A stretch of DNA of 64,000 bases from the NCBI GenBank assembly GCA_039679385.1, contig JBDKVB010000017.1, positions 69,399 through 133,398 on the forward strand, written 5' to 3'. Positions 1 to 64,000 of the stretch are shown here, piece after piece. This DNA is from Armatimonadia bacterium. Its GTDB lineage: Bacteria > Armatimonadota > Zipacnadia > Zipacnadales > JABUFB01. Below the pieces are notes generated by a model. It ran no database searches. It worked only from the letters and a program-made list of their open reading frames with translations, and had not been told where the DNA came from. The translations under genes and the position numbers were made by a program. Each line of letters opens with the position of its first letter. Position 1 is the stretch's first letter.

Positions 1-321
1 GGAACGTCATGGCTCACCAGGCGCTCCACTACAATGAGGATGACCACCCCGTGAGCTCGGCTGGGATTGCGCTCCTGAGCAGGTCGTGGTAGGTGCCACG
101 GCCCTTCCGCGCCCCGGCCTGAGCCCTTGGCGACTTCGGTCCTGCCCCATCCCGGCAACACATCCCCCGCAAGGTTGAAACGCCCCGGCAGTTGGGGTAA
201 GCTAAGGGGCTGCCGGTATCAGGTGGCGGTGTGCCTTCATGCAGGCCGCCGGTGATGGCCGGCACCCGGGCTTGTGCGTTGTTGGGCCGGGCGAGACCAC
301 CGAGAAGAGGGAGTCTTCATC
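1..321. other. Left-edge stretch without a convincing gene
   Basis: No complete gene is visible before the aminotransferase start at 322. An open frame runs in from the edge on the plus strand and stops at 92. It could be the last 29 codons of an upstream gene, but it is too short to identify. The rest shows no tRNA, clear hairpin terminator or strong promoter. The last 20 bases hold the ribosome binding site of the next gene. Confidence 0.4.
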
Positions 322-1701
322 ATGGCCGATCGTGCGTTTCCGCTGGATCCCCAGACCGTTCCAGAGGTCAATACGAAGTACCGCCGCATCCAGACGCAAA
401 TCCCGGTCCCCGAGTCGCTGCCGACCCTGCAGCGTCTGCGCGAATACGAGCCCAGGTCGATGTCCGGTCAGCCGCCGATTGTATGGGACCACGCCAAGGG
501 CGTGCAGGTTTTCGACAAGTGGGGCAACATGTGGCTCGACTTCAGCTCCGGCGTCCTGGTCACCAATGCCGGGCACAGCCACCCCAAGGTCATCGAGGCG
601 CTGACCAACCAGGTCCAGCACGGCCTCCTCCACCACTACTGCTTCCCGGCAGAACCGCGGTCTCTGCTGGCTGAGAAGCTCGTGCAGCTCACTCCGCCGT
701 CCATGGGCAAGGCCTTCCTGCTCACCACCGGCGCCGAGTCCACCGAGTGCGCCATCAAGCTCATGCGCACTCATGGCGTGTCCAAGGGCGGCCCGCGCAA
801 GAGCGTCATCGTCACCTTCGACAACGCCTTCCACGGCCGGACCATGGGCGCCCAGATGGCCGGTGGCATGCCCGCCGGGAAATCCTGGATCATCAACCTC
901 GACCCGGGCATGGTGCAGGTGCCGTACCCGGAGGGTTTCCGCTGCACCGACACCTCCTTCGACTACTTCCTCAAGTGCCTCGCCGACAAGGGCATCAGCG
1001 CCGATCAGATCGCCGGCGTCATGAGCGAGACCTACCAGGGCGTGAACGCCGCCTTTGCGCCGCCGGAGTACTTCCAGGCCATGCGCAAGTGGGCCGATGA
1101 GAACGACATCCTCATCACGATGGACGAAGTGCAGGCAGGCTTCGGTCGCTGTGGCACCTGGTTCGGCTTCGAGCACTACGGCATGGTTCCCGACCTGATC
1201 TGCTGCGCCAAGGGTCTCGGCGACGGGCTGCCCATCAGCGCCGTCATCGGCCGCACCGACGTCATGGACCAGTACGCACCGGGCTCCATGACCAGCACGC
1301 ATACCGGCAACCCGCTGTGCTGCGTCGCCGCGCTGGCCAGCATCCAGGCCATCGAGGAGGAAGGGCTTGTCGAGAACTCGGCGCGCATGGGCGAGGTCCT
1401 GCTCAAGGCCATGCTGCCGCTCAAGGACAAGTACGCACCGCAGGTGGGGATCGTCCAGGGCAAGGGCCTCGTGGCAGCAATCCAGTTCACGATGCCGGGC
1501 ACCACTGACCCCAATCCCGATCTGACCTTCGACGTGACCAAGGCCTGCATCGAGAAGGGGCTCATGCTCTTCGCGCCGGTAGGCGTCGGCGGGTGCGCCA
1601 TCAAGATGAACCCGCCGCTGTGCATCACCGAGGATGCAGTCCTCGAGGGCGTAAGCGTACTGGACGAGGCCATCGGCGAGGCCCTGGCGGCACGCAAGTA
1701 G
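322..1701 (+). CDS. Class III PLP-dependent aminotransferase (4-aminobutyrate aminotransferase-like)
   Basis: A 459-residue fold-type I aminotransferase that would move an amino group from an omega-amino donor to a 2-oxoacid in the cytoplasm. The PLP lysine is K297, in the context CCAKGLGDGLP. The MDEVQAGFGR block supplies the Asp and Gln that contact the cofactor ring and hydroxyl, and a TTGAESTE phosphate-binding segment is present. The start at ATG 322 follows AGAGGGAG at 8 bases; a GTG 48 bases earlier would add a non-family-like leader. The family also includes acetylornithine, ornithine and taurine aminotransferases. Length and motifs fit the GABA group best, but substrate is not readable from sequence. 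It is monocistronic, with a strong terminator 35 bases after the stop. Confidence 0.88.
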   Translation: MADRAFPLDPQTVPEVNTKYRRIQTQIPVPESLPTLQRLREYEPRSMSGQPPIVWDHAKGVQVFDKWGNMWLDFSSGVLVTNAGHSHPKVIEALTNQVQHGLLHHYCFPAEPRSLLAEKLVQLTPPSMGKAFLLTTGAESTECAIKLMRTHGVSKGGPRKSVIVTFDNAFHGRTMGAQMAGGMPAGKSWIINLDPGMVQVPYPEGFRCTDTSFDYFLKCLADKGISADQIAGVMSETYQGVNAAFAPPEYFQAMRKWADENDILITMDEVQAGFGRCGTWFGFEHYGMVPDLICCAKGLGDGLPISAVIGRTDVMDQYAPGSMTSTHTGNPLCCVAALASIQAIEEEGLVENSARMGEVLLKAMLPLKDKYAPQVGIVQGKGLVAAIQFTMPGTTDPNPDLTFDVTKACIEKGLMLFAPVGVGGCAIKMNPPLCITEDAVLEGVSVLDEAIGEALAARK

Positions 1702-1736
1702 GCTCCGGGCAACGCCGAAAGGCAGTCACCAGAACC

Positions 1737-1777
1737 ACACAGGCCCAGGCAGACTGTCTGCCTGGGCCTGTGTTTTG
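1737..1777 (+). terminator. Rho-independent terminator after the aminotransferase gene
   Basis: A perfect 17-bp stem (1737-1753 with 1757-1773) with a 3-base loop is followed by a short T run (TTTTG). It lies 35 bases after the aminotransferase stop. The stem could also act on the minus strand at the end of the convergent CBS gene. Confidence 0.85.
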
Positions 1778-1811
1778 TGCGAGAGGAGCGCTGCCTCGGG
1801 CGGCTGCTCAC

Positions 1812-2264
1812 TTAGTCCAGCGACCGGCCCTCGGCGATCGCTTTGATGATGTCGGCGCGCGAAATGAGCCCGACGATCGTCTTGCCCTCCACGATGGGGA
1901 CGCGCTTGATGCCCCTGTCGTGCATGACCTTGGCGATCTCGGCCACGGCCTCTTCCGGCCCGAAGCTCACGACCTTCTTGGTCATGACGTCCTCGACCAG
2001 GAGGCCACGCCACTCCGCGTCCTCCTGCACCATCCTGTCGGGCTCAATCCACAGTCCGTAGAGCGCGGTCTTGACCTTCGGTGGCTGGATCTTCGTAATC
2101 ATCAGCAGGTCACGCTCGGTGATGATCCCGATCAGCTCGTCGGCATCGTTCACCACGGGCATCCCGCTGATGTTGTGATGAGCCATGATCTGCACGGCAT
2201 GCGCGGCCCGGTCGTCATGACGAATCGCAAGAACATGGGTTGTCATGATGTCTTTTGCCTTCAT
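1812..2264 (-). CDS. Tandem CBS-domain protein
   Basis: A 150-residue cytoplasmic protein made of two CBS modules and nothing else. The first spans about residues 5-60 and contains NISGMPVVND and IITERDL; the second spans about 88-145 and contains GIKRVPIVEG and GLISRADI. Paired CBS modules form a Bateman fold that usually binds adenine nucleotides and regulates a partner. No catalytic or DNA-binding domain is attached, so the partner is unknown. The start is supported by AAGGAG 8 bases upstream. It lies downstream of the large S55 gene on the same strand, separated by 123 bases with no clear promoter. The N-terminal KAKDIMT motif is typical of stand-alone CBS-pair proteins. Confidence 0.88.
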   Translation of the reverse strand: MKAKDIMTTHVLAIRHDDRAAHAVQIMAHHNISGMPVVNDADELIGIITERDLLMITKIQPPKVKTALYGLWIEPDRMVQEDAEWRGLLVEDVMTKKVVSFGPEEAVAEIAKVMHDRGIKRVPIVEGKTIVGLISRADIIKAIAEGRSLD

Positions 2265-2387
2265 ACCGAGACTCCTTGCTGGTGATGGCGGTCTGCTTCG
2301 CTTACCGGAAAAGGATCGCTACAGCAACCATCCTAACAAAGGGATCTTAGCGGCAGGTTAAGACAAGGACGTGCTGCCGCGCGCAAC

Positions 2388-5300
2388 TCAGGGCGTGGCA
2401 GGCTTGGCAGGCGGTGTCGCGGGCTTGCCGCTCTTTGAGTTCGTTGTGGTGCCCTTGTCCGACTTCTCGGTTTTGTCGGTCTTCTCGGCCTCGCCTGTCT
2501 TCGCCGAGAGCTTCACAGTCTGATCGGTGACGTTCCCGGCTGCGTCGCGAGCCCGGATGAGGATCTCGGTGACGCTGGACTTCAGCGGCGGCGTCACCAG
2601 CAGGAACTTCTCGTACCGCCAGTCATAGATGCCGTCATCGAGGCGGACAGCTCGCCACAGGGTCTCGCCCTTGGGCGCCCAACTAAGGTTGGTAATCCGA
2701 CTGGTGGCATCGAGGGCAAAGCCCGTGAGGGCCCAACCACCGTCGGTCTGCTGCGAGGGACCGGTGATGATCTGCACCTCGGGCGCCTTGTTGTCAAGGA
2801 TGACGTTCGCTACGTCCACCGTGACCGAGCGCGAGCCGGTCGGGTTCGAGAGGCTGTCATCGGCAATCACCCGCAGGTCATAGATGCCGTCGGCAACGCT
2901 CTTGGTGTCCCACTCGTACTCCGTCTCGGTGATGTTCTCCTTGAGGACCTTGAAGTCGCGCTCACCCCGCAGGCGGTACAACACGCGGGCCTGGAGCTTG
3001 TCCTTGTCGGCGTCCTCCATCTTCCACTGGATCTTCGCCTTGCCGCTGATGGCGCTGCCCTCTGCCGGCTTCACGTCCTTGAGCGTCGGCTCCTGGTTGG
3101 CGGGCAGGTACGAGATCCGCAGCCAGTCCAGTAGCGGGACAGCCTGCCCGGCGGCCTTGGTCATCTCGACGCGGTACTGTAGGTACTGGCCGGCGGAGGC
3201 CGAGACCTTCTCGCGTCCGGGCTCAGCCAGCGCGACCGACCACGGGCTCCAACTTGGATCCCTGGGGTCGCCGCTGTTGCCGGCGCGAACCTGCAGCACA
3301 GTTCCCGTCCCCGGAGGCGTCACGCCCTGCCAGTCGACTCTCCCCCACTGCGACGGGCGCTTGCTGTCGAAGATTGCGGACAGGTACTCGCCCTTGCCGG
3401 GCGCCGAGGTGTCGGCGGACATGACCACACCGGGACTGGAGAGTGCAACATAGAGGGCAGTGCCGTTGCCCCACAACCGCGCTGCCTGGCAGCCGTCCTT
3501 CTTGAGGACCACCGAACGCGCTTTGGCGCTGATGAGCTCGAAGACCTGCGCGTTGTCATCCGACCCGGCAAACAGGCGGTCGCCAACCTGCGCCAGCGAC
3601 AGGATGCCGGTGCTGCTGTTGTCGTACCAGGTCGTGAGGCTGCCGTCGGGCCTCAGCGCGACGACCTTGCCCTGGGGTGCGGTCGAGGCAAGGACCGTGC
3701 CGTCTTCGCCGCTCACGAGTCCGGTGATGTCGTTGTCGGCGGCTTCCCACAGGCAGGTCAGGTTGTGGGCTGCATCCAGCCGGTAGACTGCGCCCCGTTT
3801 CGCGGTACCGATGTACAGATCGTCCTTCACACGCAGGAGCCGCAGGGCATGGCCCTGGCGCAGCTCGACGACCTTCTCCAGCTTGCCGTCGAGCGTGAGG
3901 CGCCACACCTTCGCATCAGGACCGGTCCCAACATAGAAGCCACCACTGCCGTCCGGGATGATGTCCCAGACGTAGTCGGCGTCGACCTTGCACAGCTCTT
4001 TGCCCTTGCCCTCAGCCTCCACGCGGAAGATACGTCCCTGAGGCATGGTCCCGACCAGCAAGCCGCACGCACCGTCATCGCACAGGGCCGAGATGCCAAA
4101 CTGACCGGGGTTATAGAACACCTTCGGTGTCCCGTTCTCGAGCCGGTAGACGATTCCGGGGTCGGAGGTGCCCGCGTAGACCTGGTCGGCAGACCCGGCC
4201 AGCGCGGTCAGGTAGAGCTCACTGAACTTTGTGGGCTTGGCCCACTCGGGAGCCAGTTGCAGAGCCCCGTCGCTGCGGATTGCCAGGCCCTTCGACTCAC
4301 CGGCAGTGAAGTCGGACTCGGAGGTCTGCGACCAGAAGGAAGGCCCGCGAGCGACCGCTCCCTCCTTCTTGTCGGTGGTGGTCTCCTCCTCTTCGGGAGG
4401 CGCTTCCTCCTCTTCCGCAGCAGCCTCCTCTTCGCTGGTCTTGGTATCCTTCGTAGCGGTCTCAGAGGAAGGCTTCTCATCCTTCTTCTTGCCCGTCTCG
4501 CCGTCCGTGGGCCCGGCCTGAACCGGCCTTGATCCAAGGCTCGGCGTGAAGGCCGAGTGCGCCCAGGCGAGGCTCGCGGGAACGCCCCTGGGCAGCCGTG
4601 CGGCGATGTCCTCCTCGTCAGTCTCGTCCGGCGGCAAGGGGCGACTGCCGGGTGTGCTGCCCTTGACCTGGTGCCCGAAGCGGTCTTCCGAGGGCAGAGT
4701 CAGCGAGGCGCCGCCGAAGAGAACCCAGGGCACGTCGAGCGTCTTGGAGACCTCCACGCCGCCGCGGGTCAGGTCGGTCCGCTGAGCGTTCTCGAGGAGC
4801 GACTTGAGGGAGTTCGGGAGCCAGAACAGCTTCGTCCCGTCGACCGAGAGGTCGCGAGTAGCGATCCCGGCACAGGCGAAGAGCTGGTTACCGCGCTCCT
4901 GGCCCTCGTAGACCTTGATGAAGTCGTCGAGGCTGTAGAAGGTGGGAGGCATGACTCCGGCACGCGACCGGGTGCGCATCGCGTCTGTGCCACCGGACAC
5001 CGCGAACCGCACCGCGGACTTCTCCAGTCCCAGCGGGATGGGAAGCGTGATGGTCTTCTCGACAAGCTCCCCGTCCTGCGGCCGAATCCTGACGTGCAAG
5101 GTGACTTCCTCGCCCGCCTTCGCCACCGTCTGATCGGCGTAGATCTCCTCAATCGCCGCGGCATCCTGGGCCTTGCTGAGCGTCGCCTCGTACTCACAGG
5201 AGGCGATGTCCTGCGACCGCCAGCGGTTCTGAGTCAGTATCCCGCAGCCTTCCAGCACTCCACCGATGGCGATGGACATCGGATCGCCCTCGTTGTAGTA

Positions 5301-6512
5301 CAGGTCCTCGCGCGAGATCGCGTCGCCCTTCGTTCCCTTGATCTGCGTCTTGAGCCGCACCATTCCCTTGCCCGAGGCGTTGTACGCGGACTCCACGGCG
5401 GAGAGGGCGCAGGTCGCCAGCAGCGCAGGCGTCAGATCCTCGTTGCGGATCATCTCGACGTGATAGGTCTTCGTGCGCTGGCGGGTCTCGTCGGTGATCT
5501 TGAAGCTCGCCGGTACGCGGGCCGAGGTCGGTCCAAGAGCCCCGCCGACTGCCCAGGGACGGTCGGTCTTCAGCGCCCCGATCTCCTTCATCGGGCTCAT
5601 GACCTTGTCGGTGCGGCTATACCGGGGAATGAAGTCATGCACCCAGGCGGTGGTCAGTGGAACATCCACCGTCCCCATCTCAAACAGCGGGTGCCCGAAG
5701 CCGAGGAGACTGTCGCCCTTGCGGTAGGTGACCGTTCCGCCGGTGCTGATGTCGAAATCGCCCCAGGCCAGCAGCGCCCCGAAGGCAGCGCCCGCAGTCA
5801 GCTCCACCGGCACGGGCTTCTGCGTGATCCCCGGGGCCGCCATGGGCTCCAGGTTGCGACCGGGAAGGCGGTCCTTGAGGAACCGCAGCGCCGCTTCGGG
5901 CAGGCCGGCGCAGTACAGCGGCTCGGCCACCGGATACATGAGCAGCGTGTGGTCGTCCGCGAAGAGCGCCTGTGATTGCTCCCGTGACACGACCCGCACA
6001 GCCCTGATCTTGTGCCCCACGACGGCCAGGGCGCCGTCACGAGTCGAGAACTGCGCACCCACCTTGGGCGCGGGCGCCACGGTCTGTGCCGGAGTGGGAG
6101 TGCCCAGCGCATCGAGCATCGAGTCGATGGCGGTGATCCCGCACATGGCCTCGCGTGGGAAGTCCCAGCCGTAGGCCGTGGCTCCGATCAGGCGACCGTT
6201 GATGTAGACCGGGCTACCGGACATGCCGCCGATGATCCCCGTCCTGCGCTCGACACAGGGGCCGTCGAGGATCTTGGCCAAGATCAGGTCCTCGCCCAGA
6301 TTCCACTTCTCCAGCACCCCGACGATCTCAAGATGGAACTCGGTGATCGTCACGCCGGAGAAGACGGTCTTTCCGACGGCCTTCATCCCGGGCTGAATCT
6401 CCGAGGTCGGCATCATGGTCTGCGGGTCGAAGTACGGCGACAACGCACCGGCCGGGGCCATCGAGGACAGGGCGAAGGCCAGCATGCACAGTGCGCGAGT
6501 TCGTAGGCTCAT
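2388..6512 (-). CDS. Giant exported SpoIVB-type (S55) peptidase with beta-propeller and Ig-like C-terminal region
   Basis: A 1374-residue protein with a signal peptide (about residues 1-24). The N-terminal region matches the SpoIVB S55 serine peptidase family. The GGMSGSP motif puts a candidate nucleophile at S98, and H60 in TEFHLEIVGV is a candidate catalytic His. An acidic, low-complexity linker follows (about 670-722, runs of Glu with Lys, Pro and Thr). Next come repeated blades with YAGTSDPG-, YVGTGPD- and YIGTAKRG-like units (about 755-1030), resembling an NHL/WD-type propeller. An Ig-like domain follows (about 1145-1230, with YDLRVIADD), then a Lys/Thr/Pro-rich tail. The start is supported by AAAGGA 8 bases upstream. 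Known SpoIVB proteins are about 430 residues and have a PDZ domain, so this is an unusual architecture. Substrate and activity are unknown. Confidence 0.75.
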   Translation of the reverse strand: MSLRTRALCMLAFALSSMAPAGALSPYFDPQTMMPTSEIQPGMKAVGKTVFSGVTITEFHLEIVGVLEKWNLGEDLILAKILDGPCVERRTGIIGGMSGSPVYINGRLIGATAYGWDFPREAMCGITAIDSMLDALGTPTPAQTVAPAPKVGAQFSTRDGALAVVGHKIRAVRVVSREQSQALFADDHTLLMYPVAEPLYCAGLPEAALRFLKDRLPGRNLEPMAAPGITQKPVPVELTAGAAFGALLAWGDFDISTGGTVTYRKGDSLLGFGHPLFEMGTVDVPLTTAWVHDFIPRYSRTDKVMSPMKEIGALKTDRPWAVGGALGPTSARVPASFKITDETRQRTKTYHVEMIRNEDLTPALLATCALSAVESAYNASGKGMVRLKTQIKGTKGDAISREDLYYNEGDPMSIAIGGVLEGCGILTQNRWRSQDIASCEYEATLSKAQDAAAIEEIYADQTVAKAGEEVTLHVRIRPQDGELVEKTITLPIPLGLEKSAVRFAVSGGTDAMRTRSRAGVMPPTFYSLDDFIKVYEGQERGNQLFACAGIATRDLSVDGTKLFWLPNSLKSLLENAQRTDLTRGGVEVSKTLDVPWVLFGGASLTLPSEDRFGHQVKGSTPGSRPLPPDETDEEDIAARLPRGVPASLAWAHSAFTPSLGSRPVQAGPTDGETGKKKDEKPSSETATKDTKTSEEEAAAEEEEAPPEEEETTTDKKEGAVARGPSFWSQTSESDFTAGESKGLAIRSDGALQLAPEWAKPTKFSELYLTALAGSADQVYAGTSDPGIVYRLENGTPKVFYNPGQFGISALCDDGACGLLVGTMPQGRIFRVEAEGKGKELCKVDADYVWDIIPDGSGGFYVGTGPDAKVWRLTLDGKLEKVVELRQGHALRLLRVKDDLYIGTAKRGAVYRLDAAHNLTCLWEAADNDITGLVSGEDGTVLASTAPQGKVVALRPDGSLTTWYDNSSTGILSLAQVGDRLFAGSDDNAQVFELISAKARSVVLKKDGCQAARLWGNGTALYVALSSPGVVMSADTSAPGKGEYLSAIFDSKRPSQWGRVDWQGVTPPGTGTVLQVRAGNSGDPRDPSWSPWSVALAEPGREKVSASAGQYLQYRVEMTKAAGQAVPLLDWLRISYLPANQEPTLKDVKPAEGSAISGKAKIQWKMEDADKDKLQARVLYRLRGERDFKVLKENITETEYEWDTKSVADGIYDLRVIADDSLSNPTGSRSVTVDVANVILDNKAPEVQIITGPSQQTDGGWALTGFALDATSRITNLSWAPKGETLWRAVRLDDGIYDWRYEKFLLVTPPLKSSVTEILIRARDAAGNVTDQTVKLSAKTGEAEKTDKTEKSDKGTTTNSKSGKPATPPAKPATP

Positions 6513-6766
6513 GAGTGTGTCCTTTCAGCGAAGGAGGAAGAGGGCGACCGCCAGCTATCCTACAACAATCGGACTGCTTGCGTATTCCTCCTTGCCTGTT
6601 CTCTTTCCTGCGGGATCGCCCCTTTTGGGAAGGCAACTCCTCGGCCACGGGGAATAAGCTTGCCCAGCACACACAAGACCGGCGGACGGCTCGCCCGCTG
6701 ATAGCGCACACCTCGATGAGGAGCCGCCGCACCGGTCAGGCCGCATCCAGGGAGGCAAGACCAACC

Positions 6767-7741
6767 ATGACCGAAGTCAGGGCTGCCTTTATCGGCGCCG
6801 GTGGGAATGCCCAGGGACACATGCAGCGTTTCGCCGAAGTGGAAGGTGCACGCATCGTCGCCATCTGCGACCTCGATGAGGCGCGTGCCCAGGAGATGGC
6901 CGGCAAGTACAACGCTGCCGCCTACACCGAACACCATGCGATGCTCGATGCCGTGGACGTCGACGCGGTCTACGTCAGCATCCCGCCCTTCGCCCACACT
7001 GATGCGGAAGTCGTCGCCGCGAACAAGGGCTGTGCCGTCTTTGTCGAGAAGCCCGTGGCCCTGTCGATGGAGAAGGGCTACGAAGTGCTCGAGGCTATCG
7101 AGCGTAACAAAGTGATCTCCTGCGTTGGTTTCCAGCTCCGCCTGCTCGACCCGGTCTGCCGCGCCAAGAAGTGGCTCGCGGACAAGACCATCGGCATGGT
7201 CTCCAGCCATCGCTGGGGAGGCCTTCCGGGCGCCCCCTGGTGGCGAGTGATGAGCAAGTCCGGCGGTCAGCTCACCGAGCAGACGATCCACCAGGTGGAC
7301 ATCATCCGCCTGCTGGCCGGCGACGTCGAGGAGGTCTACGCTCACTATGCACTGCGAACCATGCAGGACGTCGAGGGTCTGGACATCCCCGACTGCCAGG
7401 CGGTGCTGATGAAGTTCCGCTCCGGCGCCCTCGGGACACTCACCACCAGCCCGATGCTGACCAAGGGCGGCGGCCGCAGTGACGTCGTCTTCCTGCTCCG
7501 GGACCAGATCATGACGCTGGGCTTCCAGGGCAACGCCTTGTCACCGGGAGAGGACGCCTGGCTCTGCGCAGCACCGGAGCCGACGCCGAACATCGACGAG
7601 GCCTTCATCGCCGCCATCCGCCAGAAGGACCCATCCCTGGTCGCCTGCACCTACCGCGAAGGCCTCAAGAGTCTCGACGTGGTTCTCGCCGCGACACGAT
7701 CCGCACAGAGCGGCAAGCCCGAAAAGACTGAGATGGGCTAG
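6767..7741 (+). CDS. Gfo/Idh/MocA-family NAD(P)-dependent oxidoreductase
   Basis: A 324-residue cytoplasmic dehydrogenase of the glucose-fructose oxidoreductase/inositol dehydrogenase family. The Rossmann motif GAGGNAQGHM lies at the N-terminus and the family signature EKPVALS near residue 97. The following C-terminal region fits the usual alpha/beta substrate domain. These enzymes oxidise hydroxyls of sugars, cyclitols or related compounds, and the specific substrate is not readable. I chose ATG 6767 because the Rossmann strand begins immediately after it and GGGAGG lies 11 bases upstream; earlier in-frame starts would add about 84 low-complexity residues. It is divergent from the S55 gene. 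Confidence 0.88.
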   Translation: MTEVRAAFIGAGGNAQGHMQRFAEVEGARIVAICDLDEARAQEMAGKYNAAAYTEHHAMLDAVDVDAVYVSIPPFAHTDAEVVAANKGCAVFVEKPVALSMEKGYEVLEAIERNKVISCVGFQLRLLDPVCRAKKWLADKTIGMVSSHRWGGLPGAPWWRVMSKSGGQLTEQTIHQVDIIRLLAGDVEEVYAHYALRTMQDVEGLDIPDCQAVLMKFRSGALGTLTTSPMLTKGGGRSDVVFLLRDQIMTLGFQGNALSPGEDAWLCAAPEPTPNIDEAFIAAIRQKDPSLVACTYREGLKSLDVVLAATRSAQSGKPEKTEMG

Positions 7742-7748
7742 GGAGCGC

Positions 7749-7769
7749 GCAACTGCCCTGAGCAGTTGC
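7749..7769 (+). terminator. Short hairpin after the Gfo/Idh gene
   Basis: An 8-bp perfect stem (GCAACTGC with GCAGTTGC) and a 5-base loop lie 8 bases after the oxidoreductase stop. There is no T run, so termination is uncertain. It lies between that gene and the DUF1848 gene, so it could separate or attenuate the two. Confidence 0.45.
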
Positions 7770-7802
7770 CGCCCCAAGCACCAAACTGCAGCAGGTATCT
7801 GC

Positions 7803-8705
7803 ATGAGCAACATCATCTCCGCCAGCCGTCGCACCGACGTGCCCGCTTTCTACAGCGAGTGGTTCCTGCGACGGCTGGAGGAGGGTTTCTGCGACTACTG
7901 GCAGCCCTTCGCGCATCAGTGGTTCCAGGTCAGCCTGCGGCCGGAAGAGGTCGCAGGGATCGTCCTGTGGACCAAGAACCTGGGGCCGCTGCTGCCGTCT
8001 TTGCCCGCTCTGCGTCAGCGCTATGTGTTCTACGTGCAGTTCACCATCACCGGGCATCCGCCGCAACTGGAGCCGGGAATCGTCCCCACAGCAGAGGCCG
8101 TCGAGCAGTTGCGGCAGGTCTCGCGGCAGTTCGGCCCGGAGGCGGCTGTCTGGCGCTTCGACCCCATCGTCTACACCCAATATGGCGGGCCAACCGAGAC
8201 GCTGGGGCGCTTCGACCGTATCTCCGAGCAGTTGGAGGGCTACACGCGGCGTTGCGTCATCAGCTTCATGTCGCCCTACCGGCGGCAGCAGAAGGCCTTC
8301 GCCCAGGCGGGACTGCAGCACACCGAGCCGACGTCTGCTGAGCGCAGAGAGATGGCGGCCGACCTGGGCGCTCGGGCTCGTGCGCACGGCATGGAGCTCT
8401 CAGCGTGCTGCAATGAGGACGTGCTCGGCGAGATGGTGACCAAGGCTCACTGCGTGGATGCCGACCTGCTGCGTGCCCTCGGGGCCGACCTGCCGCACAA
8501 GGTCTCCCCAGCGCCCTCACGCAAGGGTTGCGGCTGCATGAAGTCCATCGACATCGGCGCCTATGACCTATGTCCGGGTGGCTGCGCCTACTGCTACGCC
8601 AACCAGGACCACGACCTCGCCCGGCGCAACTGGTCGCGTCATAGTCCCCACCATCATGCCCTGGCCGAAGCGACCATCCCCCGGAAGGACCGGGACCTCG
8701 AGTAA
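7803..8705 (+). CDS. DUF1848-family protein with C-terminal Cys cluster
   Basis: A 300-residue protein that begins ISASRRTDVPAFYSEWF, the hallmark of the DUF1848 family. The middle region contains ascending TIM-like elements such as WRFDPIVYT and SFMSPYRR. Cysteines cluster at the C-terminus: GCGCMKS, then CPGGCAYCYAN, a C-x3-C-x2-C arrangement like that used to bind a 4Fe-4S cluster in radical SAM enzymes, here at the opposite end of the protein. Function is unknown for the family. ATG 7803 begins right at the conserved motif, with a weak GCAGG upstream. It converges with the next gene, with 7 bases between stops. Confidence 0.8.
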   Translation: MSNIISASRRTDVPAFYSEWFLRRLEEGFCDYWQPFAHQWFQVSLRPEEVAGIVLWTKNLGPLLPSLPALRQRYVFYVQFTITGHPPQLEPGIVPTAEAVEQLRQVSRQFGPEAAVWRFDPIVYTQYGGPTETLGRFDRISEQLEGYTRRCVISFMSPYRRQQKAFAQAGLQHTEPTSAERREMAADLGARARAHGMELSACCNEDVLGEMVTKAHCVDADLLRALGADLPHKVSPAPSRKGCGCMKSIDIGAYDLCPGGCAYCYANQDHDLARRNWSRHSPHHHALAEATIPRKDRDLE

Positions 8706-8712
8706 CTCCTCC

Positions 8713-11058
8713 TCAAGCGCCGCCGGTCAGGATCCTCAGCGCTGCTTCCAGTCTCTCGACCGCCCGCGCTTCGGTCGCCGCAGCTTCGCGAATCTGCGAA
8801 GCGAACTCGCGTCGTGTGTTCCGGTCAGCGAGGGCCTTCAGCGCAGTCGGGTCCTGCCAGTGGCCCCATCTCCAGACCTTCCCCGAGTAGTCGCCGACCT
8901 GGTCATACAGGTCCGCGGCCTCCGTGAGCTGCGCCGCAACCTCCGGCGCCGTCTTGGCCATGGAGCGCAGGAACTGTGCGCCCTGATGACGCTCGTAGAG
9001 CATGACCACCTGGTCGCAGTGGACCATCGCCCGCGTCTCCATCACCTTCTGGTCGTCCGCGGGATAGTCGGCGTCGACTTCCAGCCCCTTCGCCCAGGCT
9101 TCATAGGCGGCGAGACCGCTCACGTGATCGGGCAGGTTCGGCCGCTCTGCGGTACGCGCCAGGTCGACGGCCCACTGCAGCGCGGAGATCAGCAACTCTC
9201 GCTGCGAGGGCCCCGGCCAGCGGAACTTGTCGCCAACCACGACTAGCCCGACCGGCTCCGTGCCTGCAGGCCCCAGACCGGCGTCCGGCGCCTGCTCGAA
9301 GCGCCCGAACTTCTCGAACCAATCGGCCTCCTGGTAGTAGCCCGGCAGCTTGTCCTCCTGGAAGTAGCTCCAGCCGATCAGGACGTCGCCGCCCTGGTCG
9401 TAGCCGGTGACGATGCCCGCCTCCGGCGGACCGATGATGCCGAAGGCAATCGCCGGACGGCCCTTCGCGATGCTCTCCCGGAGCGCTGCGAGCATTCTGC
9501 CCTTGTCACGCGGGACGATCTGGAACTCGTAGCCGATGCCCAGCGATGCTCGTTGGTAGGGCTCCGGCGCAAGGTAAGAGAGATCCACATTCCCGCCGTC
9601 GTCTCGATTCCACAGGCGACGGAAGGCCGCACCGGTGATCCCCATCAGGTAGTCGTAGTCGACCGGGTCGCCCAGGTACTTCATGACCGAGAAGAGCGAA
9701 CCGGGGAAGGGACACAGGTGAACGTTGTAGCCGATCCGCGGCACACCCTCCAGCACCGCGCGACCGAAGTTGCCCGCAGTCTGTGGCTTCGCGACTTCAC
9801 CGCCCGTCAGTTCGAGGGCCTTCTCCAAGTGGGCTGCCGCCTCGGCGTCACGTCGTCGCGCCAGGCGAATCAGCGGCGCCAGACGTCCACGCAGATACCG
9901 CTGGCCGAACTTGCGAACGCCCTCGTCGGTGGGGATCATCCCACCGGTGAACTCCCAGATCGCCCACACGAGGTCGTGCTCATCATCGAAGCACTTGGCG
10001 GCCTCGCGCAGTTCATCAGCCGCCGCCGGTTCCTGCTCGGCCATGTGGCGCAGGAAGTCGGCACCGTAGGCCCGGGCCTCAGCCAGCGTGCCTCCGGTCG
10101 CATGGTGGTAGTCGTGGCGCTTGCGAAGGGTCTCCTGGTCTTCCGGCGGGAAGGGCTCGGTCTTGAGCAGCGTGTCGGCCCACATCGTGAAGGCCGCCTG
10201 TCCGGTCCAGCGCCCACGAACCACCGGGGTGCGCAGGATATCCAGGGCACGCCGCAGTGCCTTGAGGTTGATCTCGTGGTCGGAGGGCCGCGCGATCTTG
10301 TCGCCAATCAGGATCAGCCCACGGGTGTCGGCGAACCAGTCACGCTTCCGGAAGTAGGGATCGGGAACACCGCCACCAGCCTCCTCGAACTCCAGCCCGA
10401 CGGCAAACTCGCCCTCGTCCTGGAAGAAGCTGCGACCCACAAGGACCTTGCCACCCTCATCATAGCCCGTGATGAGACAGGCCTCCGGTGGGCCGACGAC
10501 ACCCAGTCCCAGCACCGGCACGCCCGCACGGATACTGGCCAGGATGCGGTCACGGAAGGCCGCTTCGTCGTAGTCGACCTCCTGCGCCAGACCAAGGGAC
10601 TGAGCGAAGTCCTTGCGCAGTAGTACCTCGCACCCATAGCCGGCGGGGGTCAGCCCGTCGCGGAAGGTCGTGAGTGGGTCGCCGGGCATGCCCAGCAGAT
10701 CCAGGGATCCCCAGTCCCAGTTCTCACTGTCCCAGCCCATCCGGAAGGACGCGCCGCAGGTGCCCTTGAGGTAGACGTACACAACATGCCAAGGGTCGTT
10801 GGCCTGTTCGGGACGCAGTCCCAGGTTCTCGCCCTTGTACTCCAGGAAGGCACGCAGGCTGGCAGGGAAGGGATCCTCCTCCGGGCCACGGGAATCGCCA
10901 CGGTAGAACCCGATCCAGGGCAGTCCCGGCAGCACACACCTCACTACCGGATCGGCAGTCTCCGGTCGCTTGAGCACCGTCTTTGCCTCCTTCGCCGGCT
11001 GTGCCCCTCCAGCGACAACAGCCGTGGCAACGATCGCAATCGTCAGCACCCTCCACAC
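8713..11058 (-). CDS. Exported protein with two tandem BtrH/C39-like cysteine-peptidase-fold domains
   Basis: A 781-residue protein with an N-terminal signal peptide (about 1-20), starting at GTG 11058 with GGAGG 6 bases upstream. Two homologous halves are visible, about residues 35-420 and 430-781. Both carry a GPPEA...TGYD-GG-VL-G-S-FQ segment (188-213 and 541-567) followed by a helical region. The second copy has LCPFPGSLFSVMKYLG at about 448-463, resembling the BtrH N-terminal (papain-like acyltransferase) signature with C449 as candidate nucleophile. The first copy has Asp (D62) there and a Cys at 101 where the second has Thr. Family assignment is by my reading of motifs and is tentative. 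Function is unknown. Confidence 0.6.
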   Translation of the reverse strand: MWRVLTIAIVATAVVAGGAQPAKEAKTVLKRPETADPVVRCVLPGLPWIGFYRGDSRGPEEDPFPASLRAFLEYKGENLGLRPEQANDPWHVVYVYLKGTCGASFRMGWDSENWDWGSLDLLGMPGDPLTTFRDGLTPAGYGCEVLLRKDFAQSLGLAQEVDYDEAAFRDRILASIRAGVPVLGLGVVGPPEACLITGYDEGGKVLVGRSFFQDEGEFAVGLEFEEAGGGVPDPYFRKRDWFADTRGLILIGDKIARPSDHEINLKALRRALDILRTPVVRGRWTGQAAFTMWADTLLKTEPFPPEDQETLRKRHDYHHATGGTLAEARAYGADFLRHMAEQEPAAADELREAAKCFDDEHDLVWAIWEFTGGMIPTDEGVRKFGQRYLRGRLAPLIRLARRRDAEAAAHLEKALELTGGEVAKPQTAGNFGRAVLEGVPRIGYNVHLCPFPGSLFSVMKYLGDPVDYDYLMGITGAAFRRLWNRDDGGNVDLSYLAPEPYQRASLGIGYEFQIVPRDKGRMLAALRESIAKGRPAIAFGIIGPPEAGIVTGYDQGGDVLIGWSYFQEDKLPGYYQEADWFEKFGRFEQAPDAGLGPAGTEPVGLVVVGDKFRWPGPSQRELLISALQWAVDLARTAERPNLPDHVSGLAAYEAWAKGLEVDADYPADDQKVMETRAMVHCDQVVMLYERHQGAQFLRSMAKTAPEVAAQLTEAADLYDQVGDYSGKVWRWGHWQDPTALKALADRNTRREFASQIREAAATEARAVERLEAALRILTGGA

Positions 11059-11113
11059 AGCACACCTCCGGGGTGGGCAGGCAGCCCAGAGCTCTATCGA
11101 TTCTGCTCACCGA

Positions 11114-11153
11114 CAAGAAAAGCGCCCCGGCCCAGAGTGCGGACCGAGGCGCT
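11114..11153 (-). terminator. Terminator of the response-regulator cluster
   Basis: On the minus strand, a 13-bp stem (11141-11153 with 11121-11133, including one G-T pair) is followed by TTTTCTTG. It lies about 22 bases after the stop of the last response regulator gene, and closes the GGDEF/response-regulator cluster. Confidence 0.75.
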
Positions 11154-11175
11154 GTCGGTTGCTGTCAGTGCGGCT

Positions 11176-11592
11176 TTACACCAGGGGCTCGGGCGGTGCT
11201 TCCAGGCCCGAGATGATGCGGCGGATCACCAGACCAAAATCGCTGTAGTCGGTGATCGGCTTCGTGTAGTACCACGTGCAGCCCAGATCGATCCCCGTCT
11301 TGATGTGGGAGGGCTCGTTCAGGGCCGTCAGCATCAGCACGGGCACTTCACACAGGCGTTCGTCCTCCTGCATCTTGCGCAGAGTCGCCCAGCCATCCAG
11401 GCGCGGCATCATTACGTCCAGAATGACAAGGTCGGGCACCAGGGCCTTGAGGACCTCCAGGGCCTGGATCCCGTCGAAGGCTTCCGCTACCTCGTAGCCT
11501 TCGCCTTCCAGAAAGATCCGCGTGGCAAGGACCATGTCACGCTGGTCATCGACTACCAGCACCGTCTTGGGTTGGGCCTCTGCGCGGGTCAT
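11176..11592 (-). CDS. Single-domain response regulator (receiver only)
   Basis: A 138-residue CheY-like receiver. It has the acidic pair D15/D16 in VLVVDDQ, phospho-acceptor D59 in LVILDVMMP, switch residue T89 in VLMLTA and K111 in YYTKP. There is no output domain, so it probably acts by protein contact or as a phosphate sink. The C-terminal part contains GCTWYYTKPI and DFGLVIRR, closely matched in the neighbouring regulator, so the two look like paralogues. Its ATG shares one base with the stop of the upstream gene (TGATG), which indicates translational coupling. No histidine kinase is present nearby. Confidence 0.9.
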   Translation of the reverse strand: MTRAEAQPKTVLVVDDQRDMVLATRIFLEGEGYEVAEAFDGIQALEVLKALVPDLVILDVMMPRLDGWATLRKMQEDERLCEVPVLMLTALNEPSHIKTGIDLGCTWYYTKPITDYSDFGLVIRRIISGLEAPPEPLV

Positions 11593-12026
11593 CAGTTCCC
11601 ACCCTCAGTCTTGTCGCCTACGGCGGCCAAGGCTTTCTCCTCTTCGTGGGGGTCGATGGCGAGCAGTCGGTTCACAACAAGCCCCAGGTCGTCGAACTGC
11701 AAGGGCTTGCGCTTGATCTCGTACCAGTCACAGCCCATGTGCCAGCCCAGGGCCTCGTCACGGTCCATGGCCATGGCCGTGAGGATCACGACCCGGATGT
11801 CTCGCGTTTCCGGGCTGCTGTTGAGCAACTCCAGCACTTCCCAGCCCGACATCGGCGACATCAGAACATCAAGGATCACCAAGTCGGGCTTGCGGTGTGC
11901 GATGCAACGCAAGGCATCGACGCCGTTGGTAGCTTCCTCCACTTCATAGCCGACGCTCTCGAGGTAGCTGCGCACGGCAAAACGAAGCGCAGGTTCGTCA
12001 TCTACAACCAGGATGAAACCCTTCAT
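11592..12026 (-). CDS. Single-domain response regulator (receiver only), coupled to its paralogue
   Basis: A 144-residue receiver with VVDDEPALR at the N-terminus, phospho-acceptor D53 in LVILDVLM, T85 in VVILTA and K109 in KRKP. It shares the GC-x-WY...KP and DLGLVVNR features with the next gene. ATG 12026 was chosen because the first beta strand starts at residue 4; an earlier in-frame start would add 57 Arg/Pro-rich residues. The ribosome site (AGAGG, 12 bases away) is weak. It lies 167 bases downstream of a GGDEF gene on the same strand, suggesting a shared signalling role. The short C-terminal tail is charged. Confidence 0.88.
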   Translation of the reverse strand: MKGFILVVDDEPALRFAVRSYLESVGYEVEEATNGVDALRCIAHRKPDLVILDVLMSPMSGWEVLELLNSSPETRDIRVVILTAMAMDRDEALGWHMGCDWYEIKRKPLQFDDLGLVVNRLLAIDPHEEEKALAAVGDKTEGGN

Positions 12027-12193
12027 CTGCGGGCGAACCTCTGACTGCCGCGTTGCTCTGTGGAGGAGGAAGGAGGTACACGCAGGACGGGAAGGCAGGC
12101 CGCCTTCATGGATAGGTATAATCGCGTAAGGGAGCGGACGCTGCTTTGCCTGCCGAACCTCTCCTCTTCCTCGCGAGTGGACGCGGTCTCGGT

Positions 12194-13123
12194 TCACTCT
12201 CCTCCTTTCTGCTTTTCGCGCATCTGCAGCGACCTGGCAACGTCATGCACCAGCCTGCGGTCCCGGGCGTAGGTGCTGCCGCTCGCCGCTTTCGCGTATT
12301 GCCTCAGTTGTGCGGTTATTATTGCCAGTTGCCCGAGGTGGCTAACGTCTTCCGCCTCATTCGTTGCACAGGTGACGGTCAAGGTCATCAAGGGGAAGCA
12401 AAATACCTCGCCGGTTGCACGGCTCAGACCGGGCACGTACCCCCGGCGCAAATCCTCGTCATCGTAGAACCCGTCGCGAGCTTCATCGAACCCGGCCATG
12501 GCCGCCTGTGCAATCGCATCGGCCCGCCCGGGCTCCGTGACGATACAGAAATCGTCACCGCCTACATGATAGACATTTCCGCCGTCCTTTACTACCTCCT
12601 CCAACAGATTTGCCAGAACCTTGAGTACATGATCTCCGCGGTCAAACCCATAGTGGTCATTGAAGGCCTTGAAGTGCCGCAAGTCAAAGGAGACCAGGGC
12701 CAGCGGCTCCTGGCGCACCAGCCGCCGCTCACACTCACGCTGCAGAACCGCACTTCCAGGCAGACCCGTCAGGGGCTGCGAGTCCAGATCGCCCGCTCGC
12801 AGACGGCACAGCGCACCGACCAGCGCCGGCAGCTCCTCCAGGGCATCGTCGGCGACCAGACCCGTCGCACCGGCTCGCAGGGCCTGCTCTCGCGAGTACC
12901 CCCTCCGGCCGAGGGCGACGAGAACCAGTGCCGGCTTCACCCGTCGACAGGAGTCCAGTTGGGCGACGCGCGCCGACACCTCGTCGAGGCCTTCCGGTGC
13001 TTGCTCCACGACGACGAGAGCCTCACCGGGATCCTCGGCGACTTCGAGTCCCTCGCGCACCAGGGCAGCACGCACCTGGTCTGCAAGGGCGCCGTCGGCA
13101 AGGTGTACCGACACCTGGACCAT
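12194..13123 (-). CDS. GGDEF-domain protein (probable diguanylate cyclase) with degenerate receiver
   Basis: A 309-residue protein. Residues about 1-110 resemble a receiver fold (ALRAGATGLVADD near the end) but lack a phospho-acceptor Asp at the expected strand, so it looks like a pseudo-receiver. Residues about 116-285 form a GGDEF domain: it begins LTGLPG, has metal-binding D147 in SFDLRHFKAFND, and the active-site loop is GGDDF (188-192), an allowed variant of GG(D/E)EF. It would make cyclic di-GMP from two GTP in the cytoplasm. I see no RxxD inhibitory site just before the loop. It is first in a minus-strand cluster with two response regulators. Confidence 0.85.
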   Translation of the reverse strand: MVQVSVHLADGALADQVRAALVREGLEVAEDPGEALVVVEQAPEGLDEVSARVAQLDSCRRVKPALVLVALGRRGYSREQALRAGATGLVADDALEELPALVGALCRLRAGDLDSQPLTGLPGSAVLQRECERRLVRQEPLALVSFDLRHFKAFNDHYGFDRGDHVLKVLANLLEEVVKDGGNVYHVGGDDFCIVTEPGRADAIAQAAMAGFDEARDGFYDDEDLRRGYVPGLSRATGEVFCFPLMTLTVTCATNEAEDVSHLGQLAIITAQLRQYAKAASGSTYARDRRLVHDVARSLQMREKQKGGE

Positions 13124-13323
13124 GCCACGCGCTTCCTCTCTTCGGGTCGAGGGTAGTTCCGCCTGGGGGTCTCAGAGTCCTGCCACGACCTGCCCAGGCG
13201 TCGCTGCGGGCAGGTAACCGGCAGGATCTGGGCGAATTCAGTGAAGGCCTTTTGGAGAGCCGCAGAGAGGCCTGTGTGTCGCCTTCCGGCCTCTGCTTCG
13301 TGGCCATCATCGGAGTTGCCGGC

Positions 13324-13821
13324 ATGGATATCAGGATTCGTGAGGCCCGCGAAGAGGATCTGCCGGCCATCCTGCGGATCTATAACGCCTCGATCCCGGA
13401 GCGCATCGCGACCGCCGACACGGAGCCGGTTACCGTGGAGAGCCGCCGGGAGTGGTTCCGCGAGCACACCACCCGGAGGCATCCGCTCTGGGTTGCAGAG
13501 ATTGGTGGCCAGGTCCTTGGTTGGGCGAGCCTGAGCCACTTCATCCATGACCGCCCTGCCTATGCAGCAACGGCCGAGATCAGCCTCTACGTGGCCCCCG
13601 AGTGCCGCCACCAGGGGATCGGCCGTCGGCTCACGCAAGCCATGATCGAGTACTGCCCCGAGGTCGGCATCAAGACCCTGGTCGCGCTGATCTTCGGCCA
13701 CAACACGCCCAGCCTCAGCCTGTGCAAGCAACTGGGCTTTGAGCGCTGGGGCTTCCTGCCGGGCATCGCCGATCTGGACGGCGTCTCGCGAGACCTGGTG
13801 ATCCTGGGCAAGAAGCTCTGA
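13324..13821 (+). CDS. GNAT acetyltransferase, phosphinothricin acetyltransferase-like
   Basis: A 165-residue GNAT-fold enzyme that would transfer acetyl from acetyl-CoA to a small amine. The N-terminus IRIREAREEDLPAILRIYN and the acetyl-CoA loop RHQGIGRRL are classic. The pattern ASLSHF..RPAY..TAEISLYV and the C-terminal QLGFERWGFLPGIAD match the PAT/Bar subgroup, which acetylates phosphinothricin-like amines or methionine sulfone and is often of unknown natural substrate. ATG 13324 was chosen because the beta-1 strand starts immediately; CGGAG lies about 10 bases upstream. It is divergent from the GGDEF gene and starts a plus-strand run. Confidence 0.85.
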   Translation: MDIRIREAREEDLPAILRIYNASIPERIATADTEPVTVESRREWFREHTTRRHPLWVAEIGGQVLGWASLSHFIHDRPAYAATAEISLYVAPECRHQGIGRRLTQAMIEYCPEVGIKTLVALIFGHNTPSLSLCKQLGFERWGFLPGIADLDGVSRDLVILGKKL

Positions 13822-13874
13822 AGCTGACGGCCGCATCTGGGATTGCTATGACTTAGCCCTTTCGAGGTGACGAC

Positions 13875-15149
13875 GTGGAACGCGACCTACTGCAGGCCAT
13901 CGCCCAGGACCGCGAGCAGATTGTCGAGCTCTGCCGCAGTCTGTGTCGCATCAGCACCGTCAATCTCTACTCCGGCGATCGCGACCCCTCGGGCGAGCGA
14001 GAAGGTCAGGAGTTCCTCGCTGGAGTCCTGGAGGGCCTCGGCGGGAGCCTTCGCCTTTTCGATTGCCCTGCCGACATCTACGCCCGCATGGGTGTACTCG
14101 GTCCGCAGGAGCGCGACTTCACCTCCCGGCCGAATCTGGTCAGCGAGTTCCACTTCGGCCCCGGTCCGCGCATCGTCCTCAACGGGCACATGGATACCGT
14201 CGCCGTCGACGGCATGACCATCGACCCCTTCGCCTCGGAGGTGCGGGACGGCTGCATCTGGGGTCGAGGCACCAGTGACTGCAAGGGCGGAATCACCGTT
14301 GCGGTCAGTGCCCTGGGAGCGCTGCTTCAGTCCGGTGCGAAGCTCCAGGGCTCCGTGATCTTCGAGAGCGTGGTGGAGGAGGAGTGCAACGGGAGTGGCG
14401 CCGGAACTCTCGCCTGCCTTGATGCCGGGTACACGGGCGATCTGGCGATCTTCGTCGACGGTAAGCGCGATGCGATGATCCTAGGCTGCAGCGGCTGCCT
14501 GACGGCGGATGTGCAGGTCACGGGCAAAGAGGGCCATGCCGCCTACGGTACCGGCGTCTCGGCCATCGAGAAGGGCCTGGTCGTCAAGAGCGCCATCGAC
14601 GGCTTCAAGCATGACCGCGAGACCGCCCGACCTGAGGCGCGCGTGAATTTGGGCATCTTCCATGCGGGTGTGCATCCGGCGGTCGTCCCCGGGAAGGCCT
14701 ACCTGTCGCTGAACACGGTGTACGAGGTCGATGAGGCCGCCGAGGCCCAGGCCACCACCGGAACCTGGGGAGCCGGTCCCTTGCGCGAGGACTTGACCCG
14801 ACGTATCCGGGCTGCCGAGGCACAGGACGAGTGGCTGCGGGAGCACCCGTCGGAGATCGTGTGGGTGAAGGACCTGATCCCCTACGCCGAGCCCGCGGAG
14901 CTGGAGCCTGCGCAACGTCTTGCGGACGCCTTCGAGCAGGTCACCGGGCATGCACCCACCTGCGAGCACATGCTGGGCTGGAGCGATGCGGCCTACTACT
15001 CGGCCCTCGGCAACATGCCGACGATCCTCTTTGGCCCGGCGGAAGAGGGCACAGCGCACACGCCGGAGGAGTACGTGCGGATCGATAGCCTCGTGACGGC
15101 GACGCAGGTTCTCGCGCTGTTCCTCGGTCGCGAGCTGAAGGCCTGGTGA
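13875..15149 (+). CDS. M20-family metallo-deacylase (ArgE/DapE-like)
   Basis: A 424-residue zinc-dependent amidohydrolase or peptidase. Metal and catalytic motifs are intact: H105 and D107 in NGHMDT, D135 in GRGTSDCKGG, catalytic E168 and metal E169 in VVEEE, and a late His in GTAHTPEEYV. An interrupting dimerisation domain lies between about 200 and 310. Relatives include acetylornithine deacetylase, succinyl-diaminopimelate desuccinylase and peptidases, and the exact substrate cannot be read. Start is GTG 13875 with GAGGTGA 6 bases upstream. It is followed 19 bases later by the DUF72 gene, so the two are likely cotranscribed. Confidence 0.9.
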   Translation: MERDLLQAIAQDREQIVELCRSLCRISTVNLYSGDRDPSGEREGQEFLAGVLEGLGGSLRLFDCPADIYARMGVLGPQERDFTSRPNLVSEFHFGPGPRIVLNGHMDTVAVDGMTIDPFASEVRDGCIWGRGTSDCKGGITVAVSALGALLQSGAKLQGSVIFESVVEEECNGSGAGTLACLDAGYTGDLAIFVDGKRDAMILGCSGCLTADVQVTGKEGHAAYGTGVSAIEKGLVVKSAIDGFKHDRETARPEARVNLGIFHAGVHPAVVPGKAYLSLNTVYEVDEAAEAQATTGTWGAGPLREDLTRRIRAAEAQDEWLREHPSEIVWVKDLIPYAEPAELEPAQRLADAFEQVTGHAPTCEHMLGWSDAAYYSALGNMPTILFGPAEEGTAHTPEEYVRIDSLVTATQVLALFLGRELKAW

Positions 15150-15168
15150 GGCCCTGGAGGAGTGCGCC

Positions 15169-15948
15169 GTGATCTACGTAGGCACCTCGGGATACTCCTA
15201 CGATGATTGGGTCGGTCCCTTCTACCCGGAGGGCACGACGAAGAACGGCTTCCTGGACTACTACGCGCAGACTTTCGGCTGCGTGGAGGTCAACTACACC
15301 TACTACCGCATGCCTGACGCACGGACCCTCGCGGCGATGGCGGCGAAGACCCCGGAGGGCTTCCGCTTCGTCGTGAAGGCCCCGGGCGAGCTGACCCACG
15401 AGCGGACTACGCCGGAGGCCTCCTTCGCTCAGTTCCAGGCAGCCCTCACGCCCCTAGTGGAGTCGGGTAAGCTGGGGGCGGTGCTGGCGCAGTTCCCGGG
15501 CTCCTTCCGACCGAGTGACGAGAACCGCGACTACCTGGCCGGCTTCCGCCAGGAGCTCGGGGCTCTGCCCGTGGTCGTGGAGTTCCGCCATGCCTCCTGG
15601 GTCGGGCCACGCACCTTTGACTTGCTACGTCGTCTCGACCTGGGCTTCTGCTGCGTCGATGAGCCGCGACTGCGCTCGCTGATGCCGCCCTTCGCCGAGG
15701 TCACCTCCGACGTGGGCTACGTGCGCTTCCACGGACGGAATGCCGCGAAGTGGTTCGAGCACGAGCAGGCCTGGGAGCGCTACAACTACCTGTACACGCG
15801 CGAGGAGCTGACCGAGTGGATCACCAAGACCCGCCGGATCGACGCCCGCGCCAAAGAGACCTATGTCTTCTTCAACAACCACTACAACGCGCAGGCCGCG
15901 CAGAACGCGAGCCTGTTCACGGAGATGCTCGCCGAGGAGGACCGCTGA
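15169..15948 (+). CDS. DUF72-family protein
   Basis: A 259-residue protein with the start MIYVGTSGYSYDDWVGPFYP that defines the DUF72 (YecE-like) family, a TIM-barrel fold. Internal landmarks are FRFVVKAPGELTHER, VVVEFRHASW and YVRFHGRN, followed by a conserved C-terminal FFNNHYNAQA segment. The biochemical function of the family is not established. Start is GTG 15169 with GGAGGAG 7 bases upstream. It follows the M20 gene by 19 bases and precedes the aldolase-like gene by 39. Confidence 0.92.
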   Translation: MIYVGTSGYSYDDWVGPFYPEGTTKNGFLDYYAQTFGCVEVNYTYYRMPDARTLAAMAAKTPEGFRFVVKAPGELTHERTTPEASFAQFQAALTPLVESGKLGAVLAQFPGSFRPSDENRDYLAGFRQELGALPVVVEFRHASWVGPRTFDLLRRLDLGFCCVDEPRLRSLMPPFAEVTSDVGYVRFHGRNAAKWFEHEQAWERYNYLYTREELTEWITKTRRIDARAKETYVFFNNHYNAQAAQNASLFTEMLAEEDR

Positions 15949-15987
15949 CCTCGGCCGCGCCTCCGCGCACCAATCGGGAGACTGAGC

Positions 15988-16920
15988 ATGTACCGACTCG
16001 ACAAGCAGCTTTTTGACGACATCACCAGCCTTCGGGTTGAGGGTGGAGGAGAGGTGCTGTGGTATGCACAGCATCGCAAACGTCGCAAACAGCTAACCAA
16101 CGACGGCCGCCTCGTGATTCTCGCCGCCGATCATCCCGCACGTATGGTGACCGGGGTCGGCAGTGACCCGGTAGCCATGGGCGACCGCGCCGACTACCTG
16201 GGCCGCATCGTAAGAGTGCTCCAGGAGGGCCAGGTGGACGGCCTGATGGGCACGCCGGACATCCTGGAAGAGGTGATTGCAGCCCAGCTCCTGGTGAGCC
16301 TTCAGAGTCAGCACCTCGCCGATGTCTTCCTGGCCGACAAGGTCCTCGTTGGCTGCATGAATCGGGGAGGACTTGCCGGGACCGCCTTCGAGATGGACGA
16401 TACCTTCACTGCCTACACCGCCGAGCGGATGAGGATCATGAACCTCGACGGGGCGAAGATGATGTTCCGCCTCGACCCACTGGACTATGGCAGCGGCCGC
16501 ACGATTGAGGCGTGCAGCCAGGCAATCAACGACTGCCTCGATCGCGATCTCACGGTTTTCCTTGAGCCCATGATGGTGCGCTACGAGGAGGGCAAGTACA
16601 CGGTGGATACCTCGGCGGAGGCGATGATCCGAATCTGCGGTGTCGCCTCGGGATTGGGGAAAAGCTCGTGGAAAACCTGGCTGAAACTGCCGTATTCTGT
16701 GGAATACCCGCGGATTGTCGGGGCCACCACCTGCCCGATCCTCATGCTCGGAGGCCCGGCGACGGGCAATCCCCAGGCACTCGTCGACCAGTTCGCTGCG
16801 GGCATGAAGGCCGGCGGTAACGTTCGTGGCGCACTCGTGGGCCGCAATGTGCTGTACCCCGGCGAGGCAGACCCCGCCGAGGTTGCGAGGGCGGTCTCAG
16901 AGGTGGTACACACTTCGTGA
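15988..16920 (+). CDS. Class I aldolase-like TIM-barrel protein (Cgl0159/DeoC-LacD type)
   Basis: A 310-residue cytoplasmic protein with motifs of the DeoC/LacD/Cgl0159 aldolase group. RLVILAADHPARMVTG resembles the first strand of LacD/LsrF-type enzymes, FLEPMM lies in the middle barrel, and TWLKLPY carries a candidate Schiff-base lysine. PILMLGGPATGNP forms a phosphate-binding-like loop. It probably cleaves or isomerises a phosphorylated sugar-derived compound, but substrate is unknown. It is followed within 26 bases by an MFS transporter, which suggests import and breakdown of the same solute. Confidence 0.65.
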   Translation: MYRLDKQLFDDITSLRVEGGGEVLWYAQHRKRRKQLTNDGRLVILAADHPARMVTGVGSDPVAMGDRADYLGRIVRVLQEGQVDGLMGTPDILEEVIAAQLLVSLQSQHLADVFLADKVLVGCMNRGGLAGTAFEMDDTFTAYTAERMRIMNLDGAKMMFRLDPLDYGSGRTIEACSQAINDCLDRDLTVFLEPMMVRYEEGKYTVDTSAEAMIRICGVASGLGKSSWKTWLKLPYSVEYPRIVGATTCPILMLGGPATGNPQALVDQFAAGMKAGGNVRGALVGRNVLYPGEADPAEVARAVSEVVHTS

Positions 16921-16945
16921 TCGACCAAGGGGATGGGGACGCGCC

Positions 16946-18346
16946 ATGAGTGAGTCCCTTCGGATAGCAGAGCAAGCTGAGGAACTGCCGCTGCGTCCAC
17001 TGTCGCATCATCTCGCCCTGACCGTGTACTGGCTGAGCAACTCGCTGCTGTGGGGAGCCCTGCTGCACCTTGGGCTGCAGAGCCGACTGAGCGACTGGTA
17101 CACCCAGGACAAGGTCGGCTACTACCTGGGGATCATGGGCTTCGTCGGCGGCAGCATCGCCACTGTGGCCCAGATCGTGACCGGCGCCTTCAGCGACCGC
17201 TCACTGAGCCGTTGGGGACGGCGAAGGCCTTTCGTTGTCGTCGGCTCGACCTTCGCCGTCTGTGGCCTGATGTTTTTGGGCGCCGCGAAGTCCTTCTGGC
17301 CCTTTGCCGGAGCGCTGGTGCTGGTGCAGTTGTGCAGCAACATCGCCCTGGCCCCCTTCACGGCCTTGCTACCCGATACCGTGAATCCTCGCGAGCACGG
17401 CAAGGCCTCCGGCTTCATGGGCGTTGCGCGACTACTCGGCGACATCGGCGGGCTGATCCTGGCGGGAGCGATGCTCAATGCCAACGAGGAGATCTCCCAG
17501 AACAAGGTCCTCCTCGTCGCCTTCCACGATCAGCGAATGCCGCTGCTGTGCGGGGTGATGGGCGCTTTCATGGTGCTCACCGCCGCCTACACCTGCTGGA
17601 CCATCCGCGAGCGGCCCCTCAAGTCGCGACCGGAAGCTACAGCCTGGCAGACCATGATCGGCGCCTTCGCGCTGGATGTGCGGGGCTATCCCGACTTCTT
17701 CTGGCTGTCTATCTCCCGGGCCGTCACCAACCTCGGCTTCTACATGTTCCTGGAGGTGCTGTTCTTCTTCATCAAGTACAGCCTTGGGCACCCGGATCCT
17801 CACCTGGGCAACCCCAATGCAGAGCGCACCTCCATGTACGTGATGCTCCCGGCGATCCTCGTTGCTGCGGCGGCCAGTGTTCCCGCCGGGATACTGTCTG
17901 ACCGAATCGGTCGCCGCCCGCTGATCTTCCTGGCCCAGTTCCTGCTGGCCGGGGCAGCGCTCATGTTTGCTTTCGCCCCCAACCTCACGGTCGTATACCT
18001 GGGTGGAGTTCCAGCCGGGATCGCCTACGGAGCCTTCACTGCGGTGGAGTGGGCGCTGGCGTGCAACTTGCTGCCCAAGGGTGAGGCGGCGCGGTACCTG
18101 GGCCTGTGGAACGCTTCGGCGGCGGTTCCCCAGATTCTGGCCTTCCCTCTGGCCGGCGCCATCGGCAGTGCAATCTCGGCGCGAGTGCCGGGCCTGGGAT
18201 GGCGAGTGGACTTCGGCCTCGCCAGCCTGTTCTGCCTGATTGGTGCCTACTTCCTGCTTCGCGTCCATGAGCGCCGTTCTCCTCGTGGACAGACCGACGC
18301 CGCTCAGGAGACGCCCGCTGCTGAGGAGCAGGAATCGCCGGCCTAG
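16946..18346 (+). CDS. MFS transporter, GPH/sugar-type
   Basis: A 466-residue inner-membrane protein with about 12 predicted membrane segments. The cytoplasmic loop SDRSLSRWGRRRPF between helices 2 and 3 and a second SDRIGRRP in the other half are MFS signatures, and their spacing recalls sugar:cation symporters of the GPH/SUT type. ATG 16946 was chosen for a purine-rich AAGGGGATGGGG site just upstream and because the N-terminal loop is short; an earlier start would lie inside the aldolase-like gene. The C-terminal tail is Ala/Glu-rich and cytoplasmic. Substrate is inferred only from the neighbour. Confidence 0.87.
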   Translation: MSESLRIAEQAEELPLRPLSHHLALTVYWLSNSLLWGALLHLGLQSRLSDWYTQDKVGYYLGIMGFVGGSIATVAQIVTGAFSDRSLSRWGRRRPFVVVGSTFAVCGLMFLGAAKSFWPFAGALVLVQLCSNIALAPFTALLPDTVNPREHGKASGFMGVARLLGDIGGLILAGAMLNANEEISQNKVLLVAFHDQRMPLLCGVMGAFMVLTAAYTCWTIRERPLKSRPEATAWQTMIGAFALDVRGYPDFFWLSISRAVTNLGFYMFLEVLFFFIKYSLGHPDPHLGNPNAERTSMYVMLPAILVAAAASVPAGILSDRIGRRPLIFLAQFLLAGAALMFAFAPNLTVVYLGGVPAGIAYGAFTAVEWALACNLLPKGEAARYLGLWNASAAVPQILAFPLAGAIGSAISARVPGLGWRVDFGLASLFCLIGAYFLLRVHERRSPRGQTDAAQETPAAEEQESPA

Positions 18347-18356
18347 GGCCGTTTCG

Positions 18357-18385
18357 TTGCGGGATGAAGCCGATTCGTGTATATG
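18357..18385 (+). promoter_or_regulatory. Possible sigma-70 promoter for the glycosyltransferase pair
   Basis: TTGCGG and TATATG are separated by 17 bases, 125 bases before the GT2 start. Both boxes are imperfect. The region follows a gene stop and is relatively AT-rich, which is the only other support. Confidence 0.3.
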
Positions 18386-18509
18386 TAATAGGCATCGCAC
18401 TACAACCGGGAGGTGACCCTGGCAGGCCCTCATGCAGTCGAACGGAGGCTTCCTTTGTCGCGAAGTCTCGCGGAGCCTTGCATGGTGACCTGACAGGGCG
18501 AAGCTGCTC

Positions 18510-19250
18510 ATGGCGGACCAGACTGGCCCCAGGCTGTCGTCCCTGTCGGTGTTCTTTCCCTGTCACAACGAGGTTGGCAATATCCGGGGGCTTGTCGAAC
18601 GCACGCTGGCAGTGCTGCCCACCGTCGCCGAGACCTACGAGGTCATCATCGTCAATGACGGCAGCAAGGACGGCACGCGGGAGCTGGCGGACGAACTGGC
18701 CGCCCAGAACCCAGTCGTCAGGGCCGTCCACCACGAGGTGAATCGCGGCTACGGCGGCGCACTACAGTCGGGGTTTGCGGCTGCTCAGTATGACTACGTG
18801 TTCTTCACCGATGGAGACGGGCAGTTCGACGTGGGCGAGATCGACAAGCTCGTGGCGCTGCTGGACCAGGCGGACATGGCCCTGGGCTGGCGCATCAAGC
18901 GGGCAGACCAATTCCTTCGCCTTGCCAACGCTCGGGCCTACAAGGCGATGATCCGCCTGCTCTTCGGGCTGAAGGTCCGCGACATCGACTGCGCCTTCAA
19001 GCTCCTTCCCCGGCGAGTCCTGGAGAGCATCGAACTGCACAGCCTGGGCGCGCTCATCAGCGCCGAACTGCTCATCAAGGCTACGCACGTCGGCTTCACC
19101 TACGCCGAGGTCGGCGTGCATCACTACCCGCGAACAGCCGGGCAGCAGTCCGGGGCGAAGCTCAGCGTGATCTTGCGTATGTTCGGCGAGCTGTGGAAGA
19201 TGCGCGCCGAGCTCAAGCGCATCGACAAGCAGAAAAGCGCCACTTTGTGA
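18510..19250 (+). CDS. Family 2 glycosyltransferase (dolichol-phosphate mannosyltransferase-like)
   Basis: A 246-residue GT-A fold enzyme that would transfer a sugar from a nucleotide donor to a polyprenyl phosphate at the membrane. The N-terminal SVFFPCHNEVGNI and VIIVNDGSKDGT bind the nucleotide, and DGDGQFD holds the metal-coordinating DxD-like site. The conserved DIDCAFKLLPRRVLE follows. No membrane segments are present at the C-terminus, unlike some DPM homologues. It sits 39 bases before a GT4 glycosyltransferase, so a joint role in surface glycan or glycolipid synthesis is likely. Confidence 0.9.
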   Translation: MADQTGPRLSSLSVFFPCHNEVGNIRGLVERTLAVLPTVAETYEVIIVNDGSKDGTRELADELAAQNPVVRAVHHEVNRGYGGALQSGFAAAQYDYVFFTDGDGQFDVGEIDKLVALLDQADMALGWRIKRADQFLRLANARAYKAMIRLLFGLKVRDIDCAFKLLPRRVLESIELHSLGALISAELLIKATHVGFTYAEVGVHHYPRTAGQQSGAKLSVILRMFGELWKMRAELKRIDKQKSATL

Positions 19251-19289
19251 GGACGGAAGGGCATACGTCGAGGTGCAGGTAAACCGCTG

Positions 19290-20471
19290 ATGGGTCCGAA
19301 GCGAATCGCCTACGTGGACCACGCCCTGCAACTGGGAGGAGCTCAAAAGAGCCTCCTGGAGCTGGTGGCAAGACTCGACCGGCGGAGGTTTTCGCCGGTC
19401 CTGTTGTGTGCTGAGGGCGCTGAGTGGCTCGACCGTCCCGAGCTTGAGGGCGTCGAGCAAGTCCCCGTCTTTGAAGCGTCTCCCCTGCTCGAGCAGCGCC
19501 GCGACCAGCTCCACCCGTCAGTCCTGCGCTCGCGTGGGCAGCTTCTCGGCGGTCTGACCCCGGTGCTGAGACTCCGGCGTGCGCTGCGGGCGGTCAAGGC
19601 CGACCTGGTGCACACCAACACTCTCAAGGCCCATTTCCTCGGCGGAGCGGCGGGCCGTCTGTCCGGTCTGCCCGTGCTCTGGCATGTGCGCGACATCCTC
19701 GACCCCGGACCGGCGCGTACCTGGCTCCTGCGAGCCTCGAAGCTCCTGCGGCCACAGGTCATCGCGATCTCCCAGGCAGTAGCCGCGCAGTTCGCCTCCC
19801 AGAACGTGCCCGTGGAGCTGATCTACAACGGCATTCCGCTGGACCACTTCACCCCTGGGCAGCCCGACCCCTCACTGAGGCGTGGGTTGCAGCTCAGCCC
19901 CGAGGACGAGGTCCTCACGATCGTCGGCCGTCTCACTCCCTGGAAGGGCCACCGGACCTTGCTCGAGGCGCTGGCGATCCTATCGGCTCAGCGTCCACAG
20001 GTTCGGCTGCTGGTCGTCGGCGAGGTCGCCTTCTGGGAAGCCTCCTACGGGGAGGAACTCGAGCATCTCGCCGAGGACCTCGGGATTGCCGACCGCGTTT
20101 CCTGGCTGGGCTTCCGCGAAGATGTGCCGCAGATACTACGGCTGTGCGACCTCTTCGTGCTGCCCTCGGTGGACGAGCCCTTCGGTCGCGTGCTCATCGA
20201 GGCCATGGCCGTCGGGAAGGCGGTCGTCGCGACCCGCTCCGGTGGAGCCCCCGAAGTGGTACTCGACGGTGAGACGGGCGTGCTGGTGCCGCCGGGGGAC
20301 GAAAAGGGCCTGGCTGCCGCGTTGAGTGATCTGCTCTCTGACCGAACCAGGGCCGCTGCAATGGGGCAACGAGGACTTGAGCGTGCCCAGACGGTCTTCG
20401 ATGTGAACCGCGTCGTGGAGATGGTGCAGAGCCTCTACGACAGGACTCTCGCCGGGAGTCGCACGGGGTAG
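19290..20471 (+). CDS. Family 4 glycosyltransferase (GT-B fold)
   Basis: A 393-residue retaining glycosyltransferase of the GT-B type. The N-terminal half has the acceptor-side motif LQLGGAQKSLLELV, and the C-terminal half has the donor-binding VGRLTPWKGHRTLLEAL and the EX7E-like motif EPFGRVLIEAMAVGK. It would add a sugar to a lipid or glycan acceptor at the cytoplasmic face. It directly follows the GT2 gene on the same strand. The upstream ribosome site is weak (GCAGGT at 11 bases). Sugar donor and acceptor are not readable. Confidence 0.9.
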   Translation: MGPKRIAYVDHALQLGGAQKSLLELVARLDRRRFSPVLLCAEGAEWLDRPELEGVEQVPVFEASPLLEQRRDQLHPSVLRSRGQLLGGLTPVLRLRRALRAVKADLVHTNTLKAHFLGGAAGRLSGLPVLWHVRDILDPGPARTWLLRASKLLRPQVIAISQAVAAQFASQNVPVELIYNGIPLDHFTPGQPDPSLRRGLQLSPEDEVLTIVGRLTPWKGHRTLLEALAILSAQRPQVRLLVVGEVAFWEASYGEELEHLAEDLGIADRVSWLGFREDVPQILRLCDLFVLPSVDEPFGRVLIEAMAVGKAVVATRSGGAPEVVLDGETGVLVPPGDEKGLAAALSDLLSDRTRAAAMGQRGLERAQTVFDVNRVVEMVQSLYDRTLAGSRTG

Positions 20472-20502
20472 CTACACACACAAGAGGACGAGCGCAGACA
20501 GA

Positions 20503-20540
20503 AGGGCCGCTGCGGCAGAGGTGTTGCCGACAGCGGCCCT
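20503..20540. terminator. Hairpin between convergent genes
   Basis: A 10-bp perfect stem (20503-20512 with 20531-20540), extended by inner GGCA/TGCC, lies between the convergent glycosyltransferase and dehydrogenase genes. The T run is weak on both sides, so it may serve either strand. Confidence 0.55.
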
Positions 20541-20566
20541 GGTGATTCCACAGCGAGGCAGATGGC

Positions 20567-21526
20567 CTACAAGAGCCGAGAGATCGGTTGCTTGCCCTGG
20601 AAAAAGAGCACCAGATTCTCGCAGGTCTCGCGCCGTGCCTGCAGGACGGAGTCCGTCGAGTAGTAGGCGACGTGCGGGGTGATGATGACGTTCGGGAAGC
20701 TGCGCAGCGGGTGCTCCTCGGGCAGGGGCTCGGGATCATGCACATCGAGCCCGGCACCGGCGAGCTTGCCGGCTGCGATGGCGGCCGTCAGGGCCTCGGT
20801 GTCGACAACCGGCCCGCGGCAGGTGTTGACGATGAAGGCACTCGGCTTCATCATCGCGAGGCGCTCGGCGTTGACCAGATGTCGGGTCTCGTCAGACAGC
20901 GGAACGTGCAGCGTGATGATGTCGGCCTCTTTGAAGACCTCTTCGGCCGTCGACTTGACCTCGTCCACGTTCTCGACGTCCTTGCCCTTCAGGAAGGCGT
21001 CGAAGCCGATGACCTTCTTGAAGAAGGGCTTCGCACGCTTGGCCGAAGCGCGACCGATGCGACCCAGGCCGATGACGCCGAAGACGAGTTCCTCGAGCCG
21101 CCGTGCGGGCAGGATTGCGTCCTCGCCCCAGCCGCCGCCGCGCACGAGATCAACGGTCGGCTGGATGAAGCGCAAGAGTGCCAGGGACAGCGCGATGGCA
21201 TGGTCGGCGACTTCGGGGATCGAGTAGGCCGGCACGTTCAGGACCGCAATGCCCAGATCCTTGCAGGCCTCGAGGTCGATGTTGTCCACGCCGACGCCGT
21301 TGCGGCAGATGGCCTTACAGCGAGTGAGCTTGCTCAGGATGCTGCGGGGAAGCGGCGCCCACTGAGTGATGATGGCATCAGGGTCACCTATCTGGGCTGC
21401 AACCTCCTCCTCGGTGGTGCACTGGGCGCGGACGATTTCAGCGTCAATCTCGTTGAGGATCTGCTGCTCAAGGTCCATGTCCTCAGCGATGGTGTAGTCG
21501 CTCACGAAGATCTTGAGTCTGGGCAT
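20567..21526 (-). CDS. D-2-hydroxyacid dehydrogenase (CtBP/phosphoglycerate dehydrogenase-like)
   Basis: A 319-residue NAD-dependent enzyme that would interconvert a 2-hydroxyacid and a 2-oxoacid. The nucleotide motif GVIGLGRIGRAS is followed by the family block INTCRGPVVD-like (here VNTCRGPVVDTEAL) with the substrate-binding Arg, and the catalytic His sits in IITPHVAYYS. The NGVGVDNID segment is the conserved substrate-domain loop. No ACT domain is attached, so it is not a regulated serine-pathway SerA. The pattern is close to C-terminal-binding-protein-type dehydrogenases. AAGGAG lies 10 bases upstream of ATG 21526. Confidence 0.9.
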   Translation of the reverse strand: MPRLKIFVSDYTIAEDMDLEQQILNEIDAEIVRAQCTTEEEVAAQIGDPDAIITQWAPLPRSILSKLTRCKAICRNGVGVDNIDLEACKDLGIAVLNVPAYSIPEVADHAIALSLALLRFIQPTVDLVRGGGWGEDAILPARRLEELVFGVIGLGRIGRASAKRAKPFFKKVIGFDAFLKGKDVENVDEVKSTAEEVFKEADIITLHVPLSDETRHLVNAERLAMMKPSAFIVNTCRGPVVDTEALTAAIAAGKLAGAGLDVHDPEPLPEEHPLRSFPNVIITPHVAYYSTDSVLQARRETCENLVLFFQGKQPISRLL

Positions 21527-21673
21527 GGGGGTAACGCTCCTTCATGGCGGTTGTCCGACGAAGCGCAGTCGGGACCCGCGGTTCGCCCCGACGCAGCAGT
21601 CGCTGCCGCATGCCGGGTGCGCCACGCAGGCACTCGGTGGAAAGGGCTCTCGGTCGCCAAGAAACCGGGCCCT

Positions 21674-22963
21674 CTAGATCTTCAGCCAACCATCGGCGAC
21701 AGCTTGGACCTCTTGCTGCGTCTTCTCGGGGAAGCGACGCTCGAAGGGTAGGTCGCGCTGACCGGCGATATCGGCGGCGATGTCGGCGACCATACTCGCG
21801 CAATGCGACAGGAGGTCGGGCGACAGCCTGTTAATTGTATCATAGATGCTATGGTGGAACCAGCGGCCACCGGGGCAGTTGCGGCGGTAGAACCACACTG
21901 CGGGCACTCCGCGCACCATGAAGGGAAAGTGGTCGGAGAAGGCGTCCGGGTCGTGCCGCATCGTGCCGGGGAACTCATGCGCTGCAAGCTGCCCGCGCAT
22001 GTACTCGTGGAACTCCACTGAGCCCGTCACGTAGGTCTCGCTGACACCCGTCCAGCAGCCCTGGCCATCTGTGTTGAGCACCAGGTCGAGTTGCTCCGCG
22101 CGGTACCTGGGCTCCTCCACGTAGGCGAAGGAGCCTTGCGACAACTGCTCTTCCGTCCCGAAGGAAACGAAGCGAATCGGCTTCTCCAGCGGCACACCCT
22201 TCAGGGCCTCAGCCACAGCCAGAGTAACGGCCACACCGGCGGCGTTGTCCTCTGCGCCCACGGAGAGCCGGACTGAGTCGTGGTGGCCACTCACCAGGAC
22301 GCCACCCGCATCGCTGCGGCCGGCCAGAGTGCCGATCACGTTCTGCGACTGCCGATCCTCCACGACCGTGTCCAGGTTCAGTCGCACTCGGTCCGCCCTA
22401 CCCTCGACCAACTCGCACTCGACCGTGAAGGGCACCGAAGCCGCCGGGAAGGTGAGCAGCGGCAGGAAAGACCAGGGCAGGCCGACCAGGATGTTCCAGT
22501 CGCTGGTGTAGCGCACATCCGTCCAGATAGCCGCCGCGACGCCGACCTGGGCAAAGCGGCGCAACATCTTCGCGTTCGGCCCGTAGGTGCCATGAACCAG
22601 GGCGACCTTGTCGTGCAGATCCACGTGATCCAGGATGTCCTCGGTGGCCTCGCCCACATACACCAACTCGGCCTCGATCTCGCCCTGGGTGCTGGGAGTG
22701 TGCGCGACGGCGTCCATGGTCACCGAGCGCCATTGGCCGCCGAAGCGCGCCTGCATCGAGGCATGGCGCACGTCATACCACTTGCAGGTGAAGGACTGTT
22801 GGTGGACGTCCTGCAGCCCGATACGGTTCATCTCAGACTGGATGTAGTCGGCGGCGCGCTGCTCGCCTTCGCCACCGGCAAGGCGCTCGCCAAGAGTATC
22901 GGCAAGGTACTCGGCGTGCTTCATGACCTGATCGGGCTGAACCTTGAAGCGTGCGGCAGACAT
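21674..22963 (-). CDS. M28-family zinc peptidase with PA-like insert
   Basis: A 429-residue aminopeptidase-type protein. The dinuclear zinc site is intact: H227 in SGHHDS, D239 in GAEDNAAG, catalytic E271 and metal E272 in FGTEEQ, D299 in LNTDG, and a late His in FHHSIYDT. About residues 95-200 look like a protease-associated insert (ELVYVGEATEDIL...). No signal peptide is visible, so it may act in the cytoplasm, which is unusual for M28 proteins. It probably cleaves N-terminal residues from peptides, or deacylates. It follows the LarA-like gene on the same strand by 72 bases. Confidence 0.85.
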   Translation of the reverse strand: MSAARFKVQPDQVMKHAEYLADTLGERLAGGEGEQRAADYIQSEMNRIGLQDVHQQSFTCKWYDVRHASMQARFGGQWRSVTMDAVAHTPSTQGEIEAELVYVGEATEDILDHVDLHDKVALVHGTYGPNAKMLRRFAQVGVAAAIWTDVRYTSDWNILVGLPWSFLPLLTFPAASVPFTVECELVEGRADRVRLNLDTVVEDRQSQNVIGTLAGRSDAGGVLVSGHHDSVRLSVGAEDNAAGVAVTLAVAEALKGVPLEKPIRFVSFGTEEQLSQGSFAYVEEPRYRAEQLDLVLNTDGQGCWTGVSETYVTGSVEFHEYMRGQLAAHEFPGTMRHDPDAFSDHFPFMVRGVPAVWFYRRNCPGGRWFHHSIYDTINRLSPDLLSHCASMVADIAADIAGQRDLPFERRFPEKTQQEVQAVADGWLKI

Positions 22964-23035
22964 GATGACCGGTCTCCAGGATACTGAGTAGTTGTTCCGA
23001 GGTCGTATACGCCCTCGCCCACAGCGAGCGTCTCG

Positions 23036-24289
23036 TCAGGACAGGACCGTGCAGATCGTGCGCCGGCCCTCATGCAGCGCCAGGATAGTAGATTGCTTGC
23101 CGACACGCTCCTCGGCCAGCGCCAAGGCCGAAGCAAGATCGTCGGCAGGCTGCAGGTAGGTGTCCTTCAGTTGTGGGTTCAGCCGCGAGACGACGATCAG
23201 GCTCGCGCCCACATCATGGACAAGGCGTGAGAACAGGACGCCCGGGCTGCAAGGCGGCCAGGCGTCCTGAAGCTGATTGTGCGCCATGCTGCGGGTGATT
23301 TCCTCCCGCTTCTGCAGCACCGTCTCAGATCGCAGCAGCGCCCACTCCGGCTCCGAGGCACCCCAGCCACGCTCGCACTCGCCAAGCAGGATGACCACGC
23401 CGCCGGGCTTCACACACTCCAGCGCGGGCGCCAGGGTCTTTTTCGCCTGCACCATGTCAACGTCATAGGGGTAGCCGCCGGAGGAGCAGATCACGATGTC
23501 TGCGCGCTGTGGGACTGTGTGCGAGTAGAGGTGACGCGCTACCTGCACGCCCTCGTAATGTGCGGTCTCGAGCTCGCCTGCATGGAGGCTGCACAGCGAG
23601 TCATCGGGGTTCACGACAGCATCGAGGATCCAGTGCACGCCTACAGCCCGGGCCGCCTGCAGCATATCCTCATGCACCGGGTTGCCCCTGAGGCGCCCGA
23701 GTTGCGGCCCGTGAGGCAAGGTGAGGAAATGGTTGTGGGTGGTCGAGGCATAGGAGCTGCAGGCCGGCAGAATCATCTTGCGGCCGCCGGAGAAGCCCGC
23801 GATGTAATGTGGCTCGATGAACCCCATCACGATCCGCTTGTCGAAGTCGCGCAGCACCGGGCTGACCTCAATCGGCGTGCCGTTGGTCGTGGTACCGAGG
23901 CGCCACTGCTGGGGGTCGCGCGCAGCGTTCTGGTGCACCTGGTGCGTGCCGAGGAAGCGGTCGAGTTCCTCGTCGCTCATCGGCCGGTGGTTGCCCAGGC
24001 CGATCATGATCTCGGGCTTGCCGCCAAGGCTCTCGATCCGCTCCAGGAGTCGGAACAGCAGGTCCGAAGGGTTCGGTCGCGTGTGATCGACCGTCATGAC
24101 CAGCACGCGGTCGCCCCGCTTCACGACTTCCTCCAGCGATGGCCCGGCAGGATTGGCCAGCGCCTGCTCGAAGGCCTGCGCCGTGTCCTCGATTCCTCTG
24201 CAGGCCGGGGTGCGAAGCTGGGCGATCACTCGCCCGTCCTCCACCTCAGCCCTCTGCCGGGTGTGCCCGTAGGGAAGAACAAGCTCCAT
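23036..24289 (-). CDS. LarA-family protein (nickel-pincer lactate racemase-like)
   Basis: A 417-residue protein of the LarA family, whose founding enzyme racemises lactate with a nickel-pincer nucleotide. Key residues line up with LarA: D68 and R71 in VDHTRP, H101 in GLGNHRP, H161 in EPHYIAGFSGGRK, the cofactor-attaching lysine K171, and His residues at 185/187. The family also contains racemases and epimerases of other 2-hydroxyacids and sugar acids. The cofactor-making genes larB, larC and larE are not in this window. The next genes downstream are an M28 peptidase and a 2-hydroxyacid dehydrogenase, so a hydroxyacid substrate is plausible. Confidence 0.85.
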   Translation of the reverse strand: MELVLPYGHTRQRAEVEDGRVIAQLRTPACRGIEDTAQAFEQALANPAGPSLEEVVKRGDRVLVMTVDHTRPNPSDLLFRLLERIESLGGKPEIMIGLGNHRPMSDEELDRFLGTHQVHQNAARDPQQWRLGTTTNGTPIEVSPVLRDFDKRIVMGFIEPHYIAGFSGGRKMILPACSSYASTTHNHFLTLPHGPQLGRLRGNPVHEDMLQAARAVGVHWILDAVVNPDDSLCSLHAGELETAHYEGVQVARHLYSHTVPQRADIVICSSGGYPYDVDMVQAKKTLAPALECVKPGGVVILLGECERGWGASEPEWALLRSETVLQKREEITRSMAHNQLQDAWPPCSPGVLFSRLVHDVGASLIVVSRLNPQLKDTYLQPADDLASALALAEERVGKQSTILALHEGRRTICTVLS

Positions 24290-24391
24290 GGGTCGTGGTG
24301 GTCACCTCTGCTGCTGCGGCAAGGGTCCCGCACAGCGAGAGTAACCCCTCCTTGTGTGTGCCTTGTGCGACGGTCTGCCCGGGCGTCGACT

Positions 24392-24676
24392 CTACCCGCA
24401 GTCGCAGGGAGTATGACCGCACTTGGGGCAGCCGTGTTCATACTTGGCCTTCGCCACGGCCTCCAGGTCGATGCCCTGGATGCTGGCCATGGTCGTCAGC
24501 CAGGCAAGGACGTCGGCGAACTCCTCGGCCTGCTCCTGGGCTGTGCCGCGCTTCAGCGCTCGGGAGAGCTCGCCGACTTCCTCCACAAACCACAGGAAGG
24601 TGGCGTCCAGGCCCCGACCGTTGTCTTTGGCGAAGTAGAGGTCGCGGATGAGTTGCTGAAACTCGCTGATCTTCAT
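24392..24676 (-). CDS. MazG-like nucleotide pyrophosphohydrolase with Cys-rich tail
   Basis: A 94-residue all-helical protein of the MazG/dUTPase-like group. The metal-binding pattern is EEVGEL...EEFADVLAWL, which would coordinate magnesium for hydrolysis of an NTP to NMP and pyrophosphate. The last 15 residues form CPKCGHTPCDCG, which looks like a small metal-binding tail. ATG 24676 follows AAGGGA 8 bases upstream. It starts 10 bases after the stop of the exported protein gene, so the two are almost certainly cotranscribed, an odd pairing of a house-cleaning enzyme and an exported protein. Confidence 0.85.
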   Translation of the reverse strand: MKISEFQQLIRDLYFAKDNGRGLDATFLWFVEEVGELSRALKRGTAQEQAEEFADVLAWLTTMASIQGIDLEAVAKAKYEHGCPKCGHTPCDCG

Positions 24677-24686
24677 GAGGCGTCCC

Positions 24687-26753
24687 TTACCTGATCTCGA
24701 CGGTGAAGGGCGCGTCGAACTGCCCCTCGACATACACCACGAGGTCGTGCCCGTCGTTCTCGCGGCCCAAGGCTACTCTCTTGGCGCCGTGACTGCAACT
24801 TGCCTCGCTGAGCCACTGCCCCGCTCCGCTGATCACGAAGGCCGGGTTCACGACCGGCGCCTCGGAGGGCGTCACCGTAAGGGTGATTCGCGCGGCGCCC
24901 TGAGCAGCTTTGACCAGATACGCTCGCTGGCTCTGATCGTAGCGGTCGAAGGAGCCGCCGGCAACCTTCACGGTTCCCGGTTCGAGCCAGCAGGCCGTTG
25001 CTTGCCGCAGCTCAGTCTCCTGCTGCGTCACACCGATGAGCCAGTACCAGACACGGTGGTCATCAGTGCTCTCGGCCTCGGCATTCACCAGGTTCGCCAG
25101 GTTGCTGTGCGTCGGGCGCTGGAAGTCGGCAGGACTGTCAAGCCACGTGGTGCGCACACCGCGGCTGATCGGCCAGTGCAGATAGGTGTTGAAGAGGCCG
25201 GGCTTCTCGACGTAGGGCTCGGCCCACAGCTTGACCTGCACGTCGGCGTCGTCGACGGCCATGAAGGGCTTGAGGCGCGTCGGCAGGTTGATGCTCGCGA
25301 TCACGTGCGGCCAGCCGTCGATGCTCAGGAAGGGACGCGGCCACTCAGGTCGCTGGGTGCGTCCGTCGGTCGTGAGCAGCGTCAGCGCCTGCGGGTTCAC
25401 CGACTCCTGCGGAGCGTTGCCCGGACGGTTCAGCAGCAGGAACTCCTGATTCTCGTGCCAGCCGGACTTGTACCACGCCAGCAGCTTGCGCGTGCCGACC
25501 GCATCCGGATACAGATAGTAGTACTCGTCCGCCCACTCGTCGTTGATGACCTTCTGCGCGAAGTCCGTGAGGCCGTAGCGCCAGTGAACCACAACCCGGG
25601 CCGGAGTCGAAGACACGATCTCGGCACGGGAGTTCCGGCACTCCTTGTCCATGATCGGCTCCACGCAATCCACGGCGCCGTTGAGGTCGGGTTCGGCCTC
25701 CAGCCACTCGTAGGACAGCCAGGAGGTGTTGAAGGCCCAACAGGGCACGTAACTTGTGCCGCGCCAGAAGACAAAGCGAGCGTCGGAGTTGTCGAAGCTC
25801 ACCACCAGGTCGCGCAGGTTGCTACCCTTCCAGAGGTCGTTCCACGGCAGCGTGTCGGTTCGCGACACATACACCGGCGCCGGGTAGGACAGGTCGGCAT
25901 AGCGGGCTCCGAAGCCGGGCTCATGGCGGCGCTCCACCAGGATCACCTGGCGGGTGTCCGCCACGACTGCACCACCAGCGAGCACCGCCTTCAGCCGCAG
26001 ACCGTAGGTCGCTGCGCGAAGGTCGCTCGTATCCAGAGACAGGCTGCTTGCCTGCGTGGCCTGCGAGAGAGACCGACTGAGCGATCGCACGGTCGCGCCG
26101 TCGCGGTCGACGAGCTCAGCGACCACCTGTACCGCGCCCTTCGCCTGTGGGCCCGCTGCGAATCGCACTGCAAGTTCAGTGCCCGGCGTCACCATCAGAT
26201 AGGAAGCGGGCAGCAGCCCGTAACCGTGATCGACGTAAGGTGGCTCCTGCGCTGCCTGCACCGAGAACAGCCCCTGCGGAGCCTCCTCGTCGGTCGCGAA
26301 CTCGCCGTGCGCCACCATCCGGCCGCCAACCTCCAGGGCGACGCTGATCGACCCCGCAACCACCGGGAGCCAGCGAGCGCGGTACTGGGCCTTCGGTGCG
26401 AGCCAGTGGACCGGCAAGTCCAAGCGCAGATCTCCGCCACGGAACCGCAGCACCCCGGTCTGGGTCACGCTGTCCGGGAGGCACGCCTCGATCACGCACA
26501 GACGCTCCAGCCGGCGCAGTCCCACGCGGTAGCTCGCCTTGGTGTGGATCGTGACCTCCGGGACCTGGGGCTCGGTCTCCGCCGACCACAGCCAGGAGGG
26601 CTCGCCGAACAGGGGTCGCGCGTACTGCGACCGCGGCAGCTTGTCGATCTCCCTCATGCCGAAGGGCACCGCCACAGGCGGCACGGGGCTCTCCTGGGCC
26701 GTCAGGGGCGCCACCACACTCAGAGCAAGACTGCACATCAGCAATCGCAACAT
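24687..26753 (-). CDS. Large exported protein of unknown function
   Basis: A 688-residue protein with a signal peptide (about 1-19, ending near PLTAQES). I do not recognise a family. It is rich in beta-forming stretches and aromatic residues (e.g. FVFWRGTSYVPCWAF, LFNTYLHWPISRG), suggesting several beta-sandwich domains; the middle contains YYYLYPDAVGTRKLLAWY, and the C-terminus GRENDGHDLVVYVEGQF. This resembles exported carbohydrate-active or extracellular binding proteins, but that is only a guess. ATG 26753 is preceded by GGAAGG. It is followed by the MazG-like gene. No catalytic motif was identified. Confidence 0.7.
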   Translation of the reverse strand: MLRLLMCSLALSVVAPLTAQESPVPPVAVPFGMREIDKLPRSQYARPLFGEPSWLWSAETEPQVPEVTIHTKASYRVGLRRLERLCVIEACLPDSVTQTGVLRFRGGDLRLDLPVHWLAPKAQYRARWLPVVAGSISVALEVGGRMVAHGEFATDEEAPQGLFSVQAAQEPPYVDHGYGLLPASYLMVTPGTELAVRFAAGPQAKGAVQVVAELVDRDGATVRSLSRSLSQATQASSLSLDTSDLRAATYGLRLKAVLAGGAVVADTRQVILVERRHEPGFGARYADLSYPAPVYVSRTDTLPWNDLWKGSNLRDLVVSFDNSDARFVFWRGTSYVPCWAFNTSWLSYEWLEAEPDLNGAVDCVEPIMDKECRNSRAEIVSSTPARVVVHWRYGLTDFAQKVINDEWADEYYYLYPDAVGTRKLLAWYKSGWHENQEFLLLNRPGNAPQESVNPQALTLLTTDGRTQRPEWPRPFLSIDGWPHVIASINLPTRLKPFMAVDDADVQVKLWAEPYVEKPGLFNTYLHWPISRGVRTTWLDSPADFQRPTHSNLANLVNAEAESTDDHRVWYWLIGVTQQETELRQATACWLEPGTVKVAGGSFDRYDQSQRAYLVKAAQGAARITLTVTPSEAPVVNPAFVISGAGQWLSEASCSHGAKRVALGRENDGHDLVVYVEGQFDAPFTVEIR

Positions 26754-27133
26754 GCACCTTCCACTCCCTCGACCGGACACTTGGTGCGACCAGGACCTTA
26801 GTTGTGCTCTTCTCCCTGCCTGCAAGGGGCACCTTTGCACTGAGTGCGCCAAGCACTGCTCGCGACCGAGGGCCGAAGTGCGGTGGGCCTGACCTCAAGG
26901 CAGGGAACCTTTGCCGGCGTGGCGAAACTAAGGGTTCTTGGGAGAAGATGAATCCGGCAGGTCTGAGAGTCCTCTAGTTGGGGGGTACCAGCAGACGCAC
27001 CTGAAGCTACCTCACGTCAGGCAGGGGCAGCAAATCGACAGAGCGTATGCCGAGGCGCGTTTCGTGAATAGGGCAGCAACGGGGGTGGCCAGATCCTCCG
27101 CAGCGCCCAGAGGTCGGCCAAGGAGGAGTACGG
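26754..27133. other. Divergent intergenic region without a recognised gene
   Basis: This 380-base stretch separates the exported-protein gene (minus) from the first H-X9-DG gene (plus). It should contain both promoters, but I see no pair of boxes good enough to report. No hairpin terminator or RNA gene is evident. The last bases carry a strong AAGGAGGAG ribosome site for the plus-strand gene. Confidence 0.5.
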
Positions 27134-28558
27134 ATGAGGACAGATCGCGTCGGTAGGGCACGCGTAACCTTTGCAGTGCTTCTGGCCCTGGCGGTTCCTG
27201 CAGGGATGTTCCTGCATGCCAGGGCAACCGCGTACATGGACTCGCAGCTCGCGACCGCCGCAGTGACCAGGGCGCTGCTGGCGGTATCGCAGGAGGCAGA
27301 GCGGGCACGGACCGAAGGTGCAGCAGCCACTGAGACGCCGGGGACTCGCCCGGCCGAGGGGCAATCGGTCGCCCTGCTCAAGGCTATCGACAACTACCGG
27401 AAACTGCTTCTTGACCAGAAGTTCGAGCAGGCCTGGGAGCTGATCCATCCCGACACCTATGGAGGTTGGGAGCAGGAGGAGTGGGTCGACGCGCAGGCGG
27501 AGCTTAGCAAGGGCGACCTCTCCTCGCTCTCGGAGCCCTGGGCCGTACTCCTCTGCGGCAAGGGCCATGAGGTCGTGGACACCGTCATCAAGGGCAACAG
27601 CGGCTACGCCCGCGTGGCGATGGACCTCGAGGAACGCTCTACCCTTCTGCTGCGCAAGAACGGCGACGAGTGGGCCATCGACCTGGCCGGTACAACGAAC
27701 GCCGAGGCCAGGAACTCGCTCCAGAGCCAACTCAAACTCCTACAGGCGGACAGGCCCTTTGAGCGCATGTTTGGCTTCGCGATCACCGCTCAAGAGGGGC
27801 TCGGTATCCCGACGCAGTTCCCGATCAACGCTCTGCCGGTGGCGAACTACCGGTGCGAGCCCACGGGCATGAAGATCGAGGGCGATCACGCCACTGTCAA
27901 CCTTGTGGCCCGCGGGAGGGTGCATCTGCTGGTTCCCGTGGAGCTTGAGGAGGGTAGCTGGCGTCCGGACTGGCGGAACATGGAGATCATCGACCCCTCA
28001 CAACCCACGGGCCCCGAAGCCCTGGGCAGACGCGTGGCGAGCAAATCGACACAGGCTGCCTGCCAGAGCAACATGAAGCAACTCGGTCTGGCGCTGCTGA
28101 TGTACTGCCAGGACTACGACGAGAAGATGCCGATCGCGGACCGCTGGTGCGATGCGGTCTTCCCCTACTGCAAGAACGAGGCGATCTTCACCTGCCCGGC
28201 TGACAAGGAGCAATGGAGCTACGCCATGAACTACAAGCTCAGCCGCCAGCTCATGGCGAGGATAGAGCAGCCCGCCTGGACCATCGCTCTCTTCGAGTCC
28301 GAGCCCAGTCGCCGCAATGCCTGGGACAAGGACGCTCCGGCGGGGGCCAGTCTCGCCAGTCCACCCCGGCATGGTGACTTCAACAACTTCGCCTTCACCG
28401 ACGGGCATGTGAAGGCGCTGCGCACTCCCGAAGTGCGGCCGGAGATGTACCGCCTGGTCGGCAATCCGGGCTTCCTCGCCCCGGCGCCTCAAGGGCCGGA
28501 CACACCCGTACCGGCACCGCCTGCGCCAGGACCTGCACCGGCCGAGCCCGGGGAGTAG
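27134..28558 (+). CDS. Membrane-anchored protein with C-terminal H-X9-DG domain (copy 1)
   Basis: A 474-residue protein. An N-terminal uncleaved anchor (about residues 10-30, FAVLLALAVPAGMFLHA) is followed by a region with two NTF2-like repeats (about 75-290, from NYRKLLLDQKFEQAWELIHP). The C-terminus has the signature of the prepilin-type processing-associated H-X9-DG family: QSNMKQLGLALLMYCQDYDE, then CPADKEQWSYAMNYK and HGDFNNFAFTDGHVK. Unlike typical family members it has no class III prepilin cleavage motif. The tail is Pro-rich. The start has AAGGAGGAG upstream. A second copy follows, with about half the residues identical. Function is unknown. Confidence 0.75.
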   Translation: MRTDRVGRARVTFAVLLALAVPAGMFLHARATAYMDSQLATAAVTRALLAVSQEAERARTEGAAATETPGTRPAEGQSVALLKAIDNYRKLLLDQKFEQAWELIHPDTYGGWEQEEWVDAQAELSKGDLSSLSEPWAVLLCGKGHEVVDTVIKGNSGYARVAMDLEERSTLLLRKNGDEWAIDLAGTTNAEARNSLQSQLKLLQADRPFERMFGFAITAQEGLGIPTQFPINALPVANYRCEPTGMKIEGDHATVNLVARGRVHLLVPVELEEGSWRPDWRNMEIIDPSQPTGPEALGRRVASKSTQAACQSNMKQLGLALLMYCQDYDEKMPIADRWCDAVFPYCKNEAIFTCPADKEQWSYAMNYKLSRQLMARIEQPAWTIALFESEPSRRNAWDKDAPAGASLASPPRHGDFNNFAFTDGHVKALRTPEVRPEMYRLVGNPGFLAPAPQGPDTPVPAPPAPGPAPAEPGE

Positions 28559-28599
28559 CCCTTCGCGAGCCAGTCTGAGACAGTACGCGACCCACAACC

Positions 28600-28643
28600 A
28601 CGGGCCGGCAGGTGCGCCTTCAGGGCGCTACCTACCGGCCCGT
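28600..28643 (+). terminator. Large hairpin between the two H-X9-DG genes
   Basis: A long imperfect stem (ACGGGCCGG-AGGT with ACCT-CCGGCCCGT) surrounds an inner stem (GCGCC with GGCGC). It lies 42 bases after the stop of copy 1. There is no T run, so it is a terminator or attenuator candidate only. Confidence 0.5.
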
Positions 28644-28758
28644 CGTGCTATCGACCTGGCACGAGAGGAGACATGCCGTCAACCGAGCTGGGCCATGGGC
28701 CTCATCGCTCCCGCACGAGTAGATGCTGCCAACCACTTACCTCCCGGGGGGAATCCGA

Positions 28759-30138
28759 ATGGACGTCGATCGCGTCGGTCGAGTACACGTGACCTTTGCA
28801 GTGCTGCTGGCAATCGCTGTTCCCGCGGCCATGTTCGTTCATGGCAAGGCGACCGCGTACATGGACTCGCAACTCGCCGCGGCTGCCGTGACGAAGGCTT
28901 TGCTCTGCTTGCCGCAGAGCACTGCACTGGCGCGGACAGAGCGAGACGGAGATACCGAGACGTCCACGACCACGATCTCCGAGGCGGACTCGGTTGCCTT
29001 GCTCAAGGTCGTCGATCGCTACCGCCAACTCCTCTCTGAGGACAGGGCCGACCTCGCCTGGCAACTCCTCCATCCCGACACCTATGGCGGCAAGAAGCAG
29101 GAGGCGTGGGTAAAGCAGCAGGAGGAGCTTCACCGCGGCCTTCTCTCCTCGGATCGCTCGCGCTGGAGCCTGCTCCTCTATGGTAAGAGCCACCGGATCG
29201 CGGAGACCATGGTGGCCGACGACCTCGCCCACCTTCGACTTGTGATGGAGGTCGAGGACCGATCCACGGTTGTGCTCCGCAGACGGGACGGTGAATGGGC
29301 CGTTGACCTTGCCGAGACGACGAAGGCCGACGTCGAGAACTCGATGCACAGTCGCCTCAAGTGGCTGGAGGGCGACGACCGCGTCCAGCGTCTCCTCGGC
29401 CTGACGATCACCGCTGATGACTACGGCCGCGTGTCCACGCGTCTCCCGATGACCTCCTTGCCGGTGGAGGACTACCGCCGCGAGATCACCTCGATGGGGG
29501 CAGAAGGCGACCGGGCAAGGGTGGACTTCGTGGCACGCGGGAAGGTTCACTTCCTGGTGCCGGTGGAGCTCAAGGAAGGCGAATGGCAGCCGGTCTGGCG
29601 TCACATGGAGGTGCTCGATCCCAAGGCTCCGACCAGGACGCCGAGGAAGGGAGAGTACCTGGGTGAGTTGTCGCCGATCGCGGCGTGCGCGTGGCGCATG
29701 AAGGAGCTCAGCCTGGCGATGGCCGCGTACCGACAGGACTATGATGATTGCATGCCAATCGCAGACCGATGGTGCGATGCGACGCTGCCCTACGTGTTTA
29801 CCGAGGACAACTACTCCTGCCCGGCCGACGATGGAGACTGGAGCTATGCCCTGAACTACAAGTTCAGCCGCCAGCCGATGCGCATGGTGGCGTCACCGGG
29901 ACGGACCGTCCTGCTGTTCGAGTCGGAGCCCAGCCGTCGCAACGCCTGGGATCAGCAGGGCCAGCCCGGCACGAGTCTTGCAGACCCGGCGCGCCATGGT
30001 CAGGTCAACAACTTCTGCTTCGCCGATGGGCATGTGAAGCCGCTGCGCAGGTCCGAGGTCCAGCCGGCGATGTACCGCCTTGTGGGCAACCCGGGCCTGC
30101 CTCGATCGCCGAAAGAGCCCGTCACCAACGACGAGTAG
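28759..30138 (+). CDS. Membrane-anchored protein with C-terminal H-X9-DG domain (copy 2)
   Basis: A 459-residue paralogue of the preceding gene with the same order of parts: N-terminal anchor (FAVLLAIAVPAAMFVHG), NTF2-like region (YRQLLSEDRADLAWQLLHP) and C-terminal H-X9-DG part (HGQVNNFCFADGHVK). The conserved QSNMKQLG of copy 1 is changed to AWRMKELS, while CPADDGDWSYALNYK and the C-terminal half are well kept. ATG 28759 follows GGGGGGAA by about 6 bases. Tandem position and shared N-terminus show a local duplication. Function is unknown; a paired or hetero-oligomeric role is possible. Confidence 0.75.
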   Translation: MDVDRVGRVHVTFAVLLAIAVPAAMFVHGKATAYMDSQLAAAAVTKALLCLPQSTALARTERDGDTETSTTTISEADSVALLKVVDRYRQLLSEDRADLAWQLLHPDTYGGKKQEAWVKQQEELHRGLLSSDRSRWSLLLYGKSHRIAETMVADDLAHLRLVMEVEDRSTVVLRRRDGEWAVDLAETTKADVENSMHSRLKWLEGDDRVQRLLGLTITADDYGRVSTRLPMTSLPVEDYRREITSMGAEGDRARVDFVARGKVHFLVPVELKEGEWQPVWRHMEVLDPKAPTRTPRKGEYLGELSPIAACAWRMKELSLAMAAYRQDYDDCMPIADRWCDATLPYVFTEDNYSCPADDGDWSYALNYKFSRQPMRMVASPGRTVLLFESEPSRRNAWDQQGQPGTSLADPARHGQVNNFCFADGHVKPLRRSEVQPAMYRLVGNPGLPRSPKEPVTNDE

Positions 30139-30182
30139 CCGCCCGCGAGGGTGACGAAGGACCAGGAGTGACCGACCAACAG

Positions 30183-30224
30183 GGACCGGGGGAGGGCGCT
30201 CAGCGCGACAGCCCGGTCCGTTTC
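30183..30224 (+). terminator. Terminator after copy 2 of the H-X9-DG genes
   Basis: An 8-bp perfect stem (30183-30190 with 30212-30219), with a nested inner pairing, is followed by GTTTC. It lies 44 bases after the stop and separates the pair from the dehydrogenase E1 genes. Confidence 0.6.
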
Positions 30225-30254
30225 ACTACCAGCACACCCCAAAGGAGGGTAGTC

Positions 30255-31262
30255 ATGGCAAAGACCGACGCCGCACTCCTGCTGCACTTCTATGAGGACA
30301 TGCTGCGCATCCGGTTCTTCGAGGAGAAGATCCGCGATGTCATGCTGCCACAGAAGCTCTTCCGGGGCAGCTCACACCTCTCCCTCGGCCAGGAAGCAGT
30401 GGCTGTGGGAACGGTCCACGCCCTGCGTGAGGACGACTCCGTGATCAGTACCCATCGCGGTCACGGCCACGCGATCGCCAGGGGTATGGACATGGAGGCC
30501 ATGTTCGCCGAGATCCTGGGGCGACGCACGGGATGCTGTCGGGGCAAGGGCGGCTCCATGCACCTGTCCGACGCCTCTCGCCACTTCATCGGCGAGAACC
30601 CGGTAGTCGGCTCGAACGCTCCCATGGCCTGCGGTCTGGCGCTGGCGGCTCGTCTCGAAGGCTCCGACCGTCTCGTCGCCAGCTTCTTCGGCGAAGGCGC
30701 GCTCAACACCGGGGCCTTCAATGAGGCTGCGAACATGGCCGCGCTCTGGAGCCTGCCGGTCCTGTTTGTGTGCGAGAACAACCTCTACGCCATCTCCGTG
30801 CCGGTGGAGAAGTCCAGCGCGATCCTGGAGCTGGAGAACCGCGCCTGCTCCTATGGTCTCAGCGGACGCCGGCGCAGTGGGATGGACGTGATGGAGGTGT
30901 ATGAGACCGTGCGGGGCCTGGCCGAGCAGATGCGGGCTCATCCCGCGCCGGTCTTTGTGGTCTTCGATACCTACCGCTTTGAAGGCCATCACACTGCCGA
31001 CAAACAGAGCTATCGCACGAAGGAGCAGGTGCTGGAGGAGTTCCGTGCCCACGACCCAATCCATCTTCTCGAGCGAGCGATGATCGACGACCACACGGTG
31101 AGTCTCGACGAGACCATCGCCTACCGCGACCGGACTCGCACCGAAGTCGAGGAGGCCTTTGCCCGAGCCCTTGAGGCGCCCTGGCCGGACCCTAAGGAGG
31201 CACTCGAAGGGGTCTATGCACCGGGCCCTGAGGCAGCCGCGGCCTCGAAGGGAGTGGTCTAG
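30255..31262 (+). CDS. 2-oxoacid dehydrogenase E1 component, alpha subunit
   Basis: A 335-residue thiamine-diphosphate enzyme subunit that decarboxylates a 2-oxoacid and passes the acyl group to a lipoyl E2. The TPP motif begins FFGEGALNTGAFNEAANM and ends CENN about 30 residues later; the GEG variant occurs in branched-chain and acetoin-type E1s. GKGGSMHLSD and RGHGHAIARG are typical of pyruvate and acetoin dehydrogenase E1 alpha. Start ATG 30255 has AAAGGAGGG upstream. It is cotranscribed with E1 beta, one base apart. Substrate (pyruvate, acetoin or branched 2-oxoacid) cannot be separated from sequence alone. Confidence 0.9.
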   Translation: MAKTDAALLLHFYEDMLRIRFFEEKIRDVMLPQKLFRGSSHLSLGQEAVAVGTVHALREDDSVISTHRGHGHAIARGMDMEAMFAEILGRRTGCCRGKGGSMHLSDASRHFIGENPVVGSNAPMACGLALAARLEGSDRLVASFFGEGALNTGAFNEAANMAALWSLPVLFVCENNLYAISVPVEKSSAILELENRACSYGLSGRRRSGMDVMEVYETVRGLAEQMRAHPAPVFVVFDTYRFEGHHTADKQSYRTKEQVLEEFRAHDPIHLLERAMIDDHTVSLDETIAYRDRTRTEVEEAFARALEAPWPDPKEALEGVYAPGPEAAAASKGVV

Positions 31263-31263
31263 G

Positions 31264-32274
31264 ATGGCCGAACCCCGGATGCGCGACATCACCATGGCCC
31301 AGGCGATCCGCACCGCACTTCGCGAGGAGATGAAACGTGACGAGAAGGTGATTCTCTTCGGGGAGGATGTGGCCCAGTACGGCGGCGTCTACGGGGCAAC
31401 GACGGGTCTGCAGAAGGAGTTCGGCGCCGACCGCGTGCGCGATACTCCCATCTCCGAAATGGCGATTGCCGGGATGGCCGTCGGCGCTGCTCTGGCAGGC
31501 TGGCGTCCCGTCGCCGAGATCATGTACTGCGACTTCCTCGCCCACGCCGCGGATGCCATCGTCAACAATGCCGCCAAGTGGCGGTACATGAGCGGCGGCC
31601 AGTTCAAGGTTCCGCTGGTGGTACGCTCACCGGCAGGTGGTGGCGCCGGATATGCGGCCCAGCACTCGCAGAATCTGGAGGCGTGGTTTTGCCATATCCC
31701 CGGCCTCAAGGTGGTCATGCCCGGAGTGCCCAGGGACGCCCGCGGGCTGCTCAAGGCGGCCATCCGCGACGACAACCCGGTGGTGTTCCTGGAGCACAAG
31801 GCCCACTACACCTACAAGGGTCTCGTCCCGGCCGAGGAGGAGGTCCTCCCGCTCGGTGTGGCCGAGATCAAGCGCCAGGGCACCGATGTCACTCTGGTCG
31901 CCTGGTCGAAGACCCTGACCTTCGCACTTGAGGCCGTCGAGGTCCTTGCCGAGAAGGGCATCAGCGTCGAGCTCCTCGACCCGCGAACGCTGCAGCCCCT
32001 GGACGTGGACACGCTGTGCAACTCCGTCGCCAAGACCGGGCACCTGGCGATTGCCCACGAGGCGGTCACCTTCGCGGGCTTCGGTGCGGAGATCGTCGCG
32101 CAGGTCACCGAGCACGCCTGGGACAGCCTGAAACGACCGCCGCTTCGGATCGGCGCACCCTTCGTGCCTCTGCCCTACTCGCAGCCGATGGAGAGCTTCG
32201 TCATCCCGCAGGTGGCGGACATCGTGCAGGGGATCGAAGGGCTGCTGGACGGGACGCGGACCGGGGCGCGCTGA
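31264..32274 (+). CDS. 2-oxoacid dehydrogenase E1 component, beta subunit
   Basis: A 336-residue partner of E1 alpha that completes the TPP site. Landmarks are ILFGEDVAQYGGVYGAT, RDTPISEMAIAGMAVGAALAG, the C-terminal transketolase region with VELLDPRTLQPLDVDT, and HEAVTFAGFGAEI. Start ATG 31264 is one base after the alpha stop. There is no E2 or E3 gene next to it: the following gene is an Mrr-like nuclease. An E2 catalytic core without a lipoyl domain lies 17 kb away at 48978. The complex is presumably completed by genes outside the window. Confidence 0.92.
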   Translation: MAEPRMRDITMAQAIRTALREEMKRDEKVILFGEDVAQYGGVYGATTGLQKEFGADRVRDTPISEMAIAGMAVGAALAGWRPVAEIMYCDFLAHAADAIVNNAAKWRYMSGGQFKVPLVVRSPAGGGAGYAAQHSQNLEAWFCHIPGLKVVMPGVPRDARGLLKAAIRDDNPVVFLEHKAHYTYKGLVPAEEEVLPLGVAEIKRQGTDVTLVAWSKTLTFALEAVEVLAEKGISVELLDPRTLQPLDVDTLCNSVAKTGHLAIAHEAVTFAGFGAEIVAQVTEHAWDSLKRPPLRIGAPFVPLPYSQPMESFVIPQVADIVQGIEGLLDGTRTGAR

Positions 32275-32391
32275 ACGATTCTGGGGTGAAATCCGGTCGC
32301 GCAAGAGGATATGCAGTGGCAGAGAGGGAACTGTGGGTAGAAGTAGCCCAAGCACAGACTTGCCCCTCATCACTTACGCGGATGGCGATAA

Positions 32392-33264
32392 ATGGCTCTC
32401 CCTGTTCCTCTCTCTGCCCTGGACAAGATACGGCACAGCATCGAAGCCCAGCGTGCGCAAGTGAGGTCCGACCTCATAGGCCACCTGAGCACCATCGACC
32501 CCTTCGAGTTCGAGCATCTCATCAAGGAGTTGCTCGAACGGATGAGTTTCACGGACTGTGAGGTCACTCAGCGCAGCAAGGACGGCGGCATCGATCTCCT
32601 CGCCAACTTCTCAATCGGCATCAGTGACATCAGAACCGTCTGCCAGGTGAAGCGCCAGAAGGCCAGCATCGGCGCTCCCGTCCTGCAGCAGTTCTACGGT
32701 GCCATGAACGCGCTGAAGGTCAATTCCAACGTTCATCTGGGCCTGTTCGTAACGACATCTCATTTTGCGTCAAGCGCCGTGACCTGGGTCGAGCAGTCGG
32801 CCCTGCCGTTGGCCCTGATCGACGGCGATCGTCTCGCGGACCTACTCATCGAGCACGGCGTGCTGGTGCGGTCAGTTGAGATGCCGCCGGGCCTCGAGCT
32901 GACAACCGCCGCCGTCGAGGATGCTGGTGAGGCGCAGCCCGAAGACGCAGAAGGGGAAGTGGACCCCGTCACGGCCTCCCAGGTGACTGAGCACAAGCAG
33001 CTCTTCCGATGGCCTCTGGAGTGGGGGCCCGGCGACAGCTACGTCCTGCGGGCCGAGTACCTGCCCGACCCGTCCCTTAGCTTCGAGGTCGGAGGCGTAC
33101 GGGTCCCTCCCGAAGGTGACTTCGTCGCGGCGCGTACCAAGCTTCAGAAGCAGATCCTTGCGCACATGGAGCAGATCTTCCCCGATCTCCCGAAAGGGCG
33201 CCAGGCAGCACGGTCCTGGAGCGGGGTTCACAAGGTGTACCCGGCCGAGCACTACGGCAAGTAG
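32392..33264 (+). CDS. Mrr-type restriction endonuclease-fold protein
   Basis: A 290-residue protein. Residues about 35-150 match the Mrr catalytic (PD-(D/E)xK) domain: FEFEHLIKELLERMSF, then DGGIDLLAN with metal-binding D68, and CQVKRQ with Q85 and K87. These bind magnesium for DNA cleavage. The C-terminal 130 residues have no family I recognise. The N-terminal winged helix of Mrr is absent. Such stand-alone proteins can be type IV restriction enzymes or repair nucleases. The bases before it are less GC-rich than the neighbours and there is no clear ribosome site. No methylase or other defence gene is nearby. It converges with the next gene, 4 bases apart. Confidence 0.75.
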   Translation: MALPVPLSALDKIRHSIEAQRAQVRSDLIGHLSTIDPFEFEHLIKELLERMSFTDCEVTQRSKDGGIDLLANFSIGISDIRTVCQVKRQKASIGAPVLQQFYGAMNALKVNSNVHLGLFVTTSHFASSAVTWVEQSALPLALIDGDRLADLLIEHGVLVRSVEMPPGLELTTAAVEDAGEAQPEDAEGEVDPVTASQVTEHKQLFRWPLEWGPGDSYVLRAEYLPDPSLSFEVGGVRVPPEGDFVAARTKLQKQILAHMEQIFPDLPKGRQAARSWSGVHKVYPAEHYGK

Positions 33265-33268
33265 CTGC

Positions 33269-35644
33269 CTAGCGCCTCAGGATCGCTGCCACGTAGCCGC
33301 CCGGGATCCGCAACTCCGTGTAGGTGTGGCCGTCCTGCGTGACCGTCGGCGCCTTCCAGGGCAATTCCTTGCCGGTGCGGTCGAAGACGTGGACCTCATG
33401 GCGTGAGCCGTCAGCCCAGCCGAAGTTCCCGCTCCGGTTGGTCAGGATGCGCTCCTGGCCGATGATGAACCCCTCGTGCAACTCGATCGGTGTGATCGGC
33501 CACATGTACCGGCTGAGCCCCGGCTGGGTCACGTTCTCCGTCGCCTGCTGGTGGTAGTAGTAGTACAGGCAGCCGTAGTCCAGGAAGCGGCGGATATTGT
33601 CCATGACGTCCTGCTCGGTGCGCTCCGTGAGGTGATCGCCCAGACCGATGGGGGTATACAGGTGCGACTTCACGAGGTTGGTGATCGAGCCCGTCTCCAC
33701 GAACCGCGGGAAGTGGAGGCCAGTCTCGGTCTCCGTCACCGGGTTGCCGTTGCCGATCAGCGGGTGCCCGGCCCCCATGATCTTCTGGATCATCTTGACC
33801 CGGAAGGGGTTGGTGATCAGCGTCACGTGAGAGACCTTCCGCGTCAGCTCATTGGTCTTCGCGTCGATGAACCCGCTGCAGCCGTCCCAGGGCTCGCCGA
33901 AGTGCCACGTCTCCGAGCTCCAGGAGAGCTCATCCCAGTACACGCCGTCGGCTCCGAGGTCGTCAGGTCCGGTGCCGAGGATGAGGTCCACATTGCGCTC
34001 CATCGCTCGGCCATAGGCGTTCTCAAGGGTCGGGAAGAACAGCGGGTAGATCGGGTTTCGGTAGTCCGCCTGCTCCCCCGAGGCCTTCAGCAGACGATCC
34101 GACTTGTACTTCTGCGACGCTCCCTCCTCGGTGCTGATGAACACGTGGTAGTAGACCAGAGTCTTGAGCTGTGGCCGCACCCGCTTGAGGTGGGCCAGCA
34201 GGTCGCGCTGCGGCTTGTGGTCGACCAGCGGGAAGGCAGTCCCGTGCGGGTACTTGCCCTGGTACAGGGGCGCTGAGATGGAGCAGGAGGCATAGCGCAA
34301 GGAGAGCTTGTCAACCCAGTTTGCGGCCTGCTCGTCGGTCCACTTCGTGAAGGGCTCACGGGCCGTGACAAAGGCGAAGCTGCCGTCGAGACGGAAGTTG
34401 GTGGACTGCGACCAGCGGACGGCGTTGACGAAGTCGTAGTAGTCGCCCGAGTGGACCGGGAAGATCCACCACTGCGTCATCCGGCTCTCGTGCGGCTTGA
34501 GAACGAAGTAGTCATCGGCGAAGCCGCCCGTGGTGCCGGCGAAGTAGTTGCGCGAGTGGACTCGCGTGACGTCGTCCACCGGCATCAGGCCAATCCCAGC
34601 GTCGCCGGCCTTCACAAAGGTGGTCGGGTTGGCGGGCTCCTGGTCCGAGCCCTGTTTGAGCGGGCGCTTGAGACCGTTGAGGTAGACGGCCTCCGGCGCC
34701 TCGGACAGCGATAGCTCGTGGTGGATTCGCACCGGGAGGTCTGCATCGGTCAGGTTCATGAGGGTGTCGCGGACCTGCACGCACCTGGGCAAGGTGAGCA
34801 CTTGCCGCACCACCCGGCGCTGCGAGTTGGTGGCCGTCACCATCGCCATCATCCCCCAACCAAGCGCGGTATCGGAAGCCACCTGCTCCGACACGAACCC
34901 ATCCCACTGCCCGCCGGGGATCGAGAACCGCGAGTTCACGAGCCAGCGCCGTCCGTCCGCAGCGATCGACAGGCCGCTCTTGCCGTCCCGGTCCATCTGC
35001 ACCAGGGGCACGGTGTTCGGCGTCGGTGCAGGCTCATAGAAGGGCAGCGGACCTTCTGGTGGTCCGGCCTGCAGTGCCGGGGCCTCGAAGGGTCGCACGT
35101 TCTCCCAGGCGAACTTCACCGACCGCACCTTGACGACTCGCGTGTCGACCGTCGAGGTGTTCTCCAGGACGAGCTCGTTCTCGCCCTCTCGGAGCAGATC
35201 GGTGACCACGAACTTGAGGTCGGAGGCATGCCCGTCAACTGACTTGTAGTTGCTGTCGGCGGTGTTGGCAATCGTGTAGTCGGGCGCGTAGTATAGGAAG
35301 TACCCGCCGCCGCTGTAGGTGCTCAGGAGACGACCGTCAGCGAAGGAGAACTGGCGACCGCGGTAGACGTGGCGCTCAACCTCCAGCTTGACGCCGTTGA
35401 GGATCGGCCACAGCAGCGAGGTACCGCCTGCCAGTTTGGGAGAGTCGATGCGGGCCTCGAGCGAGATCACACCGGCAAAGCGGAGGGGATTGGGCGGCAC
35501 GGTGAACTTGAAGGAAAGCGGCTTGCCGGGCGCGACGGTGGCCTCTTCCGCCTGAAGGACTACTTCGGTGCTGAGCTCCTTCTGGGCCTGGCCTACACCC
35601 GCAAGGAGCAAGAGAGCGGCGAGGACGAACCGGGATCGCGACAT
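33269..35644 (-). CDS. Large exported protein, probable glycoside hydrolase-like TIM barrel
   Basis: A 791-residue protein with a signal peptide (about 1-20, ends GVGQAQ). The first half is beta-rich, with sandwich-like stretches (VVTDLLREGENELVLENTS). The second half has features of an alpha/beta barrel: LKTLVYYHVFISTEE and GADGVYWDELSW, the latter resembling a strand-4 catalytic or substrate-binding segment with D and E. That suggests an exported glycosidase or related carbohydrate enzyme, but I cannot assign a GH family. ATG 35644 has GGAGG 7 bases upstream. It is divergent from the RAM-domain gene and converges with the Mrr-like gene. Confidence 0.6.
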   Translation of the reverse strand: MSRSRFVLAALLLLAGVGQAQKELSTEVVLQAEEATVAPGKPLSFKFTVPPNPLRFAGVISLEARIDSPKLAGGTSLLWPILNGVKLEVERHVYRGRQFSFADGRLLSTYSGGGYFLYYAPDYTIANTADSNYKSVDGHASDLKFVVTDLLREGENELVLENTSTVDTRVVKVRSVKFAWENVRPFEAPALQAGPPEGPLPFYEPAPTPNTVPLVQMDRDGKSGLSIAADGRRWLVNSRFSIPGGQWDGFVSEQVASDTALGWGMMAMVTATNSQRRVVRQVLTLPRCVQVRDTLMNLTDADLPVRIHHELSLSEAPEAVYLNGLKRPLKQGSDQEPANPTTFVKAGDAGIGLMPVDDVTRVHSRNYFAGTTGGFADDYFVLKPHESRMTQWWIFPVHSGDYYDFVNAVRWSQSTNFRLDGSFAFVTAREPFTKWTDEQAANWVDKLSLRYASCSISAPLYQGKYPHGTAFPLVDHKPQRDLLAHLKRVRPQLKTLVYYHVFISTEEGASQKYKSDRLLKASGEQADYRNPIYPLFFPTLENAYGRAMERNVDLILGTGPDDLGADGVYWDELSWSSETWHFGEPWDGCSGFIDAKTNELTRKVSHVTLITNPFRVKMIQKIMGAGHPLIGNGNPVTETETGLHFPRFVETGSITNLVKSHLYTPIGLGDHLTERTEQDVMDNIRRFLDYGCLYYYYHQQATENVTQPGLSRYMWPITPIELHEGFIIGQERILTNRSGNFGWADGSRHEVHVFDRTGKELPWKAPTVTQDGHTYTELRIPGGYVAAILRR

Positions 35645-35840
35645 TCTGCGACCTCCCCGAAAGGTGGGCACCGAGCAGGTCTTCAGCCTGCCGGGGCGCG
35701 GTGTCACTTCCGTACGCCGGGACTGCCGTCTGTGGGGTGCCTTCGCGGCAGAGGGTCTGGGCACCTGCGACCGGAGGGACGCCCGCACAGGATTCAGGCG
35801 ACACGAGGCGAAGCAAGAAGGTCAAGCAAGGAGGACTGCC

Positions 35841-36128
35841 ATGATCACTGCAGTGGTTCTGATCAACACGGAAGTGGGCAAGACGCCGCAGGTCGCTCAG
35901 GCGCTGGCGGAGACCGAGGGCGTTGCCGAGGCGTACTCCGTAGCAGGGAGCTATGACGTCGTCGCGATCGTCAAGGTCAAGGACTACGAGGAGATGGCCC
36001 AACTCGTGCCGGAGCGGCTGGCGAAGATCGACGGCATCGCTCACACCCTGACCCTGATGGCCTTCCGCCGCTACTCCGAGCGGCTCATGGACCGGATGTG
36101 GGAGATCGGCCTCGGCGAGGACCGCTGA
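35841..36128 (+). CDS. Stand-alone Lrp/AsnC ligand-binding (RAM) domain protein
   Basis: A 95-residue protein equal to the C-terminal ligand-binding RAM domain of Lrp/AsnC regulators, with no DNA-binding helix-turn-helix. Landmarks are VLINTEVGKTPQVAQALAE, the AYSVAGSYDVVAIVKV strand pair and the C-terminal HTLTLMAFRRYSERL. Such proteins bind amino acids or related effectors as oligomers and may act with a full-length Lrp. AAGGAGG lies just upstream of ATG 35841, a strong ribosome site. It precedes pdxS by 296 bases of noncoding DNA. Confidence 0.87.
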   Translation: MITAVVLINTEVGKTPQVAQALAETEGVAEAYSVAGSYDVVAIVKVKDYEEMAQLVPERLAKIDGIAHTLTLMAFRRYSERLMDRMWEIGLGEDR

Positions 36129-36224
36129 GGGTCGGCAAACGCCGCAAAGCTCACCGCTACTGCGGGCGGGAAAAGTCCGTCGCAAGGTGGGCGCTCAGCC
36201 GTTTTCGCCGCTCAACAGCGCAAC

Positions 36225-36283
36225 GGCACCTCACCCCCGTCTCGCGGTTGCTCGACTCCCCCCTCCACGCGTGGTGAGGTGCC
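36225..36283. other. Long-stem inverted repeat upstream of pdxS
   Basis: GGCACCTCACC (36225-36235) pairs perfectly with GGTGAGGTGCC (36273-36283), 11 bp, around a 37-base loop. It lies between the RAM-domain gene and the pdxS promoter candidate. It may be the terminator or processing signal of the RAM gene, or an operator; there is no T run. Confidence 0.45.
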
Positions 36284-36346
36284 ACTTGGCCTTCCAGCAA
36301 TGGGGACGGGCCAGTGTCGGCGTCGAGCGTCGAACGCCTAAGGGGT

Positions 36347-36375
36347 TTGCACGCGCTCTAGAATTAGGGTACACT
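36347..36375 (+). promoter_or_regulatory. Sigma-70-type promoter candidate for pdxS
   Basis: TTGCAC and TACACT are separated by exactly 17 bases, 49 bases before the pdxS start codon. The DNA around it is AT-rich for this window (the following GCTATATATCTG). The -35 box matches 3 of 6 and the -10 box 4 of 6 consensus bases, and the 17-base spacing supports it. Confidence 0.5.
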
Positions 36376-36424
36376 AGGATGCTATATATCTGCGACGTGT
36401 CAAGTCGTGTTGGAGGCGAAGAAG

Positions 36425-37321
36425 ATGTCGGAGAGCGCTGAGAAGTCAACCTGGAGAAACAAGGTGGGTCTCGCCGAGATGCTTCGCGGCGGAGTCATCA
36501 TGGACGTAACGACTGCCGAGCAGGCCAAGATCGCCGAGGATGCCGGAGCCGTTGCGGTCATGGCACTGGAACGCGTGCCCGCAGACATTCGTGCCGAGGG
36601 CGGCGTGGCCCGAATGGCCGACCTCAAGGTCATCGAGACCATCATGAAGGTCGTCACCGTCCCGGTCATGGCAAAGTGCCGCATCGGGCACTTCGCCGAG
36701 GCCCAGGTCCTCGAGTCCGTCGGCGTGGACTTCATCGACGAGAGCGAAGTCCTCACCCCGGCGGACGAGGCCTACCATGTCTGGAAGCACGATTTCAAGG
36801 TCCCCTTCGTGTGCGGCGCCACGAACCTGTCCGAGGCACTGCGGCGGATCGGTGAGGGTGCGGCCATGATGCGCACCAAGGGCGAGGCCGGCAGCGGCAA
36901 CATCGTCGAGGCAACCCGGCACATGCGTGCCGTCATGCAGGGCATCGAGCGGCTCAAGGGCCTGCGCGACGACGAGCTGATGACCGAGTCCAAGAACCTT
37001 GGCGCACCCTTCGACCTCGTGCGCGAAGTGTCCAAGGCCGGCAAGCTCCCGGTCCCGAACTTTTCCGCCGGCGGCATTGCCACGCCCGCCGATGCGGCTC
37101 TCATGATGCAGCTTGGCGCCGAAGCCATCTTCGTCGGCAGCGGCATCTTCAAGAGCGAGGACCCGGCTGCCCGTGCCAACGCCATCGTTCACGCGGCCAC
37201 CTACTTCAAGGATCCGGCTGAGGTCGCCAAGGCCTGCCGTGGTCTCGAAGGCGCCGCCATGGCCGGTATCGACCTGCGCACCCTCAAGGACGAAGAGCGC
37301 ATGGCCAACCGCGGCTGGTAG
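36425..37321 (+). CDS. pdxS: Pyridoxal 5'-phosphate synthase, synthase subunit PdxS
   Basis: A 298-residue class I glutamine-amidotransferase-type PLP synthase that joins ribose 5-phosphate, glyceraldehyde 3-phosphate and ammonia to form PLP. The start is family-typical: [16 protein letters not shown]. Catalytic lysines are present in [11 protein letters not shown] and in [12 protein letters not shown]. The phosphate site lies in [15 protein letters not shown] 36425 has GGAGG 9 bases upstream; a GTG six codons earlier is less likely. The usual glutaminase partner pdxT is not adjacent and not in this window, so it must lie elsewhere in the genome if the enzyme uses glutamine. Confidence 0.97.
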
Positions 37322-37348
37322 TAGCGCAGCACTTCTGTCGGGAATCAG

Positions 37349-37385
37349 CAGCCGGTGCGAGACCTCGCACCGGCTGTTTCTTCTG
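37349..37385 (+). terminator. Rho-independent terminator of pdxS
   Basis: A 12-bp perfect stem (37349-37360 with 37365-37376) and a GACC loop are followed by TTTCTTCT, 27 bases after the pdxS stop. It also separates the convergent DUF6785 transporter gene. Confidence 0.88.
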
Positions 37386-37415
37386 CCCTGAGACTGCCGC
37401 GGAGCCGTCGCCGGT

Positions 37416-39377
37416 CTACTCGGTGATGAGCACCCCGGCGATCGGGTGGAAGTAGTGCACGATCGTCCAGGTCAGCAGCACCACGGCGTTCCCCACGACC
37501 ATTCCCACTGCAGCCGACCGCCCCAGGCGATAGGCCGGGTAACCGCCGAACCGGTGAGCCAGTCGCCGCGCCAGCCAGCCCAGGAAGATCGAGAAGCCAT
37601 AGCGATCGCCCATCCACGTCGGCCCCATGATGGCTGCGTAGGCGAGCGGGTGCAGCGGCCACCACAGGAAGCGCTGCCGCAGGAAGTTGAGCATCCAGAC
37701 CAGCACGCCACCCAGCGCCATATTCCCGTAGTTGCCCGCCGTGAACTGGTTGTTGGTCAGGATCATCCCCGCCAGCGAGGTGCCCAGGGCGTTCCCGGAG
37801 CCCTTGGGCCACCAGCCCAGGCCCGGCACCGTGTGGCTGTAGATCGCGTACAGTGAGGCCGGGTGCGACGCGAAGAGGCCAACCACCAGGGCCATGGCCA
37901 TGACCGCCCAGACACTCCGCGGGTTGAGCCTTGCCGTCTCAGCCATCTTGTAGCCCTGGATGATGTTACCGGGCGTCATCGAGGCGGTGTCACGGATCTT
38001 GTAGCCCATGTAGCCGAGGGCGGTGATCGTCTTCACACCAACCGTGTTGGGCCCCAGCGAGCGCACGATCAGACGCTCCTGGTTCGTGAAGGGCGACCAG
38101 ACGGCGAACAGACCGGCCTCAGAGACCACGCGCGTCAGCACCACCAGCGAGCAGAGGTAGAGACCCATGAGCGCCAGCGGGGCCCACCATTCGGCGCCGA
38201 TCGCGTGGCCCCAGACGACGATGGTCGCCAGTGACCCGACGAAACCGAAGACCATCAACCGCGCCGACATCGGTTCGTGGCTGTCGTCGAAGTCGCCCCG
38301 GCCGGTGACCGCCTTGAGGAAGATGGTCTTCAGTGCGTGACGGGCCGACCATACGTAGATCGTCCCGGCCACCAGGTACGCGCCGATGCCCTGATGCTCG
38401 AACCAGTCATTGTGATTGGCGAGCCCGGCCATCTCGCGGAACACGGCGGTGAGCCTGCGAGCGATCCAGAAGAACCACAGGCTGAAACCTAACTCGTCGT
38501 TGACGAGATAGGTGATGCCGATCATCTCGAAGTAGTAGTGATAGGGGAAGTTGTTCAGCATGTTCCACGGGCGACCGGTGAAGACCGGCCCGATGTCCGG
38601 TGTGAGGTCCGTCTCAGGGATGCCCGGGAAGTAGTAGTGCAGCGCGTTCTTCGAATACAGCACCACGGGGATTGCGAAGGCGAACCAGAACAGCCAGGAG
38701 CGGAACACCCGTGGCAGGGCATCGCGGTCGGACTCGTAGCTGAGCATCTCGACCGGGATCTGCGCCAGCGGGAACAGCATGTGCTCTTCGTCGGCCCAAC
38801 GACGGCGCAGGAGAGCAGCGGTCGTGGCCCCGAGGAGCAGGATCGCCAGGAGGTATGTGGTCCAGACCAGCAGTGGGCCGACCCACTCACCCCAGGGGAT
38901 CGACTTCCCCGGCGGCAGGCCATAGAAGGCCCAGCGAACAGCAGGATCGTCGGGGTCCTTCGAGGGCACCAGCCAACGAGGGATGTAGTCGAAGAAGGTG
39001 TCGACCCACTTGTTCTCGGGCGTCGCGTAGTGCTGGCAACCGATCAGACCGATGTAGAGATAGGTGACCAATTGCTGGCCCGGGAAGCCGGCCATCACCA
39101 TGATCGCGATGAAGAGGAAGACAAGCTGTTGACTGGAAAGCAGCCGACGGCCACGGCTCTTGAGCCACGCCACATTGACCAGCAGCAAGAGGAAGCACAG
39201 GAAGACGGCACAGCGGGGCAAGTGGCCAAATCCGATCAGGTCGTAGCGCACCAGGGCCGAGAAGGCGCCACCGGAGGCCACAGCGATCACCAGCAGCACA
39301 CCCAGCGTCCAGGTGAGCCGCTCAGGAGTGGCTCGCGGCGTCTCGCCAGAGGGGCTCCGAGAGGGTTCGGTGCTCAA
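37416..39377 (-). CDS. DUF6785/OPT-like multi-pass membrane transporter
   Basis: A 653-residue inner-membrane protein with about 14 hydrophobic segments. Segments such as LLSSQQLVFLFIAIMVMAG, DEEHMLFPLAQIPVEML and the long NTVGVKTITALGYMGYKI block match DUF6784/DUF6785 proteins, which resemble the OPT oligopeptide-transporter fold and occur in Planctomycetes and Armatimonadota. Substrate is unknown. The predicted start is TTG 39377, preceded by GGAGG 12 bases away; an internal start a little later is possible. It is last in a minus-strand group after two UroD-like genes, 72 bases from the nearer one. Confidence 0.7.
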   Translation of the reverse strand: MSTEPSRSPSGETPRATPERLTWTLGVLLVIAVASGGAFSALVRYDLIGFGHLPRCAVFLCFLLLLVNVAWLKSRGRRLLSSQQLVFLFIAIMVMAGFPGQQLVTYLYIGLIGCQHYATPENKWVDTFFDYIPRWLVPSKDPDDPAVRWAFYGLPPGKSIPWGEWVGPLLVWTTYLLAILLLGATTAALLRRRWADEEHMLFPLAQIPVEMLSYESDRDALPRVFRSWLFWFAFAIPVVLYSKNALHYYFPGIPETDLTPDIGPVFTGRPWNMLNNFPYHYYFEMIGITYLVNDELGFSLWFFWIARRLTAVFREMAGLANHNDWFEHQGIGAYLVAGTIYVWSARHALKTIFLKAVTGRGDFDDSHEPMSARLMVFGFVGSLATIVVWGHAIGAEWWAPLALMGLYLCSLVVLTRVVSEAGLFAVWSPFTNQERLIVRSLGPNTVGVKTITALGYMGYKIRDTASMTPGNIIQGYKMAETARLNPRSVWAVMAMALVVGLFASHPASLYAIYSHTVPGLGWWPKGSGNALGTSLAGMILTNNQFTAGNYGNMALGGVLVWMLNFLRQRFLWWPLHPLAYAAIMGPTWMGDRYGFSIFLGWLARRLAHRFGGYPAYRLGRSAAVGMVVGNAVVLLTWTIVHYFHPIAGVLITE

Positions 39378-39449
39378 ACCTTGCCGTGACCTCCAGTTGC
39401 AGATGGGACGACGGGGCTTTTCCCCAACGTGAGCGTGGCCGCCGACGGG

Positions 39450-40592
39450 CTATCCTTCCGAGTGCAGCGTCTCCATCATGGCCCAGAAGTTCCCCATCGG
39501 CGTGCCCTTCACGATCTGGTTCGAGCATCCGACGATGCAGCCGCCATACTCACGACCCGCGCTCAGGGCCCGGCGAGTCTCTGCCACCACCTCGGTCACG
39601 GAGCCGGTATGCAGCGTCGCAGAGTTCACGCCGCCCAGCAAGGTGAGTTGCGGGAAGGTCTGGCGCAGGCGATGGAAGTCCATCCCCGAGGCGCAGTCGA
39701 CCTCGTAGAAGAAGTTGACGCCGGAGTTGCCGAAGAGGTCGTCGGCCAGAGGCCACAGATCGCCATCACTGGCAAAGCCGTGCAGAGCTCCGGCCGCATG
39801 GCATGCCTGGGAGATCCGCTGCATGCCGGGGAGCTGCAACTCGCGGAAGGACTTCGGTGAGATGAAGGGACCCTTCTTCGAGGCGAAGTCGCCGCCGCCA
39901 TACAGGTAACGCAGCCCGAGCGATCCGGCCAGAGTCGCATTCCTGGCCGACTTCTCCGCCTGTGCGTCGAGGTACCGGCGCACCAGGTCGGGCCGGAGGG
40001 CTACAGCCTCGAGCCACACCCGGTCACGAGGAACCACGAGCCCCACTCCGCCTCCACCATAGGGCACTCCCTGGTCGCCGAACTCGTCGATCGTTCGCGT
40101 CAGGGTCTCGTACATCGCGGGTCCCGGCTGGTAGCTCTCCACCGAGGCCTCAAGGTTGTTGACGGTGCGCTCGAGGTCTTCGAGGGTCAGCTCCCGCTGC
40201 GGGGTCTGGTCGACGATCTGGTACAGCTCCGTCGCCGGGTCGTAGCGCATGACCCGCCAGTTGGTCTCGTCGCCGAAGCGGAAGGTTACCTCGTCGAGGC
40301 GCTCCGTGGGCTTCTGTGTCATCCGCCAGTAGACCGTCCGCACCACGTCCAGCTCGAGCTTGCGGTTCAGCTCGACCGCATCCTGCCAGGAGCGATCGAG
40401 GTACTCCTGGTGGGCCTGCTCGCCTTCCCACAGGGCCACGCTCTCCAGGTACTGCGCATGGCCGCCGCCGACATAGGCAGGACGACCCAGAATCTGCGAG
40501 GCAACGGCCGAGGAGAAACCGGCCTGGTAGATGGGCACGCGGTCATAGGGGCGGAACTCGAAGGCACAGGCGACTCGATCCTTGGGGGTCAT
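39450..40592 (-). CDS. Uroporphyrinogen decarboxylase-superfamily protein (UroD-like 1)
   Basis: A 380-residue TIM-barrel protein of the UroD/MtaA/CmuA superfamily. It starts PKDRVACAFEFRPYDRVPIY, a family signature, and contains the central RISQACHAAGALHGFASDGDL segment with the conserved His. Unlike cobamide-dependent methyltransferases it lacks the HxC zinc motif in that position, so it may not be a metal-dependent methyltransferase. Biosynthetic uroporphyrinogen decarboxylase is unlikely given the low match to hem-type signatures. It pairs with the next upstream gene on the same strand. Confidence 0.78.
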   Translation of the reverse strand: MTPKDRVACAFEFRPYDRVPIYQAGFSSAVASQILGRPAYVGGGHAQYLESVALWEGEQAHQEYLDRSWQDAVELNRKLELDVVRTVYWRMTQKPTERLDEVTFRFGDETNWRVMRYDPATELYQIVDQTPQRELTLEDLERTVNNLEASVESYQPGPAMYETLTRTIDEFGDQGVPYGGGGVGLVVPRDRVWLEAVALRPDLVRRYLDAQAEKSARNATLAGSLGLRYLYGGGDFASKKGPFISPKSFRELQLPGMQRISQACHAAGALHGFASDGDLWPLADDLFGNSGVNFFYEVDCASGMDFHRLRQTFPQLTLLGGVNSATLHTGSVTEVVAETRRALSAGREYGGCIVGCSNQIVKGTPMGNFWAMMETLHSEG

Positions 40593-40679
40593 GGACTCCT
40601 CCGTACGAAGCCTGCGACGCGGGATGCTTGCGGTCAGAGGCAGTCCCGGTCGCGATCAGGGCAAGGGGTGCCCCGTGGT

Positions 40680-41711
40680 TCAGTCTTCTGCGGCCAGGGG
40701 GCAGGTACCGTCGGGACCGTAGCGCCCCACTCGCACGAACTCCTCATAGCCCCAGTGCTGCCAGATCGGGTCGGCACCGATCGAGTGGTTGTCGGGATAG
40801 TCCTTGGCGATGAAGCCGCCGCCACGTGACCCGAGCTTGCGCACCATTTCTCGGGCCTTCGCCTTGAGGATCGCCTCGTCACCGCACTGCAGCGTGGTCT
40901 GGATGTCGATGGGGCACCAGAAGGTGACCCGCCCGGCGAACTGCTCCAGCCAGTCGAGACCGTGCAGCTCCGGCTGGTCAAACTGCAGCACGTCGATGCC
41001 CAGGTCCACCAGAATGGGGATGATGTCTCGGATGTAGCCGCAGGAGTGCATCCAGACCGTGATGCCCCTGCGGTGGGCACGGTCGATGAGGCGCTCGAAG
41101 GTCGGGCGGAACAGGTCGTCCCACATTCGCGGGCTGACGAGCAGTCGTTCCTGCGTGCCCCAGTCCTCGCAGAACATCACGCCCTGAACGCCTGCGTCGG
41201 CATAGAGGTCAACCTGGCGCAAAATGAGGTCGCTGACAAGGGTGTTCAGGCGGCGCACGTTCTCGGGCTCGGCTGCGCAGTCGAGGAGGTAGTTCTCCAG
41301 GCGCCGCAGGTAGCGAGCGGCGTTGAAGCAGCAGCCCGAGATCGACCCCAGGATGTAGCGGTCGGTGGTCTTCTCGCACACCTCGGCTGCCTTCTCATAC
41401 CGGGCCGGGTCGTCGAAGGTCGGAAGCTTGTAGGTGTCCAGATCCTCCCAGGTCTTCAGCGGCGGCTCGATCACTTCGCCGCCCACGGTCCTGCCCTTGA
41501 GGCGGCGCCAAAGGCAGCCCCACTCGTCGTTGTAGCACTCGCCGCCCTGGTCGTCATCAAAGCGCAGGGGTTCGAAGCTCGGATCGGGCGACAGCCCCAC
41601 ACCGGCGGTATCGTGGATGCGAGCAGTTCCGTCGTAGGCTGAGTAGGTGAGACCGATGCGCTCGGGTCCATCGCAGGCGAGCACTCGGGTGATGACCTCG
41701 CGACCGTTCAT
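40680..41711 (-). CDS. Uroporphyrinogen decarboxylase-superfamily protein (UroD-like 2)
   Basis: A 343-residue protein of the same superfamily as its neighbour. It starts MNGREVITRVLACDGPERIGL and has ITVWMHSCGYIRDIIPILVDLGID, where HSCG gives the His and Cys used to bind zinc in MtaA/CmuA-type methyltransferases. That makes a methyl- or corrinoid-related role possible, but no corrinoid protein or activator is present here. ATG 41711 has AGGGGG 6 bases upstream; earlier in-frame starts look unlike coding sequence. The two UroD genes are 87 bases apart, so they are probably one operon with the transporter. Confidence 0.8.
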   Translation of the reverse strand: MNGREVITRVLACDGPERIGLTYSAYDGTARIHDTAGVGLSPDPSFEPLRFDDDQGGECYNDEWGCLWRRLKGRTVGGEVIEPPLKTWEDLDTYKLPTFDDPARYEKAAEVCEKTTDRYILGSISGCCFNAARYLRRLENYLLDCAAEPENVRRLNTLVSDLILRQVDLYADAGVQGVMFCEDWGTQERLLVSPRMWDDLFRPTFERLIDRAHRRGITVWMHSCGYIRDIIPILVDLGIDVLQFDQPELHGLDWLEQFAGRVTFWCPIDIQTTLQCGDEAILKAKAREMVRKLGSRGGGFIAKDYPDNHSIGADPIWQHWGYEEFVRVGRYGPDGTCPLAAED

Positions 41712-41852
41712 CGCAACCCCCTGCGCAGCAGGTATCGGGTCCGGGGAATCGCCGGACCCCTTGGGGGGAAGCGCTACCGTGAAGCTGACGGCAACGCTCC
41801 TCCGCCACACTCAACGAGTTCCCCCACAGAGGCCGGAAACCCTTCCGGGCAC

Positions 41853-41883
41853 GCAAAGAAGAAGGGCCGCCCGAAGGCGGCCC
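41853..41883 (-). terminator. Terminator of the lipoprotein gene
   Basis: On the minus strand, an 8-bp perfect GC stem (41876-41883 with 41864-41871) and a TTCG loop are followed by TTCTTCTTT. It lies 45 bases after the lipoprotein stop and separates it from the UroD genes. Confidence 0.88.
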
Positions 41884-41928
41884 ATAGGTACAACGATCAC
41901 ACTACACTCACCATGAATCTCGGGCAAC

Positions 41929-42228
41929 CTAAGGCTTGTCTGGCTTGGCCGGGATCTTGGCCTCGCCCTTCGCGCCCTTGGCCGGGGCCTTGGCACCCTC
42001 GGCTGCCGGCTTCTCAGCGGACGGTGCGAGTGCTTCGGTGTTCTCCATCGGCGGCACTTCGTTCTCCACAGCGGCGGGTGCGCCCGGCTCAGCAGACGGC
42101 TCAGCAGACGGCTGCTCTACGCCAGTTGGTGCGTTGGCTGGCGGCGGCGGCTTGGGGCAACCTGTCAGCAGCAACGAGAACGTTACGGCTGCGATCACGG
42201 ATAGAAAGACTACGTAGCCTCTGCGCAT
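41929..42228 (-). CDS. Small Pro/Ala/Glu-rich lipoprotein
   Basis: A 99-residue precursor with a lipoprotein signal: Arg residues at positions 2-3, a hydrophobic core and the lipobox LLTGC. Mature sequence is low complexity, rich in Pro, Ala, Glu and Lys, with an SAEPSAEP-like repeat and a Lys-rich C-terminus. It is probably anchored to a membrane and extended; function is unknown. GGGAGG lies 11 bases upstream of ATG 42228. It has its own terminator. Confidence 0.75.
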   Translation of the reverse strand: MRRGYVVFLSVIAAVTFSLLLTGCPKPPPPANAPTGVEQPSAEPSAEPGAPAAVENEVPPMENTEALAPSAEKPAAEGAKAPAKGAKGEAKIPAKPDKP

Positions 42229-42491
42229 GCGAGCATTTGCCTCCCTTCAGGCTCTGCGGCAACGAAATTGCCGCACTTACGCGCATAACCATAAACACTA
42301 ACTCCGGCCCTGTCAAGGGCGGAGGTCTCGCAAGGGTCCTGGGCGAAGGTACCTCCAAGGTCTGAGGTCGCCCCTCTCGGCGCCCTTTCGCGACGCCGAA
42401 GGAGGCCTTGTGTCTGGCCCCTGGCGCCCTTGCGGCGCCGGCTGGAAGTGCAACAACGACCTGTCCTACGTTGACCTGGGAGGTAGGCGCT

Positions 42492-43244
42492 GTGATCATC
42501 GATGCCCATGTGCATCTGCAAGGCCCCGGTGCGTCGGTGCAGGAGCGGACCGATCGTCTCCTGCATTTCGCCGACAAGCACGGGATCGACAAACTCGTGG
42601 CGTGCCTGGGGGCGACGCTCCGCGTGGCCCCTACTGCCGAGGAACTGCGGGAGGACAACGACTACATCCTCTCGGCTGTAGCTTACCGTCCCGATCGCAT
42701 CGTGGGCTACTGCTACTGCAGCCCGGCCCATCCGGAAGCCTCGGTCGAGGAGATGGATCGCACCATCGCCAAGGGTCCGCTGCGCGGCGTGAAGATGTGG
42801 GTCTGCCGCCATTGCGACGACCCCGGCAGTGACCCAATCGCCCGACGAGCGGCCGAACTGGGCGTGCCAATCCTGCAGCACACCTGGATCAAGGCCACCG
42901 GGAACATGCCGACTGAGTCGCGACCTGAACACATGGTGAACCTGGCTCTGCGCCACCCGCAGACGCAGTTCATCATGGCCCACAGCGGCGGCGATTGGCA
43001 GCGTGGCCTGCGCATCGTCCGCCACGTGCCCAACATCACCGCGGACGTCTGCGGCGGCAACCCGGAGCAGGGACAGGTGGAGATGGCCGTTAAGCTCCTG
43101 GGCGCCGAGCGCGTCGTGTGGGGCTCCGATGCCTCCGGGCGCAGCTTCGCCTCGCAGCTTGCCAAAGTGGTGGCCGCAGACATTCCAGACGCCGACCGTT
43201 CGCTGATCCTGGCCGGCAACATCGCAAGGAGGATCGGGCTATGA
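42492..43244 (+). CDS. Amidohydrolase-family (amidohydrolase 2) metal-dependent hydrolase
   Basis: A 250-residue TIM-barrel enzyme. Metal ligands are intact: H6 and H8 in DAHVH, H130 in ILQHTWIK, H164 in FIMAHSGGD and D213 in GSDASG. Such enzymes hydrolyse or decarboxylate small carboxylates or cyclic amides in the cytoplasm; substrate is not readable. Start is GTG 42492 with GGGAGGTA 8 bases upstream. It overlaps the next gene by 4 bases (ATGA), and the two are homologues, so they likely form a complex. Confidence 0.88.
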   Translation: MIIDAHVHLQGPGASVQERTDRLLHFADKHGIDKLVACLGATLRVAPTAEELREDNDYILSAVAYRPDRIVGYCYCSPAHPEASVEEMDRTIAKGPLRGVKMWVCRHCDDPGSDPIARRAAELGVPILQHTWIKATGNMPTESRPEHMVNLALRHPQTQFIMAHSGGDWQRGLRIVRHVPNITADVCGGNPEQGQVEMAVKLLGAERVVWGSDASGRSFASQLAKVVAADIPDADRSLILAGNIARRIGL

Positions 43245-44002
43245 TCCTTGACTGCAATGCTACCCTTGGGCAATGGCCCTTCCGCCGTCTGCGGAACTGC
43301 ACACCGACGCACTTCGCCCACCTCATGGACACCAACGGAATCGCCCAGGCGTGGGTGTCGCCCTTCGAGGGCATCTTCTATAGCGTGACCCAGGAGGCCA
43401 ATGAGTGGCTGGCCGAGGAGCTCCTGGGACTGCGCGACCGCCTCATCCAGCTTCCCGTCATCAACCCCGCCTACCCCGGCTGGGAGGATGATGTCGAGGA
43501 GTGTCGCGAGCTCGAGGCGCCGGGGCTGCGTCTGTATCCGAGTTACCACGGCTACCGTCTGCAGGACGCCCACTTCCTGCAACTGGCCCAGCGCTGTGCC
43601 GAACTTGGCTGGTTCCTGCAGATCGTGGCCCGCGTCCAGGATGAGCGTCACCACCATCACCTGGCTCGCGTGGCGCCGGTTCCCGTGCCCGATATCGTGC
43701 AGATAGCCCGGGACTTCGCACCCCTGCCGGTGATCGTCCTCAACGCTGCCGCCGGTGAAGTCCTCGGAGCCTGCAAGGACGCCTGCCCGGACAACCTGTA
43801 CTGCGACATCTCTCACGTCGAGGGCGTTGGCGGCGTGAGCGACCTTAGCGACAAGCTCGGTGCCGGGCATGTGCTCTTCGGTACCCATGCGCCTCTGCTG
43901 GTTCCGGAGAGCGCCTTGCTCAAGATGCGCGAGGCCGACCTGAGTGAGGAAGACCGCGAACTGATCGTCAGGGGCAACGCCATCAAGATCCTACAGCGGT
44001 AG
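43241..44002 (+). CDS. Amidohydrolase-like paralogue lacking metal ligands
   Basis: A 253-residue homologue of the preceding protein. The fold pattern is kept (MILDCNATLGQWPF, FGTHAPLLVPESAL), but each metal ligand is changed: the HxH at positions 6 and 8 is N6/T8, the strand-5 His is I128, the strand-6 His is N168, and the final Asp is H216. It is therefore probably not an active metallohydrolase on its own. Translational coupling to the intact paralogue (4-base overlap) suggests a regulatory or structural partner subunit. Alternatively it uses a different chemistry. A cluster of four His (HHHH near 137-140) is notable. Confidence 0.75.
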   Translation: MILDCNATLGQWPFRRLRNCTPTHFAHLMDTNGIAQAWVSPFEGIFYSVTQEANEWLAEELLGLRDRLIQLPVINPAYPGWEDDVEECRELEAPGLRLYPSYHGYRLQDAHFLQLAQRCAELGWFLQIVARVQDERHHHHLARVAPVPVPDIVQIARDFAPLPVIVLNAAAGEVLGACKDACPDNLYCDISHVEGVGGVSDLSDKLGAGHVLFGTHAPLLVPESALLKMREADLSEEDRELIVRGNAIKILQR

Positions 44003-44049
44003 CTGACCCCTCCGGCGCACCTGCCGGAGCTATGTGAGGGACAACCTAT

Positions 44050-44493
44050 ATGCCGACCGTAACTACTGAGATGAACGTCGCTGCGCCCGTGGACAAGGTC
44101 TATGCGATCGCCAGGGACATCGAGCGCTACCCCGACTTCATGGAAGACGTGGAGAGCGTGAAGATCCTCGAGCAGACCCCCGAGCGTCAGGTGAGCCACT
44201 GGGGAAGCATCGTCAAGGAGTTCAACCGGACCATTAAGTGGACCGAGGTGGACTACTGGGACGAGGCCGACAAAAGCTGCCGCTGGGAGATGACCGAGGG
44301 CGACTTCACGGCGTACTCCGGTACCTGGGTCTTCGAGCCCTCCGCAGAGGGAACGCTCGCGAAGCTGGAGGTCACCTACGAGTACAACGTGCCGCTCATC
44401 GGCGCCCTGATCCAGGGCATCCTGAAGAAGAAGATGCAGGCGAACGTGGACTCCATGCTCGCGGCCATCAAGAACAAGGCTGAGGAGAGCTAG
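44050..44493 (+). CDS. SRPBCC/COQ10-RatA-like lipid-binding protein
   Basis: A 147-residue START/SRPBCC-fold protein with the polyketide-cyclase/COQ10 pattern: a beta strand, AAPVDKVYAIARDIERYPDFM, a central SGTWVFEPS strand pair and the long C-terminal helix LKKKMQANVDSMLAAIKNKA. The fold encloses a hydrophobic pocket. Relatives bind ubiquinone, act as toxin RatA or have unknown ligands. GAGGG lies about 9 bases before ATG 44050. It follows the amidohydrolase pair by 47 bases and may share their transcript; a terminator follows. Confidence 0.85.
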   Translation: MPTVTTEMNVAAPVDKVYAIARDIERYPDFMEDVESVKILEQTPERQVSHWGSIVKEFNRTIKWTEVDYWDEADKSCRWEMTEGDFTAYSGTWVFEPSAEGTLAKLEVTYEYNVPLIGALIQGILKKKMQANVDSMLAAIKNKAEES

Positions 44494-44520
44494 CCCGCGA
44501 CGTCCTCCGCGCACGCAACC

Positions 44521-44560
44521 AAGGGGAGCCACGCCGAGTGGCTCCCCTTCACGTTCTTCA
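44521..44560. terminator. Bidirectional terminator
   Basis: A 12-bp perfect stem (44521-44532 with 44538-44549) and GCCGA loop have TTC..TTCTTC on the plus side and TTGGTTG on the minus side. It lies between the convergent SRPBCC and exported-protein genes and can serve both. Confidence 0.8.
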
Positions 44561-44582
44561 TCGGAACAGACCTCCCGGCCTA

Positions 44583-45506
44583 CTACGGCGCGGGCAGGGG
44601 ATGGACGACGATCGGCGCGAGCCGGTACGCCGCCAGGCTGCGCCGGACGGTCTTCCCGGGCTTCGACTCCATGACCCGCACCTGCCCCACTCCCTTCGCC
44701 ATCCACATCGTGAGCTTGCTCACCACGGCTGCGCTCTCGAGGGTGAGGTCGAGGCGAATGCACTTGGTGAAGACGCCTGCCGGGACCGTCACGTCCTCGA
44801 AGGCACCGAAGGTCGCCAGCATCTTCATCGGATCATCCGGGGCCCCGCCACTGTGCTTGACCACACCCTTCACGATCGTGGTGTGCCCCTGTGGGCAGAG
44901 ACTCGGGATGAGCAGAGGCGGGACGTAAGTCAGAGTCTCAGCGTCTCGGGTCTCGCCGTACACCCCGAACCCGAGGCCCGAGGAGTGCATGTACATCCTG
45001 AAGGTGTCCGGGCCGGGAAGATAGGTGACGAGAACCACCGAGGTCATCGTCCCGCCGATCGGCGTGGTTCCCACGACGTCCTCACGGCGCGTCCTCGTTG
45101 TGACCACTCTCGGCGGGGTCTCGATCACCTCGCGGTACTGCCACATATTCCCGAGGCGCAGCGGCATGTACTCGTTCACATGCACAGCGGGCGTAAGCTT
45201 GAGCTCAACAGAGACCCCGCCTGCTGCAGGGACAGCCACCACATCAAGGACCGCCCCATTGAGCTGCGCCAGGATCGTCTTCTCCGCCGTCACCCGGTAG
45301 TTGCCTGCTGCCAGTCCAGGGAACACCACAACTCCACCAGGCCCGGAGAGACGAACATGAGCGCCAGGGTTCACGGTCACCTGGGCGCCGACAACGTCGA
45401 CACCGGCACGACTCACGTGGCCTTTGAGGTCACCGGCCCACGACAGGCTCAGCAAACCAATCGTCAGTACCGCCACAAGCAACGCCCGGTACATCCCCAT
45501 CCTCAT
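44583..45506 (-). CDS. Exported protein with N-terminal carboxypeptidase-regulatory-like domain
   Basis: A 307-residue exported protein. The signal peptide is about residues 1-23 (YRALLVAVLTIGLLSLSWA). The next 75 residues (LKGHVSRAGVDVVGAQVTV...GNYRVTAEK) resemble a carboxypeptidase-regulatory or PEGA-like beta-sandwich. The C-terminal 200 residues form a beta-rich domain that I do not recognise. Three closely spaced Met codons (45506, 45500, 45494) compete for the start; I chose the first. It is divergent from the GH116 gene. Function is unknown. Confidence 0.6.
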   Translation of the reverse strand: MRMGMYRALLVAVLTIGLLSLSWAGDLKGHVSRAGVDVVGAQVTVNPGAHVRLSGPGGVVVFPGLAAGNYRVTAEKTILAQLNGAVLDVVAVPAAGGVSVELKLTPAVHVNEYMPLRLGNMWQYREVIETPPRVVTTRTRREDVVGTTPIGGTMTSVVLVTYLPGPDTFRMYMHSSGLGFGVYGETRDAETLTYVPPLLIPSLCPQGHTTIVKGVVKHSGGAPDDPMKMLATFGAFEDVTVPAGVFTKCIRLDLTLESAAVVSKLTMWMAKGVGQVRVMESKPGKTVRRSLAAYRLAPIVVHPLPAP

Positions 45507-45682
45507 CACCCCACAAGAGAAGTAGACCCAGCCCTTTGTCTCCCTCAGGTCCCCGCAGGGACTCCGCTGTCCTGAGAACAGATTCGGGGTCGGCGACGCG
45601 ACTCCTACTCCCGACGCAGGGACTGAGAGGCTGCACAGGGAAGAGTCACTCTCCGGCATTCCCTGCAGAGGAGTTGAGCCAG

Positions 45683-48600
45683 ATGGGCAGGCGCACTTTT
45701 GTGATGGCCGTGCTGCTGATGCTGGTACTGGCGACTTGCCAGACTCTCGCACAGACGCCACTCGCGCACTGGGACTTCGAGACCGGCGACCTTCAGGGCT
45801 GGCGGGTAGTCTCGGGCAACCTTGGCAAGCAGCCCTCTGCCAACGACAACGACCGCTGGCAGGGCAACTTCGACAAGCAGGGCAAATGGTTCCTGGGCAC
45901 CTACGAGGGAGCCAGCGACCAGGCCACCGGTGAACTGCGGTCGCCCGTGTTCACGATTCAGGGCGATGCCCTCGGCCTCCTCGTGGGCGGCGGCAGCGAC
46001 GTCAGCAAGGTGTTCGTGGCGCTGGTTCTTGTCGAGGGAGACCGCGAGGTCCGACGGGAGACCGGCGAGAACCGCGAAGTGATGCGCCCTGTGCGCTGGG
46101 ACGTCACTGCCTTCCGAGGGAAGCAGGCCTATCTGCGAGTTGTCGACAACGCCACCGGCGGCTGGGGACACCTCAACGTCGACGACTTCCGCGAACTCTC
46201 CGCTGAGGAAGCGGCGCGCCTTGATCGCGAGGAACAGCAGCGCAAGGAGGCCCTGCGCCTCGCCACTGAGCAACGCTATCAGCAATGGCGCAAGGGCGTG
46301 CTGGGACCCTCTGAGCCGACGGTGTACCGAGGCGCGAACCTGACGAACTGCTGGATGCCCCTGGGCGGGATTGGCGCCGGCAGCGTCGCGCTCTATGGTG
46401 ACGGATCGCTGCGGCAGTGGCAGGTCATGAACCACGTCAACAGCGATGCCCAGGTCCCCTACTGCTTCCTCGCCGTGAGAGCGCGCGCCGAGGGCCACCG
46501 GCCCATCACCCGTGTGCTGCAGACCAGTCCCGTCGACGAGCTGCCCCTGGTGGCCGGGACCGAGTTCATCGGCGAGTTCCCCGTGGCCAAGGTCCGCTAC
46601 CTCGACGACGCAATCCCAGTTGATCTGACCCTGGTTGCGCACACCTCCCTGATCCCGCAGAACGCAAAGGACTCGGCGCTTCCAGTGGTGTTCTTCACCC
46701 TTCAGGCACGGAACCGGGGCTCCGACTCCGTGCAGTTCGCGACCATGATGTCGGTGCAGAACTTCGTGGGCTGGGACGGCTTTCGCCGAATCAACGGCCA
46801 GTCTGATCCGGGCTTCGGCATGAACCAGAACTGGCTGGTGCGGGATGGCGACCGGGTCTCGCTGTGCATGGACAAGTTCGGGATGGACCGAACGGACCGC
46901 AATTACGGTTCTCTGGCCTTGACCTGTCTGGAGCCTTCGGCGTCTGCCTCCGTCGCCTGGCAGGACGTCGACGACCTGTGGGCCGACTTCGTCGGGGACG
47001 GGCGTCTTGACCAGGCCGGGCCGAAGATACCCAGTGCACCGGGACGCACCTACAGCGGGGCCCTGGCCGTCCGCATGACCCTGGCGCCGGGCGAGAAGGC
47101 CGAGGTACCCTTCCTGCTCACCTGGTACTTCCCCAACCGCCATGCCGAGTATCAGGAGGGCCTCGACAAGTACCGCCTCGGCAACATGTACAACAACTGG
47201 TTCGGCAACACCGAGGGCGTCGCCCGCTACGCCGCCGCCAACTTCTCCCGGCTGCGCAAGGAGACGCTTGCCTTCCACGACACCCTCTACGACAGCAACC
47301 TCCCCTACTGGCTGGTGGACTGCGTAAGCTCCCAGATCTCCACGCTCACCAGTCAGACCTGCCTCTGGATCGAGGACGGTAGCTTCCACGGCTTCGAGGG
47401 CTGCAGCCGCACCAAGGGCTGCTGTCCGATGAACTGCACTCACGTGTGGAACTACGAGCAGACGCTGGCGCACCTGTACCCGGAACTCGAGCGCAAGATG
47501 CGCCACACCGACTTCTTCGTGCAGCAGGAGGATAGCGGGGCGGTCCGACACCGCACGGTGCTTCCGCTCAGCCTGCCTCGGGGCACCGGGCCCTTCTGCG
47601 ACGGGCACCTCAGCAGCATCTCCAAGGCCTACCGGGAACACCTGCTGTCCGCCGATGATTCCTGGCTGAAGGCCTACTGGCCGCGCGTCAAGCAGGCGAT
47701 GGAGTGGGCGATCAGCAACTACGATCCCGACGGTGACGGGTGCCTCCAGGTTGCGCAGCCGAACACCTACGACTGCACGATCTGGGGCAACAACACCTTC
47801 ATCGGCTCCCAGTGGCTGGCGGCTCTCCGAGCGGCCGAGGAGATGGCGCGGTTGATGGGCGAGACGGCCACCGCGGAGCGCTACCATGACCTGTACGAGC
47901 GGGGCCGCGCGAAGATGGACCACGACCTGTGGAACGGGGAGTGGTGGATTCAGGACGTCGACCTCGAGGAGCATCCGCAGTACGAGTATGCCACCGGCTG
48001 CCACTCCGACCAGCTTCTCGGCCAGTGGTGGGCCGACCTCAACGATCTGGGGCACGTGCTGCCGCCGGAGCACGTTCACAAGGCGCTGCAGTCGATCTTT
48101 GCGAACAACTTCCTGAAGACCTTCGAGGGCTTCCGCCAGTCCCCGCGGGCCTTCGCGAGCAATGATGAGATGGGCCTGATCGTCTGCAGTTGGCCCAGGG
48201 GTGGTCGTCCGTCGTCCGTCACGCTATACTCTGATGAGGTGTGGACGGGGATGGAGTACGAGGTGGCGGCGCTGCTGATCCGCCAGGGCCTCCCCGAAGA
48301 GGGCCTGCAGGTCGTAAAGGCGGCGCGGGACCGGTACAACGGAACCCGGCGCAGTCCCTGGAACGAGATCGAGTGCGGCGACCACTACGCCAGGGCCATG
48401 AGCAGCTACTCGCTCCTGCCGGCGGTCGAGGGGCTGGCCTACGATGGGCCGGCCGGTCGGCTGCGCTTCGCCCCGCGCTTGCAGCCTCAGAATCTGCGGG
48501 CGTTCTTTGCCGGCGCCGAGGGCTATGGCACACTGGCCCAGGTGCGGTCCGAAGGTCGCCAGGTGGACGAGGTCAAGCTGACGAGAGGGCACCTGCGCCT

Positions 48601-48778
48601 CCGGCAGTTGGAGCTTGAGGTTCCCGCCGGTCTGGCGGGCTCAACCGTCTCCGTCACCATGCGGGAGGTGCCCGTGCCCGCACAGGTTGTCCGAGGCGCT
48701 TTGCAGCTTGTGGTAAGATTCCCGGTAGACATCGTGCTGGGACCCAGCGACGTCCTGCGGGTAATGGTCGGGCGATAG
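45683..48778 (+). CDS. Exported GH116-type beta-glucosidase/glucosylceramidase-like protein
   Basis: A 1031-residue protein with a signal peptide (about 1-23, ends TLAQTPL). Residues about 25-175 form a beta-rich N-terminal module typical of galactose-binding-like domains. The rest matches family GH116 (GBA2-like): the glycoside hydrolase part starts near RGANLTNCWMPLGGIGAGSV, with a C-terminal (alpha/alpha)6 barrel. NCTHVWNYEQTLAHLYPELE holds the nucleophile candidate E592, and GCHSDQLLGQWW holds the acid/base candidate D776. It probably removes glucose or related residues from glycosides outside the cytoplasm. ATG 45683 follows GAGGAG 9 bases upstream. Confidence 0.82.
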   Translation: MGRRTFVMAVLLMLVLATCQTLAQTPLAHWDFETGDLQGWRVVSGNLGKQPSANDNDRWQGNFDKQGKWFLGTYEGASDQATGELRSPVFTIQGDALGLLVGGGSDVSKVFVALVLVEGDREVRRETGENREVMRPVRWDVTAFRGKQAYLRVVDNATGGWGHLNVDDFRELSAEEAARLDREEQQRKEALRLATEQRYQQWRKGVLGPSEPTVYRGANLTNCWMPLGGIGAGSVALYGDGSLRQWQVMNHVNSDAQVPYCFLAVRARAEGHRPITRVLQTSPVDELPLVAGTEFIGEFPVAKVRYLDDAIPVDLTLVAHTSLIPQNAKDSALPVVFFTLQARNRGSDSVQFATMMSVQNFVGWDGFRRINGQSDPGFGMNQNWLVRDGDRVSLCMDKFGMDRTDRNYGSLALTCLEPSASASVAWQDVDDLWADFVGDGRLDQAGPKIPSAPGRTYSGALAVRMTLAPGEKAEVPFLLTWYFPNRHAEYQEGLDKYRLGNMYNNWFGNTEGVARYAAANFSRLRKETLAFHDTLYDSNLPYWLVDCVSSQISTLTSQTCLWIEDGSFHGFEGCSRTKGCCPMNCTHVWNYEQTLAHLYPELERKMRHTDFFVQQEDSGAVRHRTVLPLSLPRGTGPFCDGHLSSISKAYREHLLSADDSWLKAYWPRVKQAMEWAISNYDPDGDGCLQVAQPNTYDCTIWGNNTFIGSQWLAALRAAEEMARLMGETATAERYHDLYERGRAKMDHDLWNGEWWIQDVDLEEHPQYEYATGCHSDQLLGQWWADLNDLGHVLPPEHVHKALQSIFANNFLKTFEGFRQSPRAFASNDEMGLIVCSWPRGGRPSSVTLYSDEVWTGMEYEVAALLIRQGLPEEGLQVVKAARDRYNGTRRSPWNEIECGDHYARAMSSYSLLPAVEGLAYDGPAGRLRFAPRLQPQNLRAFFAGAEGYGTLAQVRSEGRQVDEVKLTRGHLRLRQLELEVPAGLAGSTVSVTMREVPVPAQVVRGALQLVVRFPVDIVLGPSDVLRVMVGR

Positions 48779-48844
48779 GCAAGGACCTGCCGGTCGAACT
48801 GAGGGAGCGCCGCAGGCGAACTCGAATCTGCAAATGGAAACTGG

Positions 48845-48908
48845 TTTTCCACCCCTTCCGGGGGTTATCCACAGTTCTTTCCACCGTCCATGCCAACTAT
48901 CCACAACG
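48845..48908 (+). repeat. Four same-strand DnaA-box-like 9-mers in a 20-12-20 pattern
   Basis: Two adjacent 32-base units each carry NTTTCCACC followed 20 bases later by NTATCCACA: TTTTCCACC at 48845, TTATCCACA (a perfect DnaA box) at 48865, CTTTCCACC at 48877 and CTATCCACA at 48897. Only the 9-mers are conserved between units; the DNA between them is not. They lie in the gap between the GH116 and E2-core genes. This could be a DnaA-binding cluster (origin, datA/DARS-like or DnaA-regulated promoter). No dnaA gene is in the window. Confidence 0.55.
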
Positions 48909-48977
48909 CGAAAGCGCACGGGATAGGCAGGAAGAGGATGTGGAGAGAGCGCACGTCACAAGTCGCAGCCAGAAAGA

Positions 48978-49700
48978 GTGAACCGTATGAGCAGTCGCAA
49001 ACCGAGACCTGATGAGCAGGAGTACACCCTCCTGGAGCAGACGCCGACCCGCAAGGCGATTGGCGAGCGCACCCTGAAGAGCACCACCGAGAAGCCCGTC
49101 TTCCACATGAGCACGGAGGTGGACGCTTCCGTCCTGGCCGCCGCTCGTGAGGCACTACGTGGCAAGGGCGAGATCTTCCCCAGCTACAACGACTTCGTCC
49201 TGAAGGTAGTCGCCCTGGCCCTGCGCGATCACCCGCGCTTCAATGCCTGGGTGGCCGTGGACGGTCTGCATATCCTCAAGCACATCAACGTGGCCTTCGC
49301 GGCTGCCACGGAGCAGGGCGTGCTGATGCCGACGGTCCTCGACGCCGACCAGAAATCCCTCCTCGACGTCGCCGCAGAGACCAAGGAGATGATCGGCCTG
49401 GCGCGTAAGGGGCGGCTGCGTGCCAGTCTCCAGATGGGCGCAGGCTTCAGCATCAGCAACATCGGCCCGGGTGCGGTCGACAGCTTCGACGCGATCATCA
49501 ACGCCCCGCAGACCGGCATCCTCGCCATCGGTGCCCTCAAGCCCCGGCCCGTAGTGGTCGACGGCTCGATTGAGGCAAGGCCGACGATGTTCCTCACCCT
49601 CAGCATTGACCACGCCGGTGCGGACGGCTCCGATGGTGCGGCCTTCCTGACCACCGTCAAGAAGCTCCTCGAGGACCCGGAGGTTCTCGCATCGCTGTAG
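48978..49700 (+). CDS. 2-oxoacid dehydrogenase E2 acyltransferase catalytic core, no lipoyl domain
   Basis: A 240-residue protein equal to the chloramphenicol-acetyltransferase-like catalytic core of E2 enzymes. It has the typical strand PVFHMSTEVDAS, FNAWVAVDGLHIL, and SISNIGPGAVDSFDAIINAPQTGILAIGA. The active-site motif is DHAGADG with H212 and D216, in place of the usual DHRxxDG. There is no N-terminal lipoyl or E1/E3-binding domain, so it cannot carry acyl groups alone. Start is GTG 48978 or ATG 48987; neither has a strong ribosome site. An E1 alpha/beta pair lies at 30255-32274. It could use a separate lipoyl protein or act as a structural core. Confidence 0.82.
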   Translation: MNRMSSRKPRPDEQEYTLLEQTPTRKAIGERTLKSTTEKPVFHMSTEVDASVLAAAREALRGKGEIFPSYNDFVLKVVALALRDHPRFNAWVAVDGLHILKHINVAFAAATEQGVLMPTVLDADQKSLLDVAAETKEMIGLARKGRLRASLQMGAGFSISNIGPGAVDSFDAIINAPQTGILAIGALKPRPVVVDGSIEARPTMFLTLSIDHAGADGSDGAAFLTTVKKLLEDPEVLASL

Positions 49701-49730
49701 CGGCTTTCTGCGCTACTACAAGCAGATACG

Positions 49731-49762
49731 AAAAGGGCGTCCGATCTCGTGATCGGGCGCCC
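49731..49762 (-). terminator. Terminator between E2 core and translin genes
   Basis: An 11-bp stem (49735-49745 with 49752-49762, one G-T pair) with loop CTCGTG is followed on the minus strand by TTTTCG. It lies 38 bases after the translin stop and can also stop transcription from the plus strand. Confidence 0.75.
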
Positions 49763-49799
49763 TCTGCATGTCACAGGTAAGTGGCTGGTTCCCCGGTCT

Positions 49800-50453
49800 C
49801 TACGCCCCGTCGTCCTCCACGACATGCTTCTCGAACCGGTCGAGCCGCTCTTCCAGCCGCTTCTGTCGCAGCGCAGCGGTCATGTCACCGCGCGTGCGCT
49901 CGACGAACCCACGGACGGCATCGGATCGACCGCGCAGGCCAAGGCTGATGGCATTCGGATAGTCGAAACTCATGGTGATATGGTAGATGTCATCCATGAT
50001 GTCGAGGAACCTCTCGGCACGCTCGATCTGGTCACGGCGGATCAGGTCGAGTACGTGCCGGCGGAACTCCCCGGCCGCTTCCGCGAGACCATTGAGCCAG
50101 GCAGCGCCGTCGATCTGAAGGTCTCCCGGGCCAGGCAAGGGAGCGTCGGTGATGGCCGCCAGCGTGATCGCCGCCTCGGCATACTCCTTCTGGGCGTCGC
50201 TCACAAAACCGCCCCAGCGCAACTCGTCACAACCCTCAAGGGCTCCCAGCATCTGCCCGGTCAGGTCCGCGGTCTCAGCGAGCAGCGTCCGAGACTCCTC
50301 GAACTCTTGCCGGTGCGCGCTCTTGATGCAGGTAGAGGCCGCGCGCACGACCTGGCGCGATAGGTTGTAGGCCTTCTCGCGACCTTCATCGAGCAGGTCG
50401 AAATGCTGGCGGATACCGGCGGTCAGTTCCTCGATCTGTTTCACCATTAGCAT
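49800..50453 (-). CDS. Translin-family protein
   Basis: A 217-residue all-helical protein with the translin/TRAX pattern known from archaea and eukaryotes and scattered bacteria. Landmarks are REKAYNLSRQVVRAAST at the N-terminus and the C-terminal YPNAISLGLRGRSDAVRGFVERTRGDMTAAL, which corresponds to the conserved YPDA..GLRRR.D..RG..E.TRGDLT block. A stretch with several acidic residues (RRDQIERAERFLDIMDDIY) sits where catalytic acids of TRAX lie. It probably binds or cleaves RNA in the cytoplasm. The start among closely spaced candidates is not certain; I used ATG 50453. It lies 129 bases from the kor operon. Confidence 0.78.
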   Translation of the reverse strand: MLMVKQIEELTAGIRQHFDLLDEGREKAYNLSRQVVRAASTCIKSAHRQEFEESRTLLAETADLTGQMLGALEGCDELRWGGFVSDAQKEYAEAAITLAAITDAPLPGPGDLQIDGAAWLNGLAEAAGEFRRHVLDLIRRDQIERAERFLDIMDDIYHITMSFDYPNAISLGLRGRSDAVRGFVERTRGDMTAALRQKRLEERLDRFEKHVVEDDGA

Positions 50454-50585
50454 CAACTCTACCGGACGAGATGGGCCGTGAAACCGGCCGCGGTACGGGC
50501 TTTCCAGTCTCCAGAAAGCCGGGGACCTGCCTCAGAACGCGCGCGAAGCTGACGACTACGCGGTGGGTCTGTTAGGTGGTACTGA

Positions 50586-51131
50586 CTAGCTGAGCTCAGC
50601 GACGACCTGGGCGCCCCGACGGATCGCTTCCGTGTTCATCGGGATCGTCTTCTGGCGCCGCTCAGGCAGAACGGTCGAGAGGGCCTTGATGGCCGGCTCG
50701 ATCAGGTCGGGCCGCACCGCCTGCAGGTAGGCGCCCAGCATCACCATGTTCGCGCACATCTCATTGCCGAGTTCCTTGGCGATGGAGGTGACGGGAACGA
50801 AGAGAATCTGCAGGTCCTTGCGGTCTGCCTCGACCTCACCGAGGTCGGGGTTGATGATGGCGATACCGCCTGAGGCACACTCGCGCAGGTACTTGCGTAC
50901 CGAGCGCGGGTCCATGAGCAACATGACCCGCGGATGGCCGCAGATCGGGCTGCCGACCCGGCCGTCGGACAGAACGACGGTGCAGTTTGCCTCGCCGCCG
51001 CGAACTTCGGGTGAATAGGAGGGCACCCAGGAGGCTTCATAGCCCACGTCAACGCCGGTCTGCGCCAAGACCTGTCCTGCCAGCAGGATGCCCTGGCCGC
51101 CAAGCCCGGCCATATAGACTTCTTCTCTCAT
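50586..51131 (-). CDS. korC: 2-oxoacid:ferredoxin oxidoreductase, gamma subunit
   Basis: A 181-residue gamma subunit. It starts REEVYMAGLGGQGILLAG with the glycine-rich nucleotide/CoA-binding motif, and has YSPEVRGGEANCTVVLSD, the family signature, and MCANMVMLGAYLQ at the C-terminus. With alpha, beta and ferredoxin-like delta subunits it forms a heterotetramer that oxidatively decarboxylates a 2-oxoacid to acyl-CoA and reduces ferredoxin. It is the last gene of the operon, 87 bases after korB. 2-Oxoglutarate is the most likely substrate; branched-chain 2-oxoacids are possible. Confidence 0.9.
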   Translation of the reverse strand: MREEVYMAGLGGQGILLAGQVLAQTGVDVGYEASWVPSYSPEVRGGEANCTVVLSDGRVGSPICGHPRVMLLMDPRSVRKYLRECASGGIAIINPDLGEVEADRKDLQILFVPVTSIAKELGNEMCANMVMLGAYLQAVRPDLIEPAIKALSTVLPERRQKTIPMNTEAIRRGAQVVAELS

Positions 51132-51218
51132 AGGATCAACCTCGTGGGGCTGGAGCGCTTGCTCGCCCCGGACTGCGCCGGCCCAGGGCTCGGCGCATCG
51201 TGTGGTTCAACACTCCGG

Positions 51219-51965
51219 CTACCCCTCTGCGTAGGGGTCCTTGAACACGCCGAGTGGGTACTGGATCAGCATCGTATCGCGGACATGCTGCATCGCCTGC
51301 AGGGGCTTCATGTGCCACCAGGTCGGGCAGGTGCTCACAAGCTCTACGAGCGAGAACCCGAGCCCGTCGATCTGCGCGCGGAAGGCCTTCATGATGCTGC
51401 GGCGAGCGCTCATGACGCTGCGCGGGTCGATGAGGGTCTCCCGGGCGAGGTACGCGACACCGGGGATCTGGTTCATCAACTCGCAGATGTTGAAGGGGTA
51501 GCCGCCATGCTCAAGGGTGCGGCCGTCGACCGAAGTGGTCGTCTTCTGCCCCAGCAGAGTCGTGGGAGCCATCTGTCCGCCGGTCATCCCGAAGACCGCG
51601 TTGTTGATGAAGAACACGCTGATCTTCTCGGCGCGGGTCGCAGCCTGAAGCACCTCGTTGAGACCGATTGCTGCGAGGTCGCCGTCGCCCTGGTAGGTAA
51701 ACACCACGTCGTCGGGGCGGACCCGCTTCACGCCGGTCGCCACGGCGGGTGCTCGGCCATGGGCAGACTGCACCACGTCGGTGTTGAAGTACTCAAAGGC
51801 GTACACGGAGCAGCCCACGGAGGCGACGGTCACGGTGTGATCGCGCACACCCAACTCGTCGATCACCTCCGCAATCAGTCGGTGCGCGATGCCATGGCCG
51901 CAGCCGGGGCAGTAGCGCAGGACAGTGTCGGTGAGGCTCTCCGGCGGTTCGTATAGAACGGTCAT
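51219..51965 (-). CDS. korB: 2-oxoacid:ferredoxin oxidoreductase, beta subunit (TPP-binding)
   Basis: A 248-residue subunit with the TPP site: YCPGCGHGIAHR near the N-terminus (Cys residues that help hold a 4Fe-4S cluster), then FTYQGDGDLAAIGLNE with the TPP/Mg motif GDGD and, 30 residues on, FINNAVFGMTGGQM. The STCPTWWHMKP block near the end is family-typical. ATG 51965 follows AAGGA 6 bases away; a TTG five codons earlier is less likely. It lies between korA and korC, consistent with a four-subunit enzyme. Confidence 0.93.
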   Translation of the reverse strand: MTVLYEPPESLTDTVLRYCPGCGHGIAHRLIAEVIDELGVRDHTVTVASVGCSVYAFEYFNTDVVQSAHGRAPAVATGVKRVRPDDVVFTYQGDGDLAAIGLNEVLQAATRAEKISVFFINNAVFGMTGGQMAPTTLLGQKTTTSVDGRTLEHGGYPFNICELMNQIPGVAYLARETLIDPRSVMSARRSIMKAFRAQIDGLGFSLVELVSTCPTWWHMKPLQAMQHVRDTMLIQYPLGVFKDPYAEG

Positions 51966-52037
51966 GTTTTCCTTGGTCAAGGTAGGTCTCTGCCTCTTAT
52001 GTGCGAACCTGGGCCAGGAACTCTCCAGGCGCGGTCG

Positions 52038-53102
52038 TCAGACTTTGATCGTGGTTAGTCGTTCCAGGACATCCTCGGGCGTGAGGAGCACGCCACCCAG
52101 ACGGTTCTGCAGGCTGACCGGACAACGCCCCTCAACGGCCAGGCGCACGTCTTCGATGAACTGCCCCATCGACAACTCGACGACCAGGCAGTGCTTCACC
52201 TTCTCAGCCCACGCCGCAATGGGCGCCGACGGGAAGGGATACAGGGAGATCGGCCGCAGCATACGCACGCGGATCCCCTGCTCTAGAGCGCGGTCGACGG
52301 CGGTCTCGCAGACACGCGCCGAGATTCCGTAGGCGCAGACGAGGATATCTGGGTCGTCGGCGCCGTACTCCTCCCAGCGGGTCTCGCGTTCTGTCGCCTC
52401 GGCGTAGCGGGCTTCGAGACGCAGGTTCAGTGCCTCCAGGTCGGCGATATCACTGTACAGCGAGTTGATGATGCGTCGCTCGCGACCCGCGAGGCCGCTG
52501 CCGAGAGTCCAGGAGTGGTCGTAGGCGTTGGGCGCCTCAGGCACCGGGCGCACGCGGCAGGACTCTACCATGGTGGCCAGGACGGCGTCGCCCAGGATCA
52601 TGACCGGGTTGCGGTAGCGCTCGGCGATCTCGAAGGCGCCGCCGGTCATGTCATAGAGCTCCTGCACACTGTAGGGCGCGAAGACCAGCGGACGTCCGTC
52701 GCCATGTCCGCCGCCGCGAGTGGCAAGCCAGTAGTCGCCCTGGGAGGGCGCGATGTTGCCCAGTCCGGGGCCGCCACGGACCATGTTGACGATGACGCAG
52801 GGCAGTTCGCACCCGATCAGGTAGGAGATGCCCTCGGCCATCAGGGAAATGCCGGGCGAGGAGGAGGTCGTCATTACTCGGGCGCCGGCAGCCGCAGCGC
52901 CGTAGACCATGTTGATGGCCGCGACTTCACTCTCGGCCTGCAGGTAGACCCCACCGAGCTCCTCAAGGCGCCAGGACATGTACTGCGGAATCTGGCTCTG
53001 GGGCGTGATGGGGTACCCGAAGAAGAAACGGCAACCGCCGGCGATGGCACCTTCGGCTGTCGCATGATTGCCCTCCAGGAGGGCGCGCTTTTCTGCACTC
53101 AT
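52038..53102 (-). CDS. korA: 2-oxoacid:ferredoxin oxidoreductase, alpha subunit
   Basis: A 354-residue alpha subunit. The N-terminus LLEGNHATAEGAIAGGCRFFFGYPITPQSQI is diagnostic, with pyrimidine-binding parts of TPP sites in GGVYLQAESEVAAINMVYGA and RVMTTSSSPGISLM. The C-terminal domain contains VCAYGISARVCETAV. It overlaps the ferredoxin-like korD by 4 bases (ATGA), so the two are translationally coupled. Together with korB it makes the acyl-forming active site. Confidence 0.93.
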   Translation of the reverse strand: MSAEKRALLEGNHATAEGAIAGGCRFFFGYPITPQSQIPQYMSWRLEELGGVYLQAESEVAAINMVYGAAAAGARVMTTSSSPGISLMAEGISYLIGCELPCVIVNMVRGGPGLGNIAPSQGDYWLATRGGGHGDGRPLVFAPYSVQELYDMTGGAFEIAERYRNPVMILGDAVLATMVESCRVRPVPEAPNAYDHSWTLGSGLAGRERRIINSLYSDIADLEALNLRLEARYAEATERETRWEEYGADDPDILVCAYGISARVCETAVDRALEQGIRVRMLRPISLYPFPSAPIAAWAEKVKHCLVVELSMGQFIEDVRLAVEGRCPVSLQNRLGGVLLTPEDVLERLTTIKV

Positions 53103-53323
53103 TTGGTCTCTTTCGCCACCTCTTTGTACAGCGAGATGGCCACGCTCGGGCACATGAGTGCGCAGATCTTGCACCCGGTGCAGCCGTCCTCTGTGCAGAC
53201 CTCCGCGGGATGGATACCGCGAGGGGTCAGGGTCTCAGACATTCTGAGGTTCTTCTTGGGGCAGAACTCAACGCACAGTTCGCAGCCCCCACAGCGTTCG
53301 ACGTCGATGATCACTTTTGCCAT
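53099..53323 (-). CDS. korD: 2-oxoacid:ferredoxin oxidoreductase, delta subunit (2x[4Fe-4S] ferredoxin-like)
   Basis: A 74-residue protein with two complete cluster motifs, CGGCELCVEFCP and CTGCKICALMCP, each binding a 4Fe-4S cluster. It passes electrons from the TPP enzyme to free ferredoxin. It is the first gene of korDABC. No Shine-Dalgarno sequence is visible, and an extended -10 promoter candidate is only about 18 bases upstream, so its transcript may be nearly leaderless. Confidence 0.93.
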   Translation of the reverse strand: MAKVIIDVERCGGCELCVEFCPKKNLRMSETLTPRGIHPAEVCTEDGCTGCKICALMCPSVAISLYKEVAKETK

Positions 53324-53340
53324 ATACGCATCAGGCCCAA

Positions 53341-53349
53341 AGTATAACA
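53341..53349 (-). promoter_or_regulatory. Extended -10 promoter candidate for korDABC
   Basis: On the minus strand, TGTTATACT fits the extended -10 pattern TGnTATAAT (5 of 6 in the hexamer). No good -35 box is at 16-18 bases. The likely start point would leave a leader of only about 10 bases before the korD ATG. Confidence 0.35.
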
Positions 53350-53401
53350 GAATGGGATGGTACCAACTGGCCCGGGCTGAAGCCCGGCGACCACGATTGC
53401 C

Positions 53402-55153
53402 TCAGGACGCAGCCGCCCGCAGCCGACGCCGATCCTTCTCACCGTCACGAAGCAACTCGGCGGCGTGTCTGCGGCCCGTCTCATCGCTCTCGTCGGCTCC
53501 GAGCATTCGCGCCAACTCGTCCACGCGCCCTTCGGCGCTGAGTACCTCGACGCGTGCCACGGTGCGTCCGTCCTCGACATGTTTCTCGACCCGGAGGTGC
53601 CTGTCACCCAGCCGGGCAATCTGCGGCAGGTGAGTCACGCACAAGACCTGTCCCGCACGGGCAACCCCCACGAGCTTCTCCCCCACCGAATGTGCAACTC
53701 GGCCGCCGATGCCCGCGTCTACCTCGTCAAAGACGATGGTCGGGATCTCGGCGCCTCGTGAGCACACCGACTTGAACACCAGCATCAGCCGCGACAGCTC
53801 GCCACCCGAGGCCACTTTGCTCAGCGGTCGCAACTCCTCGCCCGCGTTCGCGCAGAACAGGAAGCGGCCCAGATCGAAGCCGCGACGTGAGGCCTTCCAG
53901 CGCTTGCCACCGGAGCCGGGAAGACCCTCTGCGTCCTCTTCGTGCTCCAGTTGAACCTCGAACTTCGCCGCCGCCATACCCAGACCGGACAGCTCGGCCT
54001 CGACGACCGTCTTGAGGCTTTTGGCGAGCTTCACCCGCGAGGCCGACAGAGCCTGGGCAGCTTTCCCGGCTTCGCCCCGCAACTTCTCCAGATTCGCCCG
54101 GAGCTGCTCCTCATGGACTTCGAGGTTCTCAAGTTCCGACAGCTCGGCCTCGGCACGTTCGCCGAAGGCAAGGATGTCCGCGACGGTGTCGCCGTACTTT
54201 CGCTTCAGCTTGCCGATGTCTGCGAGGCGGTTCTCGATCTGCTCGAGCCGATCCGGGTCGGCCTCGAGGCCGCCCAGGTAGCCGCTGAGGGTGCGCACGG
54301 CCTCCTGGATCGCGACGCCGGCTTCCGCCAACTCCTCGGCGGTCTCGCCAAGGAGGGGCTCGAACTTCACCAGCCCACGCAACTCCTGACCGGCCGTCTG
54401 CACCGCACTGACAGCCGAAGGCGCATCGCCCTTATCGCCGTCGAGCAGTTCACAGGCCTGGGCAACCGTCTCGCGGATCCGCTCGGCATGTTGAAGCCGG
54501 GTCCGCTCGGTGCCCAGGGTCTCTTCCTCACCGGGTTCGAGGCCGGCGGCCTGAATCTCCTCCACCTGGAACCGCAGCATGTCCACTCGTTGCGCCCGCT
54601 CGCGCTCATCCAGAGCCAGGTCGTCCAGGGCCTTTAGCGCCTGCTGGAAGGCCCCGTAGAGCTCCTCGTAGGCACTCCGCAGGTCCAGATGCTCCGGCCC
54701 GCCGAAGGCGTCCAGGAAGGAGAGGTGGTTCTCCTCGTGGATCAGCGTCTGGTGCTCGTGCTGGCCGTGGATGTCCACCAGATGCGAGCCGATCTGCTGC
54801 ACGAGGCTCAGGGTCGCGGTCCGCCGGTTAACCCGGTAATGACTGCGGCCGCTGGCCAGCTCTCGGCTCAGGATGACGGTGCCCTCTTCATCCTCGCGCA
54901 GCCCTAGGCTCTCGAGAATCTCCAGGGCTCGCGGCGCATCGGCGGCAGTGAAGACGGCCTCCACGTAGGCGGCGGACTCACCGCTGCGGATCGCCTCAGC
55001 CCCGACCCGCTCACCGAGCACTGCATTCAGCGCGTCGATGATGATGGACTTGCCGGCCCCCGTCTCGCCAGTCAGCACAGTGAAGCCCGGCCCGAAGTCG
55101 AGCCGCAGCGAGTCAAGAAGGGCCAGATTCTCAACGGTCAGCTCTCGCAGCAT
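53402..55153 (-). CDS. recN: DNA repair ATPase RecN
   Basis: A 583-residue SMC-like repair ATPase that helps process double-strand breaks. The head is built from Walker A GETGAGKS (29-36) and, at the other end, the signature SGGELSRLML and Walker B TIVFDEVDAGIGG, with the D-loop and final VTHLPQIA His switch. Between them (about 160-400) lies an antiparallel coiled coil rich in Glu, Leu and Arg. The length fits the family (550-590). It is the last member of the conserved block that starts with accB, following nadK by 52 bases. Confidence 0.97.
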   Translation of the reverse strand: MLRELTVENLALLDSLRLDFGPGFTVLTGETGAGKSIIIDALNAVLGERVGAEAIRSGESAAYVEAVFTAADAPRALEILESLGLREDEEGTVILSRELASGRSHYRVNRRTATLSLVQQIGSHLVDIHGQHEHQTLIHEENHLSFLDAFGGPEHLDLRSAYEELYGAFQQALKALDDLALDERERAQRVDMLRFQVEEIQAAGLEPGEEETLGTERTRLQHAERIRETVAQACELLDGDKGDAPSAVSAVQTAGQELRGLVKFEPLLGETAEELAEAGVAIQEAVRTLSGYLGGLEADPDRLEQIENRLADIGKLKRKYGDTVADILAFGERAEAELSELENLEVHEEQLRANLEKLRGEAGKAAQALSASRVKLAKSLKTVVEAELSGLGMAAAKFEVQLEHEEDAEGLPGSGGKRWKASRRGFDLGRFLFCANAGEELRPLSKVASGGELSRLMLVFKSVCSRGAEIPTIVFDEVDAGIGGRVAHSVGEKLVGVARAGQVLCVTHLPQIARLGDRHLRVEKHVEDGRTVARVEVLSAEGRVDELARMLGADESDETGRRHAAELLRDGEKDRRRLRAAAS

Positions 55154-55205
55154 GTCCTAACAGAATCGCCGGTGCCTGCTCGTCGGCCGGAGCTCCCGCA
55201 CCAGG

Positions 55206-56093
55206 TCAGCGTTCTGCACCCCAGCGCAGTTTCTGGCGCAGCCGCTCGAAGAAGCCGGCGGACGAGATCCGCACGAGTTTGGCGTCAAAGTTGGCCCGAC
55301 GCACGCGCACCACATCGCCAGGCCGCAGATCGATCGCTTCCTGGCCGTCCAGCGTGACTGTCAGGCCGCCGGCGGGAACGCCCCGCTGGGTCGCGCTGAC
55401 CTTGATCTCCGCCGACGGCTCAATGATCAGCGGCCGGGCGTAGAGACTGTGCGGGCAGATGGGCGTGATGAGCAAAGACTCCACCGTCGGCGCGATGATC
55501 GGACCTCCGGCGGAAAGTGCATAGGCCGTCGAGCCCGTGGGGGTGCTGATGATCAGCCCATCAGCCGGGTAGGTCGCCACGTGCTCGTCGTTCACGTAGG
55601 TATCAAGCCAGACCAGGTGACGCACGTCGCTCTTGGTGATCACCGCGTCGTTGAGCCCGTAGCGCGTCGAGATGATCTCGGAGCCGCGCACCACGTCGGC
55701 CTCCACCATCAGGCGGCTCTCAACGCTGTACTGACCCTCCACCACGTCGGGCAAGTTCGCCATGAGCACTTCGTAGCTCTCGCGAGCCAGGAACCCAAAG
55801 CTGCCGAAGTCCAGTCCCAGCAAGGGGGTGCCGACCGGTCCCGCATGACGAGCAAGGGCGAGAAGAGTTCCGTCCCCGCCCAGTGAGATGACAAGGTCCG
55901 CCTCCACAAGGCCCTCAAGATCGTGCAGCCTGGGGCCCACACCGAGCCTCCGCTTAGTGCTGTCCATCCCTGGTCCCAGCTTCACCGTGCACCCGGCAGC
56001 CATGAGCGCCCGGCACAGCGCCGGTGCGCTATGCTCCGTCCTCGGCTTGTAGGGTGAGGAGGCAACACTGACCGTGCGGATTGGTGAGGCCAA
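55206..56093 (-). CDS. nadK: NAD kinase
   Basis: A 295-residue enzyme that phosphorylates NAD to NADP using ATP or polyphosphate. The motifs are GGDGTLLALAR with the catalytic Asp, GLNDAVI, and ADGLIISTPTGSTAYALSAGG, all of the family. I used TTG 56093, with AAGGGG 9 bases upstream, because an earlier GTG at 56180 adds a Ser/Arg-rich 29-residue leader that is unlike other NAD kinases; that alternative cannot be ruled out. It lies between the TPR gene and recN, a known pairing in Firmicutes-like gene order. Confidence 0.93.
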   Translation of the reverse strand: MASPIRTVSVASSPYKPRTEHSAPALCRALMAAGCTVKLGPGMDSTKRRLGVGPRLHDLEGLVEADLVISLGGDGTLLALARHAGPVGTPLLGLDFGSFGFLARESYEVLMANLPDVVEGQYSVESRLMVEADVVRGSEIISTRYGLNDAVITKSDVRHLVWLDTYVNDEHVATYPADGLIISTPTGSTAYALSAGGPIIAPTVESLLITPICPHSLYARPLIIEPSAEIKVSATQRGVPAGGLTVTLDGQEAIDLRPGDVVRVRRANFDAKLVRISSAGFFERLRQKLRWGAER

Positions 56094-56188
56094 GTCCGGG
56101 GTCCCCTTCGTACGGTTCCGAGTAGCTGTGTGGGACCGCAGCCCCACAGGCGACCGCAGTCCCGACAAAGGTGCAGACACCGCGACCG

Positions 56189-57643
56189 CTAACCACCCAG
56201 ACGGTTGAGGTTCTTGCGGGCCGGCTCGAAGTTGCTATCCACTGCCAGGGCCTTCTGGTACTGCTCCCTGGCCCCGGCGGCGTTGCCCTGCCGCTCCAGG
56301 GTCACGCCCAGATTGTTCAGAGCGTAGACGTTGTTGGCGTCATCCGCAAGAGCCTGGCGGAACTGCACCCCTGCGCCAGCGAGGTTGTCGCGCTTCAGGT
56401 AGATCAGGCCGACGTTGTTGTGAGCCTCGCTGTCCTTCGGCTGCAGGGTCAGCGCGTACAGGTACTCACGCAGGGCCGCATCCCTGCTCTCCATCCGGAA
56501 GTAGAGCAGGGCAAGATTGCGGTGAGCGTTGGCGTCCTCCGGGAAGCGGGCGACGACCTGCTCCCACTGCTTCACAGCCTCCTCGGCCCTGCCCGCCGAC
56601 ATCAGCGCATAGGCCAGGTTGGTCTGGGCCATGCGGTTCTGTGGATCAAGCTCTACCAGCGCCTGCAGCGCCGCGATCGCCTCGTCCCACTTCTTCTGAC
56701 CGATGAACAGAGACGCCAGTTGCTCGCGGGCGGCCGTGCTGGTCGGGTCGAGGTCGCAGGCTTTCCGGAAGTTCGCCACTGCCTGGTCGGTCTGGTCCAG
56801 CCGCATCAGGCTGAGCCCCAGATTGTAGGCGGCGGTGAAGCTCTTGTCATCCAGGGCAAGGCCCGTCGCGAAACGCTGCGAGGCTTCCTCGAACTTCCCG
56901 TCAAGGTACAGGGCGCTCCCGAGCTGCAACTGCGCGGTGACGTTGTTCGGCTCCAGGCCCGCGACCGCTTCGTACAGCTCCACGGCCTTCGGGTAGTTGC
57001 GCAGGCCCATGTACAACTCGCCGAGCGTAACCAGCAGCGCGCCACTCTTCGGGTCGGTGGTGCGCGCCAGCTCATACTGCACGACGGCCTTCTTGGTCTC
57101 GCCCGCAAGCTGCAGCGTACGACCATAGCCGACCAGCACCCGGAATTCCGTCGGTTTGGCCTTCAGCGCGGCTTCGAACTCCGCGAACTGCCGGTCGCGT
57201 TCCTCCGGCTTGGTGAGGACCGTTGCCAGGTTATAGTGGCCCTCGAAGCCCTCGGGATCGGCGGCGATGGCCTTCTCGAACTGCGCCGCGGCCAGGTCGT
57301 TCTGATCCTTGCGTGAGTAGGCGGTGCCCAGGTTGTTCAGGGCAACGGCGTTGTCCGGTTCCTTGGCCAGAGACGCCTGGAGCGCGGTGATGGCCGCATC
57401 CAGCTCGTTCAGAGCCAGAGCCACAGTGCCCTGCCAGCGCAGGATGGTCGGGTTATCCGGCAGCGCCGTTGCGAGCTCACCCAGCAGCGTCTTCGCCTGT
57501 GTGTACTCACCCGCCCGGTAGTGGGCATCGACACGCTCAAGCTTGCTCTGGTAGGTCTCTGCGGACGCCAGCATCGCAGACAGGGACAGCAAGGTCACAG
57601 ACACGATCAGGGCCGTCAGCGGCGTTCGCCTCGTTAGCTTCAT
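56189..57643 (-). CDS. Exported TPR-repeat protein
   Basis: A 484-residue protein with a signal peptide (about 1-28, ends AMLASAETY). The rest is about a dozen TPR units with the usual pattern of small and hydrophobic residues (e.g. AVALNNLGTAYSRKDQNDLA, AHNNVGLIYLKRDNLAGAG), forming a superhelical scaffold. It probably assembles protein complexes in the periplasm. It overlaps dxs by 4 bases (ATGA). This gene is not part of the usual dxs-nadK order in relatives, so it seems to be an addition in this lineage. Confidence 0.85.
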   Translation of the reverse strand: MKLTRRTPLTALIVSVTLLSLSAMLASAETYQSKLERVDAHYRAGEYTQAKTLLGELATALPDNPTILRWQGTVALALNELDAAITALQASLAKEPDNAVALNNLGTAYSRKDQNDLAAAQFEKAIAADPEGFEGHYNLATVLTKPEERDRQFAEFEAALKAKPTEFRVLVGYGRTLQLAGETKKAVVQYELARTTDPKSGALLVTLGELYMGLRNYPKAVELYEAVAGLEPNNVTAQLQLGSALYLDGKFEEASQRFATGLALDDKSFTAAYNLGLSLMRLDQTDQAVANFRKACDLDPTSTAAREQLASLFIGQKKWDEAIAALQALVELDPQNRMAQTNLAYALMSAGRAEEAVKQWEQVVARFPEDANAHRNLALLYFRMESRDAALREYLYALTLQPKDSEAHNNVGLIYLKRDNLAGAGVQFRQALADDANNVYALNNLGVTLERQGNAAGAREQYQKALAVDSNFEPARKNLNRLGG

Positions 57644-59571
57644 AGACCAATCACGGCCTCCGACTGAGAGGTAGAGGGCGGTATCGTCCCCGTCCCGCAG
57701 ACTTCCCGGCAGGCGCAGGCAATCCCTTCCGCATCGATTCCGCAGTCCGCTCGCAGCTTATCCGTATTCCCATGGGGCACAAAACAGTCAGCAATCCCCA
57801 GGCGACGTACCGCCGCGGTATGAACGGCGGCATCTGCCAGGGCCTCACACACCGCCGAGCCGAACCCACCGGCGAGGATGCCCTCCTCGACCGTGACGAT
57901 CCGGCCGATGTCCCGCGCTGCGGCCACCACAGCGTCCCGATCCAGGGGTCGCACAAACCGGGCATTGATGACGCGGGCCTCGATTCCCTCGGCATGCAGC
58001 GTCTCGGCGGCGGCTAGCGCTGCCTCAACCTGTGGCCCGAGGGCGAAGATCGCCACCTGGTTCCCGGCCCGCACCAGTTCGCACTTCCCAACGGGAAGCA
58101 CCTGCATCGGCCGGTCCAAGGGCACGCCGAGACCGACGCCGCGAGGATAACGCAGACTCACCGGGCCGTCCAGCGACAGCGCTGTGCACAGCATATCGCG
58201 CAGCTCGCCCTCATGCCGGGGCACCATCTCGACGAGCCCGGGAATCTGGCGCATGAAGGCCAGGTCGAACACGCCATGGTGCGTCGGACCGTCATCGCCG
58301 ACAAGCCCACTGCGGTCCATCGCCATGACCACCGGCAGGCGCTGCAGGGCAATGTCGTGGATGATCTGGTCGTAGCCGCGCTGCATGAAGGTCGAGTAGA
58401 TGGCTACCACAGGCCGCATGCCCGCCGCCGCCAATCCCGCGGCAAAGGTCAGCGCATGCTCCTCGGTCATCCCCACGTCAAAGCAACGGTCCGGGAACTG
58501 CTTCTTGAAGCTCGCCAGACCGGTGCCGTCGAGCATCGCCGCCGAAATAGCCACGACGCGCTTGTCTGCTTCCGCCAACTCCGCCAGCGTCTGCCCGAAG
58601 ACCGCGCTGTAAGAGAGCCGACCGTCCCCGTGCGCGCTCTCCCCGTTGGCGATGTTGAAGGGCTTGGTGCCGTGGTAGCGGCTCGGGTCCTTCTCCGCAG
58701 GTATGTAGCCACGGCCCTTCTGGGTATGCACATGCACCAGGACCGGCCCGCTGAGTTTGCAGGCCTGGTCGAAGACTTCCAGAAGCTGGTTGATGTCGTG
58801 CCCGTCGATGGGCCCCAGGTAGGTGAAGCCCAACTCCTCGAAGAGCATCCCGGGGACGACCAACTGCTTCAGACCGTCACGCAGGCGGTCCATGGCGCCC
58901 AGCATCGCATCGCCCAGCGGCACCCGGTTCAGCATGCGGGCCACGTCGGCGCGGGTTTTCCGCACCGCAGGCTCAAAGAGCCCGGCGCGGATCTTGGCCA
59001 GGTACGCCGACATCGCACCCACGTTGGGGCTGATGCTCATCTCGTTGTCGTTGAGCACGACCACGAGGTCGGCCTTCGTCTCGCCGGCCTGGTTCATCGC
59101 CTCGAGAGCCAGACCGCCGGTGAGGGCCCCATCGCCAATGACCGCCCAGATGCGCTCGGTATCGCCGCGAATGTCGCGTGCCTTGGCCAGTCCCAGGGCG
59201 GCAGAGATCGAGGTGCTCCCGTGGCCGGTCCCGAAGGCATCGTAGGGGCTCTCATCACGCCGCGGAAACCCGGATAGGCCATCGGTCTGGCGGATCGTGT
59301 GGAACAGGTCGCGGCGGCCGGTGAGAAGCTTGTGCGTGTAGCACTGGTGGCCAACGTCCCAGACGACCTTGTCCGTGGGCAGGTCGAGTGTCCTCAGGAG
59401 CGCGACGGTGAGTTCGACGGCGCCCAGATTCGGCGCCAGGTGCCCGCCCGTCTCCGAGGTGGTCTCAATGATGCGCTCACGACACTCGGCAGCCAGTTGC
59501 ACCAACTGGCTGCGGGAGAGAGTCTTCAGATCGGCGGGCGAATTGATGCTGTCCAGCAGATTGCTTGCCAT
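57640..59571 (-). CDS. dxs: 1-deoxy-D-xylulose-5-phosphate synthase
   Basis: A 643-residue TPP enzyme that joins pyruvate and glyceraldehyde 3-phosphate, the first step of the MEP isoprenoid pathway. Motifs are VVWDVGHQCYTHKLLTGR, GTGHGSTSISAALG, IGDGALTGGLALEAMN with the later LNDNEMSIS for TPP and Mg, and DRSGLVGDDGPTHHG of the transketolase part. ATG 59571 starts at the family-typical LLDSINSPADLKTL; AGGGA lies 12 bases upstream. The length is near the family value (about 620-640). It follows xseB, as in Firmicutes. Confidence 0.97.
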   Translation of the reverse strand: MASNLLDSINSPADLKTLSRSQLVQLAAECRERIIETTSETGGHLAPNLGAVELTVALLRTLDLPTDKVVWDVGHQCYTHKLLTGRRDLFHTIRQTDGLSGFPRRDESPYDAFGTGHGSTSISAALGLAKARDIRGDTERIWAVIGDGALTGGLALEAMNQAGETKADLVVVLNDNEMSISPNVGAMSAYLAKIRAGLFEPAVRKTRADVARMLNRVPLGDAMLGAMDRLRDGLKQLVVPGMLFEELGFTYLGPIDGHDINQLLEVFDQACKLSGPVLVHVHTQKGRGYIPAEKDPSRYHGTKPFNIANGESAHGDGRLSYSAVFGQTLAELAEADKRVVAISAAMLDGTGLASFKKQFPDRCFDVGMTEEHALTFAAGLAAAGMRPVVAIYSTFMQRGYDQIIHDIALQRLPVVMAMDRSGLVGDDGPTHHGVFDLAFMRQIPGLVEMVPRHEGELRDMLCTALSLDGPVSLRYPRGVGLGVPLDRPMQVLPVGKCELVRAGNQVAIFALGPQVEAALAAAETLHAEGIEARVINARFVRPLDRDAVVAAARDIGRIVTVEEGILAGGFGSAVCEALADAAVHTAAVRRLGIADCFVPHGNTDKLRADCGIDAEGIACACREVCGTGTIPPSTSQSEAVIGL

Positions 59572-59674
59572 GCGTGTCACTGTCCCTGAACCCGACCACA
59601 CCGGGGTCTGCCCCTCACGTGCAGACCGCTTCCCGCTTCGATGTCACGCCGACGGCGAAAGCCTGGCGCCCGCG

Positions 59675-59887
59675 CTACTCCTCGGCTTCGGGCTCTTCGG
59701 CCAGATACTGCTCAACCCGGGCTTCGGCCTCCGCCAGGCGCTCCAGGCACAGCTTCTTCAGCGCCATGCCTTCCTCGAAACGCTGCAGGGACTCTTCGAG
59801 GGAGATCTCGCCTGCGTCCAGCTCCCGGACGATCTGCTCCAGGCGCTCCAGAGCCTGCTCAAAGGTCAGCTCAGACAAGTCAACCAT
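59675..59887 (-). CDS. xseB: Exodeoxyribonuclease VII, small subunit
   Basis: A 70-residue helical protein with the XseB pattern FEQALERLEQIVRELDAGEISLEESL and GMALKKLCLERL. Several copies bind each XseA to form exonuclease VII, which degrades single-stranded DNA to oligonucleotides. ATG 59887 has GGGAG 10 bases upstream; a TTG two codons earlier is possible. It lies 90 bases after xseA. Confidence 0.96.
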   Translation of the reverse strand: MVDLSELTFEQALERLEQIVRELDAGEISLEESLQRFEEGMALKKLCLERLAEAEARVEQYLAEEPEAEE

Positions 59888-59977
59888 GGCCAATCCGGCT
59901 CCCTGTCCCGAGGGCTCTCCGCTTCATGTGGTAGTGTACAGCGAACTGGGGTCTCAGGCGAAGGCAAACCTTTGCCG

Positions 59978-61258
59978 CTACTGCGGACCGGGCGACACTG
60001 ATGTCAGGTCTGCGGCCTCACAGCTCGTGACCGACCCCAGGAGGTGACCATCGGACACCGTGACCTGCACGCTGTCGCCCGCCTGCACCTGTTCGATTCG
60101 CCGCACGACCGTCCCATCCTCGCGGCGGCAGATCGAATATCCACGACCAAGGACGCCAAGCGGGCTCAGAGCCTGCAAGGTCGCCCCGGCACGCTCCAGA
60201 CGCGCCCGGCGCCTTTCGAGACGCGTGGTCATTCCTCGGGCCAGCGTCGCAGCAGCCTCGTCGACTCGCAACTGCTGCTGCTCCAGGAGGGCTGCCGGAC
60301 GCTGCAACAAGGGGTGACTTGCCGCCTGCTGGACTCTCGCCTGCGACTGCTGCAGCACGGCCATCATCGCCGTGCGCAGGTGCCGGGCGTAGGCGGCAAT
60401 CCCCGCCTCCAGGTCAAGACGCTCAGGCACCACCATCTCGGCTGCCATGGAGGGTGTTGCCGCCCGGACATCCGCGACGAAATCGGCCAGGGTGAAGTCG
60501 GTCTCGTGGCCCACAGCGCTGACCACCGGCTTGGGACAGGCGAAGATCGCCCGTGCCACCGGCTCCTCGTTGAAGGCCCACAGGTCCTCGATCGAGCCTC
60601 CGCCGCGTCCCACGATGACCACGTCGACCTCATCCAGGCCGCCGGCAATCTGCAGGGACCGGACGATGCTGGGCACGGCCTCGGCGCCCTGGACCACCGT
60701 CGGAATCAGAAGGATCCGCGCCAGGGGATAGCGCCGACCCAGGATGCTGATCAGGTCACGTACCGCCGCGCCGGTGGGCGAGGTGCAGATCGCCACCGTC
60801 TGCGGGAATCTGGGCAACGGGCGCTTGCGAGAGGGGTCAAAGAGCCCCTCAGCGGCCAGTTTGGCCTTCAGAAGCTCCAGCGCCGCCGCCAGGCTGCCCA
60901 CACCGTCGGGCCGCATGAAGCGGAGGAGGAGCTGGTAACGCCCGCCACGCTCATAGACGGTGATGTTGCCCCCGGCGACAACGCGGTCGCCATCGGCGGG
61001 ATCGAACTTCAGTCCGGCAGCGGCTCCCCGGAAGCACACGGCGCTGAGCTGGCTGGATTCGTCCTTGAGCGAGAAGTAAAGGTGCCCGGAGGAGGCGCGG
61101 GTGAAGTTGGAGATCTCGCCACGCACGATGACGTCCTGCAGCAGCTCGTCCGTGTCCATCAGCCGCTTGATGTGGGTCGTAACCTCGGCGACCGACAGGA
61201 CACGATCGGGGCGTGCAGGCACAGGGAAGCCCGGGAGTCCATCTGCGGCTGAATTCAT
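59978..61258 (-). CDS. xseA: Exodeoxyribonuclease VII, large subunit
   Basis: A 426-residue protein that carries the nuclease activity of exonuclease VII. The N-terminal OB-fold (about 20-115, SVAEVTTHIKRL...GEISNFTRASSGHLYFSLKD) binds single-stranded DNA. The catalytic region includes VAICTSPTGAAVRDLISIL, VIVGRGGGSIEDLWAFN and PVVSAVGHETDFTLADFVAD. A helical C-terminal part follows for XseB binding. ATG 61258 is preceded by a weak ribosome site. It follows nusB by 33 bases. Confidence 0.97.
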   Translation of the reverse strand: MNSAADGLPGFPVPARPDRVLSVAEVTTHIKRLMDTDELLQDVIVRGEISNFTRASSGHLYFSLKDESSQLSAVCFRGAAAGLKFDPADGDRVVAGGNITVYERGGRYQLLLRFMRPDGVGSLAAALELLKAKLAAEGLFDPSRKRPLPRFPQTVAICTSPTGAAVRDLISILGRRYPLARILLIPTVVQGAEAVPSIVRSLQIAGGLDEVDVVIVGRGGGSIEDLWAFNEEPVARAIFACPKPVVSAVGHETDFTLADFVADVRAATPSMAAEMVVPERLDLEAGIAAYARHLRTAMMAVLQQSQARVQQAASHPLLQRPAALLEQQQLRVDEAAATLARGMTTRLERRRARLERAGATLQALSPLGVLGRGYSICRREDGTVVRRIEQVQAGDSVQVTVSDGHLLGSVTSCEAADLTSVSPGPQ

Positions 61259-61291
61259 GGCGATCCGTCTGCCCGAAGCCGGCCTGGGCGT

Positions 61292-61831
61292 CTACTTGGG
61301 GTCGCCGGGCTTGTCGCTGACAAGGCCCTCGCGGCGCGCGTAGGCTCCCAGAATGCCGTTGACGAACTTGCCCGATTCCGGCGTGCCGTAGATCTTGGCC
61401 AGCTCCACGGCCTCATTGATCGCCGCGCTAGGAGGCACGTCCGGTGAGTGGCGCAGCTCGGCCAGGGCCATGCGCAGGATGTTGCGGTCGATCCCCGGCA
61501 TGCGGTCCAGCGCCCACTCGTGGGACAGCTCGTCGATGATGACATCGATGTTCTTGGCGTCAAGGAAATAGGCCTCGCACAGACGGCGGCCGAAGTCCTC
61601 GATCTCGGCCGTCAGCTTGCGCCGTTCGGCGGGGTCCATCCCCCACTCTTCGAACATGATCCGGAGGGTGTCCGGCGCGCTGAGGAAGGCCCCACTGGGG
61701 CCCACACCACCGACATCGGCCTGGAACAGCAAGCCCAGTGCGAGCTCGCGTCCCCGGCGGCGTGCGCCTCCGCGGGTAGTCCCTTCACTCCGGCTGTCGT
61801 GGCCTTCCTGGTGTTCGGGAAGATCGGCCAT
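61292..61831 (-). CDS. nusB: Transcription antitermination factor NusB
   Basis: A 179-residue all-helical RNA-binding protein that, with NusE, binds boxA RNA in rRNA antitermination. The core starts at RRRGRELALGLLFQADV and ends with the typical AINEAVELAKIYGTPESGKFVNGIL. A linker of about 25 residues precedes it (PEHQEGHDSRSEGTT), longer than in many homologues, and the middle has a loop rich in Gly and Pro. ATG 61831 is 4 bases after the accC stop and nearest to the core; earlier starts would overlap accC. Confidence 0.92.
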   Translation of the reverse strand: MADLPEHQEGHDSRSEGTTRGGARRRGRELALGLLFQADVGGVGPSGAFLSAPDTLRIMFEEWGMDPAERRKLTAEIEDFGRRLCEAYFLDAKNIDVIIDELSHEWALDRMPGIDRNILRMALAELRHSPDVPPSAAINEAVELAKIYGTPESGKFVNGILGAYARREGLVSDKPGDPK

Positions 61832-61835
61832 AGCT

Positions 61836-63188
61836 TTAGCCTGGCTTGGCAAGAATACGTCGCTCGATGAAGCTGGTGTCGGTCTCTCCACGGCGGAACT
61901 CCGGATCTGACAAGGTGCGCAGGTGGAAACCGATGGTCGTCTTCAGGCCGTCTATCTTCATGCCCCGAAGTGTGGCTTCCATGCGGGCAAGGCAGGCGGG
62001 CCGATCCTCGGCCCAACAGATGAGCTTGGCGATCATCGGGTCGTAATGGGGCGAAACCTCGCACCCTGCAGCGACCCCAGTGTCCAGACGGATCCCGGGA
62101 CCCGCCGGCATAGACCAACTCCTGATGGAGCCCGGAGAAGGCTTGAAGCCGTCGTCACCATCGGCGGCCAGCAACCGGCACTCGATGGCATGACCGTTGA
62201 ACCAGATCTTGCCCTGCTCGCAGGTCATCTTCTCGCCGGCAGCGATACGGATCTGCTCCCGAACGATGTCCACGCCGGTGAGCATCTCAGTAACGGGATG
62301 CTCGACCTGAACCCGCGTGTTCATCTCCATGAAGTAGAACCGGCCGCGCTTGTCCATGAGGAACTCCACCGTACCGGCATTGCGGTAGCCCACGGTGGTA
62401 GCGGCCTTCACCGCCGCCTCCCCTAGTTTGCGGCGCTGGGAGTTGTTGACGGCCGGTGAGGGCGCTTCCTCAATCAGCTTCTGCTTTCGGTGCTGGATCG
62501 AGCACTCACGCTCGCCCAGGTGCACGCAGTTGCCGTGGTTGTCTGCCAGCACCTGCACCTCGATGTGGCGCGGGCCCAACAGCAGCTTCTCAATATACAC
62601 ATCGCCGTTGCCGAAGGCCGCCCGGGCTTCGCTGCGTGCCTGCTCCAGGGCTGCCGGCAACTCGTCGGGGTTCTTGACCTCACGAATGCCCCTGCCGCCA
62701 CCACCCAGCGCCGCCTTGATCATCACCGGGTAGCCAAGCTCCTCGGCAATAGCCCGCGCTTCGCGAGCATCACCGACAGGCTCCTGCGTCCCGGGGATGA
62801 CGGGCACACCGGCGTCGTGCATCGTGCGCCGGGCCTCGCTCTTATTGCCCATGCGGGCAATGACGTGTGAGGGCGGCCCGATGAAGGTGACGCCGCTGGC
62901 TTCACAGACCTCGGCGAAGTTCGCGTTCTCCGATAGGAATCCGTAGCCGGGATGGATGGCCTGCGCGCCGGTGAGACGAGCAGCGCTGAGGATGTTGGCG
63001 ACGTTCAGGTAGCTGTCGCGAGGGCTCGCAGGACCGATGCAGACGGCTTCATCGGCCATGCGGACATGAAGGGCCTCTGCGTCGGCCTCCGAGTAGACCG
63101 CAACCGTGGCGATCTTGAGTTCGCGACACGCCTGGAACACCCGGCAGGCGATCTCTCCACGATTGGCGACCAGGACCTTCTCAAACAT
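61836..63188 (-). CDS. accC: Acetyl-CoA carboxylase, biotin carboxylase subunit
   Basis: A 450-residue ATP-grasp enzyme that carboxylates biotin on the carrier protein in the first step of fatty acid synthesis. Motifs are [20 protein letters not shown] at the start, the glycine-rich ATP loop [32 protein letters not shown], and [15 protein letters not shown] with the catalytic region. The length matches the family. It follows accB in the usual order, but a pilin-like gene intervenes here. Confidence 0.98.
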
Positions 63189-63353
63189 TTACGTCTCCTG
63201 CCAAAGGACGCGAGTTGAGGTACTCCAGTTACCGCGATCTGCAGCGGTCGCATAGCCGTCGGGTCGCACGAGGTCACTGCGGCATGGTCTGAGGGACACG
63301 CTGCCAAGGGCCGTTGTTGTCACCGGCTGGTTGTGCATGGAGGTTCCTTCAGG

Positions 63354-63698
63354 TCAGAACTTCTCGTGCCCCGGCGTCGTGCACTTGACGGTTCCCGTCT
63401 GCGGATCATACACGTAAGGCTTGTCGCTGACCGGACAGCGGTTGAGGGCAGCTCGTGGATCAAGCGCCTTCGGATACCCGCCCTTGTCCGCCACTTCCAT
63501 CTGGATCATGGCCCGGAGCTGGTTGAGATTGTTGACGCATTCGACGCCATGCGCCTTCTCAAGAGCCTGCGCGGGTGTGGTCTTCTTGTGGCCCTTGCCG
63601 GCCTTCCCGCTTCCACCCAGGTACACCCCGGCGAGGATGGCGATGATCGCCACCACAATGAGTAACTCTATCAGAAGGGAGCCACGCCGACGCTTCAT
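63354..63698 (-). CDS. Type IV pilin/pseudopilin-like protein
   Basis: A 114-residue protein with a class III signal: basic KRRRG, then cleavage after Gly before SLLIELLIVVAIIAILAG, with the Glu at mature position 5. The remainder is a small C-terminal domain with two Cys that could form a disulfide (CVNNLNQL...CPVSDKPYVYDP...). It would be cleaved by a prepilin peptidase and act in a pilus or secretion pseudopilus. ATG 63698 has AGGTGA 7 bases upstream. Its position between accB and accC is unusual. Confidence 0.85.
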   Translation of the reverse strand: MKRRRGSLLIELLIVVAIIAILAGVYLGGSGKAGKGHKKTTPAQALEKAHGVECVNNLNQLRAMIQMEVADKGGYPKALDPRAALNRCPVSDKPYVYDPQTGTVKCTTPGHEKF

Positions 63699-63724
63699 AC
63701 CTGTCACCTGATGACAGGGGGCTA

Positions 63725-64000
63725 TCAGCCGCGCAGACGGCGCAAGCGGATCAGCGGCGTCCCATAGCCGACCGGGGCGCCGTCCTCAGCCATGAACTCG
63801 ATGACCTCGCCTTCGCCACTGCACGGGACACCGGTGTTCTTGCCCAGGGCCTCGATGGTAGCCACGACATCGCCCTCGGCCACCTGGTCACCGATCTTCA
63901 CCAGCGGCGGCTGGCCCGGTCCCTTCCCGTGGTAGAAACGCCCCACGAGACGAGCCCGCACAAGCAGGTCATCGGCCGCCACACCTGGGGCGGTGATGAA
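63725..64000 (-). CDS. accB: Biotin carboxyl carrier (AccB)-like domain, partial at the right edge
   Basis: The visible 92-codon segment ends at 63725 and runs off the right edge, so the N-terminus is missing. It matches the biotinyl domain: VGRFYHGKGPGQPPLVKIGDQVAEGDVV then GEGEVIEFMAEDGAPVGYGTPLIRL. The biotin attachment site is normally EAMKM; here it reads EALGKNTG, so a Gly replaces the lysine and a Lys sits one residue on. That may block biotinylation, or shift it. The gene lies upstream of accC with the pilin gene in between, as expected for accB. Confidence 0.78.
   Translation of the reverse strand, partial: FITAPGVAADDLLVRARLVGRFYHGKGPGQPPLVKIGDQVAEGDVVATIEALGKNTGVPCSGEGEVIEFMAEDGAPVGYGTPLIRLRRLRG

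Follow-up and report, generated by a model that had tools for sequence, protein, structure and literature searches.

A cluster of four DnaA-box-like 9-mers upstream of an acyltransferase gene appears, judging from its sequence, to be a real and selected DnaA-box module outside oriC, of a known kind. It lies in the window, which is the whole stretch of 64,000 nucleotides analysed here (C17:69399-133398 of G000, a 5.61-Mb, 184-contig metagenome-assembled genome of an Armatimonadota bacterium). The boxes are selected and helically spaced, occur once per genome, have no single constant neighbour from family to family and lie apart from the unwinding site. The triplet formed by the first three boxes has been kept by selection in several families of the order, while the neighbouring genes changed. 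We consider it probable, with modest confidence, that the cluster is a chromosomal DnaA-box module outside the origin that tunes the initiation of replication.

Sequence and conservation of the cluster

As the preliminary description had stated, the four 9-mers face the same direction with start spacings of 20, 12 and 20 bp, and one of them is a perfect DnaA box; all four were confirmed on the plus strand (Table 1). The array can also be read as two copies of a 32-bp unit, YTTTCCACC-N11-YTATCCACA. The cluster is intergenic, between the stop codon of the GH116 gene and the ATG of the acyltransferase gene. The triplet is matched by a triplet sequence model with an E-value of 1.9e-8, the window sequence being among the training set of the model. 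Box 1 has a counterpart at the equal triplet position in the related genomes G001, G002 and G003, and box 4 has no counterpart at its offset in these three genomes.

Table 1 Features in and around the box cluster, in window coordinates
Feature	Position	Strand	Remark
Upstream gene: GH116 (DUF608) glycosidase	45536..48778	+	
20-12 triplet (element A)	48845..48885	+	Once per genome in 11/41 order genomes
DnaA-box-like 9-mer 1, TTTTCCACC	48845..48853	+	Distal box of the 20-12 triplet
DnaA box 2, TTATCCACA	48865..48873	+	Perfect consensus; middle box of the triplet
DnaA-box-like 9-mer 3, CTTTCCACC	48877..48885	+	Starts 12 bp after box 2; 3 mismatches to TTATCCACA
DnaA box 4, CTATCCACA	48897..48905	+	Starts 20 bp after box 3
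Opposite-strand box-like 9-mer, CTCTCCACA	48939..48947	-	2 mismatches; weak; probably chance
Downstream gene: lone 2-oxoacid dehydrogenase acyltransferase catalytic domain (PF00198)	48987..49700	+	ATG 48987

The downstream gene encodes an acyltransferase catalytic domain (E2) without a lipoyl domain and occurs as a short gene across much of the order. Between the boxes and this gene, a direct repeat, GAAAGCGCACG and GAGAGCGCACG, occupies 48910-48920 and 48945-48955, 35 bp apart, and may be the site of another protein or a product of chance. A search of 48700-49050 for Rfam families, promoter-like sites and terminator-like sites gave no match.

Single boxes carry little information and it is the cluster that counts, because TTATCCACA at up to two mismatches has 82 matches in the window versus 62.6 expected; this search picks up three of the four cluster boxes, missing the one at 48877. 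The consensus YTWTCCACM has five matches in the window, four of them inside the cluster. In 200 dinucleotide-preserving shuffles, its maximum per 61 bp was 0 (47 shuffles) or 1 (153 shuffles), although this test is somewhat post hoc because the four boxes themselves served to define the consensus. Across the whole 5.61-Mb genome, the pair pattern YTWTCCACM-N10..12-YTWTCCACM is found at the cluster only (two on the plus strand, none on the minus strand), and the reversed control gave 0 and 0. Under a box matrix that includes these boxes, the cluster is the top-scoring one of contig C17, with 41.6 versus 22.7 for the runner-up. Formation of the cluster by chance is excluded, both in the window and in the genome.

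The acyltransferase gene was matched in 56 of 61 genomes, and the upstream scan covered 30 listed loci of this gene, four from the family of the window (f1, comprising the window genome and G001-G003, two of the four belonging to one genus) and 26 from elsewhere in the order or class. A box cluster with the 20-12 triplet lies upstream of the gene in all four f1 genomes and at none of the 26 other loci, among which L051 carries one perfect box and a few carry one-mismatch boxes, alone or in pairs. The cluster of G001 consists of TTTTCCACC, ATTTCCACC and TTTTCCACA at 20-12 and one further box 118 bp on. Those of G002 and G003 consist of TTTTCCACC, GTTTCAACA and TTTTCCACA at 20-12, three further boxes 150-173 bp from the first, with a head-to-head pair at +163 and +173, and one opposite box 160 bp before it. 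Between G002 and G003, the seven boxes are identical at 63 of 63 positions versus 334 of 577 for the rest of the 640 bp, so that conserved boxes with differing linkers, as initially described, are indeed seen in relatives. The distance from the first box to the gene is about 145, 395, 310 and 309 bp in the four f1 genomes. The gene on the other side of the cluster differs, being GH116 in the window genome and another gene in G002, and a polyketide-cyclase-like gene lies within 5-8 kb in both. The comparison of this gap in relatives, which had been proposed as a check, thus reveals strong conservation in close relatives. The early impression that the pattern looks selected is supported by the conservation within f1, the recurrence of the triplet in the order and the identity of the boxes relative to their flanks. 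The f1 support rests on four genomes, and contig breaks hide the distance to oriC.

Related modules across the order

The strict triplet (TTTTCCACM-N11-NTTTCCACM-N3-TTTTCCACM, at most three mismatches) was searched in 41 genomes of the order and found at a single site in each of 11 of them, the reversed control giving 0 of 41. It is not universal, since it is absent from the other 30, and f2, f6 and part of f4 have other spacings only. Its place is the acyltransferase gap in the four f1 genomes. In f4 (G011 and G016), it occupies a convergent gap between a C45-type gene on the plus strand and a minus-strand gene, the latter being homologous in the two genomes (51.6% over 351 aa); because the neighbours are convergent, the triplet cannot be a promoter of either. 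In f5 (G007 and G012), it adjoins a LuxR-type gene. In f3, it lies about 590 bp upstream of dnaA in G015 and directly upstream of mnmG-rsmG, with parB near, in G021 and G027; G024 carries a 21-12 variant upstream of dnaA. A sequence-only model built from the 11 triplets and run on the 41 genomes gave mostly weak matches at E<=0.05 in 39. Its best match was within 2 kb of dnaA in six of the 28 non-training genomes that had a match (G005, G018, G024, G034, G039 and G040), the arrangement in G034 being different.

A triplet one turn longer (31-12, module B) was found at 22 sites in 21 of the 41 order genomes, with 0 of 41 in the control. The window genome has it at C74:21872-21923 (L216), and 20 more sites are in 20 other genomes. 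A 31-12 match of the window genome at C17:86053, which is the box-like cluster at 16602-16706 of the window (minus strand), was put down to coding sequence; the differences from its counterpart in G002 (C6:20845-20910) look, by eye, like codon third positions. At 18 of the 22 sites, module B lies on the 3' side of tsaD (1.3 kb off in G011), which we take to be the gene named gcp in B. subtilis.

A further arrangement, module C, consists of a plus-strand box and two minus-strand boxes, at 11 bp and 12-13 bp, about 240 bp before the dnaA start in f2, f3 and f6 (L268-L287, L137, L140 and others). One member is missing in some genomes, and the arrangement is missing at dnaA in f1. Within 1 kb upstream of dnaA, there is one box in each of the four f1 genomes (595 bp being available in G003) and at least two in 19 of 24 non-f1 genomes. 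Because a head-to-head pair follows the triplet in the acyltransferase gap of G002 and G003, likewise upstream of dnaA in f3, the comparison suggests, but does not prove, that the box set upstream of dnaA moved to the acyltransferase locus in f1. Elsewhere in the phylum, dense arrays were seen at L011 (G057), with 15 perfect copies of TTATCCACA next to dnaA, and at L014 (G055), with nine perfect copies, so that origins within a single phylum are very different in style.

Position of the origin and rival readings

The dnaA gene of the window genome, which the preliminary description had advised to locate, lies at C31:68795-70168 with dnaN adjoining, on a contig other than that of the cluster. 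Five box-like sites, with tandem boxes in the unwinding module, lie in the dnaA-dnaN gap (L004/L005, C31:68401-68795), together with GTTTTCCACGGTTTCCACGGCACTACTACTACTTCTACG, after which comes an AT-rich stretch. In the available part of PMC8287927, the unwinding architecture is given as a box, a spacer of up to 16 bp and DnaA-trios. A scan modelled on that description and compared with the 95% shuffle level covered six dnaA-dnaN or mnmG-dnaN gaps and the four acyltransferase gaps of f1. A box, a 12-bp spacer and trios in the form of CTA repeats exceeded this level in five of the six gaps (G000, G002, G015, G021 and G024, from f1 and f3), no unwinding module being found in the mnmG-dnaN gap of G014, and trios exceeded it in none of the four acyltransferase gaps. 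The single parS-like site of the genome is at C31:57187, 11.6 kb from dnaA, with mnmG, rsmG and parB near it.

GC skew was expected to change near the cluster if it were an origin, and no turn is present at 48.9 kb of the window and no negative-to-positive turn at 118 kb of C17, the position of the cluster. The AT-richest 30-mer within 600 bp of the triplet does not exceed 19/30 in G000, G002 and G003 and reaches 25/30 in G001. In G002, the triplet is at least 285 kb from dnaA on one side and 30 kb on the other, since the two are on different contigs. On the 391-kb contig C1 of this genome, cumulative skew reaches its minimum 4.6 kb from the cluster, a weak turn found in G002 only, which is given little weight because the strand-corrected minimum on the dnaA contig C6, 58 kb upstream of dnaA, is clearer. 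A very strong negative GC skew at C1:220001-280000 (L097-L099), confined to about 50 kb, distorts the C1 minimum; it falls to -0.25 in intergenic sequence and, on both strands, to about -0.35 at third codon positions.

The cluster is therefore very probably not a replication start, given the dnaA-dnaN module, the parS-like site on C31, the absence of trios and the absence of a skew turn, and the origin suggested by the preliminary description is better placed in the C31 gap. That the cluster could be oriC or a second origin is very unlikely, even though it is a strongly conserved box cluster whose triplet occupies classical origin places in f3 (upstream of dnaA and of mnmG) and lies near the C1 minimum in G002; the complete box-spacer-trio module with its AT-rich flank, the low AT content around the triplet in three of the four f1 genomes and the stronger minimum on the dnaA contig of G002 argue against it. 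A displacement of oriC away from dnaA was entertained because the triplet precedes dnaA or mnmG in other families, and was dropped in view of the unwinding module that the five genomes have between dnaA and dnaN. The wider alternative of chance or another DNA-binding protein with a similar motif finds some support in TTWTCCACA not being enriched genome-wide (14 versus 15 in the control). It is extremely unlikely in the light of the shuffles and reversed controls and of the same motif forming an array beside the DnaA-trios of the dnaA-dnaN gap.

The main rival to an initiation-tuning module is a DnaA-controlled promoter, at which DnaA would repress or activate the acyltransferase gene and link it to the cell cycle. 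DnaA is known to act as a transcription factor (PMC4447404, in its accessible portion), the boxes are 81-142 bp before the start codon in the window, and the cluster stays with this gene in all four f1 genomes, the gene on the other side differing between G000 and G002. We nevertheless regard this reading as somewhat unlikely, because the distance to the gene ranges from 145 to 395 bp, the same triplet is found elsewhere in convergent gaps or beside unrelated genes, the 26 other loci of the gene family have no cluster, and sigma-70-like sites in 48700-49050 number 0 versus 0.2 expected, with a consensus that may not apply to the host. A reactivation site like E. coli DARS, promoting ADP release from DnaA, is quite unlikely. 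The three-box core and the extra-origin position are present, and G002 and G003 carry the additional head-to-head pair, but all four window boxes face one way, whereas box I of DARS faces boxes II and III, and the head-to-head pair of boxes I and II is essential in E. coli according to the parts available of PMC10380432 and PMC5742627. The suggestion of a DnaA-titration or reactivation site made in the preliminary description thus fits best as a whole, with its reactivation half weakened by the lack of this pair in the window.

The preferred reading, an extra-origin module tuning initiation, is consistent with a DnaA-box cluster that is intergenic and outside the unwinding region. DnaA would bind it cooperatively, head to tail, and the module would either hold DnaA or, through the head-to-tail arrangement of protomers, change its ATP state in a datA-like manner. 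The DnaA available to the dnaA-dnaN origin would be lowered or timed, which would set the timing of initiation. In f1, the module may replace the box cluster that relatives have upstream of dnaA, there reduced to one box, and the acyltransferase gene, which begins 81 bp downstream, may be affected incidentally. The recurrence of the cluster at this gene at varying distance throughout f1, and of the triplet near dnaA, near mnmG and in a convergent gap elsewhere, argues for such a module; the 30 order genomes that have no strict triplet, including those with other spacings only, and the acyltransferase gene as the one constant neighbour in f1, as expected of a promoter element, argue against it. 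More tentatively, it is possible that the order governs DnaA by portable, helically phased three-box modules, A (20/21-12), B (31-12) and C, and that in f1 module A moved from oriC to another locus as the cluster near dnaA became smaller. In that case, the upstream half of a bipartite origin would be able to work at a distance as a trans-acting regulator.

Comparison with known systems

To our knowledge, control of DnaA by box clusters outside the origin has been elucidated in E. coli and B. subtilis but in scarcely any other bacterium, and a literature search, with subscription papers mostly outside its reach, found no description of such modules in Armatimonadota. If modules A and B are functional, this little-studied phylum possesses its own collection of geometrically exact elements, and the way these have moved with respect to dnaA would provide natural experiments on the need for the upstream half of a bipartite origin in cis. 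The uvrB-ybhK gap is presumably the place of E. coli DARS1, and the DARS1 boxes were not found there with the box consensus used in this study. For Fimbriimonas, scattered origin genes and few boxes are reported in the accessible part of PMC4072686.

In E. coli, the extra-origin box cluster datA lowers ATP-DnaA, mainly through head-to-tail DnaA-DnaA contacts (available parts of PMC10380432 and PMC5742627). The present cluster resembles datA in being an extra-origin DnaA-box cluster, and datA also depends on an IHF site placed at a defined distance between its boxes and on ATP hydrolysis by the DnaA that it binds. DARS1 and DARS2, which lie outside oriC, each have three core DnaA boxes set at fixed distances (PMC4585315 and PMC5742627, as far as their accessible text goes), and it is module C, with its head-to-head box and tandem pair 12 bp apart, that is like the DARS core in orientation. 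The bipartite oriC of B. subtilis is approached in f3, where a triplet upstream of dnaA accompanies an unwinding module in the dnaA-dnaN gap, and differs from the situation in f1, where the triplet is not beside dnaA.

The strongest in vitro DnaA regions of B. subtilis include the region upstream of dnaA, the dnaA-dnaN gap and the 3' ends of gcp and ydiF (PMC4447404, seen in excerpt), which, within that excerpt, strikingly match the places of modules A/C, the origin and module B; a place adjoining the acyltransferase gene is not among the DnaA regions listed there. Among Armatimonadota outside the order, the tsaD 3' flank (up to 700 bp) contains at least two boxes at one of the best-scoring 30 loci from 91 genomes searched. 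Continuity thus lends no support to deep homology of module B with the gcp-ydiF site, and convergence or loss must be allowed for because 29 of these 30 loci have no box pair. Joint loss of the six DnaA-box clusters (DBCs) of B. subtilis leads to early initiation, according to the available part of PMC5295017. Like the DBCs, the cluster described here is made up of consensus boxes, is intergenic and lies at a distance from the unwinding site; it differs from them in the fixed 20-12 geometry of its triplet.
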